Notes under the pieces: model-generated | What the model was told of the DNA's origin: nothing | Seen by the model: the letters and a program-made list of their open reading frames with translations, nothing else | The model's database searches: none | Part shown: piece by piece, positions 1-64,000 of the stretch | Layout of the letters: each line of letters begins with the position of its first letter | How positions within the stretch are numbered: the first letter of the stretch is position 1 | Assembly: GCF_900104725.1 (NCBI RefSeq) | Contig: NZ_LT629758.1 | Coordinates: 6,503,001-6,567,000, forward strand | DNA length: 64,000 nt | From: Actinoplanes derwentensis | GTDB taxonomy: Bacteria > Actinomycetota > Actinomycetes > Mycobacteriales > Micromonosporaceae | Direction: 5' to 3' | Translations under genes and position numbers: made by a program

Positions 1-969
1 GAAGCCGCGCAGTTGGCGCTGTCGCGGACGGGCGAACAGGACGGCGACATCCCTGATGTACGCCCCCGCCTTCGGGTTCTCCTCAGCGCCGGTGATCACA
101 CGCCGGTCGAATCCCAGCCGGATGAGGGCTCGCTCGAAGAAGTCACGGCGGTCGACGTCGTTCCAGAGATCCACCTCGACCGTGCCGCCCGGACCGCCCA
201 GGCTGGTGAGCTGGGCCAGATGCCGATCGTCCAAGCCGGCGAGAGCCTCGACCTGGAGCCGGGACGGGCCCGCCGGGGAGACCGAGATCAAGGCGCGATC
301 GGCGTCGTACTCGATCATGACCGGGGTGGCTACCAGCGGATATCGAACCCGGGTCCCGTCGATCGTGGTCTCCAGGACGCCGTGCCCCCAGACCAGCTCG
401 GTGGTGGCGGCGGTCATGTCCAGCTGGTGCATCCGGTCGAACAGCCTGCGGTGCAGCTCACGGGTCTGCTCGGTGGCAGCGGTCAGCTCCGACCACGGTC
501 GCCAGGTCCGGTCCCGCCAGCCTTCGAACTCGTCACCCGCGACCTCATCGGCTCGGGCTTCGCCCCCACCAGCCGTCACACCGGCCCTTGTCACACCGGC
601 CCTTGTCGCTGCCGGCTCGCCAGTCGCCGCCGGTCCGTCGGTTGCCGCCGGTCCGTCGGTTGCCGCCGGCTCGTCGGTTGCCGCCGGCTCGTCGGTTGCC
701 GTCACCTCGCCGCGCAGACGGCGGCGCAAGGCGGCCGGAACCGGGACCGGAGCCGGCATCTCGGGACGGCCGACCCGCAACCAGGAGGCGTCGTAACCGG
801 CCGGGCCGATCTGACAGCCGGGATGTTCGGGCAGCTCACGCAGCCAATGCGCGTCGGATGGCACGGTCCGTGCCGGACGGTCCATCTGCGCCCGAACGGC
901 GAGCAGATAGTCGGCGACGGCCACCGCCCGATCCCGGATCGTGGTGGGCGACTCACGCTGCTCGGCCAT
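1..969 (-). CDS. N-terminal part of a large protein, possibly a helicase-family ATPase (truncated by window edge)
   Basis: An open frame starts at ATG 969 (MAEQRESPTTIRDRAV) and runs without a stop to base 1, giving 323 residues; the C-terminus lies outside the window. Residues about 95-125 form a low-complexity linker of hexapeptide EPAATD-type repeats. The part after it contains LVWGHGVLET and YPLVATPVMIEYD, followed by ISVSPAGPSRLQVEALAG. This style of segment is, as I recall it, found at the N-terminus of large actinobacterial superfamily 1 helicase-like proteins. No Walker or helicase motif is visible in the available portion, so the function is inferred from resemblance only. It is transcribed divergently from the membrane protein gene at 1103, and the two share a 133 bp gap. 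Confidence 0.6.
   Translation of the reverse strand, partial: MAEQRESPTTIRDRAVAVADYLLAVRAQMDRPARTVPSDAHWLRELPEHPGCQIGPAGYDASWLRVGRPEMPAPVPVPAALRRRLRGEVTATDEPAATDEPAATDGPAATDGPAATGEPAATRAGVTRAGVTAGGGEARADEVAGDEFEGWRDRTWRPWSELTAATEQTRELHRRLFDRMHQLDMTAATTELVWGHGVLETTIDGTRVRYPLVATPVMIEYDADRALISVSPAGPSRLQVEALAGLDDRHLAQLTSLGGPGGTVEVDLWNDVDRRDFFERALIRLGFDRRVITGAEENPKAGAYIRDVAVLFARPRQRQLRGF
605..694. repeat. 18-bp tandem repeat inside the truncated gene
   Basis: Five consecutive 18 bp units close to gttgccgccggtccgtcg. On the minus strand they encode five in-frame hexapeptides of the type EPAATD/GPAATD, so the array keeps the reading frame. A 15 bp duplication (cacaccggcccttgt, twice) sits just before it at about 583-606. 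It looks like a variable-length interdomain linker. Confidence 0.85.
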
Positions 970-1102
970 CCCCAGGAGTTTAGGGCTTGGCTTCGATCCT
1001 GCGAGGTTGCGTATCGGCCTGTTTCGGGCCTGCACTCGGGCTTAAGGAACCGCTAAGGTTACGCCCGCCGATCTTGCACATCGATGGCAATTGGGGACGC
1101 AC

Positions 1103-2005
1103 GTGAACCAGGGTTGGGCGGAACGAGACGGGAACGGGCACTACTGGCCCGGCCAGCCGCCGATGATTCCACCTTCGTTCTACGCCACACCGGCTGACCC
1201 GCTGGTCAGCCCCGACTATGCGGGCTGGTGGCGGCGCAGCCTCACCCTGGCCCGGAGGGTCTGGAAACCCGCCCTTCTCCTGCACACGATCGCGGCTGTG
1301 CCGTCGCTCGCCCTGACCGTCCCCGCGGACGTCGCCGCCACCGCGGAGAACCGCGAATTCCAGGACCTACTGGCGAACGGCCACGCCGGCCCCGCGGAAC
1401 TGATCGCCTACCTCAGTGCCACCGCCCTCCTGCTGGGCGCGGTCCTGGTGGCGGCCCTGATCGCCGCAGTCGTCACCGCGGTCAACGTCCACCTGGTGAT
1501 CCAGGCCGCGACCGGCCAGCCGGTGAGCCTTCGGGCCGCAGCCACCGCCGGCCTGCGCCGGGCCCCTGCGGTGATCGGCTGGACACTGGTCGCCAACCTG
1601 CTGACCAGCATCGCCGTCCTGATGTGCGTACTACCGGTCTTCTACGTCGGCGCCGCCCTGATGGCCCTGCCGATCCTGGTCACGCTGGAACGGGGCTCCG
1701 GCATCAGTCGCGCGTTCAGCCTGTTCCACGCCGACCTGGGCACCTCAGTGGCCCGCGTCGCCACCGTGTTCGCCTTGATGGTCGCCGCGACGATCGGCCT
1801 GAGCACCGTCGCGATAGCCCTGGACGTGATCATCGGCGGCACCGCCGGCTCAGTGGCCGCTTCCCTGTGGAACGGCGTCCACCTCTTGGTATCCGGAGTC
1901 TTCTTGACCCCACTGCTGGTCACCGCGTACGCCGACATGCGCTCCCGCCTGGAGCCCTTCTCCACGGCCTACTTGATGCCCCACCCGACAACCCCACCCC
2001 CCTGA
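1103..2005 (+). CDS. polytopic membrane protein (DUF975/DUF7847-like)
   Basis: 300 residues from GTG 1103. This start has a GGGGA box at the right distance; the TTG at 1091 is in frame but has no ribosome binding site. After a Tyr/Trp/Pro-rich cytoplasmic head (HYWPGQPPMIPPSFY) there are about six hydrophobic segments: residues about 52-72, 105-140, 155-190, 205-240 and two more before residue 285. GWWRRSLTLARRVWKPALLL and the GSGISRAFSLF loop resemble the DUF975/DUF7847 type of actinobacterial integral membrane protein, whose role is unknown. It ends in a Pro/Thr tail. It is a single gene, divergent from the gene at 969. Confidence 0.75.
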   Translation: MNQGWAERDGNGHYWPGQPPMIPPSFYATPADPLVSPDYAGWWRRSLTLARRVWKPALLLHTIAAVPSLALTVPADVAATAENREFQDLLANGHAGPAELIAYLSATALLLGAVLVAALIAAVVTAVNVHLVIQAATGQPVSLRAAATAGLRRAPAVIGWTLVANLLTSIAVLMCVLPVFYVGAALMALPILVTLERGSGISRAFSLFHADLGTSVARVATVFALMVAATIGLSTVAIALDVIIGGTAGSVAASLWNGVHLLVSGVFLTPLLVTAYADMRSRLEPFSTAYLMPHPTTPPP

Positions 2006-2206
2006 CCAACCAGTTCCCCCCACCTGACCGGCCAACCAGGCTCAAGCTGTCCAACTCGCCCACCCAACCACCTGGCTCTGCCACATGACCCACCTGGCCC
2101 TGCCCACGCCAGTCATACCTTCACCGCCCGGCGCATGCCAGAGCGACCCCGCACCCAGCTCTGTCGCTCTTGCCGGGTGCGAGGCCGATCCGGATGACCC
2201 GTGTTG

Positions 2207-2875
2207 TCAGGGGAACTGCATACGGCGCGGGCGAGGGATCACCGGCGGCGGTAGCGGAAGGTCGTCGAGGTGACTCCAGCTCAGCATGCCGTTGTCGGTG
2301 GACTTGATCTCGCCGAGGCAGGCCCGGAGCAGACCCAGGTTGGGGGCGCCAGCGAACCCGGCGATGACGACCTCCGGTTTCGGGACGATCCGAGCGATGG
2401 CGCCGCAGATCTTCGCGACTTCACGCTCGTCGACGGAGTCGAGCGGTAGCGGGGCTTCGACCGGCGACCGGCGCCACGGCGGCCCGAACCGGCGCAGCAA
2501 CTCGCGCGCGAGCCGGCCGAAGGACCGCCCCACCTCGGCGTCCCGCATCGAGACCCGGGCCGACTGCCCGTAGCACCACGGCACGATCACATGCCCGTTG
2601 ATCAGAACGAGCTGGTAGACCGACCGCGGCACGCTGATGATCTCGGCACCGGGCAGAGCACCTAGAAAGAGGACCAGCTCCTCGTACGGCAAACCCCACC
2701 GCGGGTTCGCCAGCACACGTTCCATGGTCTGGGTCATGGCCGGATGAGCGTGGACCTCACGGTCGATCGCCGTACTCAACGCTTCCGGCACTCGGGTCCA
2801 CAATTCGTCGGCGATCTTGTCGCCGAACTGCTCGATCAGCCACTCGCTAGGACCGACGAGAACGTCTGGACGCAT
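2207..2875 (-). CDS. conserved-looking protein of unknown function (222 aa)
   Basis: I do not recognise a family. The frame has normal actinobacterial codon usage and starts at ATG 2875 directly behind a GTGAGGA box. The protein is soluble, with no signal peptide or membrane helix. It has an N-terminal helical half (residues 1-70), a central hydrophobic beta-like stretch (SVYQLVLINGHVIVPW, about 85-100), an Arg-rich helix (about 115-135) and a C-terminal domain with PKPEVVIAGFAGAPNLG and a Pro-rich end. The neighbours are not co-directional, so context gives no clue. It borders the gene-poor region that follows. Confidence 0.6.
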   Translation of the reverse strand: MRPDVLVGPSEWLIEQFGDKIADELWTRVPEALSTAIDREVHAHPAMTQTMERVLANPRWGLPYEELVLFLGALPGAEIISVPRSVYQLVLINGHVIVPWCYGQSARVSMRDAEVGRSFGRLARELLRRFGPPWRRSPVEAPLPLDSVDEREVAKICGAIARIVPKPEVVIAGFAGAPNLGLLRACLGEIKSTDNGMLSWSHLDDLPLPPPVIPRPRRMQFP

Positions 2876-3051
2876 TCCTCACCACCACCGTCCGTGTTGC
2901 CGACGTCACTGCTGGCTAGAAGAGTTGCACTTCCAATGATCGACTGGAAGGGGGATGCCCGAGATCACAAATACAAGCATGAATGAAATCGAGCAGGTCG
3001 ATCAATGCTTAGCCACAACGCTGGAGCGGCAGGGCGGTGGATCGCAAAACA

Positions 3052-3087
3052 TGCAAGTTGCGCAGCAGCACTCACGCGCAACTTGCA
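3052..3087. repeat. perfect 12-bp inverted repeat
   Basis: Left arm TGCAAGTTGCGC at 3052-3063, right arm GCGCAACTTGCA at 3076-3087, with a 12 nt loop. The arms match perfectly. No T-tract follows on either strand, so a simple terminator is not indicated. It could be an operator, a structured RNA or a recombination site. Confidence 0.8.
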
Positions 3088-3115
3088 CAGCCGTTTCGCT
3101 ATTCACCAGCGTCAC

Positions 3116-3298
3116 TCATTCAACCCGAGACTTATTTCCAAGCGGTGACGCACAGGCAAACAACGTTTCACATAGCGTGATCAAATACGGCACCACCTGC
3201 GGCGCGACCCAACAAATGATCAACACAACCACCAACCGCCCGACCGTACGGATGGTGAAATCAATTGCAGTACGCGCGTCCCTTTTCGCCACGATCCA
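3116..3298 (-). CDS. possible small membrane protein (60 aa)
   Basis: From GTG 3298 the frame reads VWIVAKRDARTAIDFTIRTV and then a strongly hydrophobic segment (GRLVVVLIICWVAPQVVPYL, about residues 21-40), ending in ASPLGNKSRVE. The pattern, a positively charged N-terminal helix followed by one or two membrane helices, is what a small membrane protein looks like. Against it, the start is uncertain, the ribosome binding site is weak, and the surrounding DNA has atypical composition. No family is recognised. Confidence 0.3.
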   Translation of the reverse strand, partial: WIVAKRDARTAIDFTIRTVGRLVVVLIICWVAPQVVPYLITLCETLFACASPLGNKSRVE

Positions 3299-3975
3299 CA
3301 CCCGACGCCACCCGCGAACACCCCGACCCCAGGGGGACAGCACTCCACTGTCGGATTCCCGTCAGTTCACTCACGCCTACCACCCGATCACCGACCGCCG
3401 ACTCCCCACACCCGCGGGCAAACGCTCTCCCGGCAACGCTGGTCACAGCACCCATCCCCAACCGCCGCCCAATCCCCAAGATCAGCGATCATCCAATGCA
3501 ATGTCCACGGTCCGACAGCCGACGTGAGCACCGCGCGACGAACCCACTTCCCCAGACGCCCCATTAATCCCGTTCGCGGCAATCAAGTGGCCCTCCTTCG
3601 AATCACCGCTATTCCAAACCTACCGAGCAGTAGATTCCCGGCAACCGCCCGAACCGACCCCGAACCGCCCGCCGGATCCACCGCAGATGGATTCCGCCCG
3701 CACCCCAGAAAAGCCATTTGGCGTGCCGCCAATTAGCTCCCACCTCACGAACAGCGCAGCAACAAGACGAGGTCCAGGCAAAGTCCGGCACCCAGAGAAC
3801 ACCGCAATCCCGATGTCATAGGTGGCCTTTACCAACACCACCCCGACCCCGGGCCAGCCCATCCCTGCGGTCAGCCCGCCCGGCGCTACGCCCAACCCAG
3901 CGCCACGGTCCTGGTCAGCCCACCTGCGCCATCAGTCGCAGTCAGCCCGGCGCGGCACTACGCCAGCCCAGCGCC

Positions 3976-4080
3976 GCGGTCGCGGTCTCGCGGTCTCGCG
4001 GTCGCGGTCTCGCGGTCGCGGTCTCGCGGTCGCGGTCTCGCGGTCGCGGTCTCGCGGTCGCGGTCTCGCGGTCTCGGTCT
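3976..4080. repeat. 14-bp GC-rich minisatellite
   Basis: About six near-perfect copies of cggtcgcggtctcg, built from alternating 6 bp (cggtcg) and 8 bp (cggtctcg) modules, with irregular modules at both ends. Fourteen is not a multiple of three, so any frame through it changes phase at each unit. The Arg-Ser-Arg open frames across it are therefore artefacts. Confidence 0.85.
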
Positions 4081-4293
4081 CTGCGCTGCAGCCGCCCGGT
4101 GCCGGCCAACTCACGGACCGCCTGGGGACAGGGCTGGATAGGCGACTACGTCCGGCTGCCCAAACTCGCGGAGCCCGGACTCGCGTGTACCCGCGGTGCA
4201 GGTCAGTCGACGAAACCAACCGGTAGCCACGCCGGGAAAACGGCCACATACCGCGACGCGAATTCGCGCAGCCTGAAATCGCGCGGCACAGAC

Positions 4294-4779
4294 TCACGTA
4301 GCGCGGGCAGGTGGACTGCCTGGTGGAGCCGGCTGGAAAGGTAGCCATACCTCTCGGTGGTCGGCGTATGGAGTGATGCCTTCGGGGAACCAGAGCAGGC
4401 CGGTGGCCAGGCCTGCGATCCCGATCAGGAAGTCGTAACCGCGCACCAGCGCGACTGGCACCGGCGAGACCTCGGCCAGTTCGGTGAACAGGGCCCGGGC
4501 CTCGAACATTTGCCGCCCTCGTCCGGGCACGGTGATCCCCAGGTCCAGGACCAGCGGGAAGACGTCGAGAAAGGAGGGATCGTCGCCGTCGATCAGGTCG
4601 TTGGTGTGCAGTTCGCCGCCGACCTGGCCGCCATCGGGGAGTGGCCGGCTCAGATAGGTCGCGCCGTCGACCCCCTGGAACACCGTCATGCCGACCGCGG
4701 GTGCGATCTCGGCGGCGAACTCCGGTGGACCGTGCTGGGATTGAAAGTAGAAGTGCTCTTGTGTGGACACCGGCGCCAT
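4294..4779 (-). CDS. candidate immunity protein of the adjacent toxin
   Basis: 161 residues, ATG 4779, starting 2 nt after the TAA of the toxin gene, so almost certainly co-transcribed and probably translationally coupled. The protein is soluble and mostly acidic (GELHTNDLIDGDDPSFLDVF; EVSPVPVALVRGYDFL), with no signal peptide and a Pro-rich end. I do not recognise the family. Position at the end of a YbaB-EspC-toxin cassette and lack of any export signal are the usual marks of an immunity protein that binds the toxin nuclease domain in the producing cell. That role is inferred from position only. Confidence 0.6.
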   Translation of the reverse strand: MAPVSTQEHFYFQSQHGPPEFAAEIAPAVGMTVFQGVDGATYLSRPLPDGGQVGGELHTNDLIDGDDPSFLDVFPLVLDLGITVPGRGRQMFEARALFTELAEVSPVPVALVRGYDFLIGIAGLATGLLWFPEGITPYADHREVWLPFQPAPPGSPPARAT

Positions 4780-4781
4780 CC

Positions 4782-6137
4782 TTAGGGCAACTCGAGCATT
4801 GTTCCATCAGCCAGGATCACCCGGGCCCGATCCGGCAGAGCCGACCCGTGTGCTCTCGCCTGGCCCGCGGCGCGCGCCCAGCCGTGCCGGGCCACCTCCT
4901 CGGTCAGGCCGGCCGGCCGCCCGTCGATCACCACGTCACCGCCACCGTGCTGCCCGAGTTGTTTTCCGGCGGCCAGGATGTTCGAACGCATGCTGGAACT
5001 GGAGGCGCTCTCCGGCGTCTTGAACTCGGTGACCACTCCGGGATCGTCCGGACCACTGCGAACCATCGCGTCCGGGTTGGTCAGACCGGTCACGTCCTCC
5101 ACTCGCCGACGAGGGTGCACCATCTTCCCCTCGGCCGCGAGCAGGTCGGCGATCGCCCGCTCCTTGTCGACGAACAGGCTCTCGGGATCGTCCACCCCGA
5201 CCCGGAACCCGTCACCCAGCGGAACATGCTCCTTCCCCGCATCGAGACGACCCACACCGAGATCACCGGAGCCAAGATCTCCGGTGCCGCGATCGCCGGT
5301 GCCGCCAGCGCCGTCCGTGCCGCCAGCGCCAGCGCCAAGACGACCCACGCCGTCCGGGGCCTTGCCCGCGGCGCCACGAGCGTCGCCCAGAGCGCCGCCG
5401 AGAGAACGGATCAGCTTCTGGATCTTGTCGCTCTGCGTGACGAGATTTCGCAGGCTGTCGATCAGCCCTTTCAGCCATCGGCTGATCCGCGCCGCCCAGG
5501 CCGCACAGACGGCGGTCACCTGACTCATCACCAGCGGAAGCGCGGCCCCGCGGGTGGCGGCGACCTCGACCGCGTACACCACCAGACGGGCGACCACGGC
5601 GGCGATCGCGTCCCGGATCATCAGCCGGACCGAGCCGACCAGGCCACCGGCGCCTTCCGCCATCGCGGAGACGGTCCCGGCCGTGGTGCCGAGAGCCCGC
5701 AGTTCCGTCTCCCGATGGCCGGCCCACGTCCGGTACGCCTCGGCCGCCGCCCCGCTCCACCCGGCGACCTCGGATCGGGCCGCCCGTCCCAGGCCGTCCG
5801 CCTCCATGGTCAGCGCGCCGGCCACGTTGGCCCAGGTCTGGGCATGGGCCGAGATCGCGGCGGCGTCTCCGGCCAGCCAGTCGAGCGCTTCGGCAAGCGG
5901 CTCGACCTGCTCGATCAACCAGGCCACCCCGAACTGGGTGAGGTTGCCGAGCGGATCCGCCACCGCTGCCAGGCCGTCGAGCGCGCCGCCACTCCCGGCC
6001 AGCGCGCCGTCGACCCAACTACCGTTTCGCACCGCCGCGTCGATCGCCCGCACGTCTTCGGCGAGAGTGAAGCCGGCCCACCTGTCCGGCCCGCTGCCGG
6101 CCGGGGCGGCGACCAGAGAACCGGCCGACGCCGTCAC
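4782..6137 (-). CDS. polymorphic toxin with WXG100-like N-terminus and CdiA-CT-type nuclease C-terminus
   Basis: 451 residues, GTG 6137, overlapping the upstream gene by 4 nt (GTGA). Residues 1-240 are helical and LXG/WXG100-like with a WSG turn at 127-129 (VAGWSGAAAEAYRTW), typical of type VII secretion substrates. Residues 168-215 are hydrophobic. A Gly/Asp-rich linker follows (about 250-300, GTGDLGSGDLG). Residues about 318-451 resemble the CdiA C-terminal tRNase fold (PD-(D/E)xK class): KERAIADLLAAEGK, Asp356, Glu371-Phe-Lys373, a KQLGQHGGGDVVID strand and the end DRARVILADGTMLELP. Likely role: an exported nuclease toxin used against competitors. The nuclease assignment is from motif pattern; substrate is unknown. 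Confidence 0.72.
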   Translation of the reverse strand: MTASAGSLVAAPAGSGPDRWAGFTLAEDVRAIDAAVRNGSWVDGALAGSGGALDGLAAVADPLGNLTQFGVAWLIEQVEPLAEALDWLAGDAAAISAHAQTWANVAGALTMEADGLGRAARSEVAGWSGAAAEAYRTWAGHRETELRALGTTAGTVSAMAEGAGGLVGSVRLMIRDAIAAVVARLVVYAVEVAATRGAALPLVMSQVTAVCAAWAARISRWLKGLIDSLRNLVTQSDKIQKLIRSLGGALGDARGAAGKAPDGVGRLGAGAGGTDGAGGTGDRGTGDLGSGDLGVGRLDAGKEHVPLGDGFRVGVDDPESLFVDKERAIADLLAAEGKMVHPRRRVEDVTGLTNPDAMVRSGPDDPGVVTEFKTPESASSSSMRSNILAAGKQLGQHGGGDVVIDGRPAGLTEEVARHGWARAAGQARAHGSALPDRARVILADGTMLELP

Positions 6138-6568
6138 CGGTCGCCCCGAACGGCCCGGTAGGCGTCACCCCCGATGGCACGGAACGTGTCACCCTCGGCG
6201 GCCCGGAGAGCGGCGCCCTCGACGGCCCGGAGCGCGTCGCCTTGAGCAGCCCGCAAGTCGACCCCCTGGATGGCCCGGAAAGCATCGTCCCGGCGCTGGT
6301 CGGCGGCCTGATAGCCGTCAGAGTTGGCACGCAGCCGGTCACCACCGGTGTGCAGGCCGGCCGCCGCGGAGTCGATCGCCGCGATCACCACGTCCTGCAG
6401 CGCGCCGAGGGCGGCCGGGACCAGCGTGCACAACCGGCCGTAGGACTCGGGCCCGGCACGAACCGCCCGGCCCGCCGCACCGGCGGCGGTGATCTGGTCG
6501 GCAGCGGTCTGGACTGTGCGCGCGTGGGTCACCAACTCGGGTGGACGGACCTCGAACCGCTCAGTCAC
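6134..6568 (-). CDS. EspC-like type VII secretion-associated protein with octapeptide repeats
   Basis: 144 residues, GTG 6568, overlapping the YbaB-like gene by 8 nt and the toxin gene by 4 nt. The N-terminal 90 residues (MTERFEVRPPELVTHARTVQ, then an Ala-rich two-helix region) match the EspC/ESX-secreted small helical family (PF10824 type). This family commonly precedes polymorphic toxins in Actinobacteria and probably forms the heterodimer partner that carries the export signal. The C-terminal 50 residues are unusual: six octapeptides in a row, DAFRAIQG, VDLRAAQG, DALRAVEG, AALRAAEG, DTFRAIGG, DAYRAVRG. The partner role is inferred from the operon. Confidence 0.7.
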   Translation of the reverse strand: MTERFEVRPPELVTHARTVQTAADQITAAGAAGRAVRAGPESYGRLCTLVPAALGALQDVVIAAIDSAAAGLHTGGDRLRANSDGYQAADQRRDDAFRAIQGVDLRAAQGDALRAVEGAALRAAEGDTFRAIGGDAYRAVRGDR

Positions 6569-6968
6569 GGCAGCAGTCCTCCGGGCGGAGGCGGGCCGCG
6601 AAAGTCTCGATGATCGCTTGCCCGGTCGCCGAGTCGGCGCCCACCGTCTCGCTGGTCGTGGCCGTGACGGTTGTGACCATCGCGGTCTGCGCGGCCCGCA
6701 GGGTCGCCAGGATCTCCCGCGCGGTGCCAGCCGCGGGGCGCCGCCGGATGCCCTCGCCCAGGTCGAGCCGGGTCAGGCCACCATCGGACCCGACTGTCAC
6801 GGTGATCAGGCCGTCGGGACTTCGCACGGTCTCGGTGAGCCGTGCCAGGCGGGACGACAGCTCGAGGGCCCGCCGGGAGCGTTCCTCGATGCTGCCCCGC
6901 CACTCGTCGATCAGTCTCTCGGCCTCACCGAGGCCACGCGCGTCGAACATGGAGCCGTCTCCATTCAC
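6561..6968 (-). CDS. YbaB/EbfC-family protein
   Basis: 135 residues (ATG 6968; ATG 6950 is a possible alternative). A long N-terminal helix (EAERLIDEWRGSIEERSRRA) is followed by a small beta region (GLITVTVGSDGGLTRLDL) and a C-terminal helix, the layout of the YbaB/EbfC nucleoid-associated fold. It heads a four-gene minus-strand unit with an EspC-like protein, the toxin and the putative immunity gene. YbaB-like genes are a regular first member of such type VII toxin operons in actinomycetes; their job there is not established, so chaperone or DNA-binding functions are equally possible. Confidence 0.72.
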   Translation of the reverse strand: MNGDGSMFDARGLGEAERLIDEWRGSIEERSRRALELSSRLARLTETVRSPDGLITVTVGSDGGLTRLDLGEGIRRRPAAGTAREILATLRAAQTAMVTTVTATTSETVGADSATGQAIIETFAARLRPEDCCRD

Positions 6969-7037
6969 CGTGATGACTTCGCGACCGACGGTAGCGAGAT
7001 CGGCGACAACGCGGAGAAGGCCTGTGGATAACTCGAT

Positions 7038-7358
7038 TCAGCGGGGCCCGACGCTGTCCCACGAGTGCCGGAAGCGGGCTGGCGGGAAGTCCCATTCGCG
7101 CAGCACGGCGAGGAGTCCGGCCTCGTCGGAGGCGGTCTCGTGACGCAGTCGGACGGCGCCGGGGTCGTGGTCGTACCCCTCCAGGCTGTCGGCCTCGAAC
7201 TCCCAGTGCTCGACGTCGAAACCGCGGCCCGCGACCGGGACCACGTGCACGAGCGCCCATCGGTGCGGCAGTGAGGCCGGCAGCCGGACGCCGAGGCGGC
7301 GGCCCAGCCTCAGTGCGGCCAGTTCCGCGGCCGGCCAGACCCATTCAGACTCGCCCAT
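7038..7358 (-). CDS. hypothetical protein (106 aa)
   Basis: The 106-residue frame from ATG 7358 (MGESEWVWPAAELAALRLGR) has correct-phase GC bias; the open frame extending further upstream is a shadow of the helicase gene. It is a soluble, Trp- and acid-rich protein with EHWEFEADSLEGYDHD and a C-terminal HSWDSVGPR. I recognise no domain. It lies 69 bp upstream of the toxin cassette but separated from it, and its start is 70 bp from the divergent helicase start at 7429. Confidence 0.55.
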   Translation of the reverse strand: MGESEWVWPAAELAALRLGRRLGVRLPASLPHRWALVHVVPVAGRGFDVEHWEFEADSLEGYDHDPGAVRLRHETASDEAGLLAVLREWDFPPARFRHSWDSVGPR

Positions 7359-7428
7359 GATTGCTGGGAAGGCTACTCGGACGAGGAGTGGCGCCGGTCC
7401 TGTCGGGGGTGGGCGATACCGTGCCGGG

Positions 7429-8739
7429 GTGAGTTCCCACGCGCTCGTCAGCCCGGCCGATGAGGCCGCGACCGTCATCGCCGCCGTGCTCGGCGACCTC
7501 ACCACCGGTGAGCATCGCGGAGTGGTGGTCGATTCCCCACCCGGAGCCGGCAAGTCGACTCTGGTGGTGCGCGCGGCCGGTGAGCTGGCCGCGACCGGCG
7601 ATCCCCTGATGATCGTCGCGCAGACCAACGAGCAGGTGGACGACCTGATCGAGCGCCTGGGCACACGGTCGCCGGAGATCGGAGTGGGCCGGTTGTCGGC
7701 CGTCGATTACGCGCCTTCGGATCGGGTCAAAGCACATCCGGCCTGCCGGGTGGCGGCCAAGGTCGGCGACCTGGGTTCACCGTCCGTAACTATCGGTACG
7801 GCGGCCAAGTGGGCCACCGTGACCGAGGGCACCTGGCCGTGGGCGATCGTCGACGAGGCTTACCAGATGAGGTCGGACGCTCTGCTGCGTGTCGCGCCGC
7901 GGTTCGAGCGGGCCCTGTTCGTGGGCGATCCCGGTCAGCTCGACCCGTTCTCGACGGTCGAGGTGGACCGGTGGATCGGTCTCTCCTGGGATCCGATGCA
8001 GAGTGCAGTGGCCGTCCTGCTGCGGCACAATCCGGACCTTCCGGTGCACCGACTCCCGGTGTCGTGGCGGCTGCCGGCGTCGGCGGCTCCGGTGGTGGCC
8101 CGGGCGTTCTACCCCTTCACCGGGTTCCGTTCGGGGACCGGGCCGGGTGATCGCATGCTCGCTTTCGGACAGTCCGCGCGAGATCCGTTCGACGAGGTGC
8201 TGGACACCGCGGCGGCGACCGGCTGGGGTTTGCACGAGTTGGCCGAGCGCTTCACCGTTCGTACCGACGCGGAAGCCGCCGCCGCCTGCGCGCAACTCGC
8301 CGCACGTGCCCTGACCAGGGACGGTGTCGCGTCTTCGGAATCCGGCACCGGCCCGCTCACCGCGGATCGGATCGCTGTCGGCGCCGCGCATCGCGACCAG
8401 GTCGCGGTGATCCGGTCGCTGCTCCCGCCGGAGGCCGCGGAGATCACCGTCGACACCGCGAACAGACTTCAGGGCCGGGAGTACGACTTGACCATCGTCC
8501 TGCATCCGCTCTCCGGCCGGCGGGACGCGACCGCCTTCCATCTGGAGTCGGGGCGGCTCTGTGTGCTGACCTCCCGGCATCGGCACGCGTGCGTGGTGGT
8601 GGCCCGGGCCGGCATCGCCGAGCTGCTCGACGCGCACCCGTCGACCGAGCCGGTGCACCTGAACGTGCCGGTGAAGTTCCCGGACGGCTGGGAGGCCAAC
8701 CAGTCGATGCTCGCCCATCTATACCGACCGGGCCGATGA
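7429..8739 (+). CDS. superfamily 1 helicase-like AAA ATPase (Upf1/DNA2-like)
   Basis: 436 residues from GTG 7429 (VSSHALVSPADEAATV); the longer frame from 7357 would overlap the divergent gene. Walker A is SPPGAGKSTL (about residue 41), Walker B AIVDEAYQM (about 145), motif III VGDPGQLDP (about 166). The C-terminal RecA lobe has VDTANRLQGREYDLTIVLHP, the motif V region of Upf1-type helicases, and LTSRHRHACVVVARAG, motif VI. It is short for the family, lacks accessory domains, and probably unwinds DNA or RNA at the expense of ATP. It is followed 108 bp downstream by a PrimPol-like gene in the same direction, so the two may act together in replication restart or repair; that link is inferred. 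Confidence 0.8.
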   Translation: MSSHALVSPADEAATVIAAVLGDLTTGEHRGVVVDSPPGAGKSTLVVRAAGELAATGDPLMIVAQTNEQVDDLIERLGTRSPEIGVGRLSAVDYAPSDRVKAHPACRVAAKVGDLGSPSVTIGTAAKWATVTEGTWPWAIVDEAYQMRSDALLRVAPRFERALFVGDPGQLDPFSTVEVDRWIGLSWDPMQSAVAVLLRHNPDLPVHRLPVSWRLPASAAPVVARAFYPFTGFRSGTGPGDRMLAFGQSARDPFDEVLDTAAATGWGLHELAERFTVRTDAEAAAACAQLAARALTRDGVASSESGTGPLTADRIAVGAAHRDQVAVIRSLLPPEAAEITVDTANRLQGREYDLTIVLHPLSGRRDATAFHLESGRLCVLTSRHRHACVVVARAGIAELLDAHPSTEPVHLNVPVKFPDGWEANQSMLAHLYRPGR

Positions 8740-8756
8740 GAGTCGTCCTGGCGTGT

Positions 8757-8773
8757 CCCCCGCATCCCGGGGG
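8757..8773 (+). terminator. possible weak terminator hairpin after the helicase gene
   Basis: Stem CCCCCG/CGGGGG with a 5 nt loop begins 17 nt after the stop codon. There is no T-tract, so it may only slow transcription. Confidence 0.35.
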
Positions 8774-8847
8774 CCGACGGGCCGAGTTCGCTGCCCTGGC
8801 ACACCTCACGGACGCCGAGGACCGGAATTTGTCGTACGGTTGTTCTA

Positions 8848-9702
8848 ATGTCGCTCCTGACCGCCCTGGCGTACGCCCGGCACGGGATCCCCGTCCTGCC
8901 GGTGCACACGCCTGACCGGGGTGGTTCCTGTTCTTGCGACAAAGGAGCCCGATGCGCCAGTTCCGGCAAGCACCCACGACTCCGTCACGGCCTGACCGAG
9001 GCCACGACCGATCCGCAGCAGATCCAGCTCTGGTGGACCTTCTGGCCGCGCGCCAACGTGGGCCTGCGCACCGGAGTGGTGATGGACGTGGCCGACGTCG
9101 ACTCCGCGGAGGGCTGGCACGGGCTGCGTCATCTGCTCGGCGGCGACGTGCCGGCCGGTCCGCAGGTGCGCAGCGGCGGGGGCGGCCGGCACCTGTGGTT
9201 CCGCCCGACCGGGTGGGGCAACCGCGTCCGCCTGGTCCCGGGGCTCGACTGGCGCGGTGCGGGTGGTTATGTGCTGGCGCCACCCTCGCGGCATGCCCGC
9301 GGTGCCGACTACCGCTGGATCCGGCGGCCCGCCGTGACGCTGCCGGTCGTGCCCACCGCTTTGCTGACCCTGCTCGCGGGCCCGCCGCCGACGGCCGCGG
9401 CCGGGCGGTCCGGGCCGATCACCCATCCGGACCGCTACGCCGAGGCCGCTCTCGACGCCGAGACGACACGGGTCGCCGGAGCCGTCGAGGGCACCCGCAA
9501 CGACACGCTGAACAGGGCGGCCTTCATGCTCGGCCGGCTCGTCGGGGCGGGTCTGCTGGACGAGCCGGAGGTCCGGCGGGAGCTGACGGCCGCGGCCCGG
9601 CGGGCAGGGCTGGGCTGGACCGAGATCCGCGGCACGCTGCGCTCCGGCCTGACCGCCGGCCGCCGGCATCCGTTCGCGACAAACCGAACAAACGCGGCCT
9701 GA
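8848..9702 (+). CDS. bifunctional DNA primase/polymerase (PrimPol-like) protein
   Basis: 284 residues, ATG 8848. The N-terminal 190 residues match the Prim-Pol family (PF09250): MSLLTALAYARHGIPVLPVH, Cys-rich SCSCDKGARCASSGKHPRL, then LWWTFWPRANVGLRTG, DVADVDSAEGW with the acidic catalytic residues, RSGGGGRHLWFRP with the conserved His, and GLDWRGAGGYVLAPPSRH. The C-terminal third is helical (GTRNDTLNRAAFMLGRLVGAG), usual for PrimPol proteins of actinobacterial elements, and there is no fused helicase. Such enzymes make primers and extend them. No integrase or conjugation gene is nearby, so it is either a chromosomal repair enzyme or a relic of an integrative element. There is little sign of a ribosome binding site. 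Confidence 0.85.
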   Translation: MSLLTALAYARHGIPVLPVHTPDRGGSCSCDKGARCASSGKHPRLRHGLTEATTDPQQIQLWWTFWPRANVGLRTGVVMDVADVDSAEGWHGLRHLLGGDVPAGPQVRSGGGGRHLWFRPTGWGNRVRLVPGLDWRGAGGYVLAPPSRHARGADYRWIRRPAVTLPVVPTALLTLLAGPPPTAAAGRSGPITHPDRYAEAALDAETTRVAGAVEGTRNDTLNRAAFMLGRLVGAGLLDEPEVRRELTAAARRAGLGWTEIRGTLRSGLTAGRRHPFATNRTNAA

Positions 9703-10157
9703 CACCGCCCCGGCCCGGCGCAGTCAGCCCGGCACTTCCCTCGCCCGGCGCACTCGACCCGAACCACACCCCGCCCGGCGCACTCGGTCTGACGTGTATT
9801 CGGCCCGGCGCACTCAGCCTTGCGCCTGAGCCGGCATCCGTTCGCGCGGAAGCCGGTAACCGCAGACCGGTGACTGTTCGCGACGTGGTCGACACGCGCG
9901 GGCCGGTGGCTGTCCCGGCATCTGGTCGATACGAGTCCGACACGCGCGGCCGGATTCCTGTCCCGCAAGTGGGCAGGAACCCGGCGATTTCCGAGGGCAA
10001 CCGTCTTGACCAGCACCTTCGACCGTATCGACGGGCCGGGTCTGCAGGGTCGAATCGGCCGTTCGGCCGTGCCGAAACGGATGATCGGGTCACCCGGGGA
10101 GGAACCTGCTCTGCCTTCCCACCGGTAGCCTGGCGTGCGGAACGGCCGGGGGGCGAT
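9703..10157. repeat. noncoding gap with dispersed CGCCCGGCGCACTC repeats
   Basis: About 455 bp between the primase and phosphatase genes. In 9705-9825 the motif cgcccggcgcactc or a close variant occurs four to five times at 25-35 bp spacing. The rest (9830-10157) has no convincing gene; frames through it are out of phase. A related cagcccggcgc motif appears near 3873 and 3938, so it may be a genome-wide repeat family. The phosphatase promoter should lie at the 3' end. Confidence 0.6.
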
Positions 10158-11951
10158 GTGCTTCAGTGGGACGTGATCAGCGACGCCGACCGGGTGGTGC
10201 TCACCGACCCGCGACGTCTGCGATCGGTGCGCCGGATAGCTGGCGGCCCGCTGCCCGACGACGCCTTCGACCGGGTGGCCATGCTGGTCCGCAAGCTGGT
10301 CGACGCGCCGATCGGCGCGGTCTGCCTGGTCGGTGACGATCGGCAGATCCTGTCCGGACAGACCGGCGTGCCCGATCCGCTGGCCTCGGCCCGGGAGATG
10401 CCGCTGACCCACTCGTTCAGCCGGCACGTGGTGGCGGCCGGAGCGATGCTGGTCGTCTCCGACGTGCGGACCGATCCACGGATGCGGGACAACCCGGCGA
10501 TCGAGGAGATCGGGGTCATTGCCTACGCGGGAGCACCGATCACCGACCCCGACGGCCTGATCGTCGGCGCGCTCTGCGCCTTGGATCAGGAGCCACGGGT
10601 CTGGACCCCGAGTGAGATCGCCCTGCTCAGCGAGCTTGCCGAGGTCTGTTCGTCGGAGGTGTGCCTACGGATCGCCCGGGCCGCCGCCGAGGAGGCCCGG
10701 CGTGCCGCCGAGTCGGCGCACCAGCAGCTCGAACTGCTCGCCGACCTGACCGAGTCACTGGCGGCCACCATGGACATGGACGAGGCCATGCGGCGGCTCG
10801 GCGACATCGTCACGTCCACCCTCGCGGACTGGTGTGTGGTCGCGGTCGCCGATGATCCGGGCGGCTCCGCCCTGGTCTCGACCGTTCATCGTGATCCGGC
10901 CCGGGCCGCTGACATGGCCCGGCTCGCCGAGTTGGCCGTCGGCGCCCGGGCCGATCTGCGATCGATGCTGCGTGCCGCTCACCGCACCGGCCGGCCGGTG
11001 CGGACCCCCGGACTGCAGAGCCGGATCACCGACGCCGAAGTAGCCGGGATCACCGCCCGGGCCGGGTTCGGGACGGCGATGATCGTGCCGATCGTGTCCC
11101 CGGTGCGGCGTCGCCCGATCGGGGCGGTTCTACTCGTCAACCGGCCCGACCGAGCGGATTTCAGTGCCGCCGAGGAGTGGACGGCCGCCGAGGTCGGCCG
11201 CCGGGCGGGGTTGGCCGTGGAGAACAGCCGTCTCTACCGGGAGCAGCACCACATGGCCGAGGTGCTGCAGCGCAGCCTGCTCACCGAGTTGCCGTCGATC
11301 CCCGGGATCGAGCTGCACGCCCGGTACCTTCCAGCGCAGGACGGCGCGGCGGTAGGCGGCGACTGGTACGACGCTTTCGCCCAGCCCGACGGCAGCTTCA
11401 TGGTCGCGGTCGGCGACGTCTCCGGGCACGACATCGAAGCGGCTGCCACCATGGGTCAGCTGCGCAATCTGGTCCGGGGAGACGCCTACGGGCGCGACGA
11501 GGAGCCCGGTGGCCTTCTCACCCATCTGGACCGGACGTTGTACGGGTTGCACGTCCCCGCCTCGGCCACGGCAGTGCTCGCGCGGGTCCGCCGATCCGCC
11601 TCCGGCTACAAGGTCAGTTTCGCCAACGCCGGGCATCCTCCGCCCCTGCTGCTCCAGCCGGACGGCAGCGTCCAGGTCTGGTGGGTGCCGCCGGAGCCGC
11701 TGCTCGGCCTGCCGCCACGGGAACCACGCACCACCGCCCGGCGTTGGGTGCCACCGGGTTCGACGCTGATCCTCTACACCGACGGCCTCGTCGAGGATCG
11801 CGAACAACTTCTCGACGACGGCATCAACCGCCTGTCCGAGGTACTCCGGACCAACGCGGGTTGCCCGGCCGACGACCTCTGCACCCGCCTGCTGGCGGCG
11901 GCCCCACGCCGCAGCGACGACATAGCCCTACTCCTGGTCCACCTGACCTGA
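10158..11951 (+). CDS. GAF-GAF-PP2C (RsbU-type) serine/threonine phosphatase
   Basis: 597 residues from GTG 10158, which follows a GGGGGG box; the much longer open frame upstream crosses noncoding repeats. Domain order: GAF 1 (about 35-165, DAPIGAVCLVGDDRQILSG), a helical connector (AAEEARRAAESAHQQLELL), GAF 2 (about 195-345), then PP2C/SpoIIE phosphatase (about 355-597). Metal-site motifs are present: AAVGGDWYDAF, VAVGDVSGHDIEAA, NAGHPPPLL, LYTDGLVE and RRSDDIALLLV. Such proteins dephosphorylate STAS-domain anti-sigma antagonists in response to a GAF-sensed signal. No kinase is adjacent; the STAS protein at 26578 is one possible partner. There is no membrane segment. Confidence 0.9.
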   Translation: MLQWDVISDADRVVLTDPRRLRSVRRIAGGPLPDDAFDRVAMLVRKLVDAPIGAVCLVGDDRQILSGQTGVPDPLASAREMPLTHSFSRHVVAAGAMLVVSDVRTDPRMRDNPAIEEIGVIAYAGAPITDPDGLIVGALCALDQEPRVWTPSEIALLSELAEVCSSEVCLRIARAAAEEARRAAESAHQQLELLADLTESLAATMDMDEAMRRLGDIVTSTLADWCVVAVADDPGGSALVSTVHRDPARAADMARLAELAVGARADLRSMLRAAHRTGRPVRTPGLQSRITDAEVAGITARAGFGTAMIVPIVSPVRRRPIGAVLLVNRPDRADFSAAEEWTAAEVGRRAGLAVENSRLYREQHHMAEVLQRSLLTELPSIPGIELHARYLPAQDGAAVGGDWYDAFAQPDGSFMVAVGDVSGHDIEAAATMGQLRNLVRGDAYGRDEEPGGLLTHLDRTLYGLHVPASATAVLARVRRSASGYKVSFANAGHPPPLLLQPDGSVQVWWVPPEPLLGLPPREPRTTARRWVPPGSTLILYTDGLVEDREQLLDDGINRLSEVLRTNAGCPADDLCTRLLAAAPRRSDDIALLLVHLT

Positions 11952-12003
11952 CCATCGCACCCGCCACGATGCCAACGGCACAAGGCGATGTGGCGCTACA
12001 AAC

Positions 12004-12038
12004 AAAAACACCCGGACCAAAATGGTCCGGGTGTTTTT
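12004..12038. terminator. bidirectional intrinsic terminator
   Basis: Stem AAAAACACCCGGACC / GGTCCGGGTGTTTTT with loop AAAAT. T-tracts follow on both strands, so it can end the phosphatase transcript (+) and the tRNA-Ala transcript (-). Confidence 0.9.
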
Positions 12039-12044
12039 CAAGGG

Positions 12045-12117
12045 TGGAGCTGAGGGGACTCGAACCCCTGACCCCCACACTGCCAGTGTGGTGCGCTACC
12101 AGCTGCGCCACAGCCCC
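12045..12117 (-). tRNA. tRNA-Ala (anticodon GGC)
   Basis: 73 nt cloverleaf. Acceptor GGGGCUG pairs with CAGCUCC (one G-U), the anticodon stem-loop CACACUGGCAGUGUG carries GGC, and the T-loop is GGTTCGAGTCC. The discriminator is A and CCA is not encoded. It is transcribed into the terminator at 12004. Confidence 0.95.
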
Positions 12118-12203
12118 TTGCTTGCTTTGTTGCATCCCCAGCGTTTCCCCCGGGCACGCTGGAAATATTACACACCCCCATGGGGCCCGTCTAAACACCC
12201 CCC

Positions 12204-12752
12204 TCAGTTGAGGGAGACATCCGGAGGGAAGTGGGCGACGGCCGCCAGGATGTCGCCCTGGCGGCGCAGGACCATGGCCCACAGGTCGTCGGGGCGCTCC
12301 ACGAAGGGGTCGCCGGGCAGGGCGTCGAAGACGAACCAGGAGCCGGCGGCGATCTCCTCCTCCAGCTGGCCGGCGGACCAGCCCGAGTAGCCGGCGAAGA
12401 CGCGGATGCCGGCGACGCTCTCCCGCAGACGCTCGGGGTCGGCGGAGAGGTCGAGGGTGCCGAGCGCGCCGCTGACCGGATGGAACCCGGAGAGCCGTTT
12501 CTTCACGTCGGGACGGGTGCGGGCCAGGCAGATAGCCGACTCGGGCTGCACCGGGCCACCCTCGAACAGCACCGCGGGGTCACCGGCCAGCTCGCCCCAG
12601 GTGCCGAGGACCTCAGCCACCGGGACCTCGGTCGCGCGGTTGAGCACGACCCCCAGCGCGCCACCGGTCTCATGGGCCACCAGCAGCACGACCGTCCGGT
12701 CGAAGTTGGGGTCCTTGAGGGTGGGCGTGGCGACGAGCAGCTGACCGGTCAT
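12204..12752 (-). CDS. yqgE: UPF0301 (YqgE/AlgH) family protein
   Basis: 182 residues from ATG 12752 (MTGQLLVATPTLKDPNFDRT); the frame extends upstream but the family start is here and the length is right (about 185). Diagnostic motifs are VVLLVAHETGGALGVVLNRA, LFEGGPVQPE, RVFAGYSGWSAGQLEEEI and GSWFVFDA. The molecular function is unknown despite wide conservation; the AlgH name comes from a Pseudomonas alginate regulator. It is a single gene between tRNA-Ala and the divergent phosphorylase. Confidence 0.93.
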   Translation of the reverse strand: MTGQLLVATPTLKDPNFDRTVVLLVAHETGGALGVVLNRATEVPVAEVLGTWGELAGDPAVLFEGGPVQPESAICLARTRPDVKKRLSGFHPVSGALGTLDLSADPERLRESVAGIRVFAGYSGWSAGQLEEEIAAGSWFVFDALPGDPFVERPDDLWAMVLRRQGDILAAVAHFPPDVSLN

Positions 12753-12874
12753 CGACTCCACCGACCGGCCTCCGATCCGCTGCTGCTCACCGAACACGTG
12801 TTTACCGCCGTTCGCTCGACGTAGCCATGACTCGCACATTAGCTTGCGATTCAGTCCGTGGATAAGGTCTGGGC

Positions 12875-13681
12875 ATGAACCCGCCACCTACGGCAGCAGA
12901 GATCGGCGTCATCGGCGGATCGGGGCTGTACGCGCTTCTCGACAACGCCACCGAGCATGAGATCGACACACCGTTCGGGCCGCCGTCGGACCGGATCACG
13001 GTGGCCGAGGTGGGTGGCCGCCGGGTGGCGTTCCTGCCCCGGCACGGGCGTGACCACCGGTTCCCGCCGCACCTGATCCCGTACCGCGCGAACCTGTGGG
13101 CTCTACGTTCGCTGGGTGTGCGGCAGATCGTCGCCCCGTGCGCGGTGGGCGGGTTGCGGCCGGAGTTGGGGCCGGGCACGTTCGTGGTGCCGGACCAGTT
13201 GATCGACCGGACGAGTGGCCGGGTGCAGACCTTCTACGACGAGGGCGCGGTGCACGTGTCGTTCGCCGATCCGTACTGCCCGGTGGGCCGTGCGACGGTG
13301 CTGGATTCCGCCGCCGGGGTGAACGCGGTGGACGGCGGCACGATGGTCGTGGTGGAGGGCCCGCGGTTCTCGACTCGCGCCGAGTCGCGCTGGTTCACCT
13401 CGATCGGCGGCACGATCGTCAACATGACCGGTCATCCGGAAGCGGTGCTGGCCCGCGAGCTGGCTCTCTGTTACACGGCGATCGCGCTGGTGACCGATCT
13501 GGACGCCGGAGTGGAGGGTGACCACGGAGTCACGCAGGATGAGGTCTTCCAGGTTTTCGCCGACAATACGGCGCGGCTCCGTGACGTTCTGCTCGATGCG
13601 GTGGCCAAATTGCCGTCCGAGCGCTCCTGCTCTTGCAAGGACACCCTGACAGGCATCAAACTGCCTTTCGCGCTTCCCTGA
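12875..13681 (+). CDS. mtnP: S-methyl-5'-thioadenosine phosphorylase
   Basis: 268 residues, ATG 12875. It cleaves methylthioadenosine to adenine and methylthioribose-1-phosphate, recycling the by-product of polyamine synthesis. The purine phosphorylase fold is clear: EIGVIGGSGLYALLDNATE at the N-terminus, LPRHGRDHRFPPHLIPYRAN (phosphate-binding His), VEGPRFSTRAES, and VNMTGHPEAVLARELALCY. In the last motif His replaces the Tyr more usual for MTAP, so a 6-oxopurine or methylthioinosine preference cannot be excluded. A CSCKD segment near the C-terminus is also seen in actinobacterial members. No other methionine-salvage gene is adjacent. Confidence 0.88.
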   Translation: MNPPPTAAEIGVIGGSGLYALLDNATEHEIDTPFGPPSDRITVAEVGGRRVAFLPRHGRDHRFPPHLIPYRANLWALRSLGVRQIVAPCAVGGLRPELGPGTFVVPDQLIDRTSGRVQTFYDEGAVHVSFADPYCPVGRATVLDSAAGVNAVDGGTMVVVEGPRFSTRAESRWFTSIGGTIVNMTGHPEAVLARELALCYTAIALVTDLDAGVEGDHGVTQDEVFQVFADNTARLRDVLLDAVAKLPSERSCSCKDTLTGIKLPFALP

Positions 13682-13786
13682 GCCGTACTCGGGAGACCCC
13701 TCCAGGCTTGTGATCGATCCCACAGGACTGCACGCCAGACGGACCCGGAAGCGTCGAGGATTCATGCCCGTCGAAAGGGACCCCCG

Positions 13787-14464
13787 GTGAATCGACTCCG
13801 GACCACAGGCGCTCGCGTCGCGTCGGTCGCTCTCCTGCTGGCCGGTCTGGTCGGTGGTGTCCAAGTGGCGCGCCATCAGGACGCCAAGCTGGTGGCCGCC
13901 GAGTCGGCGGCCGCGACCGAGCAACTCCTGGCCCAGCGCGAGACCCAGCACGCCGCGGCTCGGGCCGCCCGGGCCGAGGCCGAGGCCGACGCCGCGGTGA
14001 AGGCGCAGGGTGTGGCCAAGACCGCCGCCACTGGTGCGCGCGCTCTGGACAAGGCGCAGGCCAAGGCGGTCGCGGTGGCGAAGGCCGAGGCCAAGCGGAA
14101 GGCCGAGGAAGCAGCCGGGCCGGTTCCGTTCGACGGGCCGATCCCGTCCTCCTGTAATGAGTTCAGCGGCAGCCGCAAGATCGGGTGCGCCCTGACGCTG
14201 ACGGCCGGTTTCGGGATCGCCGAGTTCCCCTGCTTGAACGAGCTGTGGGATCACGAGAGCGGCTGGAACTACAAGGCCGAAAACCGCAGCTCCGGGGCGT
14301 ACGGCATTCCGCAGTCCCTGCCCGGCAGCAAGATGGCTTCGGCCGGCGCGGACTGGAAGACCAACCCGGCCACCCAGATCAAGTGGGGCCTGGGTTACAT
14401 CAAGGGCCGGTACAAGACGCCGTGTGGTGCCTGGAACAACTTCCAGCAGAACGGCAACTACTAG
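13787..14464 (+). CDS. secreted lysozyme-like (lytic transglycosylase-fold) protein
   Basis: 225 residues, GTG 13787 behind AAAGGGA. An N-terminal signal or anchor helix (VASVALLLAGLVGGVQVA, about 10-27) is followed by a long Ala/Lys/Glu coiled coil (about 30-112). The C-terminal domain (about 120-225) has FPCLNELWDHESGWNYKAEN with the presumed catalytic Glu, then SSGAYGIPQSLPGSKM and QIKWGLGYIKGRY. This is the SLT/aggregation-promoting-factor type of peptidoglycan-cleaving domain seen in many actinomycete surface proteins. The coiled coil probably spaces the enzyme away from the membrane. It is monocistronic, with a strong terminator 11 nt after the stop. Confidence 0.85.
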   Translation: MNRLRTTGARVASVALLLAGLVGGVQVARHQDAKLVAAESAAATEQLLAQRETQHAAARAARAEAEADAAVKAQGVAKTAATGARALDKAQAKAVAVAKAEAKRKAEEAAGPVPFDGPIPSSCNEFSGSRKIGCALTLTAGFGIAEFPCLNELWDHESGWNYKAENRSSGAYGIPQSLPGSKMASAGADWKTNPATQIKWGLGYIKGRYKTPCGAWNNFQQNGNY

Positions 14465-14475
14465 ACCTGAGCTTG

Positions 14476-14514
14476 AAGGGTGATGGCCGTCGTGAGGCGG
14501 CCATCACCCTTTTT
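14476..14514 (+). terminator. intrinsic terminator
   Basis: 14 bp stem AAGGGTGATGGCCG / CGGCCATCACCCTT with an 8 nt loop followed by TTTTT, 11 nt after the lysozyme-like gene. Confidence 0.95.
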
Positions 14515-14620
14515 CATGCCTGTCCAGGAGGGGCGGGCAGTGCCCGGTGTGGACTAAATCCAACTTAAGGGCGCATTGTCCGGCGCCGACGGACCGGTTG
14601 TCCGGAGAAAGTAAGGGGGC

Positions 14621-14648
14621 CCGCGCCGCTACGGGGGGAACGGCGCGG
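14621..14648 (-). terminator. hairpin downstream of the pilus operon
   Basis: CCGCGCCG / CGGCGCGG with a 12 nt loop, about 87 nt beyond the pilO stop. No T-tract, so this is only a candidate end point for the operon. The remaining 14515-14734 sequence shows nothing else. Confidence 0.4.
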
Positions 14649-14734
14649 ACCCAGACGCAACGATATCCGTCATTTCGGGGGAATGCGAGAGCTTCCGGCG
14701 TATACATAGGAACCGCACAGCGAACCGTTACCGG

Positions 14735-15310
14735 TCACGAGGTGATGGTCTTGGTCTGGGTCGTGGTGATGAAGGCGGTCAGGGAGAGCGTCAGCGTCCA
14801 CTTGTCCTCGTTCACGCCATACTTGGCGGACTGGATGAGCACCGACCGGGGCTGCTCGGTCTGCAACTCCTTGACGAAGGTGGTGATCTTGTCGATCGAG
14901 CCCTCGATGTTCAGGGTGATCGGCAGTTCGGACACCGCGGGGGTGTTCTTCAGCTCCTGCGGCGCGGATGCCCCGTAACCGCTGACGTCGACGTTGTTCT
15001 TGATGCCGAGGGCCTGCAACTGCTTGAGGAACTCGGGGATCTGGTTGGTGGTCTTCCCGTACGGCAGGGCCTTCTGTGCCGTGACCAGCGTCGCCTTGTA
15101 GGTTTCGATGCTCTTGAGCTGTTCCCGCAGTTCGGTGAGCTTCTTCTGCTCCTTGGCGAGTTGCAGGACGGTGTCGGCGGTGTCGTTCTGAACAGTGTCC
15201 CGGGCGGTGTATTTCGGTCCGATCACCAGGAAGTAGCTGCCGATCACGAGCAGGATGGCCAGGGTCAGCCCACCGAAGAGCCAGATCTGGTCGATACGAC
15301 GCGTGGTCAT
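14735..15310 (-). CDS. pilO: type IV pilus inner-membrane protein PilO
   Basis: 191 residues from ATG 15310, with GGAGGA 6 nt upstream; the ATG shares one base with the pilN stop (TGATG). One membrane helix (IWLFGGLTLAILLVIGSYFL, about 9-28) is followed by a coiled coil (TVLQLAKEQKKLTELREQLK) and a C-terminal ferredoxin-like domain starting near GKTTNQIPEFLKQLQALG. This is the PilO layout. It forms the PilM-PilN-PilO alignment complex linking cytoplasmic motor and envelope. It is the last gene of the operon; no PilP or secretin follows, as expected in an organism without an outer membrane. Confidence 0.88.
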   Translation of the reverse strand: MTTRRIDQIWLFGGLTLAILLVIGSYFLVIGPKYTARDTVQNDTADTVLQLAKEQKKLTELREQLKSIETYKATLVTAQKALPYGKTTNQIPEFLKQLQALGIKNNVDVSGYGASAPQELKNTPAVSELPITLNIEGSIDKITTFVKELQTEQPRSVLIQSAKYGVNEDKWTLTLSLTAFITTTQTKTITS

Positions 15311-16002
15311 CACTTTCCTCCGCTCGGGCAGTCCTCGGTGAAGCGCCCACAGAGCGCGTCTTTGGTGATGGTGATCGTGACGGAGAAGACGACCACGTCG
15401 TCCTGGTCCGTCACGCTCGTCACGAACGGGTTCACCATGTCCTCCAGGTCGCCGAGCTCATTGACGTAGTCGGCGACGTCACGCTTGTCGGCGGCGGTAC
15501 CGGAGACCGTCAGCGTGCCGATCTCGTCGGTTGTCTCGGTGCTGGTACTGGTGCTGGTGTCGTTCAGCGTGCCGTTGATGTCGGTGATGTCCACCTTGGT
15601 GTCCACCGCCCGGTCCCGGATCAGAGTGAGCAGGTTGGTCCAGGACAGGTCACTGGCCATCACCGCGGCCAGCTCGGTGTTCAGTTCCGTCCCGCCCTGC
15701 TGGTACTCGACCAGGTCACGCAGGTCGTCGACCTTCTGCGCGCTGCGGACCGTGGTCAAGGACTGGAAGGTCTCGGTGTACTCGTCGTCGGCGTTCTGCT
15801 TGGCGATGGACGCCTGCGCGTACCAGGCAGCGAGGACGGCGAGCGTGGCGACGACCAGGACCACGATCATCGTGCGGGTGATCCGGGACCGCCGGCTCTC
15901 CCTGATCTCCGGTGGCAGCAGATCGGCGCGGATGGACAGGACCCGGGCCGCCTGTTGTGGCGACACCGACGGATCCACGGGCATCAGGGCGGTGGTGCTC
16001 AT
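15310..16002 (-). CDS. pilN: type IV pilus assembly protein PilN
   Basis: 230 residues from ATG 16002, overlapping the pilM stop by one base. The N-terminal cytoplasmic segment (about 1-42) includes LSIRADLLPPEIRESR, the PilM-binding motif type of PilN (INLLP-like). A membrane helix follows (MIVVLVVATLAVLAAWYAQ), then a coiled coil and a periplasmic-type domain with SDLSWTNLLTLIRDRA and GTLTVSGTAADKRDVADYVN. A Ser/Thr-rich loop (DTSTSTSTETTDE) is inserted. The C-terminal CGRFTEDCPSGGK has two Cys that could form a disulphide. Confidence 0.87.
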   Translation of the reverse strand: MSTTALMPVDPSVSPQQAARVLSIRADLLPPEIRESRRSRITRTMIVVLVVATLAVLAAWYAQASIAKQNADDEYTETFQSLTTVRSAQKVDDLRDLVEYQQGGTELNTELAAVMASDLSWTNLLTLIRDRAVDTKVDITDINGTLNDTSTSTSTETTDEIGTLTVSGTAADKRDVADYVNELGDLEDMVNPFVTSVTDQDDVVVFSVTITITKDALCGRFTEDCPSGGK

Positions 16003-17024
16003 CAGGCTGCTCCGAGGGTGAGGCCGATCGACACCGCAGCCGACGGGACGAAACTGTCGAAACCTTGCTCGCGGGCTTTGCGGGTGTCCTTCAGCCGGGC
16101 CGCGCTGTCCGCATACATCACCGCGACGCCCAACTGCTCCTGCAGGTGTGCGGCGAGGCCGGGCATCAGCGCGCTGCCGCCGCAGAGCGAGATCCGGCTG
16201 ACCTGCTTCTGCCGCTCGCCCGAGGCCAGGTAGGTGAACGAGCTGCGCAACTCGCTGACCAGCGGGCGGACCGCGTCCACCAGGGCGGCCACCGTGTCCG
16301 GGTTGCCGTCGCCGTGCAGGCCGAACCGGCACTTGAGGGTCTCCGCCTCGATGGTGGACAGGCCCAGGCGGGTGGCGACGTTGTCGGTGATCTCGGAGCC
16401 GCCGCGGGGCAGGGTACGCACGAACAGCGGCTCGCCGTCCGCGTGCACCACCACGCTGGTGATGTTGGCGCCGATGTCGACGATCGCCTCGACCTGGGCG
16501 TCCAGCCGGGAGGCGGAGCGCAGCATGGCGAACGAGGCCAGATCGACTCCGTTGACTTTGAGACCGGCTTTCTGGACCGCCTGCACCAGCGTGAGGACCG
16601 CTTCCTTGGGCATGGCGATCAGCAGGCCGCGGACGGTCTGGTCGTCACCCGGCTGCTCGAGCGGGTAGAAGTCCAGCAGGGAACGCTCGACCGCGAGCGG
16701 GAGCTGCTCCTTGACCTGGAACGGCAGGGCCTGGCGCATCTGGTTGGCCGGCAGGTTGGCGATCGAGGTCTCCCGGACCACCAGCTGCGGGTTGGTGACC
16801 GCCAGGTTGACCCGCTTGCTGCCGAACTTGCCGGCCGCCCAGAGCTGCTTGAGGGCTGCGGTGAGCCCGATCGGGTTCTGCACCACACCGGCCACCACGG
16901 TGCCGGGCTCCAGCGGGAACTGACCGAAGTTGATGAGCGAGTACTCATCCTTGTTGCGGCGGACTTCCACGGCCCGGATGGAGGACGAGCCGATGTCCAG
17001 CCCGATCGGTGTGGCACCAGCCAT
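16002..17024 (-). CDS. pilM: type IV pilus assembly ATPase-fold protein PilM
   Basis: 340 residues. It has an actin-like fold: phosphate-1 motif PIGLDIGSSSIRAVEV at the N-terminus, VEAIVDIGANITSVVVHADG (phosphate 2, about 180) and ISLCGGSALMPGLAAHLQEQ (adenosine motif, about 285). QALPFQVKEQLPL is the conserved PilM segment around residue 105. PilM sits in the cytoplasm, binds ATP and the N-terminal peptide of PilN, and connects the PilB/PilT motors to the envelope complex. The gene overlaps pilN by one base and lies 29 nt after pilD. Confidence 0.93.
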   Translation of the reverse strand: MAGATPIGLDIGSSSIRAVEVRRNKDEYSLINFGQFPLEPGTVVAGVVQNPIGLTAALKQLWAAGKFGSKRVNLAVTNPQLVVRETSIANLPANQMRQALPFQVKEQLPLAVERSLLDFYPLEQPGDDQTVRGLLIAMPKEAVLTLVQAVQKAGLKVNGVDLASFAMLRSASRLDAQVEAIVDIGANITSVVVHADGEPLFVRTLPRGGSEITDNVATRLGLSTIEAETLKCRFGLHGDGNPDTVAALVDAVRPLVSELRSSFTYLASGERQKQVSRISLCGGSALMPGLAAHLQEQLGVAVMYADSAARLKDTRKAREQGFDSFVPSAAVSIGLTLGAA

Positions 17025-17053
17025 CGGTCTGCCTTCCTCTCAGCGGTTCGGAT

Positions 17054-17833
17054 CTAGGTGGGCAGGAGCAGGTTCGTGTACCAGGTGGTGAGCGGCGCCG
17101 CGGCGAAGACCGCCAGGAAGGCGCCGGCCAGCATGTAGGGCCCGAACGGGATCCGGCTCTTGCGGCTCGCCAGTTTCAGGGTGAGCAGCATGCCACCGAC
17201 CAGGCCGCCGAGCAGGAAACCGGCCAGGGCGCCGACCGTGACCGCACCCCAGCCGAGCCAGCCGAGGTAGAAGCCGAGCAGTGGAGCGAGCTTCACGTCG
17301 CCGCCGCCCATTCCCCACATCGCGAGCAGCAGATAGAGCACGTAGAGCAGGACCGCGGCGAGGAGGCCGCGGATCAGGTCGGCCGGGTCGCCGGTGGTCA
17401 GCGAGACCGGGACCAGCAGAGCCATGGCAACCCCGTACGACGGAATGACGATCTTGTTGGGCAGTCGCATCACGTCGAGGTCGATCAGCGCCAGAGCGAT
17501 CGCGACGGCGGCGAGGTAGAGGTAGGCGGGCAGTTCCCAGGACCAGCCGAACCGGGCGGCGACCGCCACGAACAGGACGGCAGTGCCGGCTTCGACGAGC
17601 GGGTAGCGGGCGCTGATCCGGGTGCCGCAGTCGGCGCACCGGCCGCGCAGCATCAGCCAGCCGAGCACCGGGACGTTGTGCCGGGGCCGGACCGGGCTGC
17701 CGCAGTCCGGGCAGTGTGACCCGGGCTGGACCAGCGACTCGCCGCGGGGCACCCGGTGGATCACCACGTTCAGGAAGGAACCGATGACGAGCCCGAAGAG
17801 GGCCACCATGACGTACAGCGGGGCCTGTGTCAC
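17054..17833 (-). CDS. pilD: prepilin peptidase / N-methyltransferase PilD
   Basis: 259 residues. An N-terminal helix with GLVIGSFLNVVIHRVPRGES is followed by the zinc-binding domain (HCPDCGSPVRP...CADCGTRISARYP, four Cys about 42-70) and an eight-helix membrane domain. Both aspartyl protease aspartates are present, in ALIDLDVMRLPNKI and MGGGDVKLAPLLGFYLGW (the GxGDxK site). It removes the leader of the pilin encoded upstream and methylates the new N-terminal Phe. The Cys-bearing domain indicates a bifunctional enzyme. Confidence 0.95.
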   Translation of the reverse strand: MTQAPLYVMVALFGLVIGSFLNVVIHRVPRGESLVQPGSHCPDCGSPVRPRHNVPVLGWLMLRGRCADCGTRISARYPLVEAGTAVLFVAVAARFGWSWELPAYLYLAAVAIALALIDLDVMRLPNKIVIPSYGVAMALLVPVSLTTGDPADLIRGLLAAVLLYVLYLLLAMWGMGGGDVKLAPLLGFYLGWLGWGAVTVGALAGFLLGGLVGGMLLTLKLASRKSRIPFGPYMLAGAFLAVFAAAPLTTWYTNLLLPT

Positions 17834-17868
17834 GGTGGTCCTCTCAGTGCTCGTCAGGATGTGGTCGC

Positions 17869-17894
17869 GGGTGGCGCCGTGCCCGGCGCCACCC
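17869..17894 (-). terminator. hairpin between pilA and pilD, likely attenuator
   Basis: 10 bp perfect stem GGGTGGCGCC / GGCGCCACCC with a 6 nt loop, starting 12 nt beyond the pilin stop. It lacks a T-tract, so partial termination or mRNA stabilisation is likely, which would give more pilin than peptidase. Confidence 0.6.
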
Positions 17895-17906
17895 GGAACC
17901 GGTGTG

Positions 17907-18368
17907 TCAGCAGGCAGCCAGCGTGAGGGCGGTGGCGGAGGTCGTCACGGAGCCACCCTCGGCGCTCTTGTAGACGTACCACTTACCGCTGCCACCGGCG
18001 TTGTTCGCGCAGATCTTGTACGTCTTCGCGGTCGCGTCGTAGACGTAACCCAGCTGGGTCTTGTCGGACAGCGTGATGGTGGCGATGTTGGGGGCCGTGC
18101 CGAGGACCAGCGTGCTGGCGGCGTTCTCAGACTTTGAGGCCGGGAAGGTGTTGCCGTTGTTGGTGTAGTACTGCTCAACCGCGCTGATCGCGCCGCGGAC
18201 GTCGGACTGCGCCGACTTGTCAGCCGCGCCCTGGCGGTAGTTCAGGTACACCGGCACGGCGATCGCGACCAGGACGCCGATGATGACCACCACGACCAGA
18301 AGCTCGATGAGGGTGAAGCCTTCGTCGTTCTTCTTGCCGGCGCGAAGACGGGCGATGAGGTCCTGCAT
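17907..18368 (-). CDS. pilA: type IV major pilin
   Basis: 153 residues. The short positively charged leader ends in KKNDEG, cleaved before FTLIELLVVVVIIGVLVAIA, with Glu at +5 of the mature protein. This is the class IVa prepilin signature. The globular part (about 50-153) has ADKSAQSDVRGAISAVEQYY continuing the alpha-1 helix, a Ser/Thr-rich beta region, and two Cys (YKICANNAGG and the final LAAC) that can close the D-loop. It is the only pilin in the operon; no minor pilins are seen. Confidence 0.95.
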   Translation of the reverse strand: MQDLIARLRAGKKNDEGFTLIELLVVVVIIGVLVAIAVPVYLNYRQGAADKSAQSDVRGAISAVEQYYTNNGNTFPASKSENAASTLVLGTAPNIATITLSDKTQLGYVYDATAKTYKICANNAGGSGKWYVYKSAEGGSVTTSATALTLAAC

Positions 18369-18473
18369 TTCGGGGTGCCTCCATGGGCGTTGGGTGGGGC
18401 AGGGGATGGGTGTTGGTGGTGCTACGGCCGTCGGGAGCCGGCCGGGAATCGTTGCTTGTTCGGGTGTCGGACG

Positions 18474-19703
18474 TCAGCCCTGAATGCTCTGGCCGATCGT
18501 GAACATCGGCAGGTAGAGGCAGATGACCATGCCGCCGACCACGGTGCCCATGACGACGACCATGATCGGTTCGATCGAGGCGGTCAGTGACTCGGCGGAG
18601 GTGTCGACCTCTCTGTCGTAGAAATCGGCAACCTTGTCGAGCATCTGACTGATCTGGCCGCTCTCCTCGCCGACTTCGATCATCTGGGTGACCATCGTCG
18701 GGAAGATCGGGTGGCGCCGGAGCGCCGTGGACATCGTCTGACCGTCCCGGACGGTCGCCTGGACGTCCTTCATGGCGGCGTTGATGACCTCGTTGCCGGT
18801 GGTCTCACCGACCACCGCCAGTGCCTGCATGACCGGGACACCCACGTTCAGCAGCAGGCCGAGGTTGCGGGAGAACCGGCTCATGGCGAGTTTGCGCAGC
18901 AGCTGTCCGAAGACCGGCAGGCGCATCTTGATCTGGTCGACCCGCAGCCGGAAGTTCTCGCTGGTGCGGGTCTGCCGCTTGTAGAAGACGGTCCAGGCGA
19001 CTGAGACGCCGATCACCAACGGTCCGATCCAGCCCATGTTGTGGCTGGCCGTGACCAGGAACTGGGTCGGTGCCGGCAGCGCGCCGCCGAGACTCTTGAA
19101 CATCCCTTCGAAGATCGGGACGATGAAGATCAGAACGCCGGCGATCATGACGAAGGTGAAGCCCAGCACGATCGCCGGGTAGGTCAGCGCGGCCTTGATC
19201 TTGCCGCGGAGCACGGTGTCCTTCTCCAGACTCTCGGCGATCTGCTCCAGAGCCTTGTCGATCATGCCGCCGGCCTCGCCGGCCCGGATCATCGCGATCA
19301 TCAGGCGCGGGAAGATCCGGTCGTGCTTGGCCATCGACTGCGAGAGCCCACCACCGGCGGCCACGTCGGCACGGACCTCGGCGGTCGCCTTCTTCAGCGA
19401 CAGCGCCGACGTCTGTTCCTCGAGGATCGCCAGGGAACGCAGCAGCGACATCCCGGAGGCGGTCATGGTGGCGAACTGCCGCGCGAAGACGGCGAGATCC
19501 TTGAGCTTGGTCCGGCCGCCCAGGCCCGGGATGGTGATGTTCTTCTGCAGGCCGTGCCCGGTCTCGGCGACCTCGAGCGGCACCTCGCCACGCGAGCGCA
19601 GCATGTGGGTGGCGGCGGCCTCGTTGGGCGCCTCGATCGTCCCCTTGGCCTTCTTGCCGGTCGCGTCGATCGCGGAGTAGGTGAAGGTCTTGGTGGTCGG
19701 CAT
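18474..19703 (-). CDS. pilC: type IV pilus inner-membrane platform protein PilC
   Basis: 409 residues from ATG 19703, 2 nt after the pilT stop; the open frame continuing upstream is a shadow of pilT and pilB. It has two GspF domains, each with the conserved signature: FARQFATMTASGMSLLRSLA (about 70) and FSRNLGLLLNVGVPVMQALA (about 275). Glu-rich MIRAGEAGGMIDKALEQIA and MIEVGEESGQISQMLDKVA repeat the same position in each half. Three membrane helices are visible (about 170, 220 and 375-400). PilC is the platform turned by PilB and PilT. Confidence 0.95.
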   Translation of the reverse strand: MPTTKTFTYSAIDATGKKAKGTIEAPNEAAATHMLRSRGEVPLEVAETGHGLQKNITIPGLGGRTKLKDLAVFARQFATMTASGMSLLRSLAILEEQTSALSLKKATAEVRADVAAGGGLSQSMAKHDRIFPRLMIAMIRAGEAGGMIDKALEQIAESLEKDTVLRGKIKAALTYPAIVLGFTFVMIAGVLIFIVPIFEGMFKSLGGALPAPTQFLVTASHNMGWIGPLVIGVSVAWTVFYKRQTRTSENFRLRVDQIKMRLPVFGQLLRKLAMSRFSRNLGLLLNVGVPVMQALAVVGETTGNEVINAAMKDVQATVRDGQTMSTALRRHPIFPTMVTQMIEVGEESGQISQMLDKVADFYDREVDTSAESLTASIEPIMVVVMGTVVGGMVICLYLPMFTIGQSIQG

Positions 19704-19705
19704 GG

Positions 19706-20827
19706 TCAGCCCCGTCCCACGAGCCGCTTGAGTTCGTCGCCGGAGTGGCAGATCTCCAGTGCGGTCGGCATGGAGACCAGACCCTCCCGGATCTTCTCGG
19801 CCAGGTGCTGGTCGAACGAGAGCATGCCCTCGCTGCCGCCGGCCTGCATGAACGACGGGATCTGGTGGGTCTTGCCCTCCCGGATCAGGCTGCGGATGGC
19901 CGGGGTGCAGGTGAGGATCTCGCAGATCACCGAACGCCCCTTTCCGTCCGCCGTCGGCGCCAGCGCCTGCGTGATCACACCCTGGAGACTGGCTGCCAGC
20001 TGGGCGCGGATCTGCAGCTGTTGGTGCGGCGGGAAGATGTCGATGACCCGGTCGATGGTCTGAGTGGCGCTCTGCGTGTGCAGGGTCGCCATCACCAGGT
20101 GACCGGTCTCGGCCGCGGTCAGGGCGGTGGCCGTGGTCTCCAGGTCGCGCAGCTCGCCGACCAGGATGATGTCCGGGTCCTGCCGCAGCGCGTGTTTCAG
20201 CGCGCTGGCGAAGTCGCCGGTGTCGGTGCCGACCTCCCGCTGGTTCACCACACACCGCTTGTGCGGGTGGAGGAACTCGATCGGGTCCTCGATGGTGATG
20301 ATGTGGTCGGCCCGGCTGCGGTTCGCCAGGTCCAGCAGCGACGCCAGGGTGGTGGTCTTGCCGGAACCGGTCGGGCCGGTCACCAGGACCAGGCCGCGGG
20401 GCAGGTGGGCGAACCGGGCCACCGACTCCGGCATGCCCAGCTCGTCCAGCGGCTTGATCTTGTGCGGGATGGCCCGGAAGACCGCGCCGCACGAGTTCCG
20501 CTGGCGGTAGAGGTTCCCGCGGAACCGGGAGACCCCGACGATGCTGTGCGCGAAGTCCAGCTCCCGCTCGGCCAGGAAGGTGTGCCACTGGGCGCGGCTG
20601 ACCGCCGCACAGGCCAGCAGTTCGGTGTCCGAGTTGTTGAGCTTGCCGTACCCGGAAACCGCCTGCAGATCGCCGTGCACCCGGATCATCGGCGGCGAGC
20701 CGACGGTCAGGTGCAGGTCCGATCCGCCCGCCTCGACCAGAGTGACGAGCAGCTGGTCGAGTACCTCCAGGTCCTCCGGGGTCCCGGCGGACGTCGCCTC
20801 CGGTACCTCGTGCTGGAGCGTGGTCAT
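19706..20827 (-). CDS. pilT: type IV pilus retraction ATPase PilT
   Basis: 373 residues, GTG 20827. Family motifs in order: GGSDLHLTVGSPPMIRVHGD (N-terminal PAS-like domain), Walker A VTGPTGSGKTTTLASLLD (about 145), Asp box IITIEDPIEFLH, Walker B RQDPDIILVGELRDLETTAT and His box ETGHLVMATLHTQSATQTID. It depolymerises pili and powers twitching or retraction. Its presence shows that the pili are meant to be retractable. The order pilB-pilT-pilC is the usual actinobacterial one. Confidence 0.95.
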   Translation of the reverse strand: MTTLQHEVPEATSAGTPEDLEVLDQLLVTLVEAGGSDLHLTVGSPPMIRVHGDLQAVSGYGKLNNSDTELLACAAVSRAQWHTFLAERELDFAHSIVGVSRFRGNLYRQRNSCGAVFRAIPHKIKPLDELGMPESVARFAHLPRGLVLVTGPTGSGKTTTLASLLDLANRSRADHIITIEDPIEFLHPHKRCVVNQREVGTDTGDFASALKHALRQDPDIILVGELRDLETTATALTAAETGHLVMATLHTQSATQTIDRVIDIFPPHQQLQIRAQLAASLQGVITQALAPTADGKGRSVICEILTCTPAIRSLIREGKTHQIPSFMQAGGSEGMLSFDQHLAEKIREGLVSMPTALEICHSGDELKRLVGRG

Positions 20828-20908
20828 CTGATCTCCCCGGCCTCGATGTTGCTGTCGACTGTTGAATCGGCACCGAGGGGAAGGGGTTTAGTAGCGGTTG
20901 GGGTGCGC

Positions 20909-22573
20909 TCACACAGCCACTCGGCTGACCTCTCGGATCGAGGTGAGCCCGCCGGCCGCTTTCGCCAGCCCGTCGGCCCGCAGGTCGTACATCCCCTGCG
21001 CCACGGCGACCTCGCGGATCTCGCCCGCCGAGCAGCGCCGGATCGTCAGCGATTCGATCTCCGGGCTGACCGGCATCACCTCGTGGATCGCGATCCGGCC
21101 CTTGTACCCGGTGTTCGCGCAGTTCCGGCAGCCCACCGGGCGGTAGAGCACCTCCGGGTAGGCGAGGTCCTGCAACGGCCAGTTGGCGGCCACCACCTCC
21201 TCCTCGGTCGGCGTGTACGGCTCCTTGCACCAGTCGCAGATCCGCCGGGCCAGACGCTGGGCGAGCACGCAGTCGAGCGAGGAGCCGACCAGGAACGGCT
21301 CGATACCCATCTCGGTGAGCCGGGTGACCGCGCCGGGTGCGTCGTTGGTGTGCAGCGTGGAGAGCAGAAGGTGACCGGTGAGAGCGGCCTCGACGGCGAT
21401 CTGGGCGGTGGCGTGGTCCCGGATCTCACCGATCAGGACCACGTCCGGGTCGGTACGCAGGATCGCCGGGAGCACCGCCGCGAAGGTCAGCCCCGCCTTG
21501 GCGTTGACCTGGACCTGGTTGATGCCGCGCAGCCGGTACTCGACCGGGTCCTCGACGGTGATCACGTTGACCTCGGGCCGGCTGATCTTGCCGAGCGTGG
21601 CGTACAGCGTCGTCGACTTGCCGGAACCGGTCGGGCCGGTCACCAGCACCATGCCGTGCGGTTTGCTGAACGAGGCGCTGAAGCGTTGCAGGTTGTGCTC
21701 GGTGAACCCGAGTTTGGACAGGTCCAGGTCGATGCCGCCGGTGTCCAGGACCCGAAGCACGATCTTCTCGCCCCAGACCGTGGGGAGGGTGGCGGTGCGC
21801 AGGTCGACCGTGCGGTCCCGGATCAGGGCGGTGATCCGGCCGTTCTGCGGGATGCGCTTCTCGGTGATGTCGACCCCGGACATGATCTTGATACGGGAGA
21901 TCAGCGCCGCCATCACCCCTCGGGGCACCAGGTCCACCTCGTGCAGTACGCCGTCGATCCGGTACCGCACCCGCATGTCGTCCTCGGTCGGCTCCAGATG
22001 CAGGTCGGAGGCACGGTTCATGACGGCCTGCTCGATCAGGCTGTTCACGTAGCGCACGATCGGGGCGTCCTCGGCGCCGCTCGACTGCGCGGTCATGCCG
22101 CCCTGGTCGCCCTGTTCCTCGGCCAGGTCGGTCAGGTCGGTGCCGTCCCGCTGGAGTTTCTCGATGATCCGGCGGACCTCGCTGCGGGCCACCACCACCG
22201 GGCGCACGGTCATGCCGGTCGCGGCCCGCACGTCGTCCAGCGCCACCACGTCGGCCGGATCGGTCACGCCGACCACCAGCTCGCCGTCGTTGATCGCCAG
22301 ACCCAGAACCCGGTGCCGCAGTACGACCGGCAACGGGATCCGTTTCAGCGCCGCCGGGTCGGGGGTGAAACCGACCAGATCCAGGGTGTTGATACCGAAC
22401 GCCGCGGCGGCCGCCTGCGTCAGCTGTTCCTCGGTGACGACCTGGTCGTTGATCAGGACGGCGCGCACCGACCGGCCGCTGCGCTGGGCCTCCGCGGAGG
22501 CCCGGTCGACCGCCGCCGGGTCCACTCCGATCTGCTTCAGGGCGTCTAGCAACGGGCGGAAGGTTTGATCCAT
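20909..22573 (-). CDS. pilB: type IV pilus extension ATPase PilB
   Basis: 554 residues. An N-terminal MshEN/T2SSE domain (about 1-150, RSVRAVLINDQVVTEEQLTQ) is followed by the GspE/PilB ATPase: NRASDLHLEPTEDDMRVRYR, Walker A VLVTGPTGSGKSTTLYATLG (about 310), Asp box VITVEDPVEYRL, Walker B RTDPDVVLIGEIRDHATAQI, His box LTGHLLLSTLHTNDAPGAVT. A four-Cys zinc site (CDWC about 468, CRNC about 503, then ANTGYKGR) distinguishes it from PilT. It drives pilin polymerisation. The eight-gene operon begins here. Confidence 0.95.
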   Translation of the reverse strand: MDQTFRPLLDALKQIGVDPAAVDRASAEAQRSGRSVRAVLINDQVVTEEQLTQAAAAAFGINTLDLVGFTPDPAALKRIPLPVVLRHRVLGLAINDGELVVGVTDPADVVALDDVRAATGMTVRPVVVARSEVRRIIEKLQRDGTDLTDLAEEQGDQGGMTAQSSGAEDAPIVRYVNSLIEQAVMNRASDLHLEPTEDDMRVRYRIDGVLHEVDLVPRGVMAALISRIKIMSGVDITEKRIPQNGRITALIRDRTVDLRTATLPTVWGEKIVLRVLDTGGIDLDLSKLGFTEHNLQRFSASFSKPHGMVLVTGPTGSGKSTTLYATLGKISRPEVNVITVEDPVEYRLRGINQVQVNAKAGLTFAAVLPAILRTDPDVVLIGEIRDHATAQIAVEAALTGHLLLSTLHTNDAPGAVTRLTEMGIEPFLVGSSLDCVLAQRLARRICDWCKEPYTPTEEEVVAANWPLQDLAYPEVLYRPVGCRNCANTGYKGRIAIHEVMPVSPEIESLTIRRCSAGEIREVAVAQGMYDLRADGLAKAAGGLTSIREVSRVAV

Positions 22574-22602
22574 GGGTTCCTCAGCGGGGGCGGAAAGAGC
22601 GC

Positions 22603-23619
22603 TCAGTGATTCATCGGAAGTTTCCGCCCGGAACTGAGCGCGTGAAGATCAGGACGGAAGGTCCGCCGGTACGCCGACGGCGCCACGCCGATCGTCGCGT
22701 GCATGTGCTGGCGCAGTGCCGTCGCGCTGCCGAGCCCGGCCCGGCGGGCCACCGTGTCGACCGCCAGATCGGTCGATTCCAGCAGGATCCGGGCGTGCTC
22801 GACCCGCTGGCGCAGCAGCCACTGCCGCGGGCTGAGGCCGGTCTCGTCGCGGAACCGGCGGGTGAAGGTCCGGACGCTCATCCGGGCGTGCCCGGCCATC
22901 TCCTCCAGGCTCACCGGCTCGGCCAGCCGGTCCAGCACCCAGGCCCGGGTCGGCTCGGTGCCCGCCCCGGCGGCCGACGGGACCGGGCGTTCGATGTACT
23001 GCGCCTGGCCACCCTCCCGCCACGGCGGCATCACACACCGGCGAGCCGCCCGGTTGGCGACGCCGGAGCCGTGGTCGGTACGGATGATGTGCAGGCAGAG
23101 GTCCACCCCGGCACCCACCCCGGCCGAGGTCAGAATGTCGCCGTCGTCGACGAAGAGCACGTCAAAGTCCCAGTCGACCTGCGGATAGAGGCCACCGATC
23201 CGCTCGGCCCAGGCCCAGTGGGTGGCGGCGGGCCGGCCGTCCAGCAGACCGGCCGCGGCCAGCACCGAGGCGGCGGTGCAGATGGAGACGATCCGGGCGC
23301 CACGGGCGGCCGCATCGTGAAGGGCTTCGCGGATCTCCGGCTCGACGGTTCCGTCGGTGACCGGGCCGCCCCGGTGGATTCCGGGAACGATGATCGTGTC
23401 CGCCTGCGACAATTCGGACAGGCCGAACGCCGGTACCACCGTGAAACCGGCTTCGGTGGTGGCCGGGCCGGGACCACAGACCCGCAGGTCATAGAGCCGG
23501 TCGCCGGATTCGTTCCGGGCCGCGCCGAAGATCTGGGCGGGCACCCCGAGGTCGAACGGGACGACCCCGTCCAGGACGAGTTCGCCAACTACATGTCTCA
23601 TGGCCCGATTCTTGCGCAT
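22603..23619 (-). CDS. GlxA-type AraC-family transcriptional regulator (DJ-1/PfpI domain)
   Basis: 338 residues, ATG 23619 behind GGGAGG. Residues 8-185 form a DJ-1/PfpI-like class I glutamine amidotransferase fold (VVGELVLDGVVPFDLGVPAQ, SQADTIIVPGIHRGGP, nucleophile-elbow ARIVSICTAASVLAAAGLLD). Residues 240-330 are the AraC double helix-turn-helix (VSLEEMAGHARMSVRTFTRR and DTVARRAGLGSATALRQHM). Such regulators sense small molecules by an inactive amidotransferase domain. It is divergent from the MFS gene with a 53 bp gap, so it probably controls that transporter and itself. Confidence 0.92.
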   Translation of the reverse strand: MRKNRAMRHVVGELVLDGVVPFDLGVPAQIFGAARNESGDRLYDLRVCGPGPATTEAGFTVVPAFGLSELSQADTIIVPGIHRGGPVTDGTVEPEIREALHDAAARGARIVSICTAASVLAAAGLLDGRPAATHWAWAERIGGLYPQVDWDFDVLFVDDGDILTSAGVGAGVDLCLHIIRTDHGSGVANRAARRCVMPPWREGGQAQYIERPVPSAAGAGTEPTRAWVLDRLAEPVSLEEMAGHARMSVRTFTRRFRDETGLSPRQWLLRQRVEHARILLESTDLAVDTVARRAGLGSATALRQHMHATIGVAPSAYRRTFRPDLHALSSGRKLPMNH

Positions 23620-23672
23620 GATGGCCTCCCGGCCACTCGTCCGGACCGGTGGAAGGCGGCAGGATCACCACC

Positions 23673-24971
23673 GTGAGACGCATCCATCCCGCCTGGGCCG
23701 TGGCCGCGGTGACCTTCGTCGCCCTGCTCGGCGCCGCCGGATTCCGGTCCACCCCGTCCGTCATGCTCCAGCCGCTGCACGACGAGTTCGGCTGGTCACT
23801 CGGCACCATCTCGGCCGCCGTGTCGGTGAACCTGATGCTCTACGGCCTGACCGCACCGTTCGCGGCGGCGCTGATGAACCGGTTCGGGATCCGCCGGGTC
23901 GCGATGGGCGCGCTGGTTCTCGTCTCGGCCGGTTCCGGACTGACCCTGTGGATGACCCAGAGCTGGCAACTGCTGCTCTGCTGGGGCGTACTGGTCGGGC
24001 TGGGCACCGGATCGCTGGCACTCGGGTTCGTCGCCACCATCACCGGACGCTGGTTCACCAGACATCGCGGGCTGGTCACCGGCATCCTCACCGCGGCCGG
24101 CGCGACCGGCAACCTGATCTTCCTGCCGGTGCTGTCCCGGATCGTCGAGTCGGACGGCTGGCGCACCGCGGCGGCGACCGTGTCGGTGGCGGCACTCGCT
24201 GTCGTACCGCTGATCGCCTGGCGCCTCCGCGACCACCCGTCCGACCTGAACGTGCCCGCCCTCGGCGCCACCGAGATCGTCGTGCCGGCGAAGCCGGCGG
24301 GCGGCGCGGCCCGCAATGCCCTGCGGGCGCTGCGCGACGCCGCGAAGACCCGGCCCTTCTGGCTGCTCGCGGGCGGTTTCGCGATCTGCGGGGCGACCAC
24401 CAACGGACTGGTCGGTACGCATTTCATCCCGGCCGCGCACGACCACGGGATGGCGCCGACCGCCGCGGCCGGGCTGCTCGCGCTGGTCGGCCTCTTCGAC
24501 ATCGTCGGCACGATCGCCTCCGGCTGGCTGACCGACCGAGTGGACAGCCGAATCCTGCTCGGCGGCTACTACGCGCTGCGCGGCCTGTCGCTGCTGGTGC
24601 TGCCGTCTCTCTTCGCGGCCACCGCCCACCCGAGCATGCTGATCTTCATCCTCTTCTACGGGCTGGACTGGGTGGCCACCGTGCCGCCGACCGTCGTCCT
24701 CTGCCGGGAGTATTTCGGCGAGAGCGGCCCGATCGTCTTCGGCTGGGTCTTCGCCTCCCACCAGATCGGCGCCGCGATCGCCGCCACCGGAGCCGGCCTG
24801 GTCCGCGACCAACTCGGCACTTACACCCTGGCCTGGTACGCAGCCGGCGCCCTGGCCCTACTGGCCGCAATCCTGAGCCTGATGCTCTACATCGGCAAAC
24901 ATCTTCCAGCAATCGAAAAGCTTCGCACCGACCCATCCGACCACGTCGGCAGTGTGCAGCCAGGAACCTAA
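23673..24971 (+). CDS. MFS transporter
   Basis: 432 residues from GTG 23673 (VRRIHPAWAVAAVTFVALLG), preceded by AGGA; the in-frame GTG at 23649 lacks a ribosome binding site. Twelve hydrophobic segments and the MFS loop motifs are present, for example ALMNRFGIRRVAMGALVLVS after helix 2 and ASGWLTDRVDSRILLGGYY in the second half. The Arg/Lys-rich central loop is at about 190-225. It resembles the oxalate/formate-antiporter-like or OFA-type MFS group. Substrate is unknown; the divergent GlxA-type regulator suggests inducible export or uptake of a small metabolite. Confidence 0.85.
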   Translation: MRRIHPAWAVAAVTFVALLGAAGFRSTPSVMLQPLHDEFGWSLGTISAAVSVNLMLYGLTAPFAAALMNRFGIRRVAMGALVLVSAGSGLTLWMTQSWQLLLCWGVLVGLGTGSLALGFVATITGRWFTRHRGLVTGILTAAGATGNLIFLPVLSRIVESDGWRTAAATVSVAALAVVPLIAWRLRDHPSDLNVPALGATEIVVPAKPAGGAARNALRALRDAAKTRPFWLLAGGFAICGATTNGLVGTHFIPAAHDHGMAPTAAAGLLALVGLFDIVGTIASGWLTDRVDSRILLGGYYALRGLSLLVLPSLFAATAHPSMLIFILFYGLDWVATVPPTVVLCREYFGESGPIVFGWVFASHQIGAAIAATGAGLVRDQLGTYTLAWYAAGALALLAAILSLMLYIGKHLPAIEKLRTDPSDHVGSVQPGT

Positions 24972-25022
24972 AGCCCAGCTCAGAATGCTTTAGAGCTTGT
25001 TCCAGCAGATCCGCCACTGGTA

Positions 25023-25055
25023 GCATCTGCGACATCTACGCTATCTATGACATCT
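25023..25055 (+). promoter_or_regulatory. candidate autoregulatory site upstream of the HTH gene
   Basis: Direct repeats of GACATCT (25031-25037 and 25049-25055) with nearby GCATCTGC/CATCTGCATC variants, 30-60 bp before the HTH start. Positions fit operator half-sites of an antitoxin-like regulator; this is a pattern observation only. Confidence 0.3.
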
Positions 25056-25084
25056 GCATCGACCAGCCTACCCGTGGGTGAGCC

Positions 25085-25480
25085 ATGCACGCGATCGACA
25101 CTTCCCATGTCCCTGCCGAGCAGTTCGACCAGCTTGAGCGTGCTGCTGCCGAGATCTCGCCGGAGATGTTCGACGTCATCCGCGCCCTTACCGAGTCCAT
25201 TCGTGCGGGTGCCGAGATCACCGCGTTCGAGCCGACCGCCGCGCTGACACCGAGTGAAGTCGCTGATCGCCTCGGCATGAGTCGCGCACACCTGTACAAA
25301 CTTCTCGACCGGGGTGAAATCCCATTCGACCGCGTCGGCCGGGACCGGCGCATCCCGTTCAGCGAGGTCGTCAAGTTCGAGCATCGTCGTCAACATGACC
25401 GCCGTGAGCTCGCCGAGCGCTTCGCGCAACAACAGCAGAACCGTGCCGCTGCGATCGACGAACTTTCCGACCTACTGTGA
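25085..25480 (+). CDS. excisionase-family helix-turn-helix protein, antitoxin-like
   Basis: 131 residues, ATG 25085. The N-terminal 50 residues are helical (QFDQLERAAAEISPEMFDVI). The winged HTH of the excisionase/MerR-like kind is at about 54-100: ALTPSEVADRLGMSRAHLYK, DRGEIPFDRVGRDRRIPFSE. The C-terminal helix HRRQHDRRELAERFAQQQQ with AAIDELSDLL is typical of antitoxins that pair with PIN-domain ribonucleases in actinomycetes. Here the next gene is not a PIN protein but a DUF3039 protein. The stop overlaps a GTG at 25477 that opens only a 62-codon frame. Confidence 0.82.
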   Translation: MHAIDTSHVPAEQFDQLERAAAEISPEMFDVIRALTESIRAGAEITAFEPTAALTPSEVADRLGMSRAHLYKLLDRGEIPFDRVGRDRRIPFSEVVKFEHRRQHDRRELAERFAQQQQNRAAAIDELSDLL

Positions 25481-25541
25481 ATCGGCGCCGGCTGGGTGCG
25501 TCGCTGACGTTCCCAGCCGGCGCCGCCGGAACAATGGCTCG

Positions 25542-26546
25542 GTGGAATCCCGACGGGCGCGCCCCACCCTCCGAGTGCTTCAGGATGATCTCCGCGACGG
25601 ATGGAAGTCCCACCACCCTCAACCGGGACCCGGCGTTGGAGGGCTCGACCCGCTTTCTCCGCTGAGTGAGCTACCCCATCCGATCATCCAGAAAGCGCGG
25701 GAGTGCTTCGGCGACGACCCTCAGCAAGACAACTTCGTCGGGCCGGTAAAGAGCTGCACTCGTTTCACGCTTCTCGAGATCAAGTCCGGCCAATGGCGTG
25801 GCGGTATCTGGATCGACTCCGGCACCGGTACTTGCTGGCTTGTCTCGGCCGGGCTCGCCAAAGGTGGCCACGAAGACCGGGACGACTTCTACGAGCGGGT
25901 CAAGCGGGCCGACAAGTCTGGCGAGATCGACAAATGGCTCCCCACCGACGACGACCGCCGGCAGTTGAAGCGCGAGACCGCGGCAAAGTTGTTGACGGAC
26001 TGGGAACTGGACATCCAGCGCCTCGTCTTGGAGGCCCTGCGCACGGTCGCCGACGGCGGAACTGCGGCCTTCATGCTTCCGCACCCGAAGGACCCGGCGA
26101 AGCGGTTCGGAACCTGCGAAGTGACTCTGGAAAGAGTGCGCGAACCAGGCTTCGAGCGCGAGGAGACAGTGGTCGAGATCGAACTCGAGAACGAGTTCCG
26201 AACCTCCCACCTGGGCTGGCAGGCCACGATGCATGTGCTGATCTCGATCAGCCCGCCCGAGACGGGCTGGGACCGTTTCGGCGACACTCACTCGACGATC
26301 GACGAAATGGGAAGCCACGCCCTTCGCATCGATCAGCTGCAGAAAATCACCGATGACGGCCTGGTCGCGCAGTCGAGTTCCAACGACAAGGCTCACTACA
26401 CGCATCGACGTAATCTCGCCCAGAGCTCGGTCATGGGTCGCAGTGTCAGGTCCATGTGCGGTGTCTACTTCGTCCCTTACCGGGATCACGAATCCTTGCC
26501 CAAGTGCTCGGTCTGCGAGGAGCGCTACCACGGTCTACCCCGGTGA
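25542..26546 (+). CDS. DUF3039-domain protein with uncharacterised N-terminal region
   Basis: About 334 residues from GTG 25542; the start is uncertain (GTG 25575 is also possible) because no clear ribosome binding site is visible. The C-terminal 55 residues fit DUF3039: DKAHYTHRRNLAQSSVMGRS, then SMCGVYFVPYRDHESLPKCS with CxxC (CSVC), ending EERYHGLPR. The Cys spacing (one Cys about 22 residues before CSVC) looks like a small zinc ribbon. The N-terminal 250 residues include GGIWIDSGTGTCWLVSAGLA and EDRDDFYERVKRADKSG, which I do not recognise. The gene follows the antitoxin-like gene by 61 bp, so the pair may be an unusual two-gene module. Confidence 0.65.
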   Translation: MESRRARPTLRVLQDDLRDGWKSHHPQPGPGVGGLDPLSPLSELPHPIIQKARECFGDDPQQDNFVGPVKSCTRFTLLEIKSGQWRGGIWIDSGTGTCWLVSAGLAKGGHEDRDDFYERVKRADKSGEIDKWLPTDDDRRQLKRETAAKLLTDWELDIQRLVLEALRTVADGGTAAFMLPHPKDPAKRFGTCEVTLERVREPGFEREETVVEIELENEFRTSHLGWQATMHVLISISPPETGWDRFGDTHSTIDEMGSHALRIDQLQKITDDGLVAQSSSNDKAHYTHRRNLAQSSVMGRSVRSMCGVYFVPYRDHESLPKCSVCEERYHGLPR

Positions 26547-26577
26547 CTCAGTGGAGAGGCACGCCGACGGCGCGAGT

Positions 26578-26871
26578 TCACGGGGTGATCGGGACGACCT
26601 CCAGCAGGCCGCTCAGCACCAGGATCTGGCGGACCTGGGCGGAGGGCTCGGCCAGCAGGAAGCTGATGTGGTTGTCGCGGGCTCGCTGGAAACCGGCGAT
26701 CAGGGCGCCCAAGCCGGTCGAGTCGATGAACGAGACGCCGGCCATGTTCACCACGATGCGGTGCGGACGGGCGGCGACCGCCTCCTGCAGGGTCACCCGC
26801 ACACTCTCGACGGTGGAGATGTCGATCTCCCCGGTCAGCTCCAGAGTGGTCGTCCGGGTCTCGTCGGTCAC
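26578..26871 (-). CDS. STAS-domain anti-sigma factor antagonist
   Basis: 97 residues from GTG 26871, preceded by AAAAGGAGG. It is a single STAS domain: TTTLELTGEIDISTVESVRV, RIVVNMAGVSFIDSTGLGAL with the phosphorylatable Ser (DSTG, about residue 50), then AGFQRARDNHISFLLAEPSA. It would bind an anti-sigma kinase when unphosphorylated and release a sigma factor. No kinase is next to it; the PP2C phosphatase at 10158 is a plausible regulator on general grounds. It is divergent from fxsT with a 45 bp gap. Confidence 0.92.
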   Translation of the reverse strand: MTDETRTTTLELTGEIDISTVESVRVTLQEAVAARPHRIVVNMAGVSFIDSTGLGALIAGFQRARDNHISFLLAEPSAQVRQILVLSGLLEVVPITP

Positions 26872-26916
26872 CGGGCCTCCTTTTCTGTGGCCATCGTTGG
26901 ACGTACGGTAATCGAC

Positions 26917-29340
26917 ATGCCGATTCGTGGTGGTCTGCCGCCGCGCAACCCCCGCTTCGTAGGCCGTGACGATCTCCTGACCCTGGTGCGGGAGAAGCTC
27001 GGCAACGGCCCGGTGGTGTTGCTGCCGAGCCAGGAGCATCAGCTCGGTGGCACGGGGCGTACCCAGTTGGCGGTGGAGTATGCCCATCGCCACGCCGAAG
27101 CCTACGACCTGATCTGGTGGATCCCCGCCGAGCAGACCGCCGGCACCCGCGCCGCTCTGGCGGGGCTGGCGCACCGGCTCGGGCTGCCGGAGTCCCGTGA
27201 TCTCAATCGGACACTGGGGGCGGTGCGGGATGCGCTGAGCCGTGGTGAGCCGTACCGGAACTGGCTTGTCGTCTTCGAGAACGCGAACCGGCCCGAGGAC
27301 ATCACCCCCTATCTGCCCAGCGGCGCCGGGCACGTGCTGGTGACCAGCCGTAATCCACGGTGGACGACCGAGGTGGCGCAAGGGCTGCCGGTGCCGGTGT
27401 TCGACCGTACGGACAGTGTGGACATGCTGCGGACCCGGTCGCCGGAGTTGTCCGCGGTCGACGCGGGACGGCTGGCCGAGCGTCTGGGTGACGTACCGAT
27501 GGCTCTGGATCTGGCCGCGGCGGTCCGGGAGGCGACCGGCCGCCCGGTGGCGGGCTATCTGGAGGATTTCGACCGGCGGGCCGCCGAGCTGGCTTTCCCC
27601 ACGCCGATCCGGGTGGCCTGGGGGCTGGCCGCCGAGGCACTGGGCGCCGCCGCCCCGGCCGATCGGGTGTTGCTGGAGTTGTGCACGTTCCTGGCCAGCG
27701 CGCCGATATCGTGGCGGCTGCTGTGGGCGGCGCGCACGCTGCCACTGGAGCCGGAGCTGGCCCGCACGGTGCGGGTGGAGCGGCGGTTGCGGGCCGCGAT
27801 GCGCCGGATCGCGCGGTTCGGGCTGGCCGGCCTGGATCCGGCCGGTGAGCAGCTCACCGTGCATCCGCTGATCCGGGGCATGTTCGGGCAGGAGCTGAGT
27901 TCGGAACGGCACGCGGCGTTGCTGCGGACGGTCCGGGGCATGCTGGCCGCCGGTGATCCGGGCGACCCGGACGACCCGGCCGGCTGGTATAGGTACGCCG
28001 AACTGGCCCCGCACCTGATCCACTCCGACCTGCTCGGCGGCGACGCCGAGGAGATCCGCCAGCTGGTGATCAACTGCATCCGGTTCCATTACGCCCGCGG
28101 TGACTACGACTCCAGCCGTGACCTGGCGAACGCCGCGGTGGCCCGCTGGCGCGACGGTCTGGGCGAGTCCGCCGAGCAGACCCTGCTGGCCGGGTTCCAC
28201 CTGGCCAACGCGCTGCGGTCGGTCGGTCGCACGGTGGACGCCCGCAACCTCAACCTGCAGACCCTGCGCACCCAGCGGGAGGTGGTCGGCGCCGACGACG
28301 AGGCGACCCTGGCCACCGCCAACAGCGTCGGCGCCGATCTGCGGATGCAGGGGCATTTCGGGCAGGCCCGGCAACTCGACGCCGACAATCTGGTGCGGTT
28401 CCGGCGGCTCTTCGGGGAGAGCTATCCGGCCGCGCTGCGCTGCGCCAACAATCTCGCCGCCGACCTGCGGCTGCTCGGTGACTTCCGGGGTGCCCGGGCA
28501 CTCGACGAGCAGGTGCTCCGGCACCGGCAGGCGATCTTCGTGGACGGGCATCCGGAGACCGTGTCGTCGCGGGCCGCGCTCGCCTTCGACCTGTTCGGTC
28601 TCGGCGACTACGCCGGTGCGGCCGACGTGCTGGCCGCCCGGCCCGGCGACGCGATGCCGGCCGATCATCCGTTCGCGCTCTGGGCCGGGCGGTGCGCCGC
28701 GATGGCTGCCCGGCGGCGCGGCGAGTCCCCGGCCCGGGCGCTGGCGGTGGAGAACCTGGCGATGAGCCGGAAACGGTTCGGTGAGCTGAGCGTCGACACC
28801 CTGGCGGCGGCGGTCTCGGCGGCCAACTGCGCCCGCGCCGACGGCGACCTGGACGAGGCCCACGAGATGCTGGAACGTGCCGTGATCCGCTATCACTCGG
28901 TGCTCGGCGACGAGCATCCGTTCACCCTGGCGGCGTCGGCGGCGCTGGCCGGAGTGGTCCGGGCGACGGGCCGGCACCGCGAGGCCCGGACCATCGACCT
29001 GGAAGTGCTCGGCGGGCTGCGCCGCAGTGTCGGTCCCGACCACCCGTTCACGCTGAGCTGCGCCAACGGGCTGGTCGCCGACCTCGTCGCGGTCGGTGAG
29101 GCGCAGCGGTCTCGGGAGCTGGCGGCCGACACCCTGCGCCGTTCGCAGGCGGTCCGCGGCAGCGACCATCCGGACACCACGGCCTGCGCCTGGAACCTGG
29201 CCCGGCTCGGTACCGACGAGACCGCCCGGCAGCAGGCCCTCGACGGGCTGCGGAAAGTGTTCGGCGACGGCCACCCGGTGTTCCGGGCGACCGCCGCCGA
29301 CCTGCATCTGGAGACGGAGATGGATCTGCCGCCGCTATGA
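26917..29340 (+). CDS. fxsT: FxSxx-COOH system NB-ARC/tetratricopeptide repeat protein FxsT
   Basis: 807 residues from ATG 26917 (MPIRGGLPPRNPRFVGRDDL); the upstream extension overlaps other genes. Layout: short head, AAA/NB-ARC-like domain (about 15-330) with AVEYAHRHAEAYDLIWWIPA, VVFENANRPED and GHVLVTSRNPRW, then TPR repeats of Kin-light-chain type (about 390-790; TLRTQREVVGADDEATLAT, LRRSVGPDHPFTLSCANGLV). This matches FxsT. The usual P-loop GxGGVGKTQ is here LGGTGRTQL, with Arg in place of the Walker A Lys, so ATP binding may be impaired. The stop overlaps the convergent gene by 6 nt. Family assignment is strengthened by the FxsA-like precursor 3 kb away. Confidence 0.82.
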   Translation: MPIRGGLPPRNPRFVGRDDLLTLVREKLGNGPVVLLPSQEHQLGGTGRTQLAVEYAHRHAEAYDLIWWIPAEQTAGTRAALAGLAHRLGLPESRDLNRTLGAVRDALSRGEPYRNWLVVFENANRPEDITPYLPSGAGHVLVTSRNPRWTTEVAQGLPVPVFDRTDSVDMLRTRSPELSAVDAGRLAERLGDVPMALDLAAAVREATGRPVAGYLEDFDRRAAELAFPTPIRVAWGLAAEALGAAAPADRVLLELCTFLASAPISWRLLWAARTLPLEPELARTVRVERRLRAAMRRIARFGLAGLDPAGEQLTVHPLIRGMFGQELSSERHAALLRTVRGMLAAGDPGDPDDPAGWYRYAELAPHLIHSDLLGGDAEEIRQLVINCIRFHYARGDYDSSRDLANAAVARWRDGLGESAEQTLLAGFHLANALRSVGRTVDARNLNLQTLRTQREVVGADDEATLATANSVGADLRMQGHFGQARQLDADNLVRFRRLFGESYPAALRCANNLAADLRLLGDFRGARALDEQVLRHRQAIFVDGHPETVSSRAALAFDLFGLGDYAGAADVLAARPGDAMPADHPFALWAGRCAAMAARRRGESPARALAVENLAMSRKRFGELSVDTLAAAVSAANCARADGDLDEAHEMLERAVIRYHSVLGDEHPFTLAASAALAGVVRATGRHREARTIDLEVLGGLRRSVGPDHPFTLSCANGLVADLVAVGEAQRSRELAADTLRRSQAVRGSDHPDTTACAWNLARLGTDETARQQALDGLRKVFGDGHPVFRATAADLHLETEMDLPPL

Positions 29341-31020
29341 CTCGACGTCGATGTCGATGACGACAGGGCTCTGCTTGGCCAGCAGTTCGGTCACTCCGAG
29401 AGCCGGCATCGGCCGGGCGAAGTGGTAACCCTGGGCCCGCGCACAGGCCAGTTCCCGGAGCCGTTCGGCCTGGCCGGCGTCCTCGACACCCTCGGCCACC
29501 GGGGACAGGTTGAAGGTCCGGGCGATGTGCAGCACCGCCTCGGCCACCGAGGCGCCGCCGGTCTCCGGCATCGCCTGCACGAACGAGCGGTCGATCTTGA
29601 CCACGTCGACCGGCAGGGTGCTGAGGTGGCTGAGTGAGGAGAAACCGGTGCCGAAGTCGTCGAGCGCGATCCGGACACCCAGCTCCTTGAGCGCGGACAG
29701 CACCCGGGCCGACTCGACCAGGTCGGTGAGCGCCACCGACTCGGTCAGCTCCAGCACCAGGTCGTGCGGCGGCAGGCCGGTCCGGCGCAGCACCTCACGC
29801 ACCTCGTCGATCAGCTTGGGGTTGCCGAGCTGGGAGGCGGACAGGTTGACGTTCATCTCGAATCCGGGGAACCGGATCTGCCAGTCCATCGCCTGCCGAC
29901 AGGCCTCCTCCAGGACCCAGCCGCCGAGCCGGGGCACCTGACCGAGCTGCTCGGCCAACTCCAGGAAGAGCGCCGGCGGGACCAGGCCCTTCTCCGGGTG
30001 CCGCCAGCGGACCAGCGCCTCCACCCCGACGGTGATGCCGCCCTGGGTCAGGTCGACGATCGGCTGGTAGTGCACCTCGAACTCGCCGGCCTCCAGCCCG
30101 CGCATCAGGTCCTGCTCGGCCAGGCGGCGCTGCTCGGCCTTCGCGAACATGACCGGGTCGAACCGCCGGGCCACCCCGCCGCCGTCCCGCTTGGCCCGGA
30201 TCAGGGCCTGGTCGGCGCGGCGCAGCACCCCGTCGAGACCGCTCTGGCCGCCGCCTTCGGCGACCGCGACCCCGGCACTGGCCCGGATGTCCAGCGTCAG
30301 CCCGCCCACCTGCAGGGGACGGTGCAATTCGGTGAGGACCCGCTCGGCCACCGCGACCGCGGCCTGCTCGTCCTCCAGTCCGGGCAGCAGCACCACGAAC
30401 TCGTCACCGTCCAGCCGGGCGACCGTGTCGTTGGCGCGGACGTTCACCGCGAGCCGGTCCGCCGCGGCACGCAGCAGGTCGTCGCCGGCCGAGTGCCCGA
30501 GGGCCTCGTTGATGTCCTTGAGCCCGTCCAGGTCGACCACGATCACCGCGGTCTTGGTCCGGGACGGCTCGGCGATGACCTCGGTGGCGTACTCGGTGAA
30601 CATCCGCCGGTTGCCGAGCCCGGTCAGCGGATCCCGGAAGGCCTGCTGCGCGAGCAGCGTCTGCTGCCGGTTGCGGTCCGGGTCGATCCGCGCGCCGAGG
30701 ACCTGCCGCAGCAGCCCGGCCGCGGCGACCAGCACCAGCAGCCAGGTCCCGCCCGGCGGCAGTCCGGTGGTCACCTCCCGGATCACCACCACGATCAGCG
30801 CGGCAGCCATGGTGAGCAGCCGCATCATCCCGCGACGGGTGTCCAGCAGCAGCACGGCCAGGCCCAGGCACAGTGCCGCGAGCAGTGTGACGATCCGTCC
30901 AGCCGGGCCACCCGGCTGGGCGGGATCGGCCACCGGCCAAGCCAGCAATACCAGTGACGCGAGCACCACCGTGTCATCGACGACGACGCGTACCCGGTCC
31001 CACAGAGCGTTGCGACCCAC
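29335..31020 (-). CDS. membrane GGDEF-EAL protein (c-di-GMP metabolism)
   Basis: 561 residues from GTG 31020, with GGAGG upstream. Two to three pairs of membrane helices (about 10-105) precede a GGDEF domain (about 125-290) and an EAL domain (about 300-555). The GGDEF signature reads LDGDEF, first Gly replaced by Asp, so cyclase activity is doubtful although the inhibitory RxxD site (RAND, five residues before) is kept. The EAL side looks active: VEALVRWRHP, NVNLSASQL, ELTES, DDFGTGFSSLSHL, VKIDRSFV, EGVED and QGYHFARPM. Probably a c-di-GMP phosphodiesterase. It lies between fxsT and the hydroxylase gene, 64 bp from the latter. Confidence 0.92.
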   Translation of the reverse strand: MGRNALWDRVRVVVDDTVVLASLVLLAWPVADPAQPGGPAGRIVTLLAALCLGLAVLLLDTRRGMMRLLTMAAALIVVVIREVTTGLPPGGTWLLVLVAAAGLLRQVLGARIDPDRNRQQTLLAQQAFRDPLTGLGNRRMFTEYATEVIAEPSRTKTAVIVVDLDGLKDINEALGHSAGDDLLRAAADRLAVNVRANDTVARLDGDEFVVLLPGLEDEQAAVAVAERVLTELHRPLQVGGLTLDIRASAGVAVAEGGGQSGLDGVLRRADQALIRAKRDGGGVARRFDPVMFAKAEQRRLAEQDLMRGLEAGEFEVHYQPIVDLTQGGITVGVEALVRWRHPEKGLVPPALFLELAEQLGQVPRLGGWVLEEACRQAMDWQIRFPGFEMNVNLSASQLGNPKLIDEVREVLRRTGLPPHDLVLELTESVALTDLVESARVLSALKELGVRIALDDFGTGFSSLSHLSTLPVDVVKIDRSFVQAMPETGGASVAEAVLHIARTFNLSPVAEGVEDAGQAERLRELACARAQGYHFARPMPALGVTELLAKQSPVVIDIDVES

Positions 31021-31084
31021 GACCCACCTCCGGCGAGTCAGATCGGTTCCCGCCGGTCGGGGTTGAGTAGTCAGACAAGGGCTT

Positions 31085-32404
31085 TCAGGTGCAGTACGAG
31101 AGCCAATCCGCGAGGCTGCCGACCGGGACGCCCGGCAGCGCGAGGGCGGCCGCGCGTACCACTTCCGGGCGATGCCGCAGGGCCGGGTGCGGGGAGACGA
31201 GGGCGAGGCCGTCCCAATTGTTCTGGTACGCGGTGACAGCGGCCCCGTGATCCCCGCGCACACAGGCCGCGTCCGCGCCGCCACCGAGTTCCCGGCCGTC
31301 GACCATCGCCCGGATCAGTGGCAGCCGGGGACTGTTCGCCAGCGCCCGGCCGCTCGTCGTGGTCAGGACACCGGCGATCGGTGGTGGTCCGGAGCCGGCA
31401 TGCCACGCCGCCACCAGCCGCGCGGTGTCCTCCGGCGCGACGGTCAGGTTCCGCAGCCGCCAGCGGGCCCGGTGGTCGGCGTTCGCCAGGTCGGCCAGCC
31501 GCTGGATCTCCGGCTCGACCGGCTCGTCACACCACGATCGGACTTCGGCCAGCAGGGCGCTGGTGAACCGTACGCCCGCCGGGGTCAACTCACCGCCGGC
31601 CAGCAGCCCGGCGGCGGCCCCGGCCACCGCCGAACGCCATCGGGCGAACTCGAACGCGGCCGCCCGGCCCGGCTCGGACCGGCGGAACCGGGTGACGGCC
31701 AGATAGGCGTACGCCCCGTGCAGCACCCCGAACGCCGGCCGGGGATCGTCACGCCACGGCGAATAGCCGGCCGGCCCGCCCGGTTCGACCAGGTCGAACA
31801 GCAGATGGGTGGCGTTGAGGACGCTGTGCTGTGTCTCGTGCAGCAGCCCGGCGGCCAAGGCGTCCGGCCCGGCCGGCGACGACATGGCGACCGCCCCGAA
31901 CGCCTCGGTCGAGGTGGCGCTGATGCCTTCGGCCGACGGGTCGGGCCGCACCGGCACGATCACCCGCAACACCGCGGCCATCGTCTCCGCGGCCGGACGG
32001 TGCCGGTGGACCAGCACCGTCCACGCCCGGTCCAGACAAGTGCGCCAGTGCGCCACCTCGGCCGGGCTCAGCGCGGGAGTGGGAGTGAGGCCGAGCCGGG
32101 ACCGGACCGGGTCGGTGTCCTCCAGGCGCACCGTCAGGGTCAGGCCGGCACACCTGGAGGTGAGGACGTGCGGGCCGCACGGGCCTCGGGTACCACGCTC
32201 GGGGAGGGCGGCCCACAGACCGGTCATCGGGTCGTCGGCGTACCACCCGGGGTCTCCGGAGACCCCGCGCAACGCCTGCCGCAGGAAGAGCAGCTGCCTG
32301 GTCCGCTCGGCGCGGCGCAGCGTGCCGAGCGTGTCGGCGGTGGGCCGGCCGGCACCGAGCGCGGTGAGGGCGGCGTCGCTGAGGCGGAACGGCTGCGTAC
32401 TCAT
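31085..32404 (-). CDS. HExxH-type peptide beta-hydroxylase-like protein of the FxSxx-COOH locus
   Basis: 439 residues, ATG 32404, 7 nt after the fxsA stop. It matches the family called HExxH motif-containing putative peptide modification protein (alpha-ketoglutarate-HExxH enzymes): LLHETQHSVLNATHLL carries the metal-binding HExxH at about residue 210, preceded by ISATSTEAFGAVAMSSP. The N-terminal 200 residues include SDAALTALGAGRPTADTLGT. In related systems this domain is fused to the radical SAM enzyme FxsB and hydroxylates core peptide residues; here it is a separate protein. Expected substrate: the FxsA C-terminal segment. It forms an operon with fxsA; activity is inferred. Confidence 0.8.
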   Translation of the reverse strand: MSTQPFRLSDAALTALGAGRPTADTLGTLRRAERTRQLLFLRQALRGVSGDPGWYADDPMTGLWAALPERGTRGPCGPHVLTSRCAGLTLTVRLEDTDPVRSRLGLTPTPALSPAEVAHWRTCLDRAWTVLVHRHRPAAETMAAVLRVIVPVRPDPSAEGISATSTEAFGAVAMSSPAGPDALAAGLLHETQHSVLNATHLLFDLVEPGGPAGYSPWRDDPRPAFGVLHGAYAYLAVTRFRRSEPGRAAAFEFARWRSAVAGAAAGLLAGGELTPAGVRFTSALLAEVRSWCDEPVEPEIQRLADLANADHRARWRLRNLTVAPEDTARLVAAWHAGSGPPPIAGVLTTTSGRALANSPRLPLIRAMVDGRELGGGADAACVRGDHGAAVTAYQNNWDGLALVSPHPALRHRPEVVRAAALALPGVPVGSLADWLSYCT

Positions 32405-32411
32405 CGACCGA

Positions 32412-32594
32412 TCACAGCGCGGAGTTGAAACCGGCTATCGGCTCGCCACGGGTGGTATCCGCGGTGACCCGGCGCACCGCCTGGGCCAGCACCGAATCGT
32501 CCTGGGCGAGGAGATCGGCGAGTGGCACCTCGGAGAGATCGGTCAGCACCGAGCGCCACTCCTGCGGCTGTTCGCCCTCCTGGCTCGTGTGCAC
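32412..32594 (-). CDS. fxsA: FxSxx-COOH precursor peptide FxsA
   Basis: 60 residues from GTG 32594, with GAGGGG 6 nt upstream; the longer open frame upstream is not needed. The leader contains VLTDLSEVPLADLLAQDD and SVLAQAVRRV, a close match to the conserved FxsA leader pattern (L-x-EVPLA-L-x-x-DD-x-VLA). The C-terminus is IAGFNSAL, the Phe-x-Ser-x-x-COOH signature. It encodes a ribosomally made peptide that should be modified at this tail. It is first in a two-gene operon with the HExxH protein. Confidence 0.88.
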   Translation of the reverse strand: MHTSQEGEQPQEWRSVLTDLSEVPLADLLAQDDSVLAQAVRRVTADTTRGEPIAGFNSAL

Positions 32595-32762
32595 TTCGCC
32601 CCCTCGGCGTCCCGTTCGTGCCGGTCGATACGTTGCCTGAAGGTTACGGCGGTCGTTGGGTCGAGTGACCGGCGGGAGTCGCCACGCCGGGTGCTCGCGG
32701 CGTTTGCATGACCGTGATCTCATGGGACGTCATCACCGCAAGTCGGTAACGGAGGGCAAAAC

Positions 32763-32945
32763 GTGCTGGATGGAGAGCAGGACGCCGGTGAGGGCATCCC
32801 ACGCGCCGACATCGATGTTCGCGGGGACGCCGAGGCACCGGTGATGCCGGTGCCGACGTTCCCCACCTTTCACCACACACCGACGTTGCCGCATCAGCCC
32901 CCCGGCAACGGATTCGAGAGCGGACGCGACAGTCGTGCACGGTGA
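32763..32945 (+). CDS. small Pro/His-rich protein (60 aa)
   Basis: GTG 32763 is preceded by GGAGGG at 7 nt, a good start. The first 26 residues are acidic (VLDGEQDAGEGIPRADIDV), the middle is Pro/His/Phe-rich (PVMPVPTFPTFHHTPTLPHQ) and the end is polar (GNGFESGRDSRAR). There is no signal peptide. The gene is divergent from fxsA and its stop overlaps the next gene by 11 nt. I recognise no family. It could be a small regulatory protein or a peptide precursor; the codon pattern and start make it more likely real than not. Confidence 0.5.
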   Translation: MLDGEQDAGEGIPRADIDVRGDAEAPVMPVPTFPTFHHTPTLPHQPPGNGFESGRDSRAR

Positions 32946-33321
32946 ACACTCGCTGCCCCGACGCGGTCCGGCGCCCCCGGTCGACCGGATGGACAACGCC
33001 GAACTGGCCCGGCTGATCGAGTCCGAGCACCCCTATCGGGGGAAGGCTCTCTTCGAGCTCTGCGACCGGATCGCACTCGACGACGACGCGGCCACCAAGG
33101 TGGGGTTGCTGTCCCGGCTCACCTCGCTGCGGCGGGCGCGGCTCTTCGACCGGGTGTCGCTGGCCTGGTCGGCGATCATCGCGCTGCTGGCGGCGGAGAC
33201 CGTTCACTCGCGGGCGGAGGCGTACGACGCGTTCGGTGCGCTCGACGAGGCGGAGCGGCGGGACATGCTGGACTATCTGGAGGTCTCGGCGATCGAGGAG
33301 GCCCACCCGCGGATCACGTGA
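32935..33321 (+). CDS. hypothetical helical protein (128 aa)
   Basis: Starts at GTG 32935 inside the preceding small gene, or at ATG 32989 (MDNAELARLIESEHPY) if the Pro-rich head is excluded. All-helical: ELARLIESEHPYRGKALFE, KVGLLSRLTSLRRARLFDR, AEAYDAFGALDEAERRDML. No motif is recognised. Co-directional with, and overlapping, the 60-residue gene, so probably the same transcript. It converges on the DUF427 gene with a 19 bp gap. Confidence 0.6.
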   Translation: MHGEHSLPRRGPAPPVDRMDNAELARLIESEHPYRGKALFELCDRIALDDDAATKVGLLSRLTSLRRARLFDRVSLAWSAIIALLAAETVHSRAEAYDAFGALDEAERRDMLDYLEVSAIEEAHPRIT

Positions 33322-33340
33322 GTGGGCCCCGCTGTTGGGT

Positions 33341-33631
33341 TCAGGCCTGGATCAGGACTCCGCCTCCGCCGCGGAACGCGACCCGGTCGCGTACCGCGGA
33401 GGCGTCCGGTTTCGGGTCGGGGTAGAACCAGGCGGCGTCCGCCGCGGTGTGCCCGTCGGCGCGCAGCGAGTAGTAGGAGGCTTTGCCCTTCCAGGGGCAG
33501 ACGGTGTGCGTCTCCGACGGGACGAGCACGTCCTCACGGACGCTGGCGAGGGGAAAGTAGTGGTTGCCCTCGAGTACCACCGTGTCGTCGCTGTCAGCGA
33601 TCACTTCGTCGTTCCAGATGGCCTTCGGCAT
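33341..33631 (-). CDS. DUF427 (nucleotidyltransferase-like beta-barrel) family protein
   Basis: 96 residues, ATG 33631. The family motifs are complete: MPKAIWNDEVIADSDDTVV, EGNHYFPLASVREDVLVPSE, THTVCPWKGKASYYSLRADG and AAWFYPDPKPDA. DUF427 proteins are common single-domain proteins in Actinobacteria with no established function. Length matches the family. It is monocistronic. Confidence 0.93.
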   Translation of the reverse strand: MPKAIWNDEVIADSDDTVVLEGNHYFPLASVREDVLVPSETHTVCPWKGKASYYSLRADGHTAADAAWFYPDPKPDASAVRDRVAFRGGGGVLIQA

Positions 33632-33677
33632 GTCCCGAACGTAGCGCGTGCGTCAGATTATGTCTGATATGTGCGAT

Positions 33678-33786
33678 TCATTCACCTCCCGTGGGTGAAT
33701 TGCCGCATCGATTTCGGCGTTCTAGAGTCGAGTTTCCGATCTTCAGCTTTCCTTTGGGCGTTTCGATCTTCAGCTTTCCTTGGGCG
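33678..33786 (+). promoter_or_regulatory. inverted and direct repeats upstream of the nuclease gene
   Basis: ATTCACC/GGGTGAAT hairpin (about 33678-33698) is followed by two copies of cgatcttcagctttcctt (about 33738 and 33762), spaced 24-25 bp. The whole lies directly before the nuclease start in an AT-richer stretch and looks like a promoter-operator region. Confidence 0.45.
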
Positions 33787-33794
33787 GGGTGCGG

Positions 33795-34847
33795 GTGCAG
33801 CAGGACCGGCTCGACGAGTTGCGCGGCCCCGAGCGGGCCAAGCGCCACAACGCGCGGACCATCGCCGCGCTCACCGGCAACCCCGGCTGCAACCGGCGTG
33901 CCGTCCTCGACGCGGCCGGCATCGACAAGACCCGGCTTGCCGACCGGGTCGGTTTCCCCGGCAGCTTCGGCCAGTCCCGGTTCGCGCTCTCCCGCGGCAA
34001 CGCCTTCGAAGCCATGCTCAAAGCCGACGACTGCGCGCTGCTGCGCACCGTCCTCGCCGCCGACGCCGGCCTCGGCTACCAGGACATGGGCGCGGACAAC
34101 GACGACACCCTCGGCGACCGGCACTCCCGGACCGCAGGCCTGCTCGCCTCGGCACAGGCCGCGCTCATCGACCATCCGCTGCTCACCCTGGAGATCGCCG
34201 GGCAGACCGTCTATCTCGAACCCGACCTGATCGCCTGGGCCCAGCAGGGCCGCCTCCAGGTGGTCGAGATCAAGTCGTTCGCGATCATCGACGATCAGGC
34301 CGAGAGCGCCAAAGTGTCGGCCGCCGCCGTGCAGGCCGCCGTCTACGTCCTCGCCCTCCGCGATCTGCTCACCCGCCTCGGCCAGGACCCGTCACTGGTC
34401 AGCCACGAGGTCGTCCTGGTCTGCCCGCGCGATTTCACCCTGCAGCCCGTCGCCGTCGTCCTCGACGTCCGCAAACAACTCTCCACCCTGCGGCGCCAGC
34501 TCTCCCGGCTGGCCGCCGTCGAGACCCTCATCGACGCCCTCCCCGACGGGCTCACCTTCGACCTGGCGCTCGAACCCGCCGACCTGACCGAAGCACTCAG
34601 CCACATCACCCCCCGGTACGCGCCGGAATGTCTCTCCGCCTGCGAACTCTCCGTCTACTGCCGCAACGAGGCCGCAGGCAGCACGGCGGCTCTGGGCCGG
34701 TCGGTCCGGGAATCCCTCGGCGGCATCCCGACCGTCGCGGAGGTCCTGGCCCTGGCCGAGGGCCGGCAAACCCCGACGGAGGAGCAGAACGAGGCGGCGG
34801 CACTGCTCCAGGCCGCTTTGCGGTTGCGGTCCGAGGCCCTTTCTTGA
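33795..34847 (+). CDS. PD-(D/E)xK nuclease with probable Fe-S cluster (Cas4/AddB-like)
   Basis: About 350 residues from GTG 33795 (GGGCGGGG upstream; GTG 33789 also possible). One Cys in NPGCNRRAVLDAAGID (about residue 32) and three in ECLSACELSVYCRNEA (C-x3-C-x5-C, about 275-285) recall the 1+3 cysteine arrangement of Cas4/AddB Fe-S nucleases. The core motif is EPDLIAWAQQGRLQVVEIKS: Asp, then Glu-x-Lys, the PD-(D/E)xK metal site at about residues 138-158. A HSRTAGLLASAQAAL helix carries a candidate upstream His. No cas genes or CRISPR array are in the window. It forms a unit with the unknown gene 43 bp downstream. Confidence 0.75.
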   Translation: MQQDRLDELRGPERAKRHNARTIAALTGNPGCNRRAVLDAAGIDKTRLADRVGFPGSFGQSRFALSRGNAFEAMLKADDCALLRTVLAADAGLGYQDMGADNDDTLGDRHSRTAGLLASAQAALIDHPLLTLEIAGQTVYLEPDLIAWAQQGRLQVVEIKSFAIIDDQAESAKVSAAAVQAAVYVLALRDLLTRLGQDPSLVSHEVVLVCPRDFTLQPVAVVLDVRKQLSTLRRQLSRLAAVETLIDALPDGLTFDLALEPADLTEALSHITPRYAPECLSACELSVYCRNEAAGSTAALGRSVRESLGGIPTVAEVLALAEGRQTPTEEQNEAAALLQAALRLRSEALS

Positions 34848-34890
34848 GTACGTCGACCGCTCCCGTCTCCTCCTCGCGGCCGGCGGCCCG

Positions 34891-36375
34891 GTGAGCACTC
34901 TGACCGCGCTCGCCCGGGCGCAGGCCGTCGTCGCCGGGCAGGCACAACCCGTCGCCACCGTGCGCCACGTGCACGTCCACGACCATCCGATCGTGCTGAT
35001 CCCGCTGGCCATGGCCGGGGAGGCGATCGCGCCCCTGGCAGCGATGGTCGGCACCGACCCGGCCCACCCGCGACTGCTCACCGTCGCGCAGCCCCGCAAC
35101 CGGGACGACCGGTTCCGTTTCGCCACCGAACTCGCCGAGATCCTCGTCCCGCACGTCGACTCGTTCGCCACCGACACCGAGGACGTCCCGGTCGACCGGG
35201 GCAAGGACGTCCGGCAGCGGTACGTGGACGCGCCCCAGATCTGGGTACCGAACCCGGCCGGCATCGACTTCCTGCGACTCCTCGGCCGGTCCACCCGCTT
35301 CCGCCGGATCGACGGCGACTATCCGGTGCCGCCGGCCGTTCCCCTGCTCGGTCGCTGGCTCACCTTCTTCGCCAACAGCGCCGAAGTCCCCGGATCGGCG
35401 TTGCTGACCAACGCCGTACAAGCGCTGGGTCTGCACTGGGTGACCGGGCAGAGCGGCGCCGAGGACGCCCAGTTCGGTGTCCAGCTCGCCTGGATCGAAC
35501 AGGGCGCGGCCGCCGCCCGCGAAGCCGAGAACGGCCCCGTCGCCGGCCCCGCCACCGACCCCGACTTCGACAACCGGGTGCTGGCCCCTCTGATCGAACG
35601 CTCCGCCCCCGAACTGCCGAAGGTCCTCCATGACCTGCTGCTGCCGACCTGGCAGCGGATGTGGCGCACCCTCACTCTGCTGCGCCGCCTCCCACCCGGC
35701 GACCGGGTCCGGTCCCGCTGGGACGCCGACCGCGACGCTTTCACCGCGTTCAGCCAGAACCTGGCCGAAGGCGGCCCGCCCCAGCCCCGCCGCGACGGCG
35801 CGGTAGCCGCAGCCGCCCGCCTCCAGCGCCTGGAGACCGCCGCCGCCCGCTATGCCGTCCAGCGAGCCTTCGACGACCCACTGGTCCTGGCCGAATACCG
35901 GCTCAACGGCTCGGCGTTCGCCGGCATCGTCACCCTCGCCAATCCCGACCGCGTCGATGACACCGGCAAACGCCCGGTACTCCGCCCCCGGATCATGGTC
36001 CACACCACCGAACCGGTCCGGATGGAACCCGGCACCAACCTGACGTCCCCTGCCCGCCCCGCCCAGAAGGCGAAGGTCATCTCGATCCTCCCGGCGGCCG
36101 GCGGCCACGACGTCCTCCTGGAACTCTCCGGCGGCATGGGCCGCCGACTGATCGCCGACCCGGGAAGCGTCCCCACGATCGGCGAGCCGATCACCTTGAC
36201 GACGCTGAGCGAGGCCTACCGCCCCGGCGGCGCTCTCCCCGACCCCACCGAAACCCCATGGACCCACGGCGGCCCCCCGGTCTACGACCAGCCCCCCGAT
36301 CCCACCCCGGACCCGGATACCGCCACCGACCCGGGGCCGGGCCTCCTCTCGGATCCGGCCGGAACCTCTGCCTGA
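34891..36375 (+). CDS. unknown protein paired with the Fe-S nuclease (494 aa)
   Basis: GTG 34891. I recognise no domain. Residues 1-120 contain a His-rich strand (VATVRHVHVHDHPIVLIPLA) and NRDDRFRFATELAEIL. The middle has PQIWVPNPAGIDFLRLLG, PVPPAVPLLGRWLTFFA and a helical Arg-rich portion (LPTWQRMWRTLTLLRRLPPG). The last 60 residues are a Pro/Asp-rich tail. No Walker motif, signal peptide or membrane helix is seen. The 43 bp gap and shared direction suggest it works with the nuclease; a DNA-protection role is an inference. Confidence 0.7.
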   Translation: MSTLTALARAQAVVAGQAQPVATVRHVHVHDHPIVLIPLAMAGEAIAPLAAMVGTDPAHPRLLTVAQPRNRDDRFRFATELAEILVPHVDSFATDTEDVPVDRGKDVRQRYVDAPQIWVPNPAGIDFLRLLGRSTRFRRIDGDYPVPPAVPLLGRWLTFFANSAEVPGSALLTNAVQALGLHWVTGQSGAEDAQFGVQLAWIEQGAAAAREAENGPVAGPATDPDFDNRVLAPLIERSAPELPKVLHDLLLPTWQRMWRTLTLLRRLPPGDRVRSRWDADRDAFTAFSQNLAEGGPPQPRRDGAVAAAARLQRLETAAARYAVQRAFDDPLVLAEYRLNGSAFAGIVTLANPDRVDDTGKRPVLRPRIMVHTTEPVRMEPGTNLTSPARPAQKAKVISILPAAGGHDVLLELSGGMGRRLIADPGSVPTIGEPITLTTLSEAYRPGGALPDPTETPWTHGGPPVYDQPPDPTPDPDTATDPGPGLLSDPAGTSA

Positions 36376-36907
36376 TTCCACACGAGCACGGAGAGCGTCG
36401 CTCGCCTTTGATTGCCCGGTGCACTCAGTCGGGGTGACACAACGACACCCTCATCTCCAAAGCCCTCTGCCCGCAAGATTGACAGAACGTGTCGCCGCTC
36501 ACGCCAGTCGATGCCGAAGTGTCCTCATCGGCAACTGACCGATGTCGTTCATTACGGCAGCCGCTTCCGCATCCGGGTCGTTCAGCCGTCGCAGGCGACA
36601 CCGATGCCGTCCGGGCCGAGCCGGTGACAGTCGGTGCCACGCGCCGTCAACGGTGAGTTGTGAGCCGCTCGGCCTTGGCCGGAGGATCTCGCCGACCGGC
36701 TTCCGTTCAGTTTCTGGCCCTGTTCAAAAGGACTGAACAGCATGCAAACCCGAACACCGTCCAACTCGGCAGCGTGGAGCGGCTTCCGGGAACCGAGACA
36801 GCCGAGACGCCGTTGGTGGTTCTCATGACCCAGAGCAGAGCCGAGGCGCCTCGTTCGCAACTGACTGACGTCGATGATTCCGGCAGGCGGGTTCGGGGCC
36901 GGGGTGT
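36376..36907. other. intergenic region with a degenerate duplication
   Basis: No intact gene. Bases about 36528-36662 are a diverged copy of about 36855-36990, which includes the 3' end of the excalibur-like gene and 55 bp beyond it. The stretch 36376-36527 shows nothing recognisable. Confidence 0.65.
36582..36662 (-). pseudogene. 3' remnant of a second excalibur-like gene
   Basis: The frame ends in SPLTARGTDCHRLGPDGIGV followed by ACDG and a stop, matching the end of the intact neighbour (APLTARAPDRHHLDPDTNGL, then ACDN). Upstream of this the similarity stops and no start or signal peptide is present, so only the Ca-binding tail survives. Confidence 0.6.
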
Positions 36908-37453
36908 TCAGTTGTCGCAGGCCAGGCCGTTGGTGTCCGGGTCGAGGTGGTGGCGGTCGGGGGCTCGTGCCGTCAGCGGTGCGTCGAGGAAGGATCGTTC
37001 GCGTAGCCAGGTGCAGCCGTCGGTGACGCCGGGTGGGAAGCGCCAGGGAACGCACTGGGTGCGTGTGCCGTAGGAGCGATCGCAACCGTCCACGTTCACC
37101 GGCATCGACAGCCTGGCGGTCGGTGACGGCAGCCGGGGCAGCGGGCTCGCGGCGGGCCGGCCGGTGAAGGTCTGCACGAACGGCTCCGGGGTGGTGTGCG
37201 GGGCCGTTGTGACCGGGGCGGTGGTCGTCGTGGTCGTAGTGGGCCGGGGTGTGGCGCCCGCCGGGACGGCCACGGGCGCTGTCGCGGCGGCCGGAGCCAC
37301 CAGGGGCCAGGTGCTGTCGGTGGGCCGTGGCGCCGGCGGGACGGCGCTCTGTTCCTGGCCGGTGGCCCGGAACAGAGCGGCCAGGGCCACCGCCAGCAGT
37401 GTGGAGACGATGATCGCGAGCACCGTCACGACGGGGACGCCGGGATGTCTCAT
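36908..37453 (-). CDS. secreted or anchored protein with C-terminal excalibur-like domain
   Basis: 181 residues, ATG 37453, overlapping the stop of the oxidase gene by 4 nt (ATGA). A single N-terminal membrane helix (VVTVLAIIVSTLLAVALAAL, about 7-27) is followed by a Pro/Thr-rich linker (about 40-105) and a Cys-bearing domain: GCDRSYGTRTQCVPWRFPPG, TDGCTWLRERSFL, and the calcium-loop-like DPDTNGLACDN at the end. This resembles the excalibur domain (DxDxDGxxC). It is the last gene of the five-gene glycan operon, so it may anchor or organise the polymer outside the cell; this is inferred. Confidence 0.75.
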   Translation of the reverse strand: MRHPGVPVVTVLAIIVSTLLAVALAALFRATGQEQSAVPPAPRPTDSTWPLVAPAAATAPVAVPAGATPRPTTTTTTTAPVTTAPHTTPEPFVQTFTGRPAASPLPRLPSPTARLSMPVNVDGCDRSYGTRTQCVPWRFPPGVTDGCTWLRERSFLDAPLTARAPDRHHLDPDTNGLACDN

Positions 37454-39537
37454 CCCACGTGCACCCATTCGGCGACGGACGGCACGCCGTTGGTGCCCAA
37501 TAGGAAGAGCATGTACCAGCCGGGCGGGGCCAGGTTCGGGTTGCTGGTCAGGTTGAGACCGATCTGGTTGCCGGTCACGCTCATCGGCAGGTCCACGAAA
37601 CGCTGGTTCGGGTCGCTGGAGTGGGTGACCGCCGCGGGACGGATCAGGGCCGCCCGCAGGATCGGGCCGTCGACGGTGACGGTGTGACTCGATCCGTACG
37701 CCCATGCGGTGTCCACCCCGCCGAGGATCTGCGGGCGGGCGCCGTGGAACAGGTACGGCGGTGTGTAGACCGAGATCCGCATGTCGAACGACCCGTCGCC
37801 GGGGTTGTTCCCGACCGCCATCACCCGGCCGTCCGGCAGCAGGAACGCCGAGGAGTGGTAGCCGCGCGGCACCGGGTCGACGGCCATTCCGGGAGTGAAG
37901 GTGTTGGTCACCGGGTCGAACATGGACGCCTCGTACACCGGGTCGGCGCGGTTGTGCAGTGCCCCGCCGGTCTCGAAGACCTTTCCGTTCGGAAGCAGCA
38001 CCGCGGACACGTACATCTTGCCCTGGTTCACCGTCTGCGGGACGCCACCGGTGAGGGTGCCGCTGGGCAGTGCCGGTCCGGCGGCGTACACCGGGCTGGG
38101 GGTCTTGAGGTCGATGAGGTCGGTGAGCCGGTTGGCGTCCGGGTTGCTGTCGATGTTGCCGCCGCCGAGGGTGAGCACCCGCTGGTCCTGGGCCGGTGGC
38201 AGGAGAACGCTCATCGACTGGTCGCGTTCGTCCTTGTTCTGCAGGCCGGGCACCGGGGTGATGGTGCCGGCCTGGTAGTCGTAGAGGGAGGCGCCGGTGC
38301 CGGGCAGACCGTTGCCGAAGACGTGGCTGCCGGTGTAGAAGAGCCGGCCGTCCTGCATCAGGATCATCGACGGGTAGAGGCCCCAGAAGCTCCACGTCTG
38401 GTTCGCCTCGCCGATGCCGAGCCAGCGTTCTTCGGACTGGTCGAAGTACTGGGTGGCGACCGTGCCGGCGGAGTCCTCGCCGAGGCCACCGAGGGCGATC
38501 ACGTCCCCGTTGCCCATGATGGTCGCCGAGGGGTACCAGGAGCCGGCGCTCATGTCGTTGACCCGCTCGTACGAGCCGGTGGCCGGGTCGAAGATGTAGG
38601 AGTCCTTGAGCCCTTTGTAGCCGTGGCTGAGGTCGGCCGCGGGGTAGGCCTTGTTCCCGCCCATGATCAGGACCCGGCCGTCGGGCAGTTGCACGTGCCC
38701 GGCGCAGAACAGGTCGGCCGGGGTGGGCACGGTGGTGAAGGTGCCGGTCCGCGGATGGTAGACCGCGGTGGTGAAGGTGCCGGCTTCGAACATCTCCTCG
38801 CTGTTGCCGGATCCGGCGACCAGCAGCACGTCACCGTTGTGCAGCACCACCGCGTGGATGCCGCGCACCGGGGCCTCGAAGGGCAGGACCTTCCAGGCGC
38901 CCTGTACGCAGGCGGCGCCGGCGCTGCAGGACAGGCCCGGGGTGGGAGTGGTCGCGTCGGCCATCGTGTAGTCGTCGGTGTGCAGGACTCCGGTGCCGTA
39001 GATGGTCACGCCCCAGACGATCTGTTCGGTGCCGGGCGGAACCTGCGGGGTACGGACGGTCATCTCGGTCCAGGCGGCCGCCGGGGCGAGCGAGATCAGA
39101 TCGGTCCAGTACACCCAGCCCTGGGCGACGTCGCGCCGGAACGCGGTCACGACGGTGTTCGGGGTGGTGCTGGTGTACCAGGCGGACAGGTCGTACTGGT
39201 GGCCGGGCGTGACGTTCGGCGCGCACGACGGATTCTCCAGCATCATCGCTTTGCGGTCGCCACCACCGGTCGCCGCCGACACGGTGATCCGCATGGCGCT
39301 GGCGCCGGTCCGCCCGGGATGGCTGACATCGAAGGTGTACGTGTTGTCGCCCCAGCCGGACTTCTCCCAGCAGAGCGGGAACCCGGTGCTGTCCAGGGTC
39401 TCCAGGCCCGGGTTGGCCAGCAGATTCACCGAAGCGGACGCCGGCCGGACCGGCGCTAGCATGATCAGGAGCAGCGTGAGCACCAGCGTCTGGGCGATGC
39501 TCCGGCGATTGCGCCGGCTGATCCACGGCCGGGTCAT
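37450..39537 (-). CDS. secreted kelch-type copper radical oxidase (galactose/glyoxal oxidase, GlxA-like)
   Basis: 695 residues. A signal or anchor helix (about 14-36) is followed by an N-terminal carbohydrate-binding-like domain (about 37-195), a kelch propeller (about 215-590) and a DUF1929 C-terminal domain (about 600-695). The copper and radical ligands of galactose oxidase can be placed: Cys278 (LFCAGH) to cross-link with Tyr335 (SWYPS), Tyr560-His561 (RGYHSS) and His639 (AVTHSSDPNQR). Streptomyces GlxA, of the same class, acts with a CslA synthase on a hyphal-tip glycan. Here the gene sits in an operon with a CslA-like GT2, which supports the same kind of role. Start and stop overlap both neighbours by 4 nt. 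Confidence 0.88.
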   Translation of the reverse strand: MTRPWISRRNRRSIAQTLVLTLLLIMLAPVRPASASVNLLANPGLETLDSTGFPLCWEKSGWGDNTYTFDVSHPGRTGASAMRITVSAATGGGDRKAMMLENPSCAPNVTPGHQYDLSAWYTSTTPNTVVTAFRRDVAQGWVYWTDLISLAPAAAWTEMTVRTPQVPPGTEQIVWGVTIYGTGVLHTDDYTMADATTPTPGLSCSAGAACVQGAWKVLPFEAPVRGIHAVVLHNGDVLLVAGSGNSEEMFEAGTFTTAVYHPRTGTFTTVPTPADLFCAGHVQLPDGRVLIMGGNKAYPAADLSHGYKGLKDSYIFDPATGSYERVNDMSAGSWYPSATIMGNGDVIALGGLGEDSAGTVATQYFDQSEERWLGIGEANQTWSFWGLYPSMILMQDGRLFYTGSHVFGNGLPGTGASLYDYQAGTITPVPGLQNKDERDQSMSVLLPPAQDQRVLTLGGGNIDSNPDANRLTDLIDLKTPSPVYAAGPALPSGTLTGGVPQTVNQGKMYVSAVLLPNGKVFETGGALHNRADPVYEASMFDPVTNTFTPGMAVDPVPRGYHSSAFLLPDGRVMAVGNNPGDGSFDMRISVYTPPYLFHGARPQILGGVDTAWAYGSSHTVTVDGPILRAALIRPAAVTHSSDPNQRFVDLPMSVTGNQIGLNLTSNPNLAPPGWYMLFLLGTNGVPSVAEWVHVG

Positions 39538-40730
39538 ATCGCCACGGTCCGTGGCCGTACCAGATAGATCACCCGGTCGAGGATCAGGAACCGGACCGCG
39601 AACGAGATCACCAGCGTGATCAGGTTGGCGCTGAGGACACCGGCGCCCACCCCGTCCACCAGGAGCGCCAGCAACGGCACCCGCAGCACCAGATCGGCGT
39701 TGCCCAGGAGGAAGAACCGGAGGAACCGGCTGGTGAGGGTGCGACCGAGCCGGTGATTGCGGTAGAGCAGGCTGTCGATGAGGGCGAAGTTCCAGGTGAC
39801 GGCGATCATGTTGGCCAGCACCGCGGCCGGCACGTAGTGCACGCCGAGCACCGACACGAGCAGCCAGAGCGCCAGCTGGTTCGGGATCAGGCCGGACAGT
39901 CCGATCAGCCCGAAACCGATCATGCGGCCGCGTTGCGCTCCGAAGCGCAGCAGGGACAGGTGCTTGATGAAGCGCAGCCCCTCCCGCAGGGTGGACTTGG
40001 ATTCGCCGGCGTGCCGGGGCTGGAAGGCGTACGGGATCTCGACGATCCGTCCCGGACGGTTGCGGATGATCAGTTCGAGCAGGATCTTGTAGCCGAGCGG
40101 CCGCAGCTCCGCGACGTCCAGAGAGCTGGCGCGCACCGCGAAGAGTCCGCTCATCGGGTCACTGACCCGCAGCAGGGCGTTCCGGAAGACGACCTTGGTG
40201 GTCATCGTGGAACCGCCGGACACCAGCCGGCGGTACCCGTTCTCCAGCCCTTCGTTCGTGCCGCCACCCGACTTCCGGCTGCCCACCACCAGGTCGGCGC
40301 CGTCCCGGACCCCGGCGGCGACGAGTTGCGGCACGATCTCCGGCGGATGTTGCAGGTCGGCGTCCATCACCACGATCCAGGCGCCGCGGGCTAGTCGCAT
40401 CCCCTCCACGACGGCGCCGCCGAGCCCGCCGACCGGGCTGGTGCGATGGTGCACGGTGACCGGAATGGCACAGTTCTGTGCCTCGGCCCGGATCACGTCC
40501 GGGGTGTCGTCGGTGCTGTCGTCCACGAAGACGATCTCCGTCTCGTCCGCGGGCAGGACCGCGGCCAACCGGCGCAGCAGCGTCGGGATGTTGTCGCGCT
40601 CGTTGAACGTGGGCACCACGATGGTCTGCCGCACCGCGACGTTCACGGTGAGTTCGCCGATCCGGCCACGCATCATGGCCCGGCGCGGTACGGACTCTTC
40701 GTCCTGTCGTTCCTCGGTCGTGACGGTCAT
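39534..40730 (-). CDS. polyprenyl-phosphate glycosyltransferase (DPM1-like) fused to GtrA-like membrane domain
   Basis: 398 residues. The N-terminal GT2 domain (about 32-265) has TIVVPTFNERDNIPTLLRRL, EIVFVDDSTDDTPDVI, VMDADLQHPPEIVPQL (DxD) and VVGSRKSGGGTNEGL. The C-terminal part (about 270-390) has four membrane helices in the GtrA/DPMS pattern (GFGLIGLSGLIPNQLALWLL, NFALIDSLLYRNHRLG). It would transfer a sugar to polyprenyl phosphate and help flip it. The overlap with genes on both sides is 4 nt. A natural partner is the GT-C transferase encoded just upstream, which would use the lipid-linked sugar. Confidence 0.9.
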   Translation of the reverse strand: MTVTTEERQDEESVPRRAMMRGRIGELTVNVAVRQTIVVPTFNERDNIPTLLRRLAAVLPADETEIVFVDDSTDDTPDVIRAEAQNCAIPVTVHHRTSPVGGLGGAVVEGMRLARGAWIVVMDADLQHPPEIVPQLVAAGVRDGADLVVGSRKSGGGTNEGLENGYRRLVSGGSTMTTKVVFRNALLRVSDPMSGLFAVRASSLDVAELRPLGYKILLELIIRNRPGRIVEIPYAFQPRHAGESKSTLREGLRFIKHLSLLRFGAQRGRMIGFGLIGLSGLIPNQLALWLLVSVLGVHYVPAAVLANMIAVTWNFALIDSLLYRNHRLGRTLTSRFLRFFLLGNADLVLRVPLLALLVDGVGAGVLSANLITLVISFAVRFLILDRVIYLVRPRTVAI

Positions 40731-42283
40731 CGTGCGTTCTCCTTGTCGACCTTGCGGATCTCGATGCGGCCTTCCGACTCGCCGAACTCGGCGACGACCG
40801 TGGAGTTGGTCAGCAGCGCGGCGACCGTGGGCAACCCGGACGTGTTGTCCCGCATCGCCGGGCTCGACACGACGTAGTCGACGTCACGCCACCCGTTCGG
40901 CAGGCGCTCGGCCACGGCCGAGTCGAGATCGAGCTTGTAGAACCAGAGCACCTGATCGGGCTGGTATCCGGCGTCGACACAGTCGATCCAGAGGACGTCG
41001 TCGACGACCACCGTCGTGCCGGCCGGATCCGCGATCCGGGTGTCCAGGTATTCGGCGGCCTGCGCGTACGGCGCGTTGTCCTCGTTGGTCACCGCGCGTT
41101 CCGCGCCGACATACCAGCGCGGTACGACGAACGTCAGCGCCACCGCGACGAACACTCCGACGGCGACCGCCCGCCACCAGTCCCGTCGCGGTTCCAGCCG
41201 GGTGACGGCGGTGACGATCAACCCGGCCAGGGCCAGTGCGAAGAAGGGCAGGACCTGCACCACGTACATGGCCGGCATGTAACCGCCGGGGCGCAGTGCG
41301 ACGAGGGTGAAGATCGCCCCCGCCAGCCCGATCGGGCGCAACCGGCGTACGGCCAGCGTCAGCATCGCCGCGACCAGCCCGCCGATCAGGATCACCTGGT
41401 CGTAGTAGAGCCACGAGTGGATCAGGGCGTTGGTGCCCGACGAGGAGTCGAAGACGCTGCCCGACCCGGACCGGCTCATCAGCTGGAACTGCCAGGCACC
41501 GATCAGCGACACGTGGTCCGCACCGGGGAACAGCTCCCCGCGCAGCACGGCGTAGAGCGGATAGAAGCCGCCGACCAGGACCAGACCGGTGAAGAAGGAG
41601 CCGACCGCCCACGGCCTGGTGCTGGTACGCGCCGAGTTCTGCCAGAGTGCGAGCAGCACCGCGGGCAGGATGATGACGATGGTCTCCTTGGACAGCACGG
41701 CGATCGCGGCGGCGGCGCCGGCCGCGGCGTAGTGCCACAGGTGCCGGCGGGTCGACAGGGCCAGCGCGAAAGCGCCGAGGATCCACATCACCGCGAAACT
41801 GTCCAGGTAGATCTGCCGGCCCATGGTCAGGTACAGCGGGGAGAGCCCACAGGCGAGCAGGGCCAGTGCCGCTCCCCACTTCGGCATCCCGGAACGGCGG
41901 CTGACCAGGTAGATCAGCAGCAGGGTGGCGGCCTGCACGGGCAGCATCGCGATCCGGCCCGCGGTCACCGCGATCATCGAGGGCACGAGCAGTTGCGGGA
42001 GCCAGGAGAGCGCGGCCAACTGGATCCAGCCCAGCGGCGGATGGTCGTACCAGTAGGTGTAGTGCGCCAGCCCCCGGCCCTCCTGCACCGCCCAGGCCTG
42101 CGCGAGATAGGTGCCCTCGTCGTCGCTGGCGGTGGGGAAGCCGTCGATGTTCCAGGCCAGCAGGATCAGGACCAGAACGGTGAGGCCACCGGCGATCAGC
42201 CAGTCCGGGACGGAGCGGGTCTTCTTGCCGGGAGCCGGACGCGGGGACGCGTTGATCCGGGCCGGCAGTTCGATGGTGCTCAT
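40727..42283 (-). CDS. GT39/ArnT-like membrane glycosyltransferase
   Basis: 518 residues. About ten hydrophobic helices. The first extracytoplasmic loop has the GT-C acidic motif SDDEGTYLAQAWAVQEG, followed by THYTYW-like HYTYWYDHPPLGWIQLAA. SPLYLTMGRQIYLDSFAVMW is the second conserved segment of the PMT_2 family. The last 120 residues form a soluble domain (TTVVVDDVLWIDCVDAGYQP). It should transfer a polyprenyl-linked sugar onto an outside acceptor. Its position between the DPM1-like gene and the processive GT2 supports decoration of the glycan made by the latter. Confidence 0.88.
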   Translation of the reverse strand: MSTIELPARINASPRPAPGKKTRSVPDWLIAGGLTVLVLILLAWNIDGFPTASDDEGTYLAQAWAVQEGRGLAHYTYWYDHPPLGWIQLAALSWLPQLLVPSMIAVTAGRIAMLPVQAATLLLIYLVSRRSGMPKWGAALALLACGLSPLYLTMGRQIYLDSFAVMWILGAFALALSTRRHLWHYAAAGAAAAIAVLSKETIVIILPAVLLALWQNSARTSTRPWAVGSFFTGLVLVGGFYPLYAVLRGELFPGADHVSLIGAWQFQLMSRSGSGSVFDSSSGTNALIHSWLYYDQVILIGGLVAAMLTLAVRRLRPIGLAGAIFTLVALRPGGYMPAMYVVQVLPFFALALAGLIVTAVTRLEPRRDWWRAVAVGVFVAVALTFVVPRWYVGAERAVTNEDNAPYAQAAEYLDTRIADPAGTTVVVDDVLWIDCVDAGYQPDQVLWFYKLDLDSAVAERLPNGWRDVDYVVSSPAMRDNTSGLPTVAALLTNSTVVAEFGESEGRIEIRKVDKENAR

Positions 42284-43539
42284 ACCGTCGCCTCAGCTTC
42301 TCGCAGGTGAGCGCCGACGTGGGCGGTCAGTTCCCAGTTGCGCTGACCGGTGTACTCCCGCCAGATCGCCCGGAGCGCGGCGACCGACAGCACCACCCCG
42401 AACGGGAAGAGACCGATGATCAGCCGGGCGTAGTCCTTGATGCCGATCCTCAGCCCGTACTGCAGGCCGAAGTCCCGCAGTCCGATGATCTGGAACACCA
42501 GGTTGGCCGCCATCGGCAGCACCGGCAGGAAGGTGATCAGCGCGACACCGACCGGCAGGTCGGCCACGAACGCGACGCCGACCCCGAGCGGGATGGCCAG
42601 GCCCGCGAAGGCCTGTACGAACGGTCCGGTCAGGGTGTACCGGGCCAGCATCCGCTGACCGAAGGCGGGCAGGCGGCGCCACTCCCCCTTGCGAAGAACC
42701 TGGAGGAACCCCTGGTTCCACCGGGTGCGCTGCTTGAGCATCGCGGAGAGCGAGTGTGGAGTCTCCTCGCGGGTGACGATCGTGGAGTCGTAGGCGACCA
42801 CCACCTTGGCGCCCCGGCTGGACAGCCGGACTCCCAGGTCGCAGTCCTCGGCCAGGCAGGTGCCGTCCCAGCCGTTGGCCAGGCGCAGGACGTCGGTGCG
42901 GACGAAAACGGTGTTTCCGCCGAGTGGAATGAACCCTTTTTCGGCATGCAGGTGCAACCGGCTGCGGAACCAGAAGAAGTATTCCAGGCAGTTGTGCAGG
43001 CTGTACCAGCTGGAATGGAAATTGATCAACTGGACGCCGCCCTGCACCACATCGGCGCCGGTCGCCCGAAATGCGTGATCCACATGTTCGAGCAGAGCCG
43101 GATGGACCTCGTCCTCAGCGTCGAAGACACCCACCACATCACCCCGGGCGTACGGCAACGCAGTGTTCAGTGCCCGCGGCTTGTTCTTCACCTCGTTATG
43201 GTCGGTGACCACCAGGATCCGGCCGGGAGCGGTGCGCGCCACCCGTTCGGCGACCTCGGCGGTCTCCGGGTCGTCATGCCCGACGATGACGATGATCTCG
43301 AATCCCTCATGCGTCGACTCGAGCAGCCGCCGCACCGTTCGCTCCAGCACCGCCTGTTCGTGCCGAGCCGGTACGAGCAGCGAGAACGTCAGGTGCTGCT
43401 CACCGTCCGGCGCCGCGAACCGGGTCGCCGCAAGGGTCTCCGGAGTCCGCCAGGCGTGCATGGTCCACCACAGGGTCACTGCCGAGAAGATAAAAAGAAT
43501 TACCGAGACGAGAATCATGACAATGGCGATCAACTTCAA
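42280..43539 (-). CDS. processive GT2 glycosyltransferase (cellulose/hyaluronan synthase-like)
   Basis: 419 residues from TTG 43539, the only in-frame start with a G-rich box (GGGGGG). An N-terminal helix (VMILVSVILFIFSAVTLWWT) precedes the GT domain (about 50-290): FSLLVPARHEQAVLERTVRR, VVGVFDAEDEVHP (DxD site), LAEDCDLGVRLSSRGAKVVV (ED base) and MLKQRTRWNQGFLQ (QxxRW), the full set for a processive beta-glycan synthase. Three to four helices follow. There is no PilZ domain. It heads a five-gene operon; with the downstream copper radical oxidase it parallels the Streptomyces cslA-glxA pair. Confidence 0.88.
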   Translation of the reverse strand: MKLIAIVMILVSVILFIFSAVTLWWTMHAWRTPETLAATRFAAPDGEQHLTFSLLVPARHEQAVLERTVRRLLESTHEGFEIIVIVGHDDPETAEVAERVARTAPGRILVVTDHNEVKNKPRALNTALPYARGDVVGVFDAEDEVHPALLEHVDHAFRATGADVVQGGVQLINFHSSWYSLHNCLEYFFWFRSRLHLHAEKGFIPLGGNTVFVRTDVLRLANGWDGTCLAEDCDLGVRLSSRGAKVVVAYDSTIVTREETPHSLSAMLKQRTRWNQGFLQVLRKGEWRRLPAFGQRMLARYTLTGPFVQAFAGLAIPLGVGVAFVADLPVGVALITFLPVLPMAANLVFQIIGLRDFGLQYGLRIGIKDYARLIIGLFPFGVVLSVAALRAIWREYTGQRNWELTAHVGAHLREAEATV

Positions 43540-43700
43540 TGCCCCCCAGGCGCGGATGGATCACCAGCTTCCACCGACCCACCGATGCTATCGGCACTTT
43601 CCGGGGGGCTAACAAGAGTGGAGTCGGGTTCTTAACCGCCCACCGGGAACGCTTTTCCCTGCCGAAACGTCACCGTAACCAGCATCGCCATCAGTCCACA

Positions 43701-43722
43701 TAGGTCCCCTTAAAGAGACCTA
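43701..43722 (-). promoter_or_regulatory. inverted repeat upstream of the glycan operon
   Basis: TAGGTC-N10-GACCTA at about 160 bp before the GT2 start, in an AT-richer 43600-43860 stretch that otherwise has no gene. It could be an operator of the operon promoter. Confidence 0.35.
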
Positions 43723-43890
43723 ATCGGACAATGGAGACAGCAGATCTTCGTATACCCGAAACACTGTTATCGATCAACAAAATGAGGGCCGCACCGATTG
43801 ACCAGCGGCTTCATATTTGATCAATTTTGAGTGCGTCACTGAATCAATTCACACAGGTTTCCACTGTGGATGCCGGAGGTACGCGGCAGA

Positions 43891-43922
43891 ACGTCCCGTG
43901 CCACCGGCGTGGCACGGGACGT
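43891..43922 (-). terminator. hairpin after the sigma/anti-sigma-like unit
   Basis: Perfect 13 bp stem ACGTCCCGTGCCA / TGGCACGGGACGT with a 6 nt loop, 16 nt beyond the stop at 43938. No T-tract. Confidence 0.7.
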
Positions 43923-43937
43923 GATGATGCGGAACGG

Positions 43938-44555
43938 TCAGCGGCATTCCGGCGGCGCGGACGGCTCGCCGGCTTCGACCAGGTTCTGGTTGAGTTCGGT
44001 GGCGGTGGCCAGGCGGTCGAAGGCCGGCCCGATCGTCAGGTCGACGAGCCGGTCCCGGCGATCCGGGTCGAACCGCATCGTGGCCTCGCCGTAGACCACC
44101 GCCCGCAGCAGGTGTGCCGCCCCGACCGACGTGGGCCCATAGGTCACCACGATGACATCCGCGGGCTCCTCAGCGGCCGGGCCGTCCGTCACACCGAAAC
44201 CACGGCCCCGCAGTTCGGTGGCGATGTCGTCGGCGAGCCCGTCGGCCGCGCCGCCGTCGAGCACCCGCACCCGAACCGCCCCCGGCGCAGCCGGCAATGC
44301 GAGATCACAACTGATCCCCTGCACGGGCGGGGCCGACACCGTGGGCCCCGCGGCCGGTGCGGCCGGCGTCACGGTCCGCTCCGCCGACGGCCACGCGAAG
44401 GCGACACCCGCGGTGACCATCACGACCGCACCGGCCGCCGCCACCACCGCCAACTGCCGGCGCCCCCGCCGACGGCCACGCTCCCGCACCAAGGCGGCCG
44501 GCGTCATCTCCAGATCCCGCACATCGTTCTCCAGTTCTCTCAGTCGCTCATGCAC
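43938..44555 (-). CDS. membrane protein with LytR_C-like domain, candidate sigma-factor partner
   Basis: 205 residues from GTG 44555, with AGGAGA 7 nt upstream; overlaps the sigma gene by 8 nt. A short cytoplasmic head (VHERLRELENDVRDLEMTPA) leads to an Arg-rich patch and one membrane helix (LAVVAAAGAVVMVTAGVAFA, about 40-60). The outside domain contains VRVRVLDGGAADGLADDIAT and LRGRGFGVTDGPA, similar to the LytR C-terminal domain. Coupling to an ECF sigma gene suggests an anti-sigma role, but no ZAS or RskA motif is present, so it may instead be a target or modulator. Confidence 0.75.
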   Translation of the reverse strand: MHERLRELENDVRDLEMTPAALVRERGRRRGRRQLAVVAAAGAVVMVTAGVAFAWPSAERTVTPAAPAAGPTVSAPPVQGISCDLALPAAPGAVRVRVLDGGAADGLADDIATELRGRGFGVTDGPAAEEPADVIVVTYGPTSVGAAHLLRAVVYGEATMRFDPDRRDRLVDLTIGPAFDRLATATELNQNLVEAGEPSAPPECR

Positions 44556-45045
44556 GGGACATCTCCTGATCATCGAGAAGGCGGCCGAGGGCGGTCCGGG
44601 CCCTGGAAAGTCGCGCCTTGACCGTTCCCACCGGGACACCGACCGTCGCGGCGATCTCCTGAACCGGCACATCCAGCAGGTAGTACAGAGCCACCACCTG
44701 CCGTTGCGCCGAGGGCAGCCGCTGCAGGGCACCGATCACGGCGACCCGATCCGGCGACGGCCCGCCCACCGTCTCCGACGGCTCCAACCGGGCCCGCGCG
44801 GCGACCCACCGCCGCAGACTCCGCCACCGGTTGAGCATCAGCCGCCAGGCGACCTGACGAACCCACGCCTCCGGATCCTCGTACCCGGCCACCCGGCCCC
44901 AGTGCTGCCAGGCCCGGGCGTACGCCTCCTGGGCGATGTCCTGGGCCTCGGCCCGATCCCCACCGGCCGCGTAGAGGTAGAGCACGACACGACGAACCGT
45001 GGCGATGTAAAAGCTGTCGAAGTCGGCGCTGTCCCGGCCCGCCAT
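44548..45045 (-). CDS. ECF (SigE-family) RNA polymerase sigma factor
   Basis: 165 residues from ATG 45045. Sigma region 2: FDSFYIATVRRVVLYLYAAG, AEAQDIAQEAYARAWQHW. Sigma region 4: ALQRLPSAQRQVVALYYLLD, VQEIAATVGVPVGTVKARLS, RARTALGRLL. This is the SigE-like group of short actinobacterial ECF factors. It is co-transcribed with the LytR_C-like membrane protein, which overlaps its end by 8 nt. The regulon is unknown. It follows the lipase gene by 71 bp and may have its own promoter there. Confidence 0.93.
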   Translation of the reverse strand: MAGRDSADFDSFYIATVRRVVLYLYAAGGDRAEAQDIAQEAYARAWQHWGRVAGYEDPEAWVRQVAWRLMLNRWRSLRRWVAARARLEPSETVGGPSPDRVAVIGALQRLPSAQRQVVALYYLLDVPVQEIAATVGVPVGTVKARLSRARTALGRLLDDQEMSRA

Positions 45046-45116
45046 GTTTCCCGCTTCCCGTCGGTGCCCCGTACACCAGATGACACACCGCACCCGGGTC
45101 CCCGGTTACCTCCGGA

Positions 45117-46016
45117 TCACCACTTACTGAAGTAGAAGTTCCCGTTGCGGGCCATCACCACGGGACTGACCCAGTCGGTCTTCTTGATCCAGCCCTGGGA
45201 GGCCTGCGGGGCGTTCCAGTACTTCAGCTCGTAGCCGCTGTTCGCGGTCTGCGTGTAGATACCGGAGTGGTCGAGCCCTTTGCCGGCGGTGAAAACCACC
45301 CGGTGACCGGGCGTGAAGTAGCCGGCCTTCTTCGAGTCGGTCACGGTCGACGACCACGCGGGCACGATCAGGTCCTTGGTGGAACCGATCAGGGTCCAGT
45401 CGGTCCGCTGCGCCGAGTACGGCGTCTTACTCAGCCACTTCAGGAACGACGAGTCGATGCGCATCTCTTTGCACTGGGTGAAGCCGCAGCCCTTCGCCAC
45501 CAGCGTGCCGGAGTGCGGCGTGCTGATCGTCACGACGTCCTCGACGAACAGCTTCGGCGGCCAGCCGGCCTCCTTCTTCTGCACACCGGTGATGGCCGCC
45601 CGGATGATCAGACCACCCATCGAATGCCCGACGGCGTCGACCGACTTGCCGTTCTTGGTGTAACGGCGGTAGATGTCCCACGCCAGCTGGCGGCCGAGCT
45701 CCTTGATGCTCGTCGTCTGGCTGACGCTCGCGATGCGGGTGTTGCAGTTCTTGTCGTCCTGGTAATAGGCGACGGTACGAACGGTCCCGGTGTAGCTGCC
45801 ACCCCGGTACCGCTTGATCGCGGCGTCCCACTGCCTGCAGTCGGTGGCCGGAACCTCCTCCCCGATCTGAATGCCGTGCACCCAGTAGACGGCCTCGTTG
45901 AGCCCGTTGTCCCGCTTGGGAACCGAAGCCGCCGCCTGAGCCGGCCCGGCGGCCAGCGGCCCGACCAGGGCTGCCACCACCAGCAGTGCGACAAAACGCT
46001 TTCTCATGCGGATCAT
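45117..46016 (-). CDS. secreted lipase-like alpha/beta hydrolase
   Basis: 299 residues from ATG 46016 (GGCGGTCAGA box; ATG 46007 also possible). A clear signal peptide (RKRFVALLVVAALVGPLAAG, then PAQAAA) is followed by an alpha/beta hydrolase fold: AVYWVHGIQIG (oxyanion strand), VDAVGHSMGGLIIRAAITG with the nucleophile Ser of GHSMG (about residue 145), and TISTPHSGTL. A late His is available in KGLDHSGIYT. Two Cys pairs (CRQW/CNTR and CGFTQC) may form disulphides. It probably acts on esters outside the cell; the substrate is unknown. Confidence 0.88.
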   Translation of the reverse strand: MIRMRKRFVALLVVAALVGPLAAGPAQAAASVPKRDNGLNEAVYWVHGIQIGEEVPATDCRQWDAAIKRYRGGSYTGTVRTVAYYQDDKNCNTRIASVSQTTSIKELGRQLAWDIYRRYTKNGKSVDAVGHSMGGLIIRAAITGVQKKEAGWPPKLFVEDVVTISTPHSGTLVAKGCGFTQCKEMRIDSSFLKWLSKTPYSAQRTDWTLIGSTKDLIVPAWSSTVTDSKKAGYFTPGHRVVFTAGKGLDHSGIYTQTANSGYELKYWNAPQASQGWIKKTDWVSPVVMARNGNFYFSKW

Positions 46017-46044
46017 TCTGACCGCCACCGGCAACCGCCGGAGA

Positions 46045-46104
46045 GCGGAAACGGCCCCCGGTCCACGTTTTCCGTGGACCGGGGGCCGTCATGCAGTGGA
46101 GGTG
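46045..46104. repeat. duplicate of the tmRNA 3' end plus terminator (copy A, att-like)
   Basis: Ungapped alignment with 46664-46723 gives 47 identities of 60, perfect over the last ten bases (AGTGGAGGTG), which in the other copy are the tmRNA acceptor strand. Similarity stops at the end of the acceptor stem. This is what a displaced original 3' end looks like after integration into ssrA. Confidence 0.65.
46053..46087 (-). terminator. strong hairpin within copy A
   Basis: 15 bp stem GGCCCCCGGTCCACG / CGTGGACCGGGGGCC with a 5 nt loop, homologous to the ssrA terminator. It lies between the RAMA gene and the lipase start, so it probably ends the transcript of the former. Confidence 0.75.
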
Positions 46105-46176
46105 TTGACCTCTTACTCGAACCTCACCGAGCAGTTGAAAACGCTACGGAGGGCCCTCAGCGGGTGAGCCACACAG

Positions 46177-46470
46177 TTAAATCTGGTCACGAAGCGACGC
46201 GAGACGGACACCGTCGCGAGCGCGCGCCCAGTTGCGCCAGCCGTTGACCTCGTAGCCGGCCAGCGCACGAGCGGCACCCGAAGGCGACTCGAAGATCCGC
46301 CCATCGGCGAGCTGCAGCGCTCCACCAGACACGACGACCGCGCGGTGACTGGCCCCCCGACGCTCCCAGATCAACTCCTCACCCACATCGAGAAGACCGG
46401 CCCGGACAAGGGCATCCAGTTCCCCGGTTCGCACGGACGGGGTTGGCGGCGGCCCTGCATCAATCTTCAA
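46177..46470 (-). CDS. RAMA-domain-like small protein
   Basis: About 97 residues from TTG 46470 (LKIDAGPPPTPSVRTGELDA); GTG at the VRTGEL position is an alternative. The body resembles the RAMA domain (PF18755 type): LDALVRAGLLDVGEELIWER, HRAVVVSGGALQLADGRIFE, SPSGAARALAGYEVNGWRNW. RAMA domains are mostly fused to restriction-modification or DNA-repair enzymes; here it is alone. Upstream is a 43 bp tandem repeat, so any further N-terminal part has been lost or replaced. It lies between the two copies of the tmRNA 3' end and is probably element-derived. Confidence 0.65.
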   Translation of the reverse strand: MKIDAGPPPTPSVRTGELDALVRAGLLDVGEELIWERRGASHRAVVVSGGALQLADGRIFESPSGAARALAGYEVNGWRNWARARDGVRLASLRDQI

Positions 46471-46529
46471 TTCTCGCCGCAGAACACTGTTCGGCGAAAG
46501 TCGTGATCGGGACGACCGAGACCCCCGCG

Positions 46530-46632
46530 CCCACCGTGATGCGGGGCGACCGAGACGAAACCTCCTACCGCACCCACCGTGATGCGGGGCGACCGAGACG
46601 AAACCTCCTACCGCACCCACCGTGATGCGGGG
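46530..46632. repeat. 43-bp tandem repeat, 2.4 copies
   Basis: Units 46530-46572 and 46573-46615 are identical, and 46616-46632 starts a third. The unit begins cccaccgtgatgcggggcga. A GC-rich hairpin (CCGGGGG/CCCCCGG) follows at about 46636-46652. There are no spacers, so it is not a CRISPR. Confidence 0.9.
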
Positions 46633-46659
46633 CTTCCGGGGGCTCGGCCCCCGGAGCAG

Positions 46660-46706
46660 ACAAAAGGAAACGACCCCCGGTTCGCGCTTTCCGCGAACAG
46701 GGGGTC
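46660..46706 (-). terminator. intrinsic terminator of ssrA
   Basis: Stem GACCCCC..GTTCGCG / CGCGAAC..GGGGGTC (46672-46706) begins 10 nt after the tmRNA 3' end, and the minus strand continues GTTTCCTTTT. Confidence 0.85.
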
Positions 46707-46723
46707 GCCAGGGAGTGGAGGTG
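46664..46723. repeat. tmRNA 3' end plus terminator (copy B)
   Basis: This is the functional copy of the 60 bp repeat described at 46045-46104; it includes the ssrA acceptor strand (46717-46723) and the terminator. The two copies are 619 bp apart in the same orientation. Confidence 0.65.
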
Positions 46724-47094
46724 CCGGGAATCGAACCCGGGTCCTTCGTTGCTTCGTCAGGGCTTCTCCGAGCGCAGCTCACTGTGTCCCTACTCGGCCC
46801 TCCGACTCACGTGAGCAAGTTCGGACGACGGGCCCAGTCACTGATTAATCTCACCGCAAGGCCCCCGTGACCGGGGCCCCTTGGCCAGTCTCCTAAATTA
46901 TGCCGGCAGCTGGAACGGAGACGCTCCCAGACCGACAGACCACGCTACTTGCCTCAGGCGGCGAGAGCGTACTGGTCAGCGTTCAACTTATCGTTGGCGC
47001 TTATAAGTTTCCGACGACCGATTCTCGAGACGACGTCGGCTTCCTCGGCTCGCTTCCCCTGTCTCCACGTACGAAGTCGAAACCAGTCACCCCC
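46716..47094 (-). ncRNA. ssrA: transfer-messenger RNA (tmRNA)
   Basis: 379 nt. The 5' end GGGGGUGACUGG and the 3' end CACCUCCA pair as a tRNA acceptor, and GGGTTCGATTCCC forms the T-arm. The tag frame reads SANDKLNADQYALAA followed by TGA; the tag end ALAA is the proteolysis signal. It rescues stalled ribosomes together with SmpB, encoded at 48447. The gene starts only 28 nt after the CBM2 gene, so its promoter must lie within the end of that gene or in the gap. The 3' end is a known type of integration site and is duplicated downstream. Confidence 0.95.
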
Positions 47095-47121
47095 GTGTTT
47101 GTAACTCACAGCACGGCAATC

Positions 47122-47835
47122 TTAGCTCACTCGGCAAGATCCGCCACCGACGGCGCAGCTGACCGGCTTCACCAGGTCCCGGCTGCGCTTCTCGGCCTGG
47201 AATCCGACGTTGATCGACGAGCCGGCCGCCAGCGAGCGCCCGCTCAGGGTGATCGTGTCGCCGCTGCGGCTGGCGGTGGCGTTCCAGGCACCGCGCACTT
47301 CGACACCGGCACTGGACGGGTAGGCCAGCGTGATCGTCCACTCGCGGGCTTCCGTGCCGTTGTTGGTGACCCGGATCGAGGTGATGAAGCCCTCTCGCCA
47401 CGATGCGCTGGTGGAGTACGTGGCGGCCATCGTGTCGGCGGTGGGCGTCGGACTGGCCGCGGGAGACGTACTCGTACCGGCGCTGGGTTTGATCGTGTTC
47501 TTGGAGGGTTTGGGGGTGCCCGACGTGGAGGCCGAGGCCGATGGGCCGCGTGACGCCGAGGCGGAGGCCGACGGGGACCGGGAGGCCGAGGCGGACAGCG
47601 AGACGGACGGTGAGACCGGGGCGGCCTCCAGCGGCGGGATGCTGGCCGGCAGCGAGCCCTCAGCGGCCGCCTGGACGACTCCGGTGGGCAGCACCATCAG
47701 CGGCTTCCCGGCGGTGTTCTCGTCGCCGCCACCGGCGCGGATCGCGATCCAGCCGACCAGGGCGAGCAGAACCGCGGCGGCGGAACCGAAGATGATGCGG
47801 GCCAGGATGAACTGGCGGGTGGTGTGCTTCGCCAA
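47122..47835 (-). CDS. membrane-anchored protein with C-terminal CBM2 domain
   Basis: 237 residues. A membrane anchor or signal (IFGSAAAVLLALVGWIAIRA, about 14-33) is followed by a long Ser/Ala/Pro linker (about 70-130, SVSLSASASRSPSASASASR) and a carbohydrate-binding module of family 2 (about 135-237): MAATYSTSASWREGFITSIR, VTNNGTEAREWTITLAYPSS, GAWNATASRSGDTITLSG, with the two conserved Cys near the end (SCAVGGGSC). CBM2 binds cellulose or xylan. No catalytic domain is present, so it is an adhesin-like surface protein. Two copies of aggtgatccagaaa lie just upstream of the start. Confidence 0.85.
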   Translation of the reverse strand: MAKHTTRQFILARIIFGSAAAVLLALVGWIAIRAGGGDENTAGKPLMVLPTGVVQAAAEGSLPASIPPLEAAPVSPSVSLSASASRSPSASASASRGPSASASTSGTPKPSKNTIKPSAGTSTSPAASPTPTADTMAATYSTSASWREGFITSIRVTNNGTEAREWTITLAYPSSAGVEVRGAWNATASRSGDTITLSGRSLAAGSSINVGFQAEKRSRDLVKPVSCAVGGGSCRVS

Positions 47836-47970
47836 CGGGCGGCTCTCCCTCTCGGCGGACGATCGAAAAGGCAGGTGATCCAGAAAAGAACAGGTGATCC
47901 AGAAAGGCAGGTGTTCCGAATGCCGGGCGATCGAAGAAACGAGATGGCCCGGCGCGCTGGAGACTACCTG

Positions 47971-48447
47971 TCAGTCCATGCCCTTGGCACGCCGCCCCAG
48001 CGCCCGGTCGATCTCCTTCTTCGCGTCCCGGTTCGCCAGGTCCTGCCGCTTGTCGTAGGACTTCTTGCCCTTGGCGACCCCGAGCTCGACCTTCGCGTAC
48101 CCGTTGTGGAAGTAGACCGAGAGCGGGACCAGGGTGACGCCGTCGTCGCGCAGCTTCCCGAGCATCTTGTGGATCTCTTCGCGGTGCAGCAGCAGTTTGC
48201 GGACCCGGCGGGGCTCGTGGTTGGTCCAGGTGCCCTGCGTGTACTCCGGAATGTGCATGCCGTGCAGGTAGATCTCACCGTGGTTCTCGTGGCCGAACGC
48301 GTCGACCAGCGAGGCCCGCCCGAGGCGCAACGACTTCACCTCGGTGCCGGTGAGGACCATCCCGGCCTCGTAGGTGTCCGAGATGGCGTAGTCGTGGTAC
48401 GCCTTACGGTTGGAGGCGACCACCTTGCGGCCCTGTTCGCGTGGCAT
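47971..48447 (-). CDS. smpB: SsrA-binding protein SmpB
   Basis: 158 residues. Diagnostic motifs: [75 protein letters not shown], and the basic tail [20 protein letters not shown] that enters the mRNA channel. It binds the tRNA-like domain of tmRNA and delivers it to stalled ribosomes. The gene lies 0.9 kb from ssrA and 22 nt after the M23 peptidase gene. Confidence 0.97.
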
Positions 48448-48469
48448 GAGGGAGAAGACTACCCGCGAT

Positions 48470-49711
48470 TCAACAGAGACAACCGGGCAGGTAATTCAAC
48501 GGATTGCGCGGTACGCCGCCGAAGCGCGTCTCGAAGTGCAGGTGCGCTCCGGTCGAGGCGCCGGTGCTGCCGACCCGCCCGATCATCTCGCCCCGCCGGA
48601 CGTACTCGCCGACGTGGACGTACATCCGGGACTGGTGGGCGTAACAGGTGGTGAAGCCGTACCCGCTCAGTCTTCCGTGGTTGATGCACGTGTAGCGACC
48701 GTAACCGCCGTTCCACCCGGCCTGGATCACCCGCCCGGACGCCGCGGCCCGGATCGGGCTGCCGCCGCCGGCCGCGAAGTCGGTGCCGGCGTGCAACTGC
48801 CAGACCCGGTAGTACGGGTCGTAGCGGTAGCCGAAGTTGCTGCTCTTCCACCCGTGCACGGGCATCAGCAGAGACCCGCCGGGATAGTGGCTACCGACTC
48901 CGGCGCGCTGCTCCCAGCCGCGCATGGCCCCGCGGATCCGCTGCTCGGCCCGGCGGGCGGCCTGCAACTGGGCGATCACGGTGGAGCGCTCGCGTTCGGC
49001 TGATCGCAGGGCCACCCGGCGGGCGGTGACGATCCGGTCGAGGGACTGCTGAGCCTGGATCGCGGCGGCCCGGGCCCGTTCGGCGGCGCGGACCTTGGCC
49101 AGGGCGGCCCGTTCGGCGGCCTCCGCGTCGCGGCGGGCGGTTCCGGCCCGGTCCTGCGCGGTCCGGGCTACCCGGCGGGCGCCGACGAGGACCTGGACCT
49201 CCTCCTGCTCGGTGGTCATCAGGTGTTCGACGAGGCCGAGCCGGTCGAGCAGGTCCTGGGGGCCGGTGGCGTCGACGAGCATGTTGATCCGGTCGAAGTT
49301 GCCGCCCATGTAGCTCTCGCTGACGATCTCGTCGACCCGGTCCCGGGCGACCTCGACGTGCCCGGCCGCGGTCCGGTAGTCGGCGGAGACCCGCCGGAAA
49401 TGCGCCCGGGCCGTGGCGGCTTCCCGGCGTGCCGTGCCGGCTTCGACGCGGGTGGCGACGACGACCCCCCGGCTGCGGGCCACCCGGTCGCGGGCGGCCG
49501 GCATGCCGGCGGTGGCCCGGGCGAGATTCTTGGCGGCGGTACGGGCGGTCGCGCTCGCACTCTCCAGCAGCGCCTCGGCGCGGCGTACCGCTTTGGCGGC
49601 CTCGTCGGATCGGTCCGCGGCGGCGGGACGTGGCCCGGTCAGGACGAGTGCCGCTAGACCGAGCAGACAGAGGCAGGCGGAGATAAGTCGGCGATACCCC
49701 ATGAACCGCAC
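48470..49711 (-). CDS. secreted M23 metallopeptidase with coiled coil (EnvC/RipC-like)
   Basis: 413 residues (start uncertain between GTG 49711 and ATG 49702). A signal peptide ([20 protein letters not shown]) is followed by a long coiled coil (about 35-250) and a LytM/M23 domain (about 285-405): [20 protein letters not shown] (metal-binding His and Asp) and [16 protein letters not shown] (HxH). All catalytic positions seem present. The position directly after ftsE-ftsX, and the coiled coil, indicate an FtsEX-controlled peptidoglycan hydrolase like EnvC, PcsB or RipC, acting in septal wall splitting. Confidence 0.9.
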
Positions 49712-49742
49712 GCTACCGTGACCAAACGTCTACAACGCCCTA

Positions 49743-49786
49743 AAACGCCCGATGGCCGCAACCCCGTCCAGGAGTTACGGCCATCG
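49743..49786 (-). terminator. intrinsic terminator after ftsX
   Basis: 9 bp stem CGATGGCCG / CGGCCATCG (49750-49758 and 49778-49786) with a 19 nt loop, then GGGCGTTTTAGG on the minus strand, 16 nt beyond the ftsX stop. Confidence 0.7.
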
Positions 49787-49802
49787 GTCGAGCTGTCGCG
49801 CG

Positions 49803-50678
49803 TCAGACCTTCAGGTAGAAGCGCAGCGTGATCCAGGCGGTCACCGCGCTGACCAGCGAACCCACACCGGCGAGCAGCGGCAGCATCAGCCACACGTTGC
49901 CGTTGGGGATCGGCGTCAGGATCGTGGTCAGGGCCTGCAACTTGTTGTCCAGCATGACCAGCTTGCCGGCGAACAGGATGATGAAGCCCAGAACCGCACC
50001 GACAATGCCGGCGACCACCGCCTCCAGCACGAACGGTGCTTGGATGAACCAGTTCGAGGCGCCGACCAGCTTCATCACCGCGACTTCTCGCCGCTTGCTG
50101 TAGGCGGCCACCTGAATGGTGTTACCGACCAGCAGCAAGGCGGCGAACGCCATGAAGATGGCGACACCGAGCGCGCCCAACTGGATCGCGTTGAAGATCT
50201 CGAAGACCTTCTCAAGCAGCTCGCGCTGGTCGATGATCTGCCGGATCCCGGGCAGCTTCTCGATCACCTGGGCGAACTGGTCGTACTTCTCCGGGTCGTT
50301 GAGCTTCACCCGGTACGACTCCGGCAGGCTGTCCGCGTTGATCGCGTTCACGAAGTCCGGGGAGTCCGCCCAGAGCTTCTTGAACCGCTCGAGCGCGGCC
50401 TCCTTGCTCTCGTACTGCTTGTCGATCACCAGGTTGCTGCCCTCGATGGCCTGGTCGATCGCGGCCTTCTGGGCCTCGGTCACGTCGTCGGTCAGGAAGA
50501 CGGAGACCTGGATGTTGCCGTAGTAGTAGTCCTTCATCTGGTCGACCTGCATGTACAGCAGGACGGAGGCGCCCAGCATGAACAACGAGACCGACATGGT
50601 GATGACCATGGCGATCGTCATCGTGACGTTCCGCCACAGGCCCACCAGGACCTCGTTGAGTACGTACTTCACGCGCAT
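49803..50678 (-). CDS. ftsX: cell division ABC transporter permease FtsX
   Basis: 291 residues. A cytoplasmic head (MRVKYVLNEVLVGLWRNVTM), helix 1 (TIAMVITMSVSLFMLGASVL), an extracellular loop (about 45-165, VSVFLTDDVTEAQKAAIDQA) and three C-terminal helices (about 175-285) give the FtsX layout. The extracellular loop is the part that activates a wall hydrolase; the M23 gene downstream is the obvious partner. It is encoded 63 bp after ftsE. Confidence 0.96.
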   Translation of the reverse strand: MRVKYVLNEVLVGLWRNVTMTIAMVITMSVSLFMLGASVLLYMQVDQMKDYYYGNIQVSVFLTDDVTEAQKAAIDQAIEGSNLVIDKQYESKEAALERFKKLWADSPDFVNAINADSLPESYRVKLNDPEKYDQFAQVIEKLPGIRQIIDQRELLEKVFEIFNAIQLGALGVAIFMAFAALLLVGNTIQVAAYSKRREVAVMKLVGASNWFIQAPFVLEAVVAGIVGAVLGFIILFAGKLVMLDNKLQALTTILTPIPNGNVWLMLPLLAGVGSLVSAVTAWITLRFYLKV

Positions 50679-50741
50679 CGGGGGGATCCTTCCGGGACTC
50701 CGCGCAGTGCTTCAGCAAATGGTGCGTAGGCGGAGCCGGGT

Positions 50742-51422
50742 TTATCCGTAGACACCGCGCGCCTGGTCCCGGACGATACGCCCGCTCTCGATCTCGATGA
50801 CCCGGCGGCGCATCTGGTTGACGATGTTGGAGTCGTGCGTGACCATCACGACGGTCGTACCGGTCCGGTTGATCCGGTCCAGCAGCCGCATGATCTCGAC
50901 CGAGGTGTCCGGGTCGAGGTTACCGGTGGGCTCGTCCGCCAGCAGGATCAGCGGCCGGTTCACGAAGGCCCGAGCCACCGCGACACGCTGCTGTTCACCG
51001 CCGGAGAGTTCGTTGGGGTAACGGTGCTCCTTACCGCCGAGGCCGACCAGTTCGAGCACCTCGGGAACCACCCGGCGTGCGACGGCCTTGGTCTTGCCGA
51101 TCACCTCGAGCGCGAACGCGACGTTCTCGTACGCGGTGCGGTTCGGGAGCAGCCGGAAGTCCTGGAACACACAGCCGATCGAACGGCGGAAGTGTGGCAC
51201 CTTCCAGGCGCGCAGGGATGTGACGTCCTTGGCGTTCACCACCACCTTGCCGGTGGTCGCCTGGACCTCTTTCAACAGCAGCTTGACGATCGTCGACTTG
51301 CCGGAACCGGAGGGGCCGATGAAGAAGACGAACTCACCCTTCTCGATCCCGACGCTGACATTGTCCAACGACGGCCGAGACGCCTTCGGGTACGTCTTCG
51401 TCACGTTCTCGAGCTGAATCAC
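50742..51422 (-). CDS. ftsE: cell division ATP-binding protein FtsE
   Basis: 226 residues from GTG 51422, giving the family start [17 protein letters not shown]; the open frame extends 12 codons further but without a ribosome binding site. ABC motifs: Walker [10 protein letters not shown] (about 37), signature [16 protein letters not shown], Walker [21 protein letters not shown], His switch MVTHDSNI. It forms the FtsEX complex with FtsX. A TTGGCG-N16-TAGACT promoter lies 8 nt before the GTG, suggesting a leaderless mRNA. Confidence 0.96.
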
Positions 51423-51430
51423 GGGACTGG

Positions 51431-51458
51431 AGTCTACGCGGTGTAACGAATTCGCCAA
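51431..51458 (-). promoter_or_regulatory. putative ftsE promoter producing a leaderless transcript
   Basis: On the minus strand TTGGCG (51458-51453), 16 bp spacer, TAGACT (51436-51431), then 8 nt to the ftsE GTG. There is no Shine-Dalgarno sequence. The -10 to start distance fits transcription beginning at or within a base or two of the start codon. Confidence 0.6.
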
Positions 51459-51519
51459 CCCCGCCGGGGTCGGGAATATTCACGACCTGCAGTAACGGCA
51501 GATCGAGCAGCACCCAGCC

Positions 51520-51553
51520 TGACCGAGTGTTCAGGCCAGGTGACACTCGGTCA
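51520..51553 (-). terminator. hairpin after prfB
   Basis: Perfect 11 bp stem TGACCGAGTGT / ACACTCGGTCA with a 12 nt loop, starting 9 nt beyond the prfB stop. No T-tract. It separates prfB from the ftsE promoter. Confidence 0.7.
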
Positions 51554-51562
51554 CGACCGAGA

Positions 51563-52675
51563 TCAGGCCGACAGCTGATTCTGCTTACGCCAGCGGATGC
51601 CCGCCTCGATGAAACCGTCCACGTCGCCGTCGAAGACCGACGAAGGGTTACCGACCTCGAACTCGGTGCGCAGATCTTTCACCATCTGGTACGGGTGCAG
51701 GACGTACGAACGCATCTGGTCGCCCCACGAACCGGTGGTGTCCTGCCGGAGGCCGGCCATCTTCTCCTGCTCCTCCTGGCGCTTACGCTCCAGCAGCCGG
51801 GCCTGGAGCACCCGCAGGGCGGCCGCCTTGTTCTGCAGCTGCGACTTCTCGTTCTGGCACGACGCCACGATGCCGGTCGGGATGTGGGTCAGCCGGACCG
51901 CCGAGTCGGTGGTGTTGACGCTCTGCCCGCCCGGACCGGAGGACCGGTAGACGTCGACACGGATCTCGTTGTCCGGGATGTCGATGCTGTCGGTCTGCTC
52001 GACCACCGGCATCACCTCGACACTGGCGAAACTGGTCTGCCGGCGGCCCTGGTTGTCGAACGGGCTGATCCGCACCAGACGGTGGGTGCCGGACTCGACG
52101 CCCAAGGTGCCGTACGCGTACGGCACCTTGACCGTGAAGGTCGCCGACTTGAGACCGGCCTCCTCCGCGTACGAGGTGTCGTAGACCTCGGTCGGATAGC
52201 CGTGCCGCTCCGCCCAGCGCAGGTACATCCGCATCAGCATCTCGGCGAAGTCAGCGGCGTCCACGCCACCGGCACCGGCCCGGATCGCCACCAGCGCCTC
52301 GCGGGAGTCGTACTCCCCGGAAAGCAGCGTGCGGACTTCCATCTCCTCGATCGCCTTGGCGAGCGCGACGAGCTCGGCGCCGACCTCGGCGATCGAGGCG
52401 TCGTCACCTTCCGCCTCGGCCATCTCGAGCAGCAGCCCGGCGTCGTCGAGGCGGCCCCGCAGGCGTTCCAGCTTGGAGATCTCGCCGGAGATGTACGCAA
52501 GACGGCTGTTGACCTCCTGCGCACGGGCCTGGTCGTCCCAGAGGTCCGGCGCGGAGGCCTGCTCCTCGAGGTCCGCCTTGTCCCGGCGCAGCTTCTCGAC
52601 GTCCAGGACGTTCTCGATGTTGCGCAGGGTCGCGTCGAGGGACTTCAGTTGCTCGGGAAAGTCGGCAGCAGTCAC
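51563..52675 (-). CDS. prfB: peptide chain release factor 2
   Basis: 370 residues from GTG 52675 ([20 protein letters not shown]). It recognises UGA and UAA and triggers peptide release. The tripeptide anticodon SPF is in [17 protein letters not shown] and the GGQ motif in [20 protein letters not shown]. The frame is continuous, so there is no programmed +1 frameshift, as usual for actinobacteria. It lies upstream of ftsE-ftsX-M23-smpB in the conserved order. Confidence 0.97.
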
Positions 52676-52691
52676 GACACCCAAGACTACG

Positions 52692-52720
52692 CCGCCCGGC
52701 CAGATTCCTGGCCGGGGCGG
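52692..52720 (-). terminator. hairpin after the PadR gene
   Basis: Stem CCGCCCGGCCAG / CTGGCCGGGGCGG with a 4 nt loop and one bulge, 5 nt past the stop at 52726 and just before prfB. Confidence 0.65.
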
Positions 52721-52725
52721 TCCGT

Positions 52726-53241
52726 TCAACTCGTCGGAGCGGCTTTCAGCCAGGTGAGTGCGGCCTTGTGATAGGCGACCGCGAACTCCAGCGCTGCCGC
52801 ACCGAACGGGTCGCCGTTCTTCTTCGCCTCCTTGGCCTGGTCCTTGGCCATGGTCATGGCCTCCGAGTGGTACTGATTCGCGGTGGTATAGAGCCCCTGG
52901 AGCTGTTCTCCGGTGTGCTGCTGACCGAAGGCGACCCGCAGGGCCACCGGGTTGCGCAGCGCGTCGCGGCCCGGGGACTCGGCGAGCCAGCGACTGAAAG
53001 CGCGCTTGCCGGACGCGGTGATGGCGTAGGGCTGACTGGACCGGGGGCCCGGCTTACCGAGACGGACATACCCCATTTCAGCGAGTACGGGTAGTTCGCG
53101 GTAGACCTGGCTCCGCGTCATCGACCAGTAGGGCCCGAGGCGGCGTTCGGCAGCCGCCATCAGCTGACCACCGGTCATCGCCCCCTCATGGAGGAGGCCG
53201 AGAAGGGCAGCCGCCGTCGGATTGATTTGGAAGTCGGGCAT
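52726..53241 (-). CDS. PadR-family transcriptional regulator
   Basis: 171 residues from ATG 53241 ([20 protein letters not shown]), AGAAGG just upstream. The PadR winged helix is at about 10-85: [60 protein letters not shown]. The C-terminal helical dimerisation part (PadR_C/Vir-like) has [20 protein letters not shown] and [14 protein letters not shown]. It is divergent from the membrane protein gene at 53610, a likely target; three inverted repeats lie in between. Confidence 0.92.
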
Positions 53242-53609
53242 GCCTTCTAAGCTGCCACTTTGTCGCGCCGCCGTCCAGGATTTAGCCCGATCCGTCCATT
53301 TTGCGCCTCCACAAACGACTGTCCCGCACAGACAGTCCGACAACGAGCGAGAGGATCGGGCGTTTCCTGCCCGGAAAACCATGCTGAGCAGGTAATATGG
53401 CGCAGATAAACGGTCAGACGAACCGTTGCGGGCAGGAAGTCTGGTAAAAGCGGCGAATCGACCTGCGAAACGAGACAATCACCCTATCCGCAAATGGCGC
53501 CATGTCCGGGCAGCGTCATAAAGATCAACTTGAGGCTTTTGTCCATCGTCGCGACTCAGCGGACGGCCACGCGCGGGTGGGCGCAGGTTCGCCAGATACC
53601 CTGACCTCC
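53242..53609. promoter_or_regulatory. divergent promoter region with three inverted repeats
   Basis: GACTGTC-N7-GACAGTC (53317-53337), TTTCC-N5-GGAAA (near 53364-53378) and AACGGT-N7-ACCGTT (53409-53427). No gene is present. The region is AT-richer than its neighbours and serves both the PadR gene and the membrane protein gene. Confidence 0.55.
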
Positions 53610-54827
53610 ATGACAGACCGCCAGACCGCACCGGAGACCGTCGAGGAATCCCGGCTCACCGTGGTGCTGCTCGCGGTGGCCGCCCTGGGCTGGGCCGCCG
53701 CGATGCTCTGGTCGGCTCGCGCCACCATCACCGGCCGGGCGGACGCCGCCATGGAGGTCACCTCCACCGCCTACGCGCTGCCCGGTGCGGTCTCCGCCGA
53801 CCTGGCCGCCGGCGCGGCGGTCGCCCTGCTCGCCCTCACCCTGATCGGCACCCGCCGGCCGCTCGGCGCCACCGCCCGATTCGCCGTGGCGACCGGCAGC
53901 GGACTGCTGGTCGGCCTGCTCAGCGCCGTCGTGATGATCACGATCAACACCGCCGGGACGATGTACGCGGTGGTCGGCGGCACTGTGGCGGCCGCCGCGA
54001 CCATCGGTGGCGCGCTGGCCGGGATCCGGCTACCACCGGTCATCGCGGGCGCCACCGCCGCGTCGGTCGGCGTCTTCCTCATCGGGTTCGTGCTCAACCT
54101 GTTCCAGGAGCCGGTGCTCGAGCTGTTCGGCGCCGGTGACACCGAGTCCTCGGTCAACGCGTCACAGTGGTTCTCCTACAGCCAGGCGGCCCTGAGCGGC
54201 CTGGCGGCCGGGCTCATCTCGTTCGCGCTGCTACGCCGCGCCCACCGCCGCACCGGCGGCGCCGACCTGCGCTGGCCGCTGTACGCGCTGGCCGGCGCCG
54301 GCCCCGGCATCCTGCTGGTGATCGCCGAGCTGCTGTCCCGCACCGCCGGAGCCCAGGTGCTGGAGCTGGCCGGCAAGGTGAGCGAGCTGGAGCAGGCGGT
54401 CCAGCAGATGCTGAGCACCGCCCGGCTGAACAACGGCCTGATCGTCCTCTTCGCCGGCACGCTGACGGCGATCTTCGCGATCGGGCGCACACTCTCCCCC
54501 GCCACCGACTCCTCCGAGGACCACTCCCCGGAGGACGGCTCTCCGCGGACCGGCTCTCCGGCCGCGGCCCCGGCAGATGCCGCTCTTGCGGATGCGGCCC
54601 TCACGGATGCCGCTCTTGCGGATGCCGCCCGGGCCGCCACCACCCCGGCGAAGACATCGCTCTCCGCGTCTTCCCCGTCGAGCGCGTCTTCGGCGGCGTC
54701 CTCCTCGGCGAGTGACTCCCCCGCGCCCTCCTCATCGTCGGACGGCGAAACCGCCCCGGACGACGGGAAGGCGAAGGCTCAGAGCAGTTCGTCCAGCTCG
54801 GAAACGGCGTACCACTCCAACTCGTGA
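53610..54827 (+). CDS. polytopic membrane protein with disordered Ser/Ala-rich tail
   Basis: 405 residues from ATG 53610 ([20 protein letters not shown]). Eight or so hydrophobic helices between about 15 and 300: [65 protein letters not shown] and others. The last 105 residues are disordered, with [18 protein letters not shown] pentad-like repeats and Ser runs. I recognise no family. It is divergent from a PadR regulator, which often controls such genes. Its 3' end overlaps the convergent DUF6912 gene by 49 bp. Confidence 0.75.
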
Positions 54828-55288
54828 TCCTCGGCACCGTCGACGGTGAACTGGGCGTCCGCGTCACCGGCCAGGGCCGCCTCCACCACGTCCACGGCGG
54901 CCGTGATCGTTTCGGACGCGTCCGTCCCGTCGACGTGGATGCTGGCCAGATCGGCGAGCCGCACCGGCTGCGGTAACCGGACGGTGCTCGTCCCCAGCTC
55001 GGTGTCCTCCCGGATCAGGCTGGCGGCCGGCACGTCGGCCGAGACCACCACCCGGCGACGGGGCGCGGACGTGTCCTGGCGCAGCAGTCGCAGGGCGTCC
55101 TGGGCGGCGCGGGTGAAGGCGACATACTCCAGCTCCTCCTCGTCGCCCTCCGCGTACCACTCCCGGAGCATCGGCGTCACCGCGTGCGCGACGGTGGTCT
55201 GATCGCCGATCTGCCCTCCGGCCCGCAGAATCGCGAGCAACGGCAGCGTGGCCGGGACGTACACCCGAACCAGGTCGGTGATCGGCAC
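54779..55288 (-). CDS. DUF6912 family protein
   Basis: 169 residues from GTG 55288, preceded by GGAGGA at 7 nt. Family motifs: [79 protein letters not shown], and the acidic C-terminal part [14 protein letters not shown]. This is a conserved actinobacterial protein without known function. Its end overlaps the convergent membrane protein gene by 49 bp. Confidence 0.85.
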
Positions 55289-55716
55289 GGTCTTCTCCTC
55301 CAGCGTTACGGTCGCCCTCGCGGCCGGGCGTGCACAGTACAACGCCATCTCGGCCACGCGGCGGTCCATTCCACCAGGAGTCTCCGGATCGTGGTGGCGC
55401 GGGTCCACCCAGGTCCGCCCGAGGTCCGCCTTGGATCCATCCCGGATCCGGTCCCGGATCCGGTCCCAGATCCGGTCCCAGATCCGCCTCGGTCCCGGCT
55501 CCAGGTCCGCTCGGGTCGGCCTTCGAGCCGGGCTCAGGTCGGCCTTCAGACCCGGCTCAGCTCAGGCCGGCCTTCGGGCCCGGGCCCAGGCCGGGCCCAG
55601 GCCGGGCCCGGGTGGGGCTCGGGCCGGGCCTCGCCTTGCTACCGGCCGATCTGCCGGGCCGGAGCAGGTGGCTGACGGCAAACGGTGGCAAACTCAGGTC
55701 ATCGAAAGGAGGATCC
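55289..55716. repeat. GC-rich intergenic stretch with 12-bp tandem repeats
   Basis: Four 12 bp units of ggatccggtccc/agatccggtccc at 55444-55491, then irregular ggccttcgagccgggctcagg and gggcccaggcc repeats to 55660. Frames through it read Pro-Asp-Pro-Val or Ala-Gly-Pro repeats with no coding support. The end carries the AAAGGAGG box of the next gene. Confidence 0.7.
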
Positions 55717-55947
55717 GTGCCGGAGCCCCGTTTCCTGCTGCTCTCCGACGTGGCCGCCGAACTCAACGTCTCGGACTCGCAGGTCTACCACATGGTCCGC
55801 AGTGGCGAGTTGCCCGCGATCAAGATCGGTGGCCGCGGCCAGTGGCGTGTCGAGCGCGCCACGCTGGAGAGATACATCGAGGAGAAGTACGCCGAGACCG
55901 CCGTCTGGGTCCGCGACAACCCACTGACCGAACGTGAGCCGGAATGA
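55717..55947 (+). CDS. BldC-like/excisionase-family helix-turn-helix protein
   Basis: 76 residues from GTG 55717, with a near-perfect AAAGGAGG. A single winged HTH: RFLLLSDVAAELNVSDSQVY, HMVRSGELPAIKIGGRGQWR, VERATLERYIEEKYAETAVW. The size and sequence resemble the small MerR-like DNA-binding proteins (BldC type) that sit near secA in many actinomycetes. It is likely a regulator; targets are unknown. Confidence 0.88.
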   Translation: MPEPRFLLLSDVAAELNVSDSQVYHMVRSGELPAIKIGGRGQWRVERATLERYIEEKYAETAVWVRDNPLTEREPE

Positions 55948-56065
55948 CCGTCCGGCGGCTTTTGCGCCTCTTCCCGGATCGGTGAGCGGTCGTTGACCGA
56001 CTGGCCGCCGACCGGCCAGAATTCACGCCATCGAAAGCAAACGGAGGCAAACACAAGGATTGGCG

Positions 56066-56647
56066 GTGGTGATGCGATCGGCGGCCGAGATTGCACCCAT
56101 CGGGTCCCGGCCGACGATTCGTCTGCGCCCGGTTCCCCGATACGAACCTCCCTTCGACGACGAGTCGACGGCCCAGGAGTGGGCGGAGTCAGCGGTCCTC
56201 GACTGGTCACCATCCAGGCAGCCGCCTCAGGGCCCACCCCCGACGGTCCTGCCCCGGGCTGAGGCCCCAGCCGTCCCCGGGGTGTCCGGCGACGCCAGGC
56301 TCGCCGTCCGCCGGTTCGTGCGCCTCTGCGTCGAGGTCCTCAACGGATTCCGTCCCGCCGCCCACCTGCGCCGCCTGGCCTTGCCCTCGGAGGCGGCCGA
56401 GGTCGTCGCACAGGGCCTGGCCGGCGCCCGCCGAGTGGCTGAGCTACGCAAGGCGGCCCGCCCGGGCACCCACCGCCCACTTCGTCCGGCCCCGGTCGCG
56501 GTGATCAAGGTGATGCTGTGCGAGCCCCGCCCCGGCGCGATCGAGGCGGCCGTCGCCTTGGTGACCGGCGACCGCACCTGGGCCATGGCCTTCCGCCTGG
56601 AACTCCACCAGCAGACCTGGACCACCACCACCCTCCTGATCATCTGA
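56066..56647 (+). CDS. Rv3235-family protein
   Basis: 193 residues from GTG 56066, with AAGGA 6 nt upstream (in-frame TTG 56060, GTG 56069 and ATG 56072 are alternatives). A Pro-rich N-terminal half (about 1-75) is followed by the conserved domain: ARLAVRRFVRLCVEVLNGFR, PAAHLRRLALPSEAAEVVAQ, MLCEPRPGAIEAAVALVTGD, AMAFRLELHQQTWTTTTLLI. This fits the Rv3235 family, encoded next to secA across Actinobacteria. Function is unknown. Confidence 0.88.
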   Translation: MVMRSAAEIAPIGSRPTIRLRPVPRYEPPFDDESTAQEWAESAVLDWSPSRQPPQGPPPTVLPRAEAPAVPGVSGDARLAVRRFVRLCVEVLNGFRPAAHLRRLALPSEAAEVVAQGLAGARRVAELRKAARPGTHRPLRPAPVAVIKVMLCEPRPGAIEAAVALVTGDRTWAMAFRLELHQQTWTTTTLLII

Positions 56648-57066
56648 CCCGCGAGAGGGACTGGCGTGGTGGGTGCGAGGGCGTTCCGCCCCGCACCCAC
56701 CACGCTCACCGGGGCAAGCGACAACGGCAGCGGTCGGGCACCCACAGGCAGCCGCCGAGCAAGCGGCGACAAGCAGCAGGCGATCAGCGAACGGCAAAGA
56801 AGCTGCGGGCAGGCGGGCAGAAGCCGGACGAGCAGGGACGGCGAGCAGGCTGCGGGCAGCAGGCGGCAGCGGACGGCAGGCGGTCGAGCGGCGGCGGTCG
56901 AGCGGCGGGCCGCGCACCGGCGGCGGGCGCGGAGTGGCCAGGCAAGCGCGGAGTGGCCCAGGCAGGCGCGGGCAGGCGCGGTTGGCCGAGGCAAACGCGG
57001 GATGGCCGAGGCAAGCGCAGGGTGGGCGGGCAGGCGCGGGGTGACCGGGTTTGTGGGTGGGAAGGC
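56648..57066. other. repeat-rich noncoding stretch before the secA terminator
   Basis: From about 56760 the sequence is dominated by irregular gcaggc/gcgcgg/gcggcagg repeats. Gln/Arg/Ala-rich frames on both strands have no ribosome binding sites and no recognisable protein. Confidence 0.6.
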
Positions 57067-57112
57067 GAACGGCCCGCCGGGGGTGGCTTGCGCCGGTCCC
57101 TGCGGGCCGTTC
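57067..57112 (-). terminator. terminator hairpin of secA
   Basis: 11 bp perfect stem GAACGGCCCGC / GCGGGCCGTTC with a 24 nt GC-rich loop, 20 nt past the secA stop. No T-tract. Confidence 0.7.
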
Positions 57113-57132
57113 AGGAAGTGCTGGAGGGTGGA

Positions 57133-60069
<2,937 letters not shown>

Positions 60070-60255
60070 GGGTCAACGCTCCCCTAGACAGTCTGCCGAA
60101 CCATCGTAGGCACCTTCGCCCGGGACCTGTGACCCTGGCCTCCGGGGAAGCACGCAAAGAGGGCGAAAGACTCCCGGAAGTTCGCTGACAGCGCAGCCTT
60201 CGGCTTCTTCGAAAGATGTTTGATGGCCGGGCGCGTCCCGGAGAGGATGGGCCAT

Positions 60256-61227
60256 GTGGATCAGAACACTGAAGTAAGCCCCGAAGACGCGGGTACCGGC
60301 AGCCAAATCCGCCTGAGGAACGACGGGAAGGGCGACACGATCATCGAGGGGCCCACCGGCGACATCCTCGGGCGCATCGGCCTCGAACACGGGATCCTGA
60401 CCTTCGAGGTCGTCCCGGAAGCCCGGCGGAAGGGGGTGGCGACCGCCGCGGTGCGCGAGTTCAGCCGCGCGACACTGACCCGGCGCGACCGGCTGGAGAT
60501 GCGGATCGAGTGGGACGACACGGCGGCCCAGCGGGTCGCCCTGGCCGCCGGTTACACCCGCGAGGCGGTCCGCCGTGGCAACCCCGAGCTGCTGGTCTAC
60601 TCCCGGCTCAGCGGCGACCCGGAGGAGCCGGCACCGCGCCTGCTGCCGGATCTGCCCGGCGGGGAACTGTCCGACGGCGTGATCGGGCTACGGCCGCTGA
60701 GAATCACGGACGCCGCTTTCTACACCGAGCTGCACAGCGACCCGGATGTGATCGCCACCAGCGTGCCGGCCGAGCCGAAGAGCCCGGACGAGATCCGCCG
60801 GCGCTGTTCCCGGGCCGAGGCGCAGTGGCTGGCGGGCAACCGGGCGGATCTCGTCATCGTCGACCTGGCCAGTGGTGAGCCGGCCGGTGAGATCTGCCTG
60901 TACTACCAGGAGCCGCAGTTGTCCCAGGCCATGATCGGGTACAGCACGCTCCCCGCGTACCGGGGCAAGGGTTTCACCACCCGGGCCGCGCAACTGCTGG
61001 CACTCTGGGTCTTCGCCGAGACCGACATCGTCCGTCTCGTGGCCGGCGTGCTGCCGACGAACATCGGCTCGCAGCGGGTGCTGGAGAAGGCCGGTTTCAC
61101 CCGGGAGGCGTACCAGCGGCTGCGGCTGCCCGGGCCGGACGGCACCCGGCTGGACGACCTGTTCTATGTGCTCTTCGCCGGAGACCTGCTGATGCAGGCC
61201 TCCGGCGAGAACGGATCACATGCCTAG
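60256..61227 (+). CDS. tandem GNAT-family N-acetyltransferase
   Basis: 323 residues from GTG 60256 (VDQNTEVSPEDAGTGSQIRL); ATG 60247 sits directly on the GGAGAGG box and is less likely. There are two GNAT domains: residues about 15-125 (FEVVPEARRKGVATAAVREF, the acetyl-CoA loop) and about 140-315 (GLRPLRITDAAFYTELHSDP, IGYSTLPAYRGKGFTTRAAQ, LPTNIGSQRVLEKAGFTREA, RimJ-like). It probably acetylates a small molecule or protein N-terminus. The stop overlaps the convergent hpf gene by 12 nt. Confidence 0.88.
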   Translation: MDQNTEVSPEDAGTGSQIRLRNDGKGDTIIEGPTGDILGRIGLEHGILTFEVVPEARRKGVATAAVREFSRATLTRRDRLEMRIEWDDTAAQRVALAAGYTREAVRRGNPELLVYSRLSGDPEEPAPRLLPDLPGGELSDGVIGLRPLRITDAAFYTELHSDPDVIATSVPAEPKSPDEIRRRCSRAEAQWLAGNRADLVIVDLASGEPAGEICLYYQEPQLSQAMIGYSTLPAYRGKGFTTRAAQLLALWVFAETDIVRLVAGVLPTNIGSQRVLEKAGFTREAYQRLRLPGPDGTRLDDLFYVLFAGDLLMQASGENGSHA

Positions 61228-61833
61228 GCTGAGGATGCCGTAGTCGTAACCACGGCGGCGGTAGACGACGCTGGGCCGCCCGCTCTCCTTGTCGTGGAAC
61301 AGGTAGAAGTCGTGGCCGACGAGCTCCATCTGGAAGAGGGCGTCATCGACGGTCATCGGCTCGGCCGAGTGCTCTTTCTCCCGGACGATGCGCCACGGCT
61401 GGCCATCGTCGTGTTCGATCGGATCGGCGTCGAGGTCCGGTTTGGTCAGGGTCGCGGTGCGCCCGGACGTCAGGTCGGTGGGGAGGTTCGCGGTCGCGGC
61501 GGCCACCGACACCGGCGCGTGCCGCCCACGATGCACGCGGCGCCGGTCGGCGGAACGGCGCAACCGGGCGTCGAGTTTGTTTATCGCGCAGTCCAGAGCT
61601 GCGTAGAAATCCTGTGCCTGGGCCTCAGCCCGGACGACCGGCCCCTTGGTCATGACCGTGATCTCGACACGCTGACAGGTGTCGGACTGCCGCGGATTGC
61701 GTTCGTGGAAGAGTTCCACGTCGGCCCTGATCAGCTTCTGGTCGTAACGCTCGACCTTGCTCAGCTTCTCGGCGACATGCTCTCGATAGTGGTCGGGAAC
61801 CTCTACGTTGCGGCCCTTGACGACAATGTCCAC
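61216..61833 (-). CDS. hpf: long-form ribosome hibernation promoting factor
   Basis: 205 residues from GTG 61833 (GGGGGAGG at 6 nt); the frame continues upstream but without family similarity. The N-terminal S30AE domain (about 1-100): VDIVVKGRNVEVPDHYREHV, AEKLSKVERYDQKLIRADVE, ALDCAINKLDARLRRSADRR. The C-terminal dimerisation domain (about 145-205): PMTVDDALFQMELVGHDFYL, FHDKESGRPSVVYRRRGYDY. It inactivates ribosomes as 100S dimers in stationary phase. Stands between secA and comF as usual. Confidence 0.96.
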   Translation of the reverse strand: MDIVVKGRNVEVPDHYREHVAEKLSKVERYDQKLIRADVELFHERNPRQSDTCQRVEITVMTKGPVVRAEAQAQDFYAALDCAINKLDARLRRSADRRRVHRGRHAPVSVAAATANLPTDLTSGRTATLTKPDLDADPIEHDDGQPWRIVREKEHSAEPMTVDDALFQMELVGHDFYLFHDKESGRPSVVYRRRGYDYGILSLGM

Positions 61834-62113
61834 TCGTGACCTCCCCCAACGTTTGTGCTTGCGGGCGCCGAAGCCCGGCGCAGCCGCCAACTGGGTGAAA
61901 ACCGCCGCGTCGCGATCAGTCAACAGACGCGGTTCTGGAGAGTGAGACGACTCCTTTCCGGTGCGGCGGAAAGCGCTCCCGGTGGCGGGTAAGTCCGAAC
62001 GCCTTACCCTCGTCACCTAGACGCTAACCTGCCTCTGCCTGCCCGTCACCCCTCGTTAGGGATCCCGGAAGGCTTACCTTCGCCTCTATCGGCGGAACCG
62101 GTCAAGGGTTGCG

Positions 62114-62824
62114 TCAAATGCCGGGACGAGTTTTGCGCAGCTCTGTCGCTGCGAGCACCGCGGCGCCTGTGACCTGCATGTCCGCCTCCTCAAACCGGCG
62201 TGTCACCGCGGCCAGCGTGGCCCCGGTGGTGACGATGTCATCCGCCACCACAAGCGTGCCTCGCGATCTCCCGTCCCGCCGCAGATTGCCGATTCGGGGC
62301 GTCATTCGCAGCGAATTGACAGCCACGGTAGCCCGATCGGATGTATTGAGTGACGTTGAGTCAGGACGCGGAAGGGCGCGCAGCGGTTGCACCACGTTCA
62401 CCCGCCAGCCGGAGTCCCGTAACCGGCGGGCCGCCTGCTCCGCCAGCCGGGCCATGTGGTCGCCGTACCGCTCCCGCCGGGCCGCTGCGGTGGACGGCAC
62501 CGGCACCAGAAGCACCGGGCGGTCCCGCGGCGCGATCTCCGCGACCGCGGTGGCCAGCAGGACACCGAGCGGCCGGGCGAGCCGGTGCCGGCCCTTCTCC
62601 TTGTACGCCAGCAGAGCCCCGCGCAACGCCCCGGCATAGCTCCCCACTGCCACACAGGCGGGAAAACCGGCCGGTGGCGGGCTCGGCAGCGCACTGCGCG
62701 GTCGTAGCGACTCCAGCTCCGTCACACAGGCCGCGCAGGCCCCACCGGTGAGGCGCATCCGCTCGGCCCCGCACCCCGCGCAGGCGCCGGGCAGCACCAG
62801 GTCGGCGAGTTCGGCGAGAACCAT
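62114..62824 (-). CDS. comF: ComF-family phosphoribosyltransferase-like protein
   Basis: 236 residues, ATG 62824, 2 nt after the lpqB stop. The N-terminal zinc ribbon (LPGACAGCGAERMRL and ACAACV) precedes a type I phosphoribosyltransferase domain: YKEKGRHRLARPLGVLLATA, LLVPVPSTAAARRERYGDHM, and the PRPP-binding TLVVADDIVTTGATLAAVTR. It is linked to competence in other bacteria; in actinobacteria the role is unclear. It lies in the lpqB-comF operon. Confidence 0.92.
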   Translation of the reverse strand: MVLAELADLVLPGACAGCGAERMRLTGGACAACVTELESLRPRSALPSPPPAGFPACVAVGSYAGALRGALLAYKEKGRHRLARPLGVLLATAVAEIAPRDRPVLLVPVPSTAAARRERYGDHMARLAEQAARRLRDSGWRVNVVQPLRALPRPDSTSLNTSDRATVAVNSLRMTPRIGNLRRDGRSRGTLVVADDIVTTGATLAAVTRRFEEADMQVTGAAVLAATELRKTRPGI

Positions 62825-62826
62825 GC

Positions 62827-64000
62827 TCAGTTGAGGAAGAACGGCGCCGACGGGACCACGCCGTCGCGGTTCTGCCCGGTCGGCCCGGCCAGGTCGGCCG
62901 CGGTGATCGGGACGCTCGTCGACAGCGCCTCCCAGGCGTCGGCCCCGGTCGAGTAGAGCACCGAGGCGCCGTTCGGCCGGCTCGACGAGGGGTTCGCCGG
63001 GTACGAGGTCACGTAACTCACCGAGTCCCGCCCGATGTCGGCCAGCACCGGCGACTGCAGGGCACCGTCGATCGACACGTCGGTGATCGTCACCCGGCCG
63101 TTGTCGTTGCGCTCACCGGCCACCGTCAGCCAGCCCTCGCCGCTGAAGTCGACAGCGGTCACCGTCTTGAGCGGCGGGTCGAGCTGCTGCATACCGGTGA
63201 GGGCCAGCCCGTCGCCGCTGATGGTGAGCACCGCGCGGTAGAGGCGTCCGCCGACCACCAGCGCCACCCGGTGCCCGTCCGGAGCGACCGAGACCGCGCT
63301 GATCGGCCCGGCCTCCCCCGGCCACGACACCTGCTGTGCCGGGCCGCCCTGCCCGCGGAACCGCCAGAGTTTGCCGCCCGCGATGACCAGCCCGACCGCG
63401 CCGTCGATCTGGACGTCCGGGGTGATCGCCCAGACCGGGTACCCGATCCCGGAGGGCAGGCCGGTGACAGCCCGCAGCGCGATCGCCTCGCCGGCCGGCG
63501 CGCCACCCACCCGGAGTCGCTCGTTCTTGCCGGTCCCGGTGACCAGGGCGGCGTACATGTGTGTCCCGGACGTGCTCAGAGCGGCCCGGGAAACGTCCTT
63601 GTTGTCGTCGGCGGAGAGCCCCGGAACCCCGTCCAGGGTGCCCCGGTCCGGGTCGGCCAGCCGGCGCTCGGCCAGCCGGCGGATGGTGCGGTCGTAGACG
63701 ACGTACCGCTCCGGGGTGCTCACCAGCCGGCTCGCCGGGTTGCTGGCCAGATAGTCGATGCCGGAGTAGCGCCGGGCCTCCTGGTGACCGATCTTCAGGT
63801 CCAGGAACTGCGGCAGCATGCCGCGCAGCGACCACTGCAACTGCTGGCGCAACCGGTCCAGGGCCTCATCGGCGTTCTGCGTCGGCACGGCCTGCGCGCT
63901 CAGCGCGATCTCCAACTGCTCGTTACGGATCGCCGGCACGTTGCCCTGCAGTTTCGTCCCGTCCGGCAGGGTCTCGACGGCGTCCTGCAGCCACGGGGCG
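62827..64000 (-). CDS. lpqB: LpqB-type lipoprotein with beta-propeller (5' end outside the window)
   Basis: The C-terminal 390 residues are visible; the frame runs past base 64000 (first visible APWLQDAVETLPDGTKLQGN). The GerMN-like part is followed by an LpqB beta-propeller: YVVYDRTIRRLAERRLADP, VSRAALSTSGTHMYAALVTG, ISAVSVAPDGHRVALVVGGR, SVSYVTSYPANPSSSRPNGA, ending VVPSAPFFLN. LpqB interacts with the MtrB sensor kinase; mtrA-mtrB should lie just beyond this edge. Overall order lpqB-comF-hpf-secA agrees with the conserved arrangement. Confidence 0.9.
   Translation of the reverse strand, partial: APWLQDAVETLPDGTKLQGNVPAIRNEQLEIALSAQAVPTQNADEALDRLRQQLQWSLRGMLPQFLDLKIGHQEARRYSGIDYLASNPASRLVSTPERYVVYDRTIRRLAERRLADPDRGTLDGVPGLSADDNKDVSRAALSTSGTHMYAALVTGTGKNERLRVGGAPAGEAIALRAVTGLPSGIGYPVWAITPDVQIDGAVGLVIAGGKLWRFRGQGGPAQQVSWPGEAGPISAVSVAPDGHRVALVVGGRLYRAVLTISGDGLALTGMQQLDPPLKTVTAVDFSGEGWLTVAGERNDNGRVTITDVSIDGALQSPVLADIGRDSVSYVTSYPANPSSSRPNGASVLYSTGADAWEALSTSVPITAADLAGPTGQNRDGVVPSAPFFLN

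Follow-up and report, generated by a model that had tools for sequence, protein, structure and literature searches.

MscB, which we take to be a member of the FxsB family, is one of the triceptide enzymes, i.e., enzymes that form three-residue cyclophanes. As described in a review (PMC11002830), MscB joins Phe C4 to the C-beta of Ser, with the two residues at positions i and i+2. According to PMC12636437, a radical SAM-fused HExxH enzyme beta-hydroxylates Asp and His only after the cyclophane has been formed, while PflC and PosC, two aKG-HExxH enzymes of the stand-alone type, use linear peptides as substrates. The locus of Actinoplanes derwentensis presented here codes for an FxsA precursor and a separate HExxH hydroxylase and has no FxsB beside it, and the same arrangement is conserved in 49 other genomes. 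It probably represents a split FxSxx-COOH (triceptide-type) pathway, in which FxsA and the HExxH protein are encoded at the conserved locus and FxsB, encoded elsewhere, acts in trans.

The window, i.e., the whole stretch of 64,000 nucleotides that was analysed (G000:C1:6503001-6567000), belongs to a single-contig genome of 10.65 Mb; the features of the locus are collected in Table 1. The precursor scored 46.8 bits in the profile search with TIGR04268 (cut-off 28), holds the EVPLA motif, and ends with AGFNSAL, i.e., with an F-x-S-x-x tail (FNSAL); the motif and the ending are as originally predicted. The predicted HExxH protein was also borne out, with 145.1 bits to TIGR04267 (aKG-HExxH-type peptide beta-hydroxylase, cut-off 40) and with an ATG starting at 32404, 7 nt after the fxsA stop codon that ends at 32412. 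Its fold is that of the HExxH domain of ChlBH, and structural matches barely reach past residue 309. The identities of TIGR04267-04269 and TIGR04276 were confirmed from the family names in the profile database; the NCBIfam names describe TIGR04269 as cyclophane-forming and TIGR04268 as cyclophane-containing.

Table 1. Features of the A. derwentensis locus, with positions in the window
Feature	Position	Strand	Remark
fxsA, FxSxx-COOH precursor, 60 aa	32412..32594 including stop	minus	GTG start at 32594; TIGR04268
C-terminal AGFNSAL of FxsA	32415..32435	minus	Phe-Asn-Ser is the presumed crosslink site
Stand-alone aKG-HExxH-type peptide hydroxylase, 439 aa	31085..32404 including stop	minus	TIGR04267
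HETQH motif, residues 189-193 of the HExxH protein	31826..31840	minus	Intact HExxH
FxSxx-system TPR protein, 807 aa	26917..29340 including stop	plus	NF040586; loosely tied to the fxsA/HExxH pair
GGDEF-EAL gene	29335-31284		Between the HExxH and TPR genes
Three genes right of fxsA	32935-36372		128 aa; weak PD-(D/E)XK match below cut-off; 494 aa

The TPR gene is convergent to fxsA and the HExxH gene, with the GGDEF-EAL gene in between. Its product matched NF040586 (FxSxx_TPR) with 773 bits against a cut-off of 300, so the TPR half of the predicted FxsT-like NB-ARC/TPR protein stands; the NB-ARC half is only loosely right, as no Pfam NB-ARC match was obtained at E <= 0.1 and the P-loop-like motif has Arg replacing Lys. 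Among the TPR orthologues this site reads GG[TV]GRTQL in 55 of 56 rows, the remaining row being truncated. Unlike these orthologues, the TPR proteins at the 5.86 and 2.40 Mb FxSxx loci of A. derwentensis keep the Lys (GMGGVGKTQL). The three genes right of fxsA matched no family over cut-off, and a PADLOC scan of four window proteins gave no match at E <= 0.01.

None of the nine TIGR04269 (FxsB family) matches of the genome falls inside the window, and the best hit of a tblastn of the window with two unfused FxsBs of the same genome was 25.8 bits; the predicted absence of a radical SAM enzyme from the window thus holds for FxsB. Elsewhere in the genome, FxsB over cut-off was found at 5.864 Mb (867 aa frame, with the HExxH domain fused) and, in unfused form, at 1.137 Mb (414 aa) and 2.399 Mb (403 aa); a further match at 0.797 Mb is below the TIGR04269 cut-off. 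The original prediction had named an intact FxsB gene elsewhere in the genome that is needed for maturation as a finding that would speak against it, and the first half of this was found in the three genes. Its two alternatives were a peptide that is only hydroxylated and a radical SAM enzyme encoded elsewhere; the latter was judged the right one, given these three positions and the presence of FxsB in all 50 genomes carrying the locus. That the pathway as such has no radical SAM enzyme was rejected, since every carrier genome has FxsB.

The claim that known FxsBs carry a fused HExxH domain was too strong, as two of the three FxsBs over cut-off are in 403-414 aa frames, one of them beside a separate HExxH gene. 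The latter is at 2.399 Mb, where FxsA, FxsB and HExxH are three separate genes of one operon, and a stand-alone HExxH protein is therefore normal for the A. derwentensis genome. The combination of unfused FxsB and separate HExxH recurs in the genus, which rules out the stand-alone HExxH gene as a novelty. Because unfused FxsBs exist and one of these shares its operon with a separate HExxH gene, the odd part of the locus is the conserved absence of FxsB and not the stand-alone HExxH gene. A second FxsA/HExxH/TPR locus is present at 1.125-1.131 Mb (L049:7280-11981, L050:6833-8056), with the nearest FxsB about 6.3 kb past the TPR gene. The locus at 0.794-0.800 Mb (L052:8318-14224) has a radical SAM gene at 297 bits, under the FxsB cut-off; it also contains three HExxH-like stretches, of which the weakest scores 25 bits. 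A search of the genome for FxsC gave no match, and the controls were silent as well.

When the HExxH protein was searched against 354 genomes of the family, 244 had a match at E <= 1e-15. The loci of the 49 best-matching other genomes (48 of the same genus and one of another genus, E <= 4.1e-66) were compared, and FxsA, HExxH and TPR orthologues are in the same order in 49/49. Thus, together with the window, there are 50 loci, and 49 of the carriers are among the 67 genomes of the genus. FxsB is beside none of the 50 loci (tblastn at E <= 1e-4 for the 49 others, in stretches mostly of 19.5 kb, plus the window). Its recurrence in 49 other genomes shows that the arrangement is not due to chance, and a deletion private to the A. 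derwentensis strain was ruled out, the state being common to 50 genomes. The three genes on the fxsA side are conserved too, with matches in 48, 49 and 49 of the 49 loci. In 46/49 other loci the HExxH gene is separated from the TPR gene by a GGDEF-EAL gene; in the other three (L117, L127, L128) the latter is missing and HExxH adjoins TPR, as in the outgroup loci. The outgroup consisted of six loci of other genera, i.e., the four next best matches and two lower ones (G301, G287, G145, G274 and G159 were among those left out), and all six have the order FxsA-FxsB-HExxH.

Named relatives with the locus are mostly Actinoplanes; they include Actinoplanes utahensis, A. couchii, A. cyaneus, A. flavus, Paractinoplanes rishiriensis and Mangrovihabitans endophyticus. 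The scan of named genomes gave 18 loci of the window type, none with FxsB (0/18), which overlap with the 49-locus set and are not extra evidence. In the same scan FxsB was present in four Frankia loci (L254, L255, L256, L258), which code for FxsB, HExxH and TPR and for FxsA-like ORFs with GFNSS-like tail motifs, some of them twice. Two Streptomyces loci (L253, L257) have the HExxH gene, with neither FxsB nor TPR nor a clear FxsA in the surrounding 9 kb or so. The TPR orthologue persists in six genomes with no fxsA or HExxH found beside it, so its tie to the fxsA/HExxH pair is loose. In these six (L229-L234) a STAS gene adjoins TPR in 6/6 and GGDEF-EAL in 5/6, and in L234 the gene of the 128 aa neighbour is close to the TPR gene.

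The tail AGFNSA is the same in 50/50 loci, and the last residue is L (42), I (4), V (3) or F (1). Codons of the core vary silently, with four codons for Ala -2, three for Ser -3 and four for Gly -6, and the positions upstream of the core vary among the 50 loci. The motifs of the HExxH protein are intact, HExxH and PWRxDPRP in 50/50 and FEFARWR in 46/50. Among 44 FxsA-like rows, eight have tails of the type AG[FW]xSA[ILM], and all eight come from stretches with FxsB, which indicates that the FxsA tail is of the kind going with FxsB.

FxsB at E <= 1e-60 is present in 64/67 genomes of the genus. All carriers have it (50/50, the carrier from the other genus with one FxsB), as do 15 of 18 non-carriers; G039, G058 and G061 have neither FxsB nor the locus. 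With FxsB in almost every genome of the genus, finding it in carriers is by itself weak evidence. The neighbourhoods of most unfused carrier FxsBs were examined, most fused-type frames (about 700-900 aa) being left out, and an FxsB was called lone when no FxsA, HExxH or TPR match over the thresholds was present with at least 4 kb visible on each side. Lone FxsB was found in 32/50 carriers and was not seen in 13/50. Left out of this count were G032, in which an FxsA-like ORF of 26.6 bits adjoins FxsB (it would be the 33rd), the 1.137 Mb FxsB of A. derwentensis, which has the end of a TPR gene about 6.3 kb from it, and G343, G035 and G064, with under 1.5 kb or 0.3 kb visible on one side. The CxxxCxxC motif is kept in every one of the 37 FxsBs on the initial list of lone genes. 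In nine carriers (G011, G012, G016, G019, G028, G029, G051, G055, G056) the sole detected FxsA is at the locus and the sole FxsB is lone, with thresholds of E <= 1e-3 for FxsA and E <= 1e-60 for FxsB; the FxsA counts are lower bounds, as the family search missed the FxsA of the 2.399 Mb operon. In the one-contig assemblies G016, G029 and G055 the two genes are 6.8, 6.0 and 1.2 Mb apart by coordinate. The neighbours of lone FxsB are common to seven genomes, where it is therefore a stable chromosomal gene; one neighbour matches SAICAR synthetase (one copy scanned).

The surroundings of FxsB in non-carriers were viewed in eight of 18 genomes, mostly with 3-4 kb a side. Ten of the 11 FxsB stretches have HExxH, TPR or FxsA adjoining and one (L227, divergent) has none of them; in non-carrier G054 FxsB has no partner within about 4 kb. 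In L179, L182, L185, L187, L189 and L228 two FxsB genes are separated by about 7 kb; two TPR genes are present in the same stretch, and neither HExxH nor FxsA gave a match there.

In the FxsB tree, computed without L139, L143, L174 and L204 (a stop codon at the cut in the aligned stretch, or too short) and with the 1.137 Mb FxsB of A. derwentensis still labelled as lone, lone FxsBs are spread over several subclades. No single dedicated partner is thus indicated, and a move of the original FxsB and its take-over by another are not told apart. A single clade of 51 rows contains a row from 42/50 carriers, and the rows of three more carriers were skipped. On the tree of TPR orthologues, where the lone labels still included A. 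derwentensis, G343, G035, G064 and G032, there is one change of state for the locus and there are ten for lone-FxsB status. A pair test cannot reach significance with a single change of the locus, and co-occurrence is therefore unusable as a statistical test.

In the proposed pathway FxsB would bind the FxsA leader in trans and join Phe to Ser in the C-terminal Phe-Asn-Ser, giving a cyclophane, after which the HExxH enzyme would install a beta-hydroxyl on the ring or next to it. A lone FxsB gene is available in about two thirds of the genomes, and the others would borrow FxsB from a complete FxSxx cluster. The action in trans, the order of the steps, the hydroxylated residue and the product, like every chemical step here, are what we infer from the crosslink made by MscB, the cyclophane-first hydroxylation, and the association of such tails with FxsB. 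Asp and His, the reported HExxH targets, are absent from AGFNSAL, and the residue hydroxylated in FxsA may therefore differ in kind from those targets.

The HExxH enzyme could also modify linear FxsA alone, by hydroxylation of Asn, Ser or Phe or by oxidative cleavage, with the FxsBs serving other peptides. Such maturation would agree with the lack of FxsB at all 50 loci, with the 13 carriers in which no lone FxsB was seen, and with PflC and PosC, which hydroxylate linear peptides with no radical SAM partner as PMC12636437 describes them, but it seems unlikely in view of the nine genomes with a lone sole detected FxsB and the sole detected FxsA at the locus, the Phe-x-Ser core kept in 50/50, and FxsB standing beside the same kind of tail in the six outgroup loci. 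It is likewise doubtful that the HExxH hydroxylase of the whole clade works on the Phe-Asn-Ser tail in its uncrosslinked form, ahead of FxsB or in its place; hydroxylation and crosslinking would then be separately encoded and controlled, and one distant FxsB would be free to serve several precursor loci.

That the HExxH enzyme is a peptidase trimming FxsA, and not a hydroxylase, is highly improbable, although the motif itself, the zincin peptidases among low-Z rows of the fold comparison, and the proteolytic activity that PMC12636437 describes for PflC without its leader are in its favour. Least of all is the locus expected to be what is left of a once complete cluster, decaying after the loss of FxsB and without a product. 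As a remnant would have it, the relatives in other genera are complete and six genomes retain the TPR gene in the absence of the pair, but the core is invariant with silent changes and the HExxH and PWRxDPRP motifs are intact, both in 50/50.

RiPP enzymes are usually sought beside the precursor, and here the precursor and hydroxylase are unlinked from the crosslinking radical SAM enzyme. The nine genomes with an apparent one-to-one pairing are suited to studies of trans action, of cross-locus leader recognition, and of the need of the hydroxylase for a cyclophane. Near-identical short products (tail AGFNSAL with the I, V and F variants) would be kept across the genus. A literature search, with the main FxsB and ChlBH papers outside its scope, found no split FxSxx pathway, and priority is not claimed.

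Among the closest known systems are the fused radical SAM/aKG-HExxH enzymes (ChlBH) and SjiH. PflC and PosC are similar in being stand-alone HExxH enzymes at RiPP loci without a radical SAM gene; by their descriptions in PMC12636437 they are set apart by NHLP-type precursors, which contain Gln runs and have an ARMD tail, whereas the precursor here is FxsA with a core ending in FNSAL. Phe-Asn-Ser fits the i to i+2 Phe/Ser rule of the triceptides as the review (PMC11002830) gives it, the crosslink in FxsA being putative. With the FxSxx-COOH cyclophane RiPP system the locus shares FxsA and TPR proteins over cut-off, the Phe-x-Ser tail, and FxsB in the genome; it differs in that FxsB is away from the locus in 50/50 and would act in trans.
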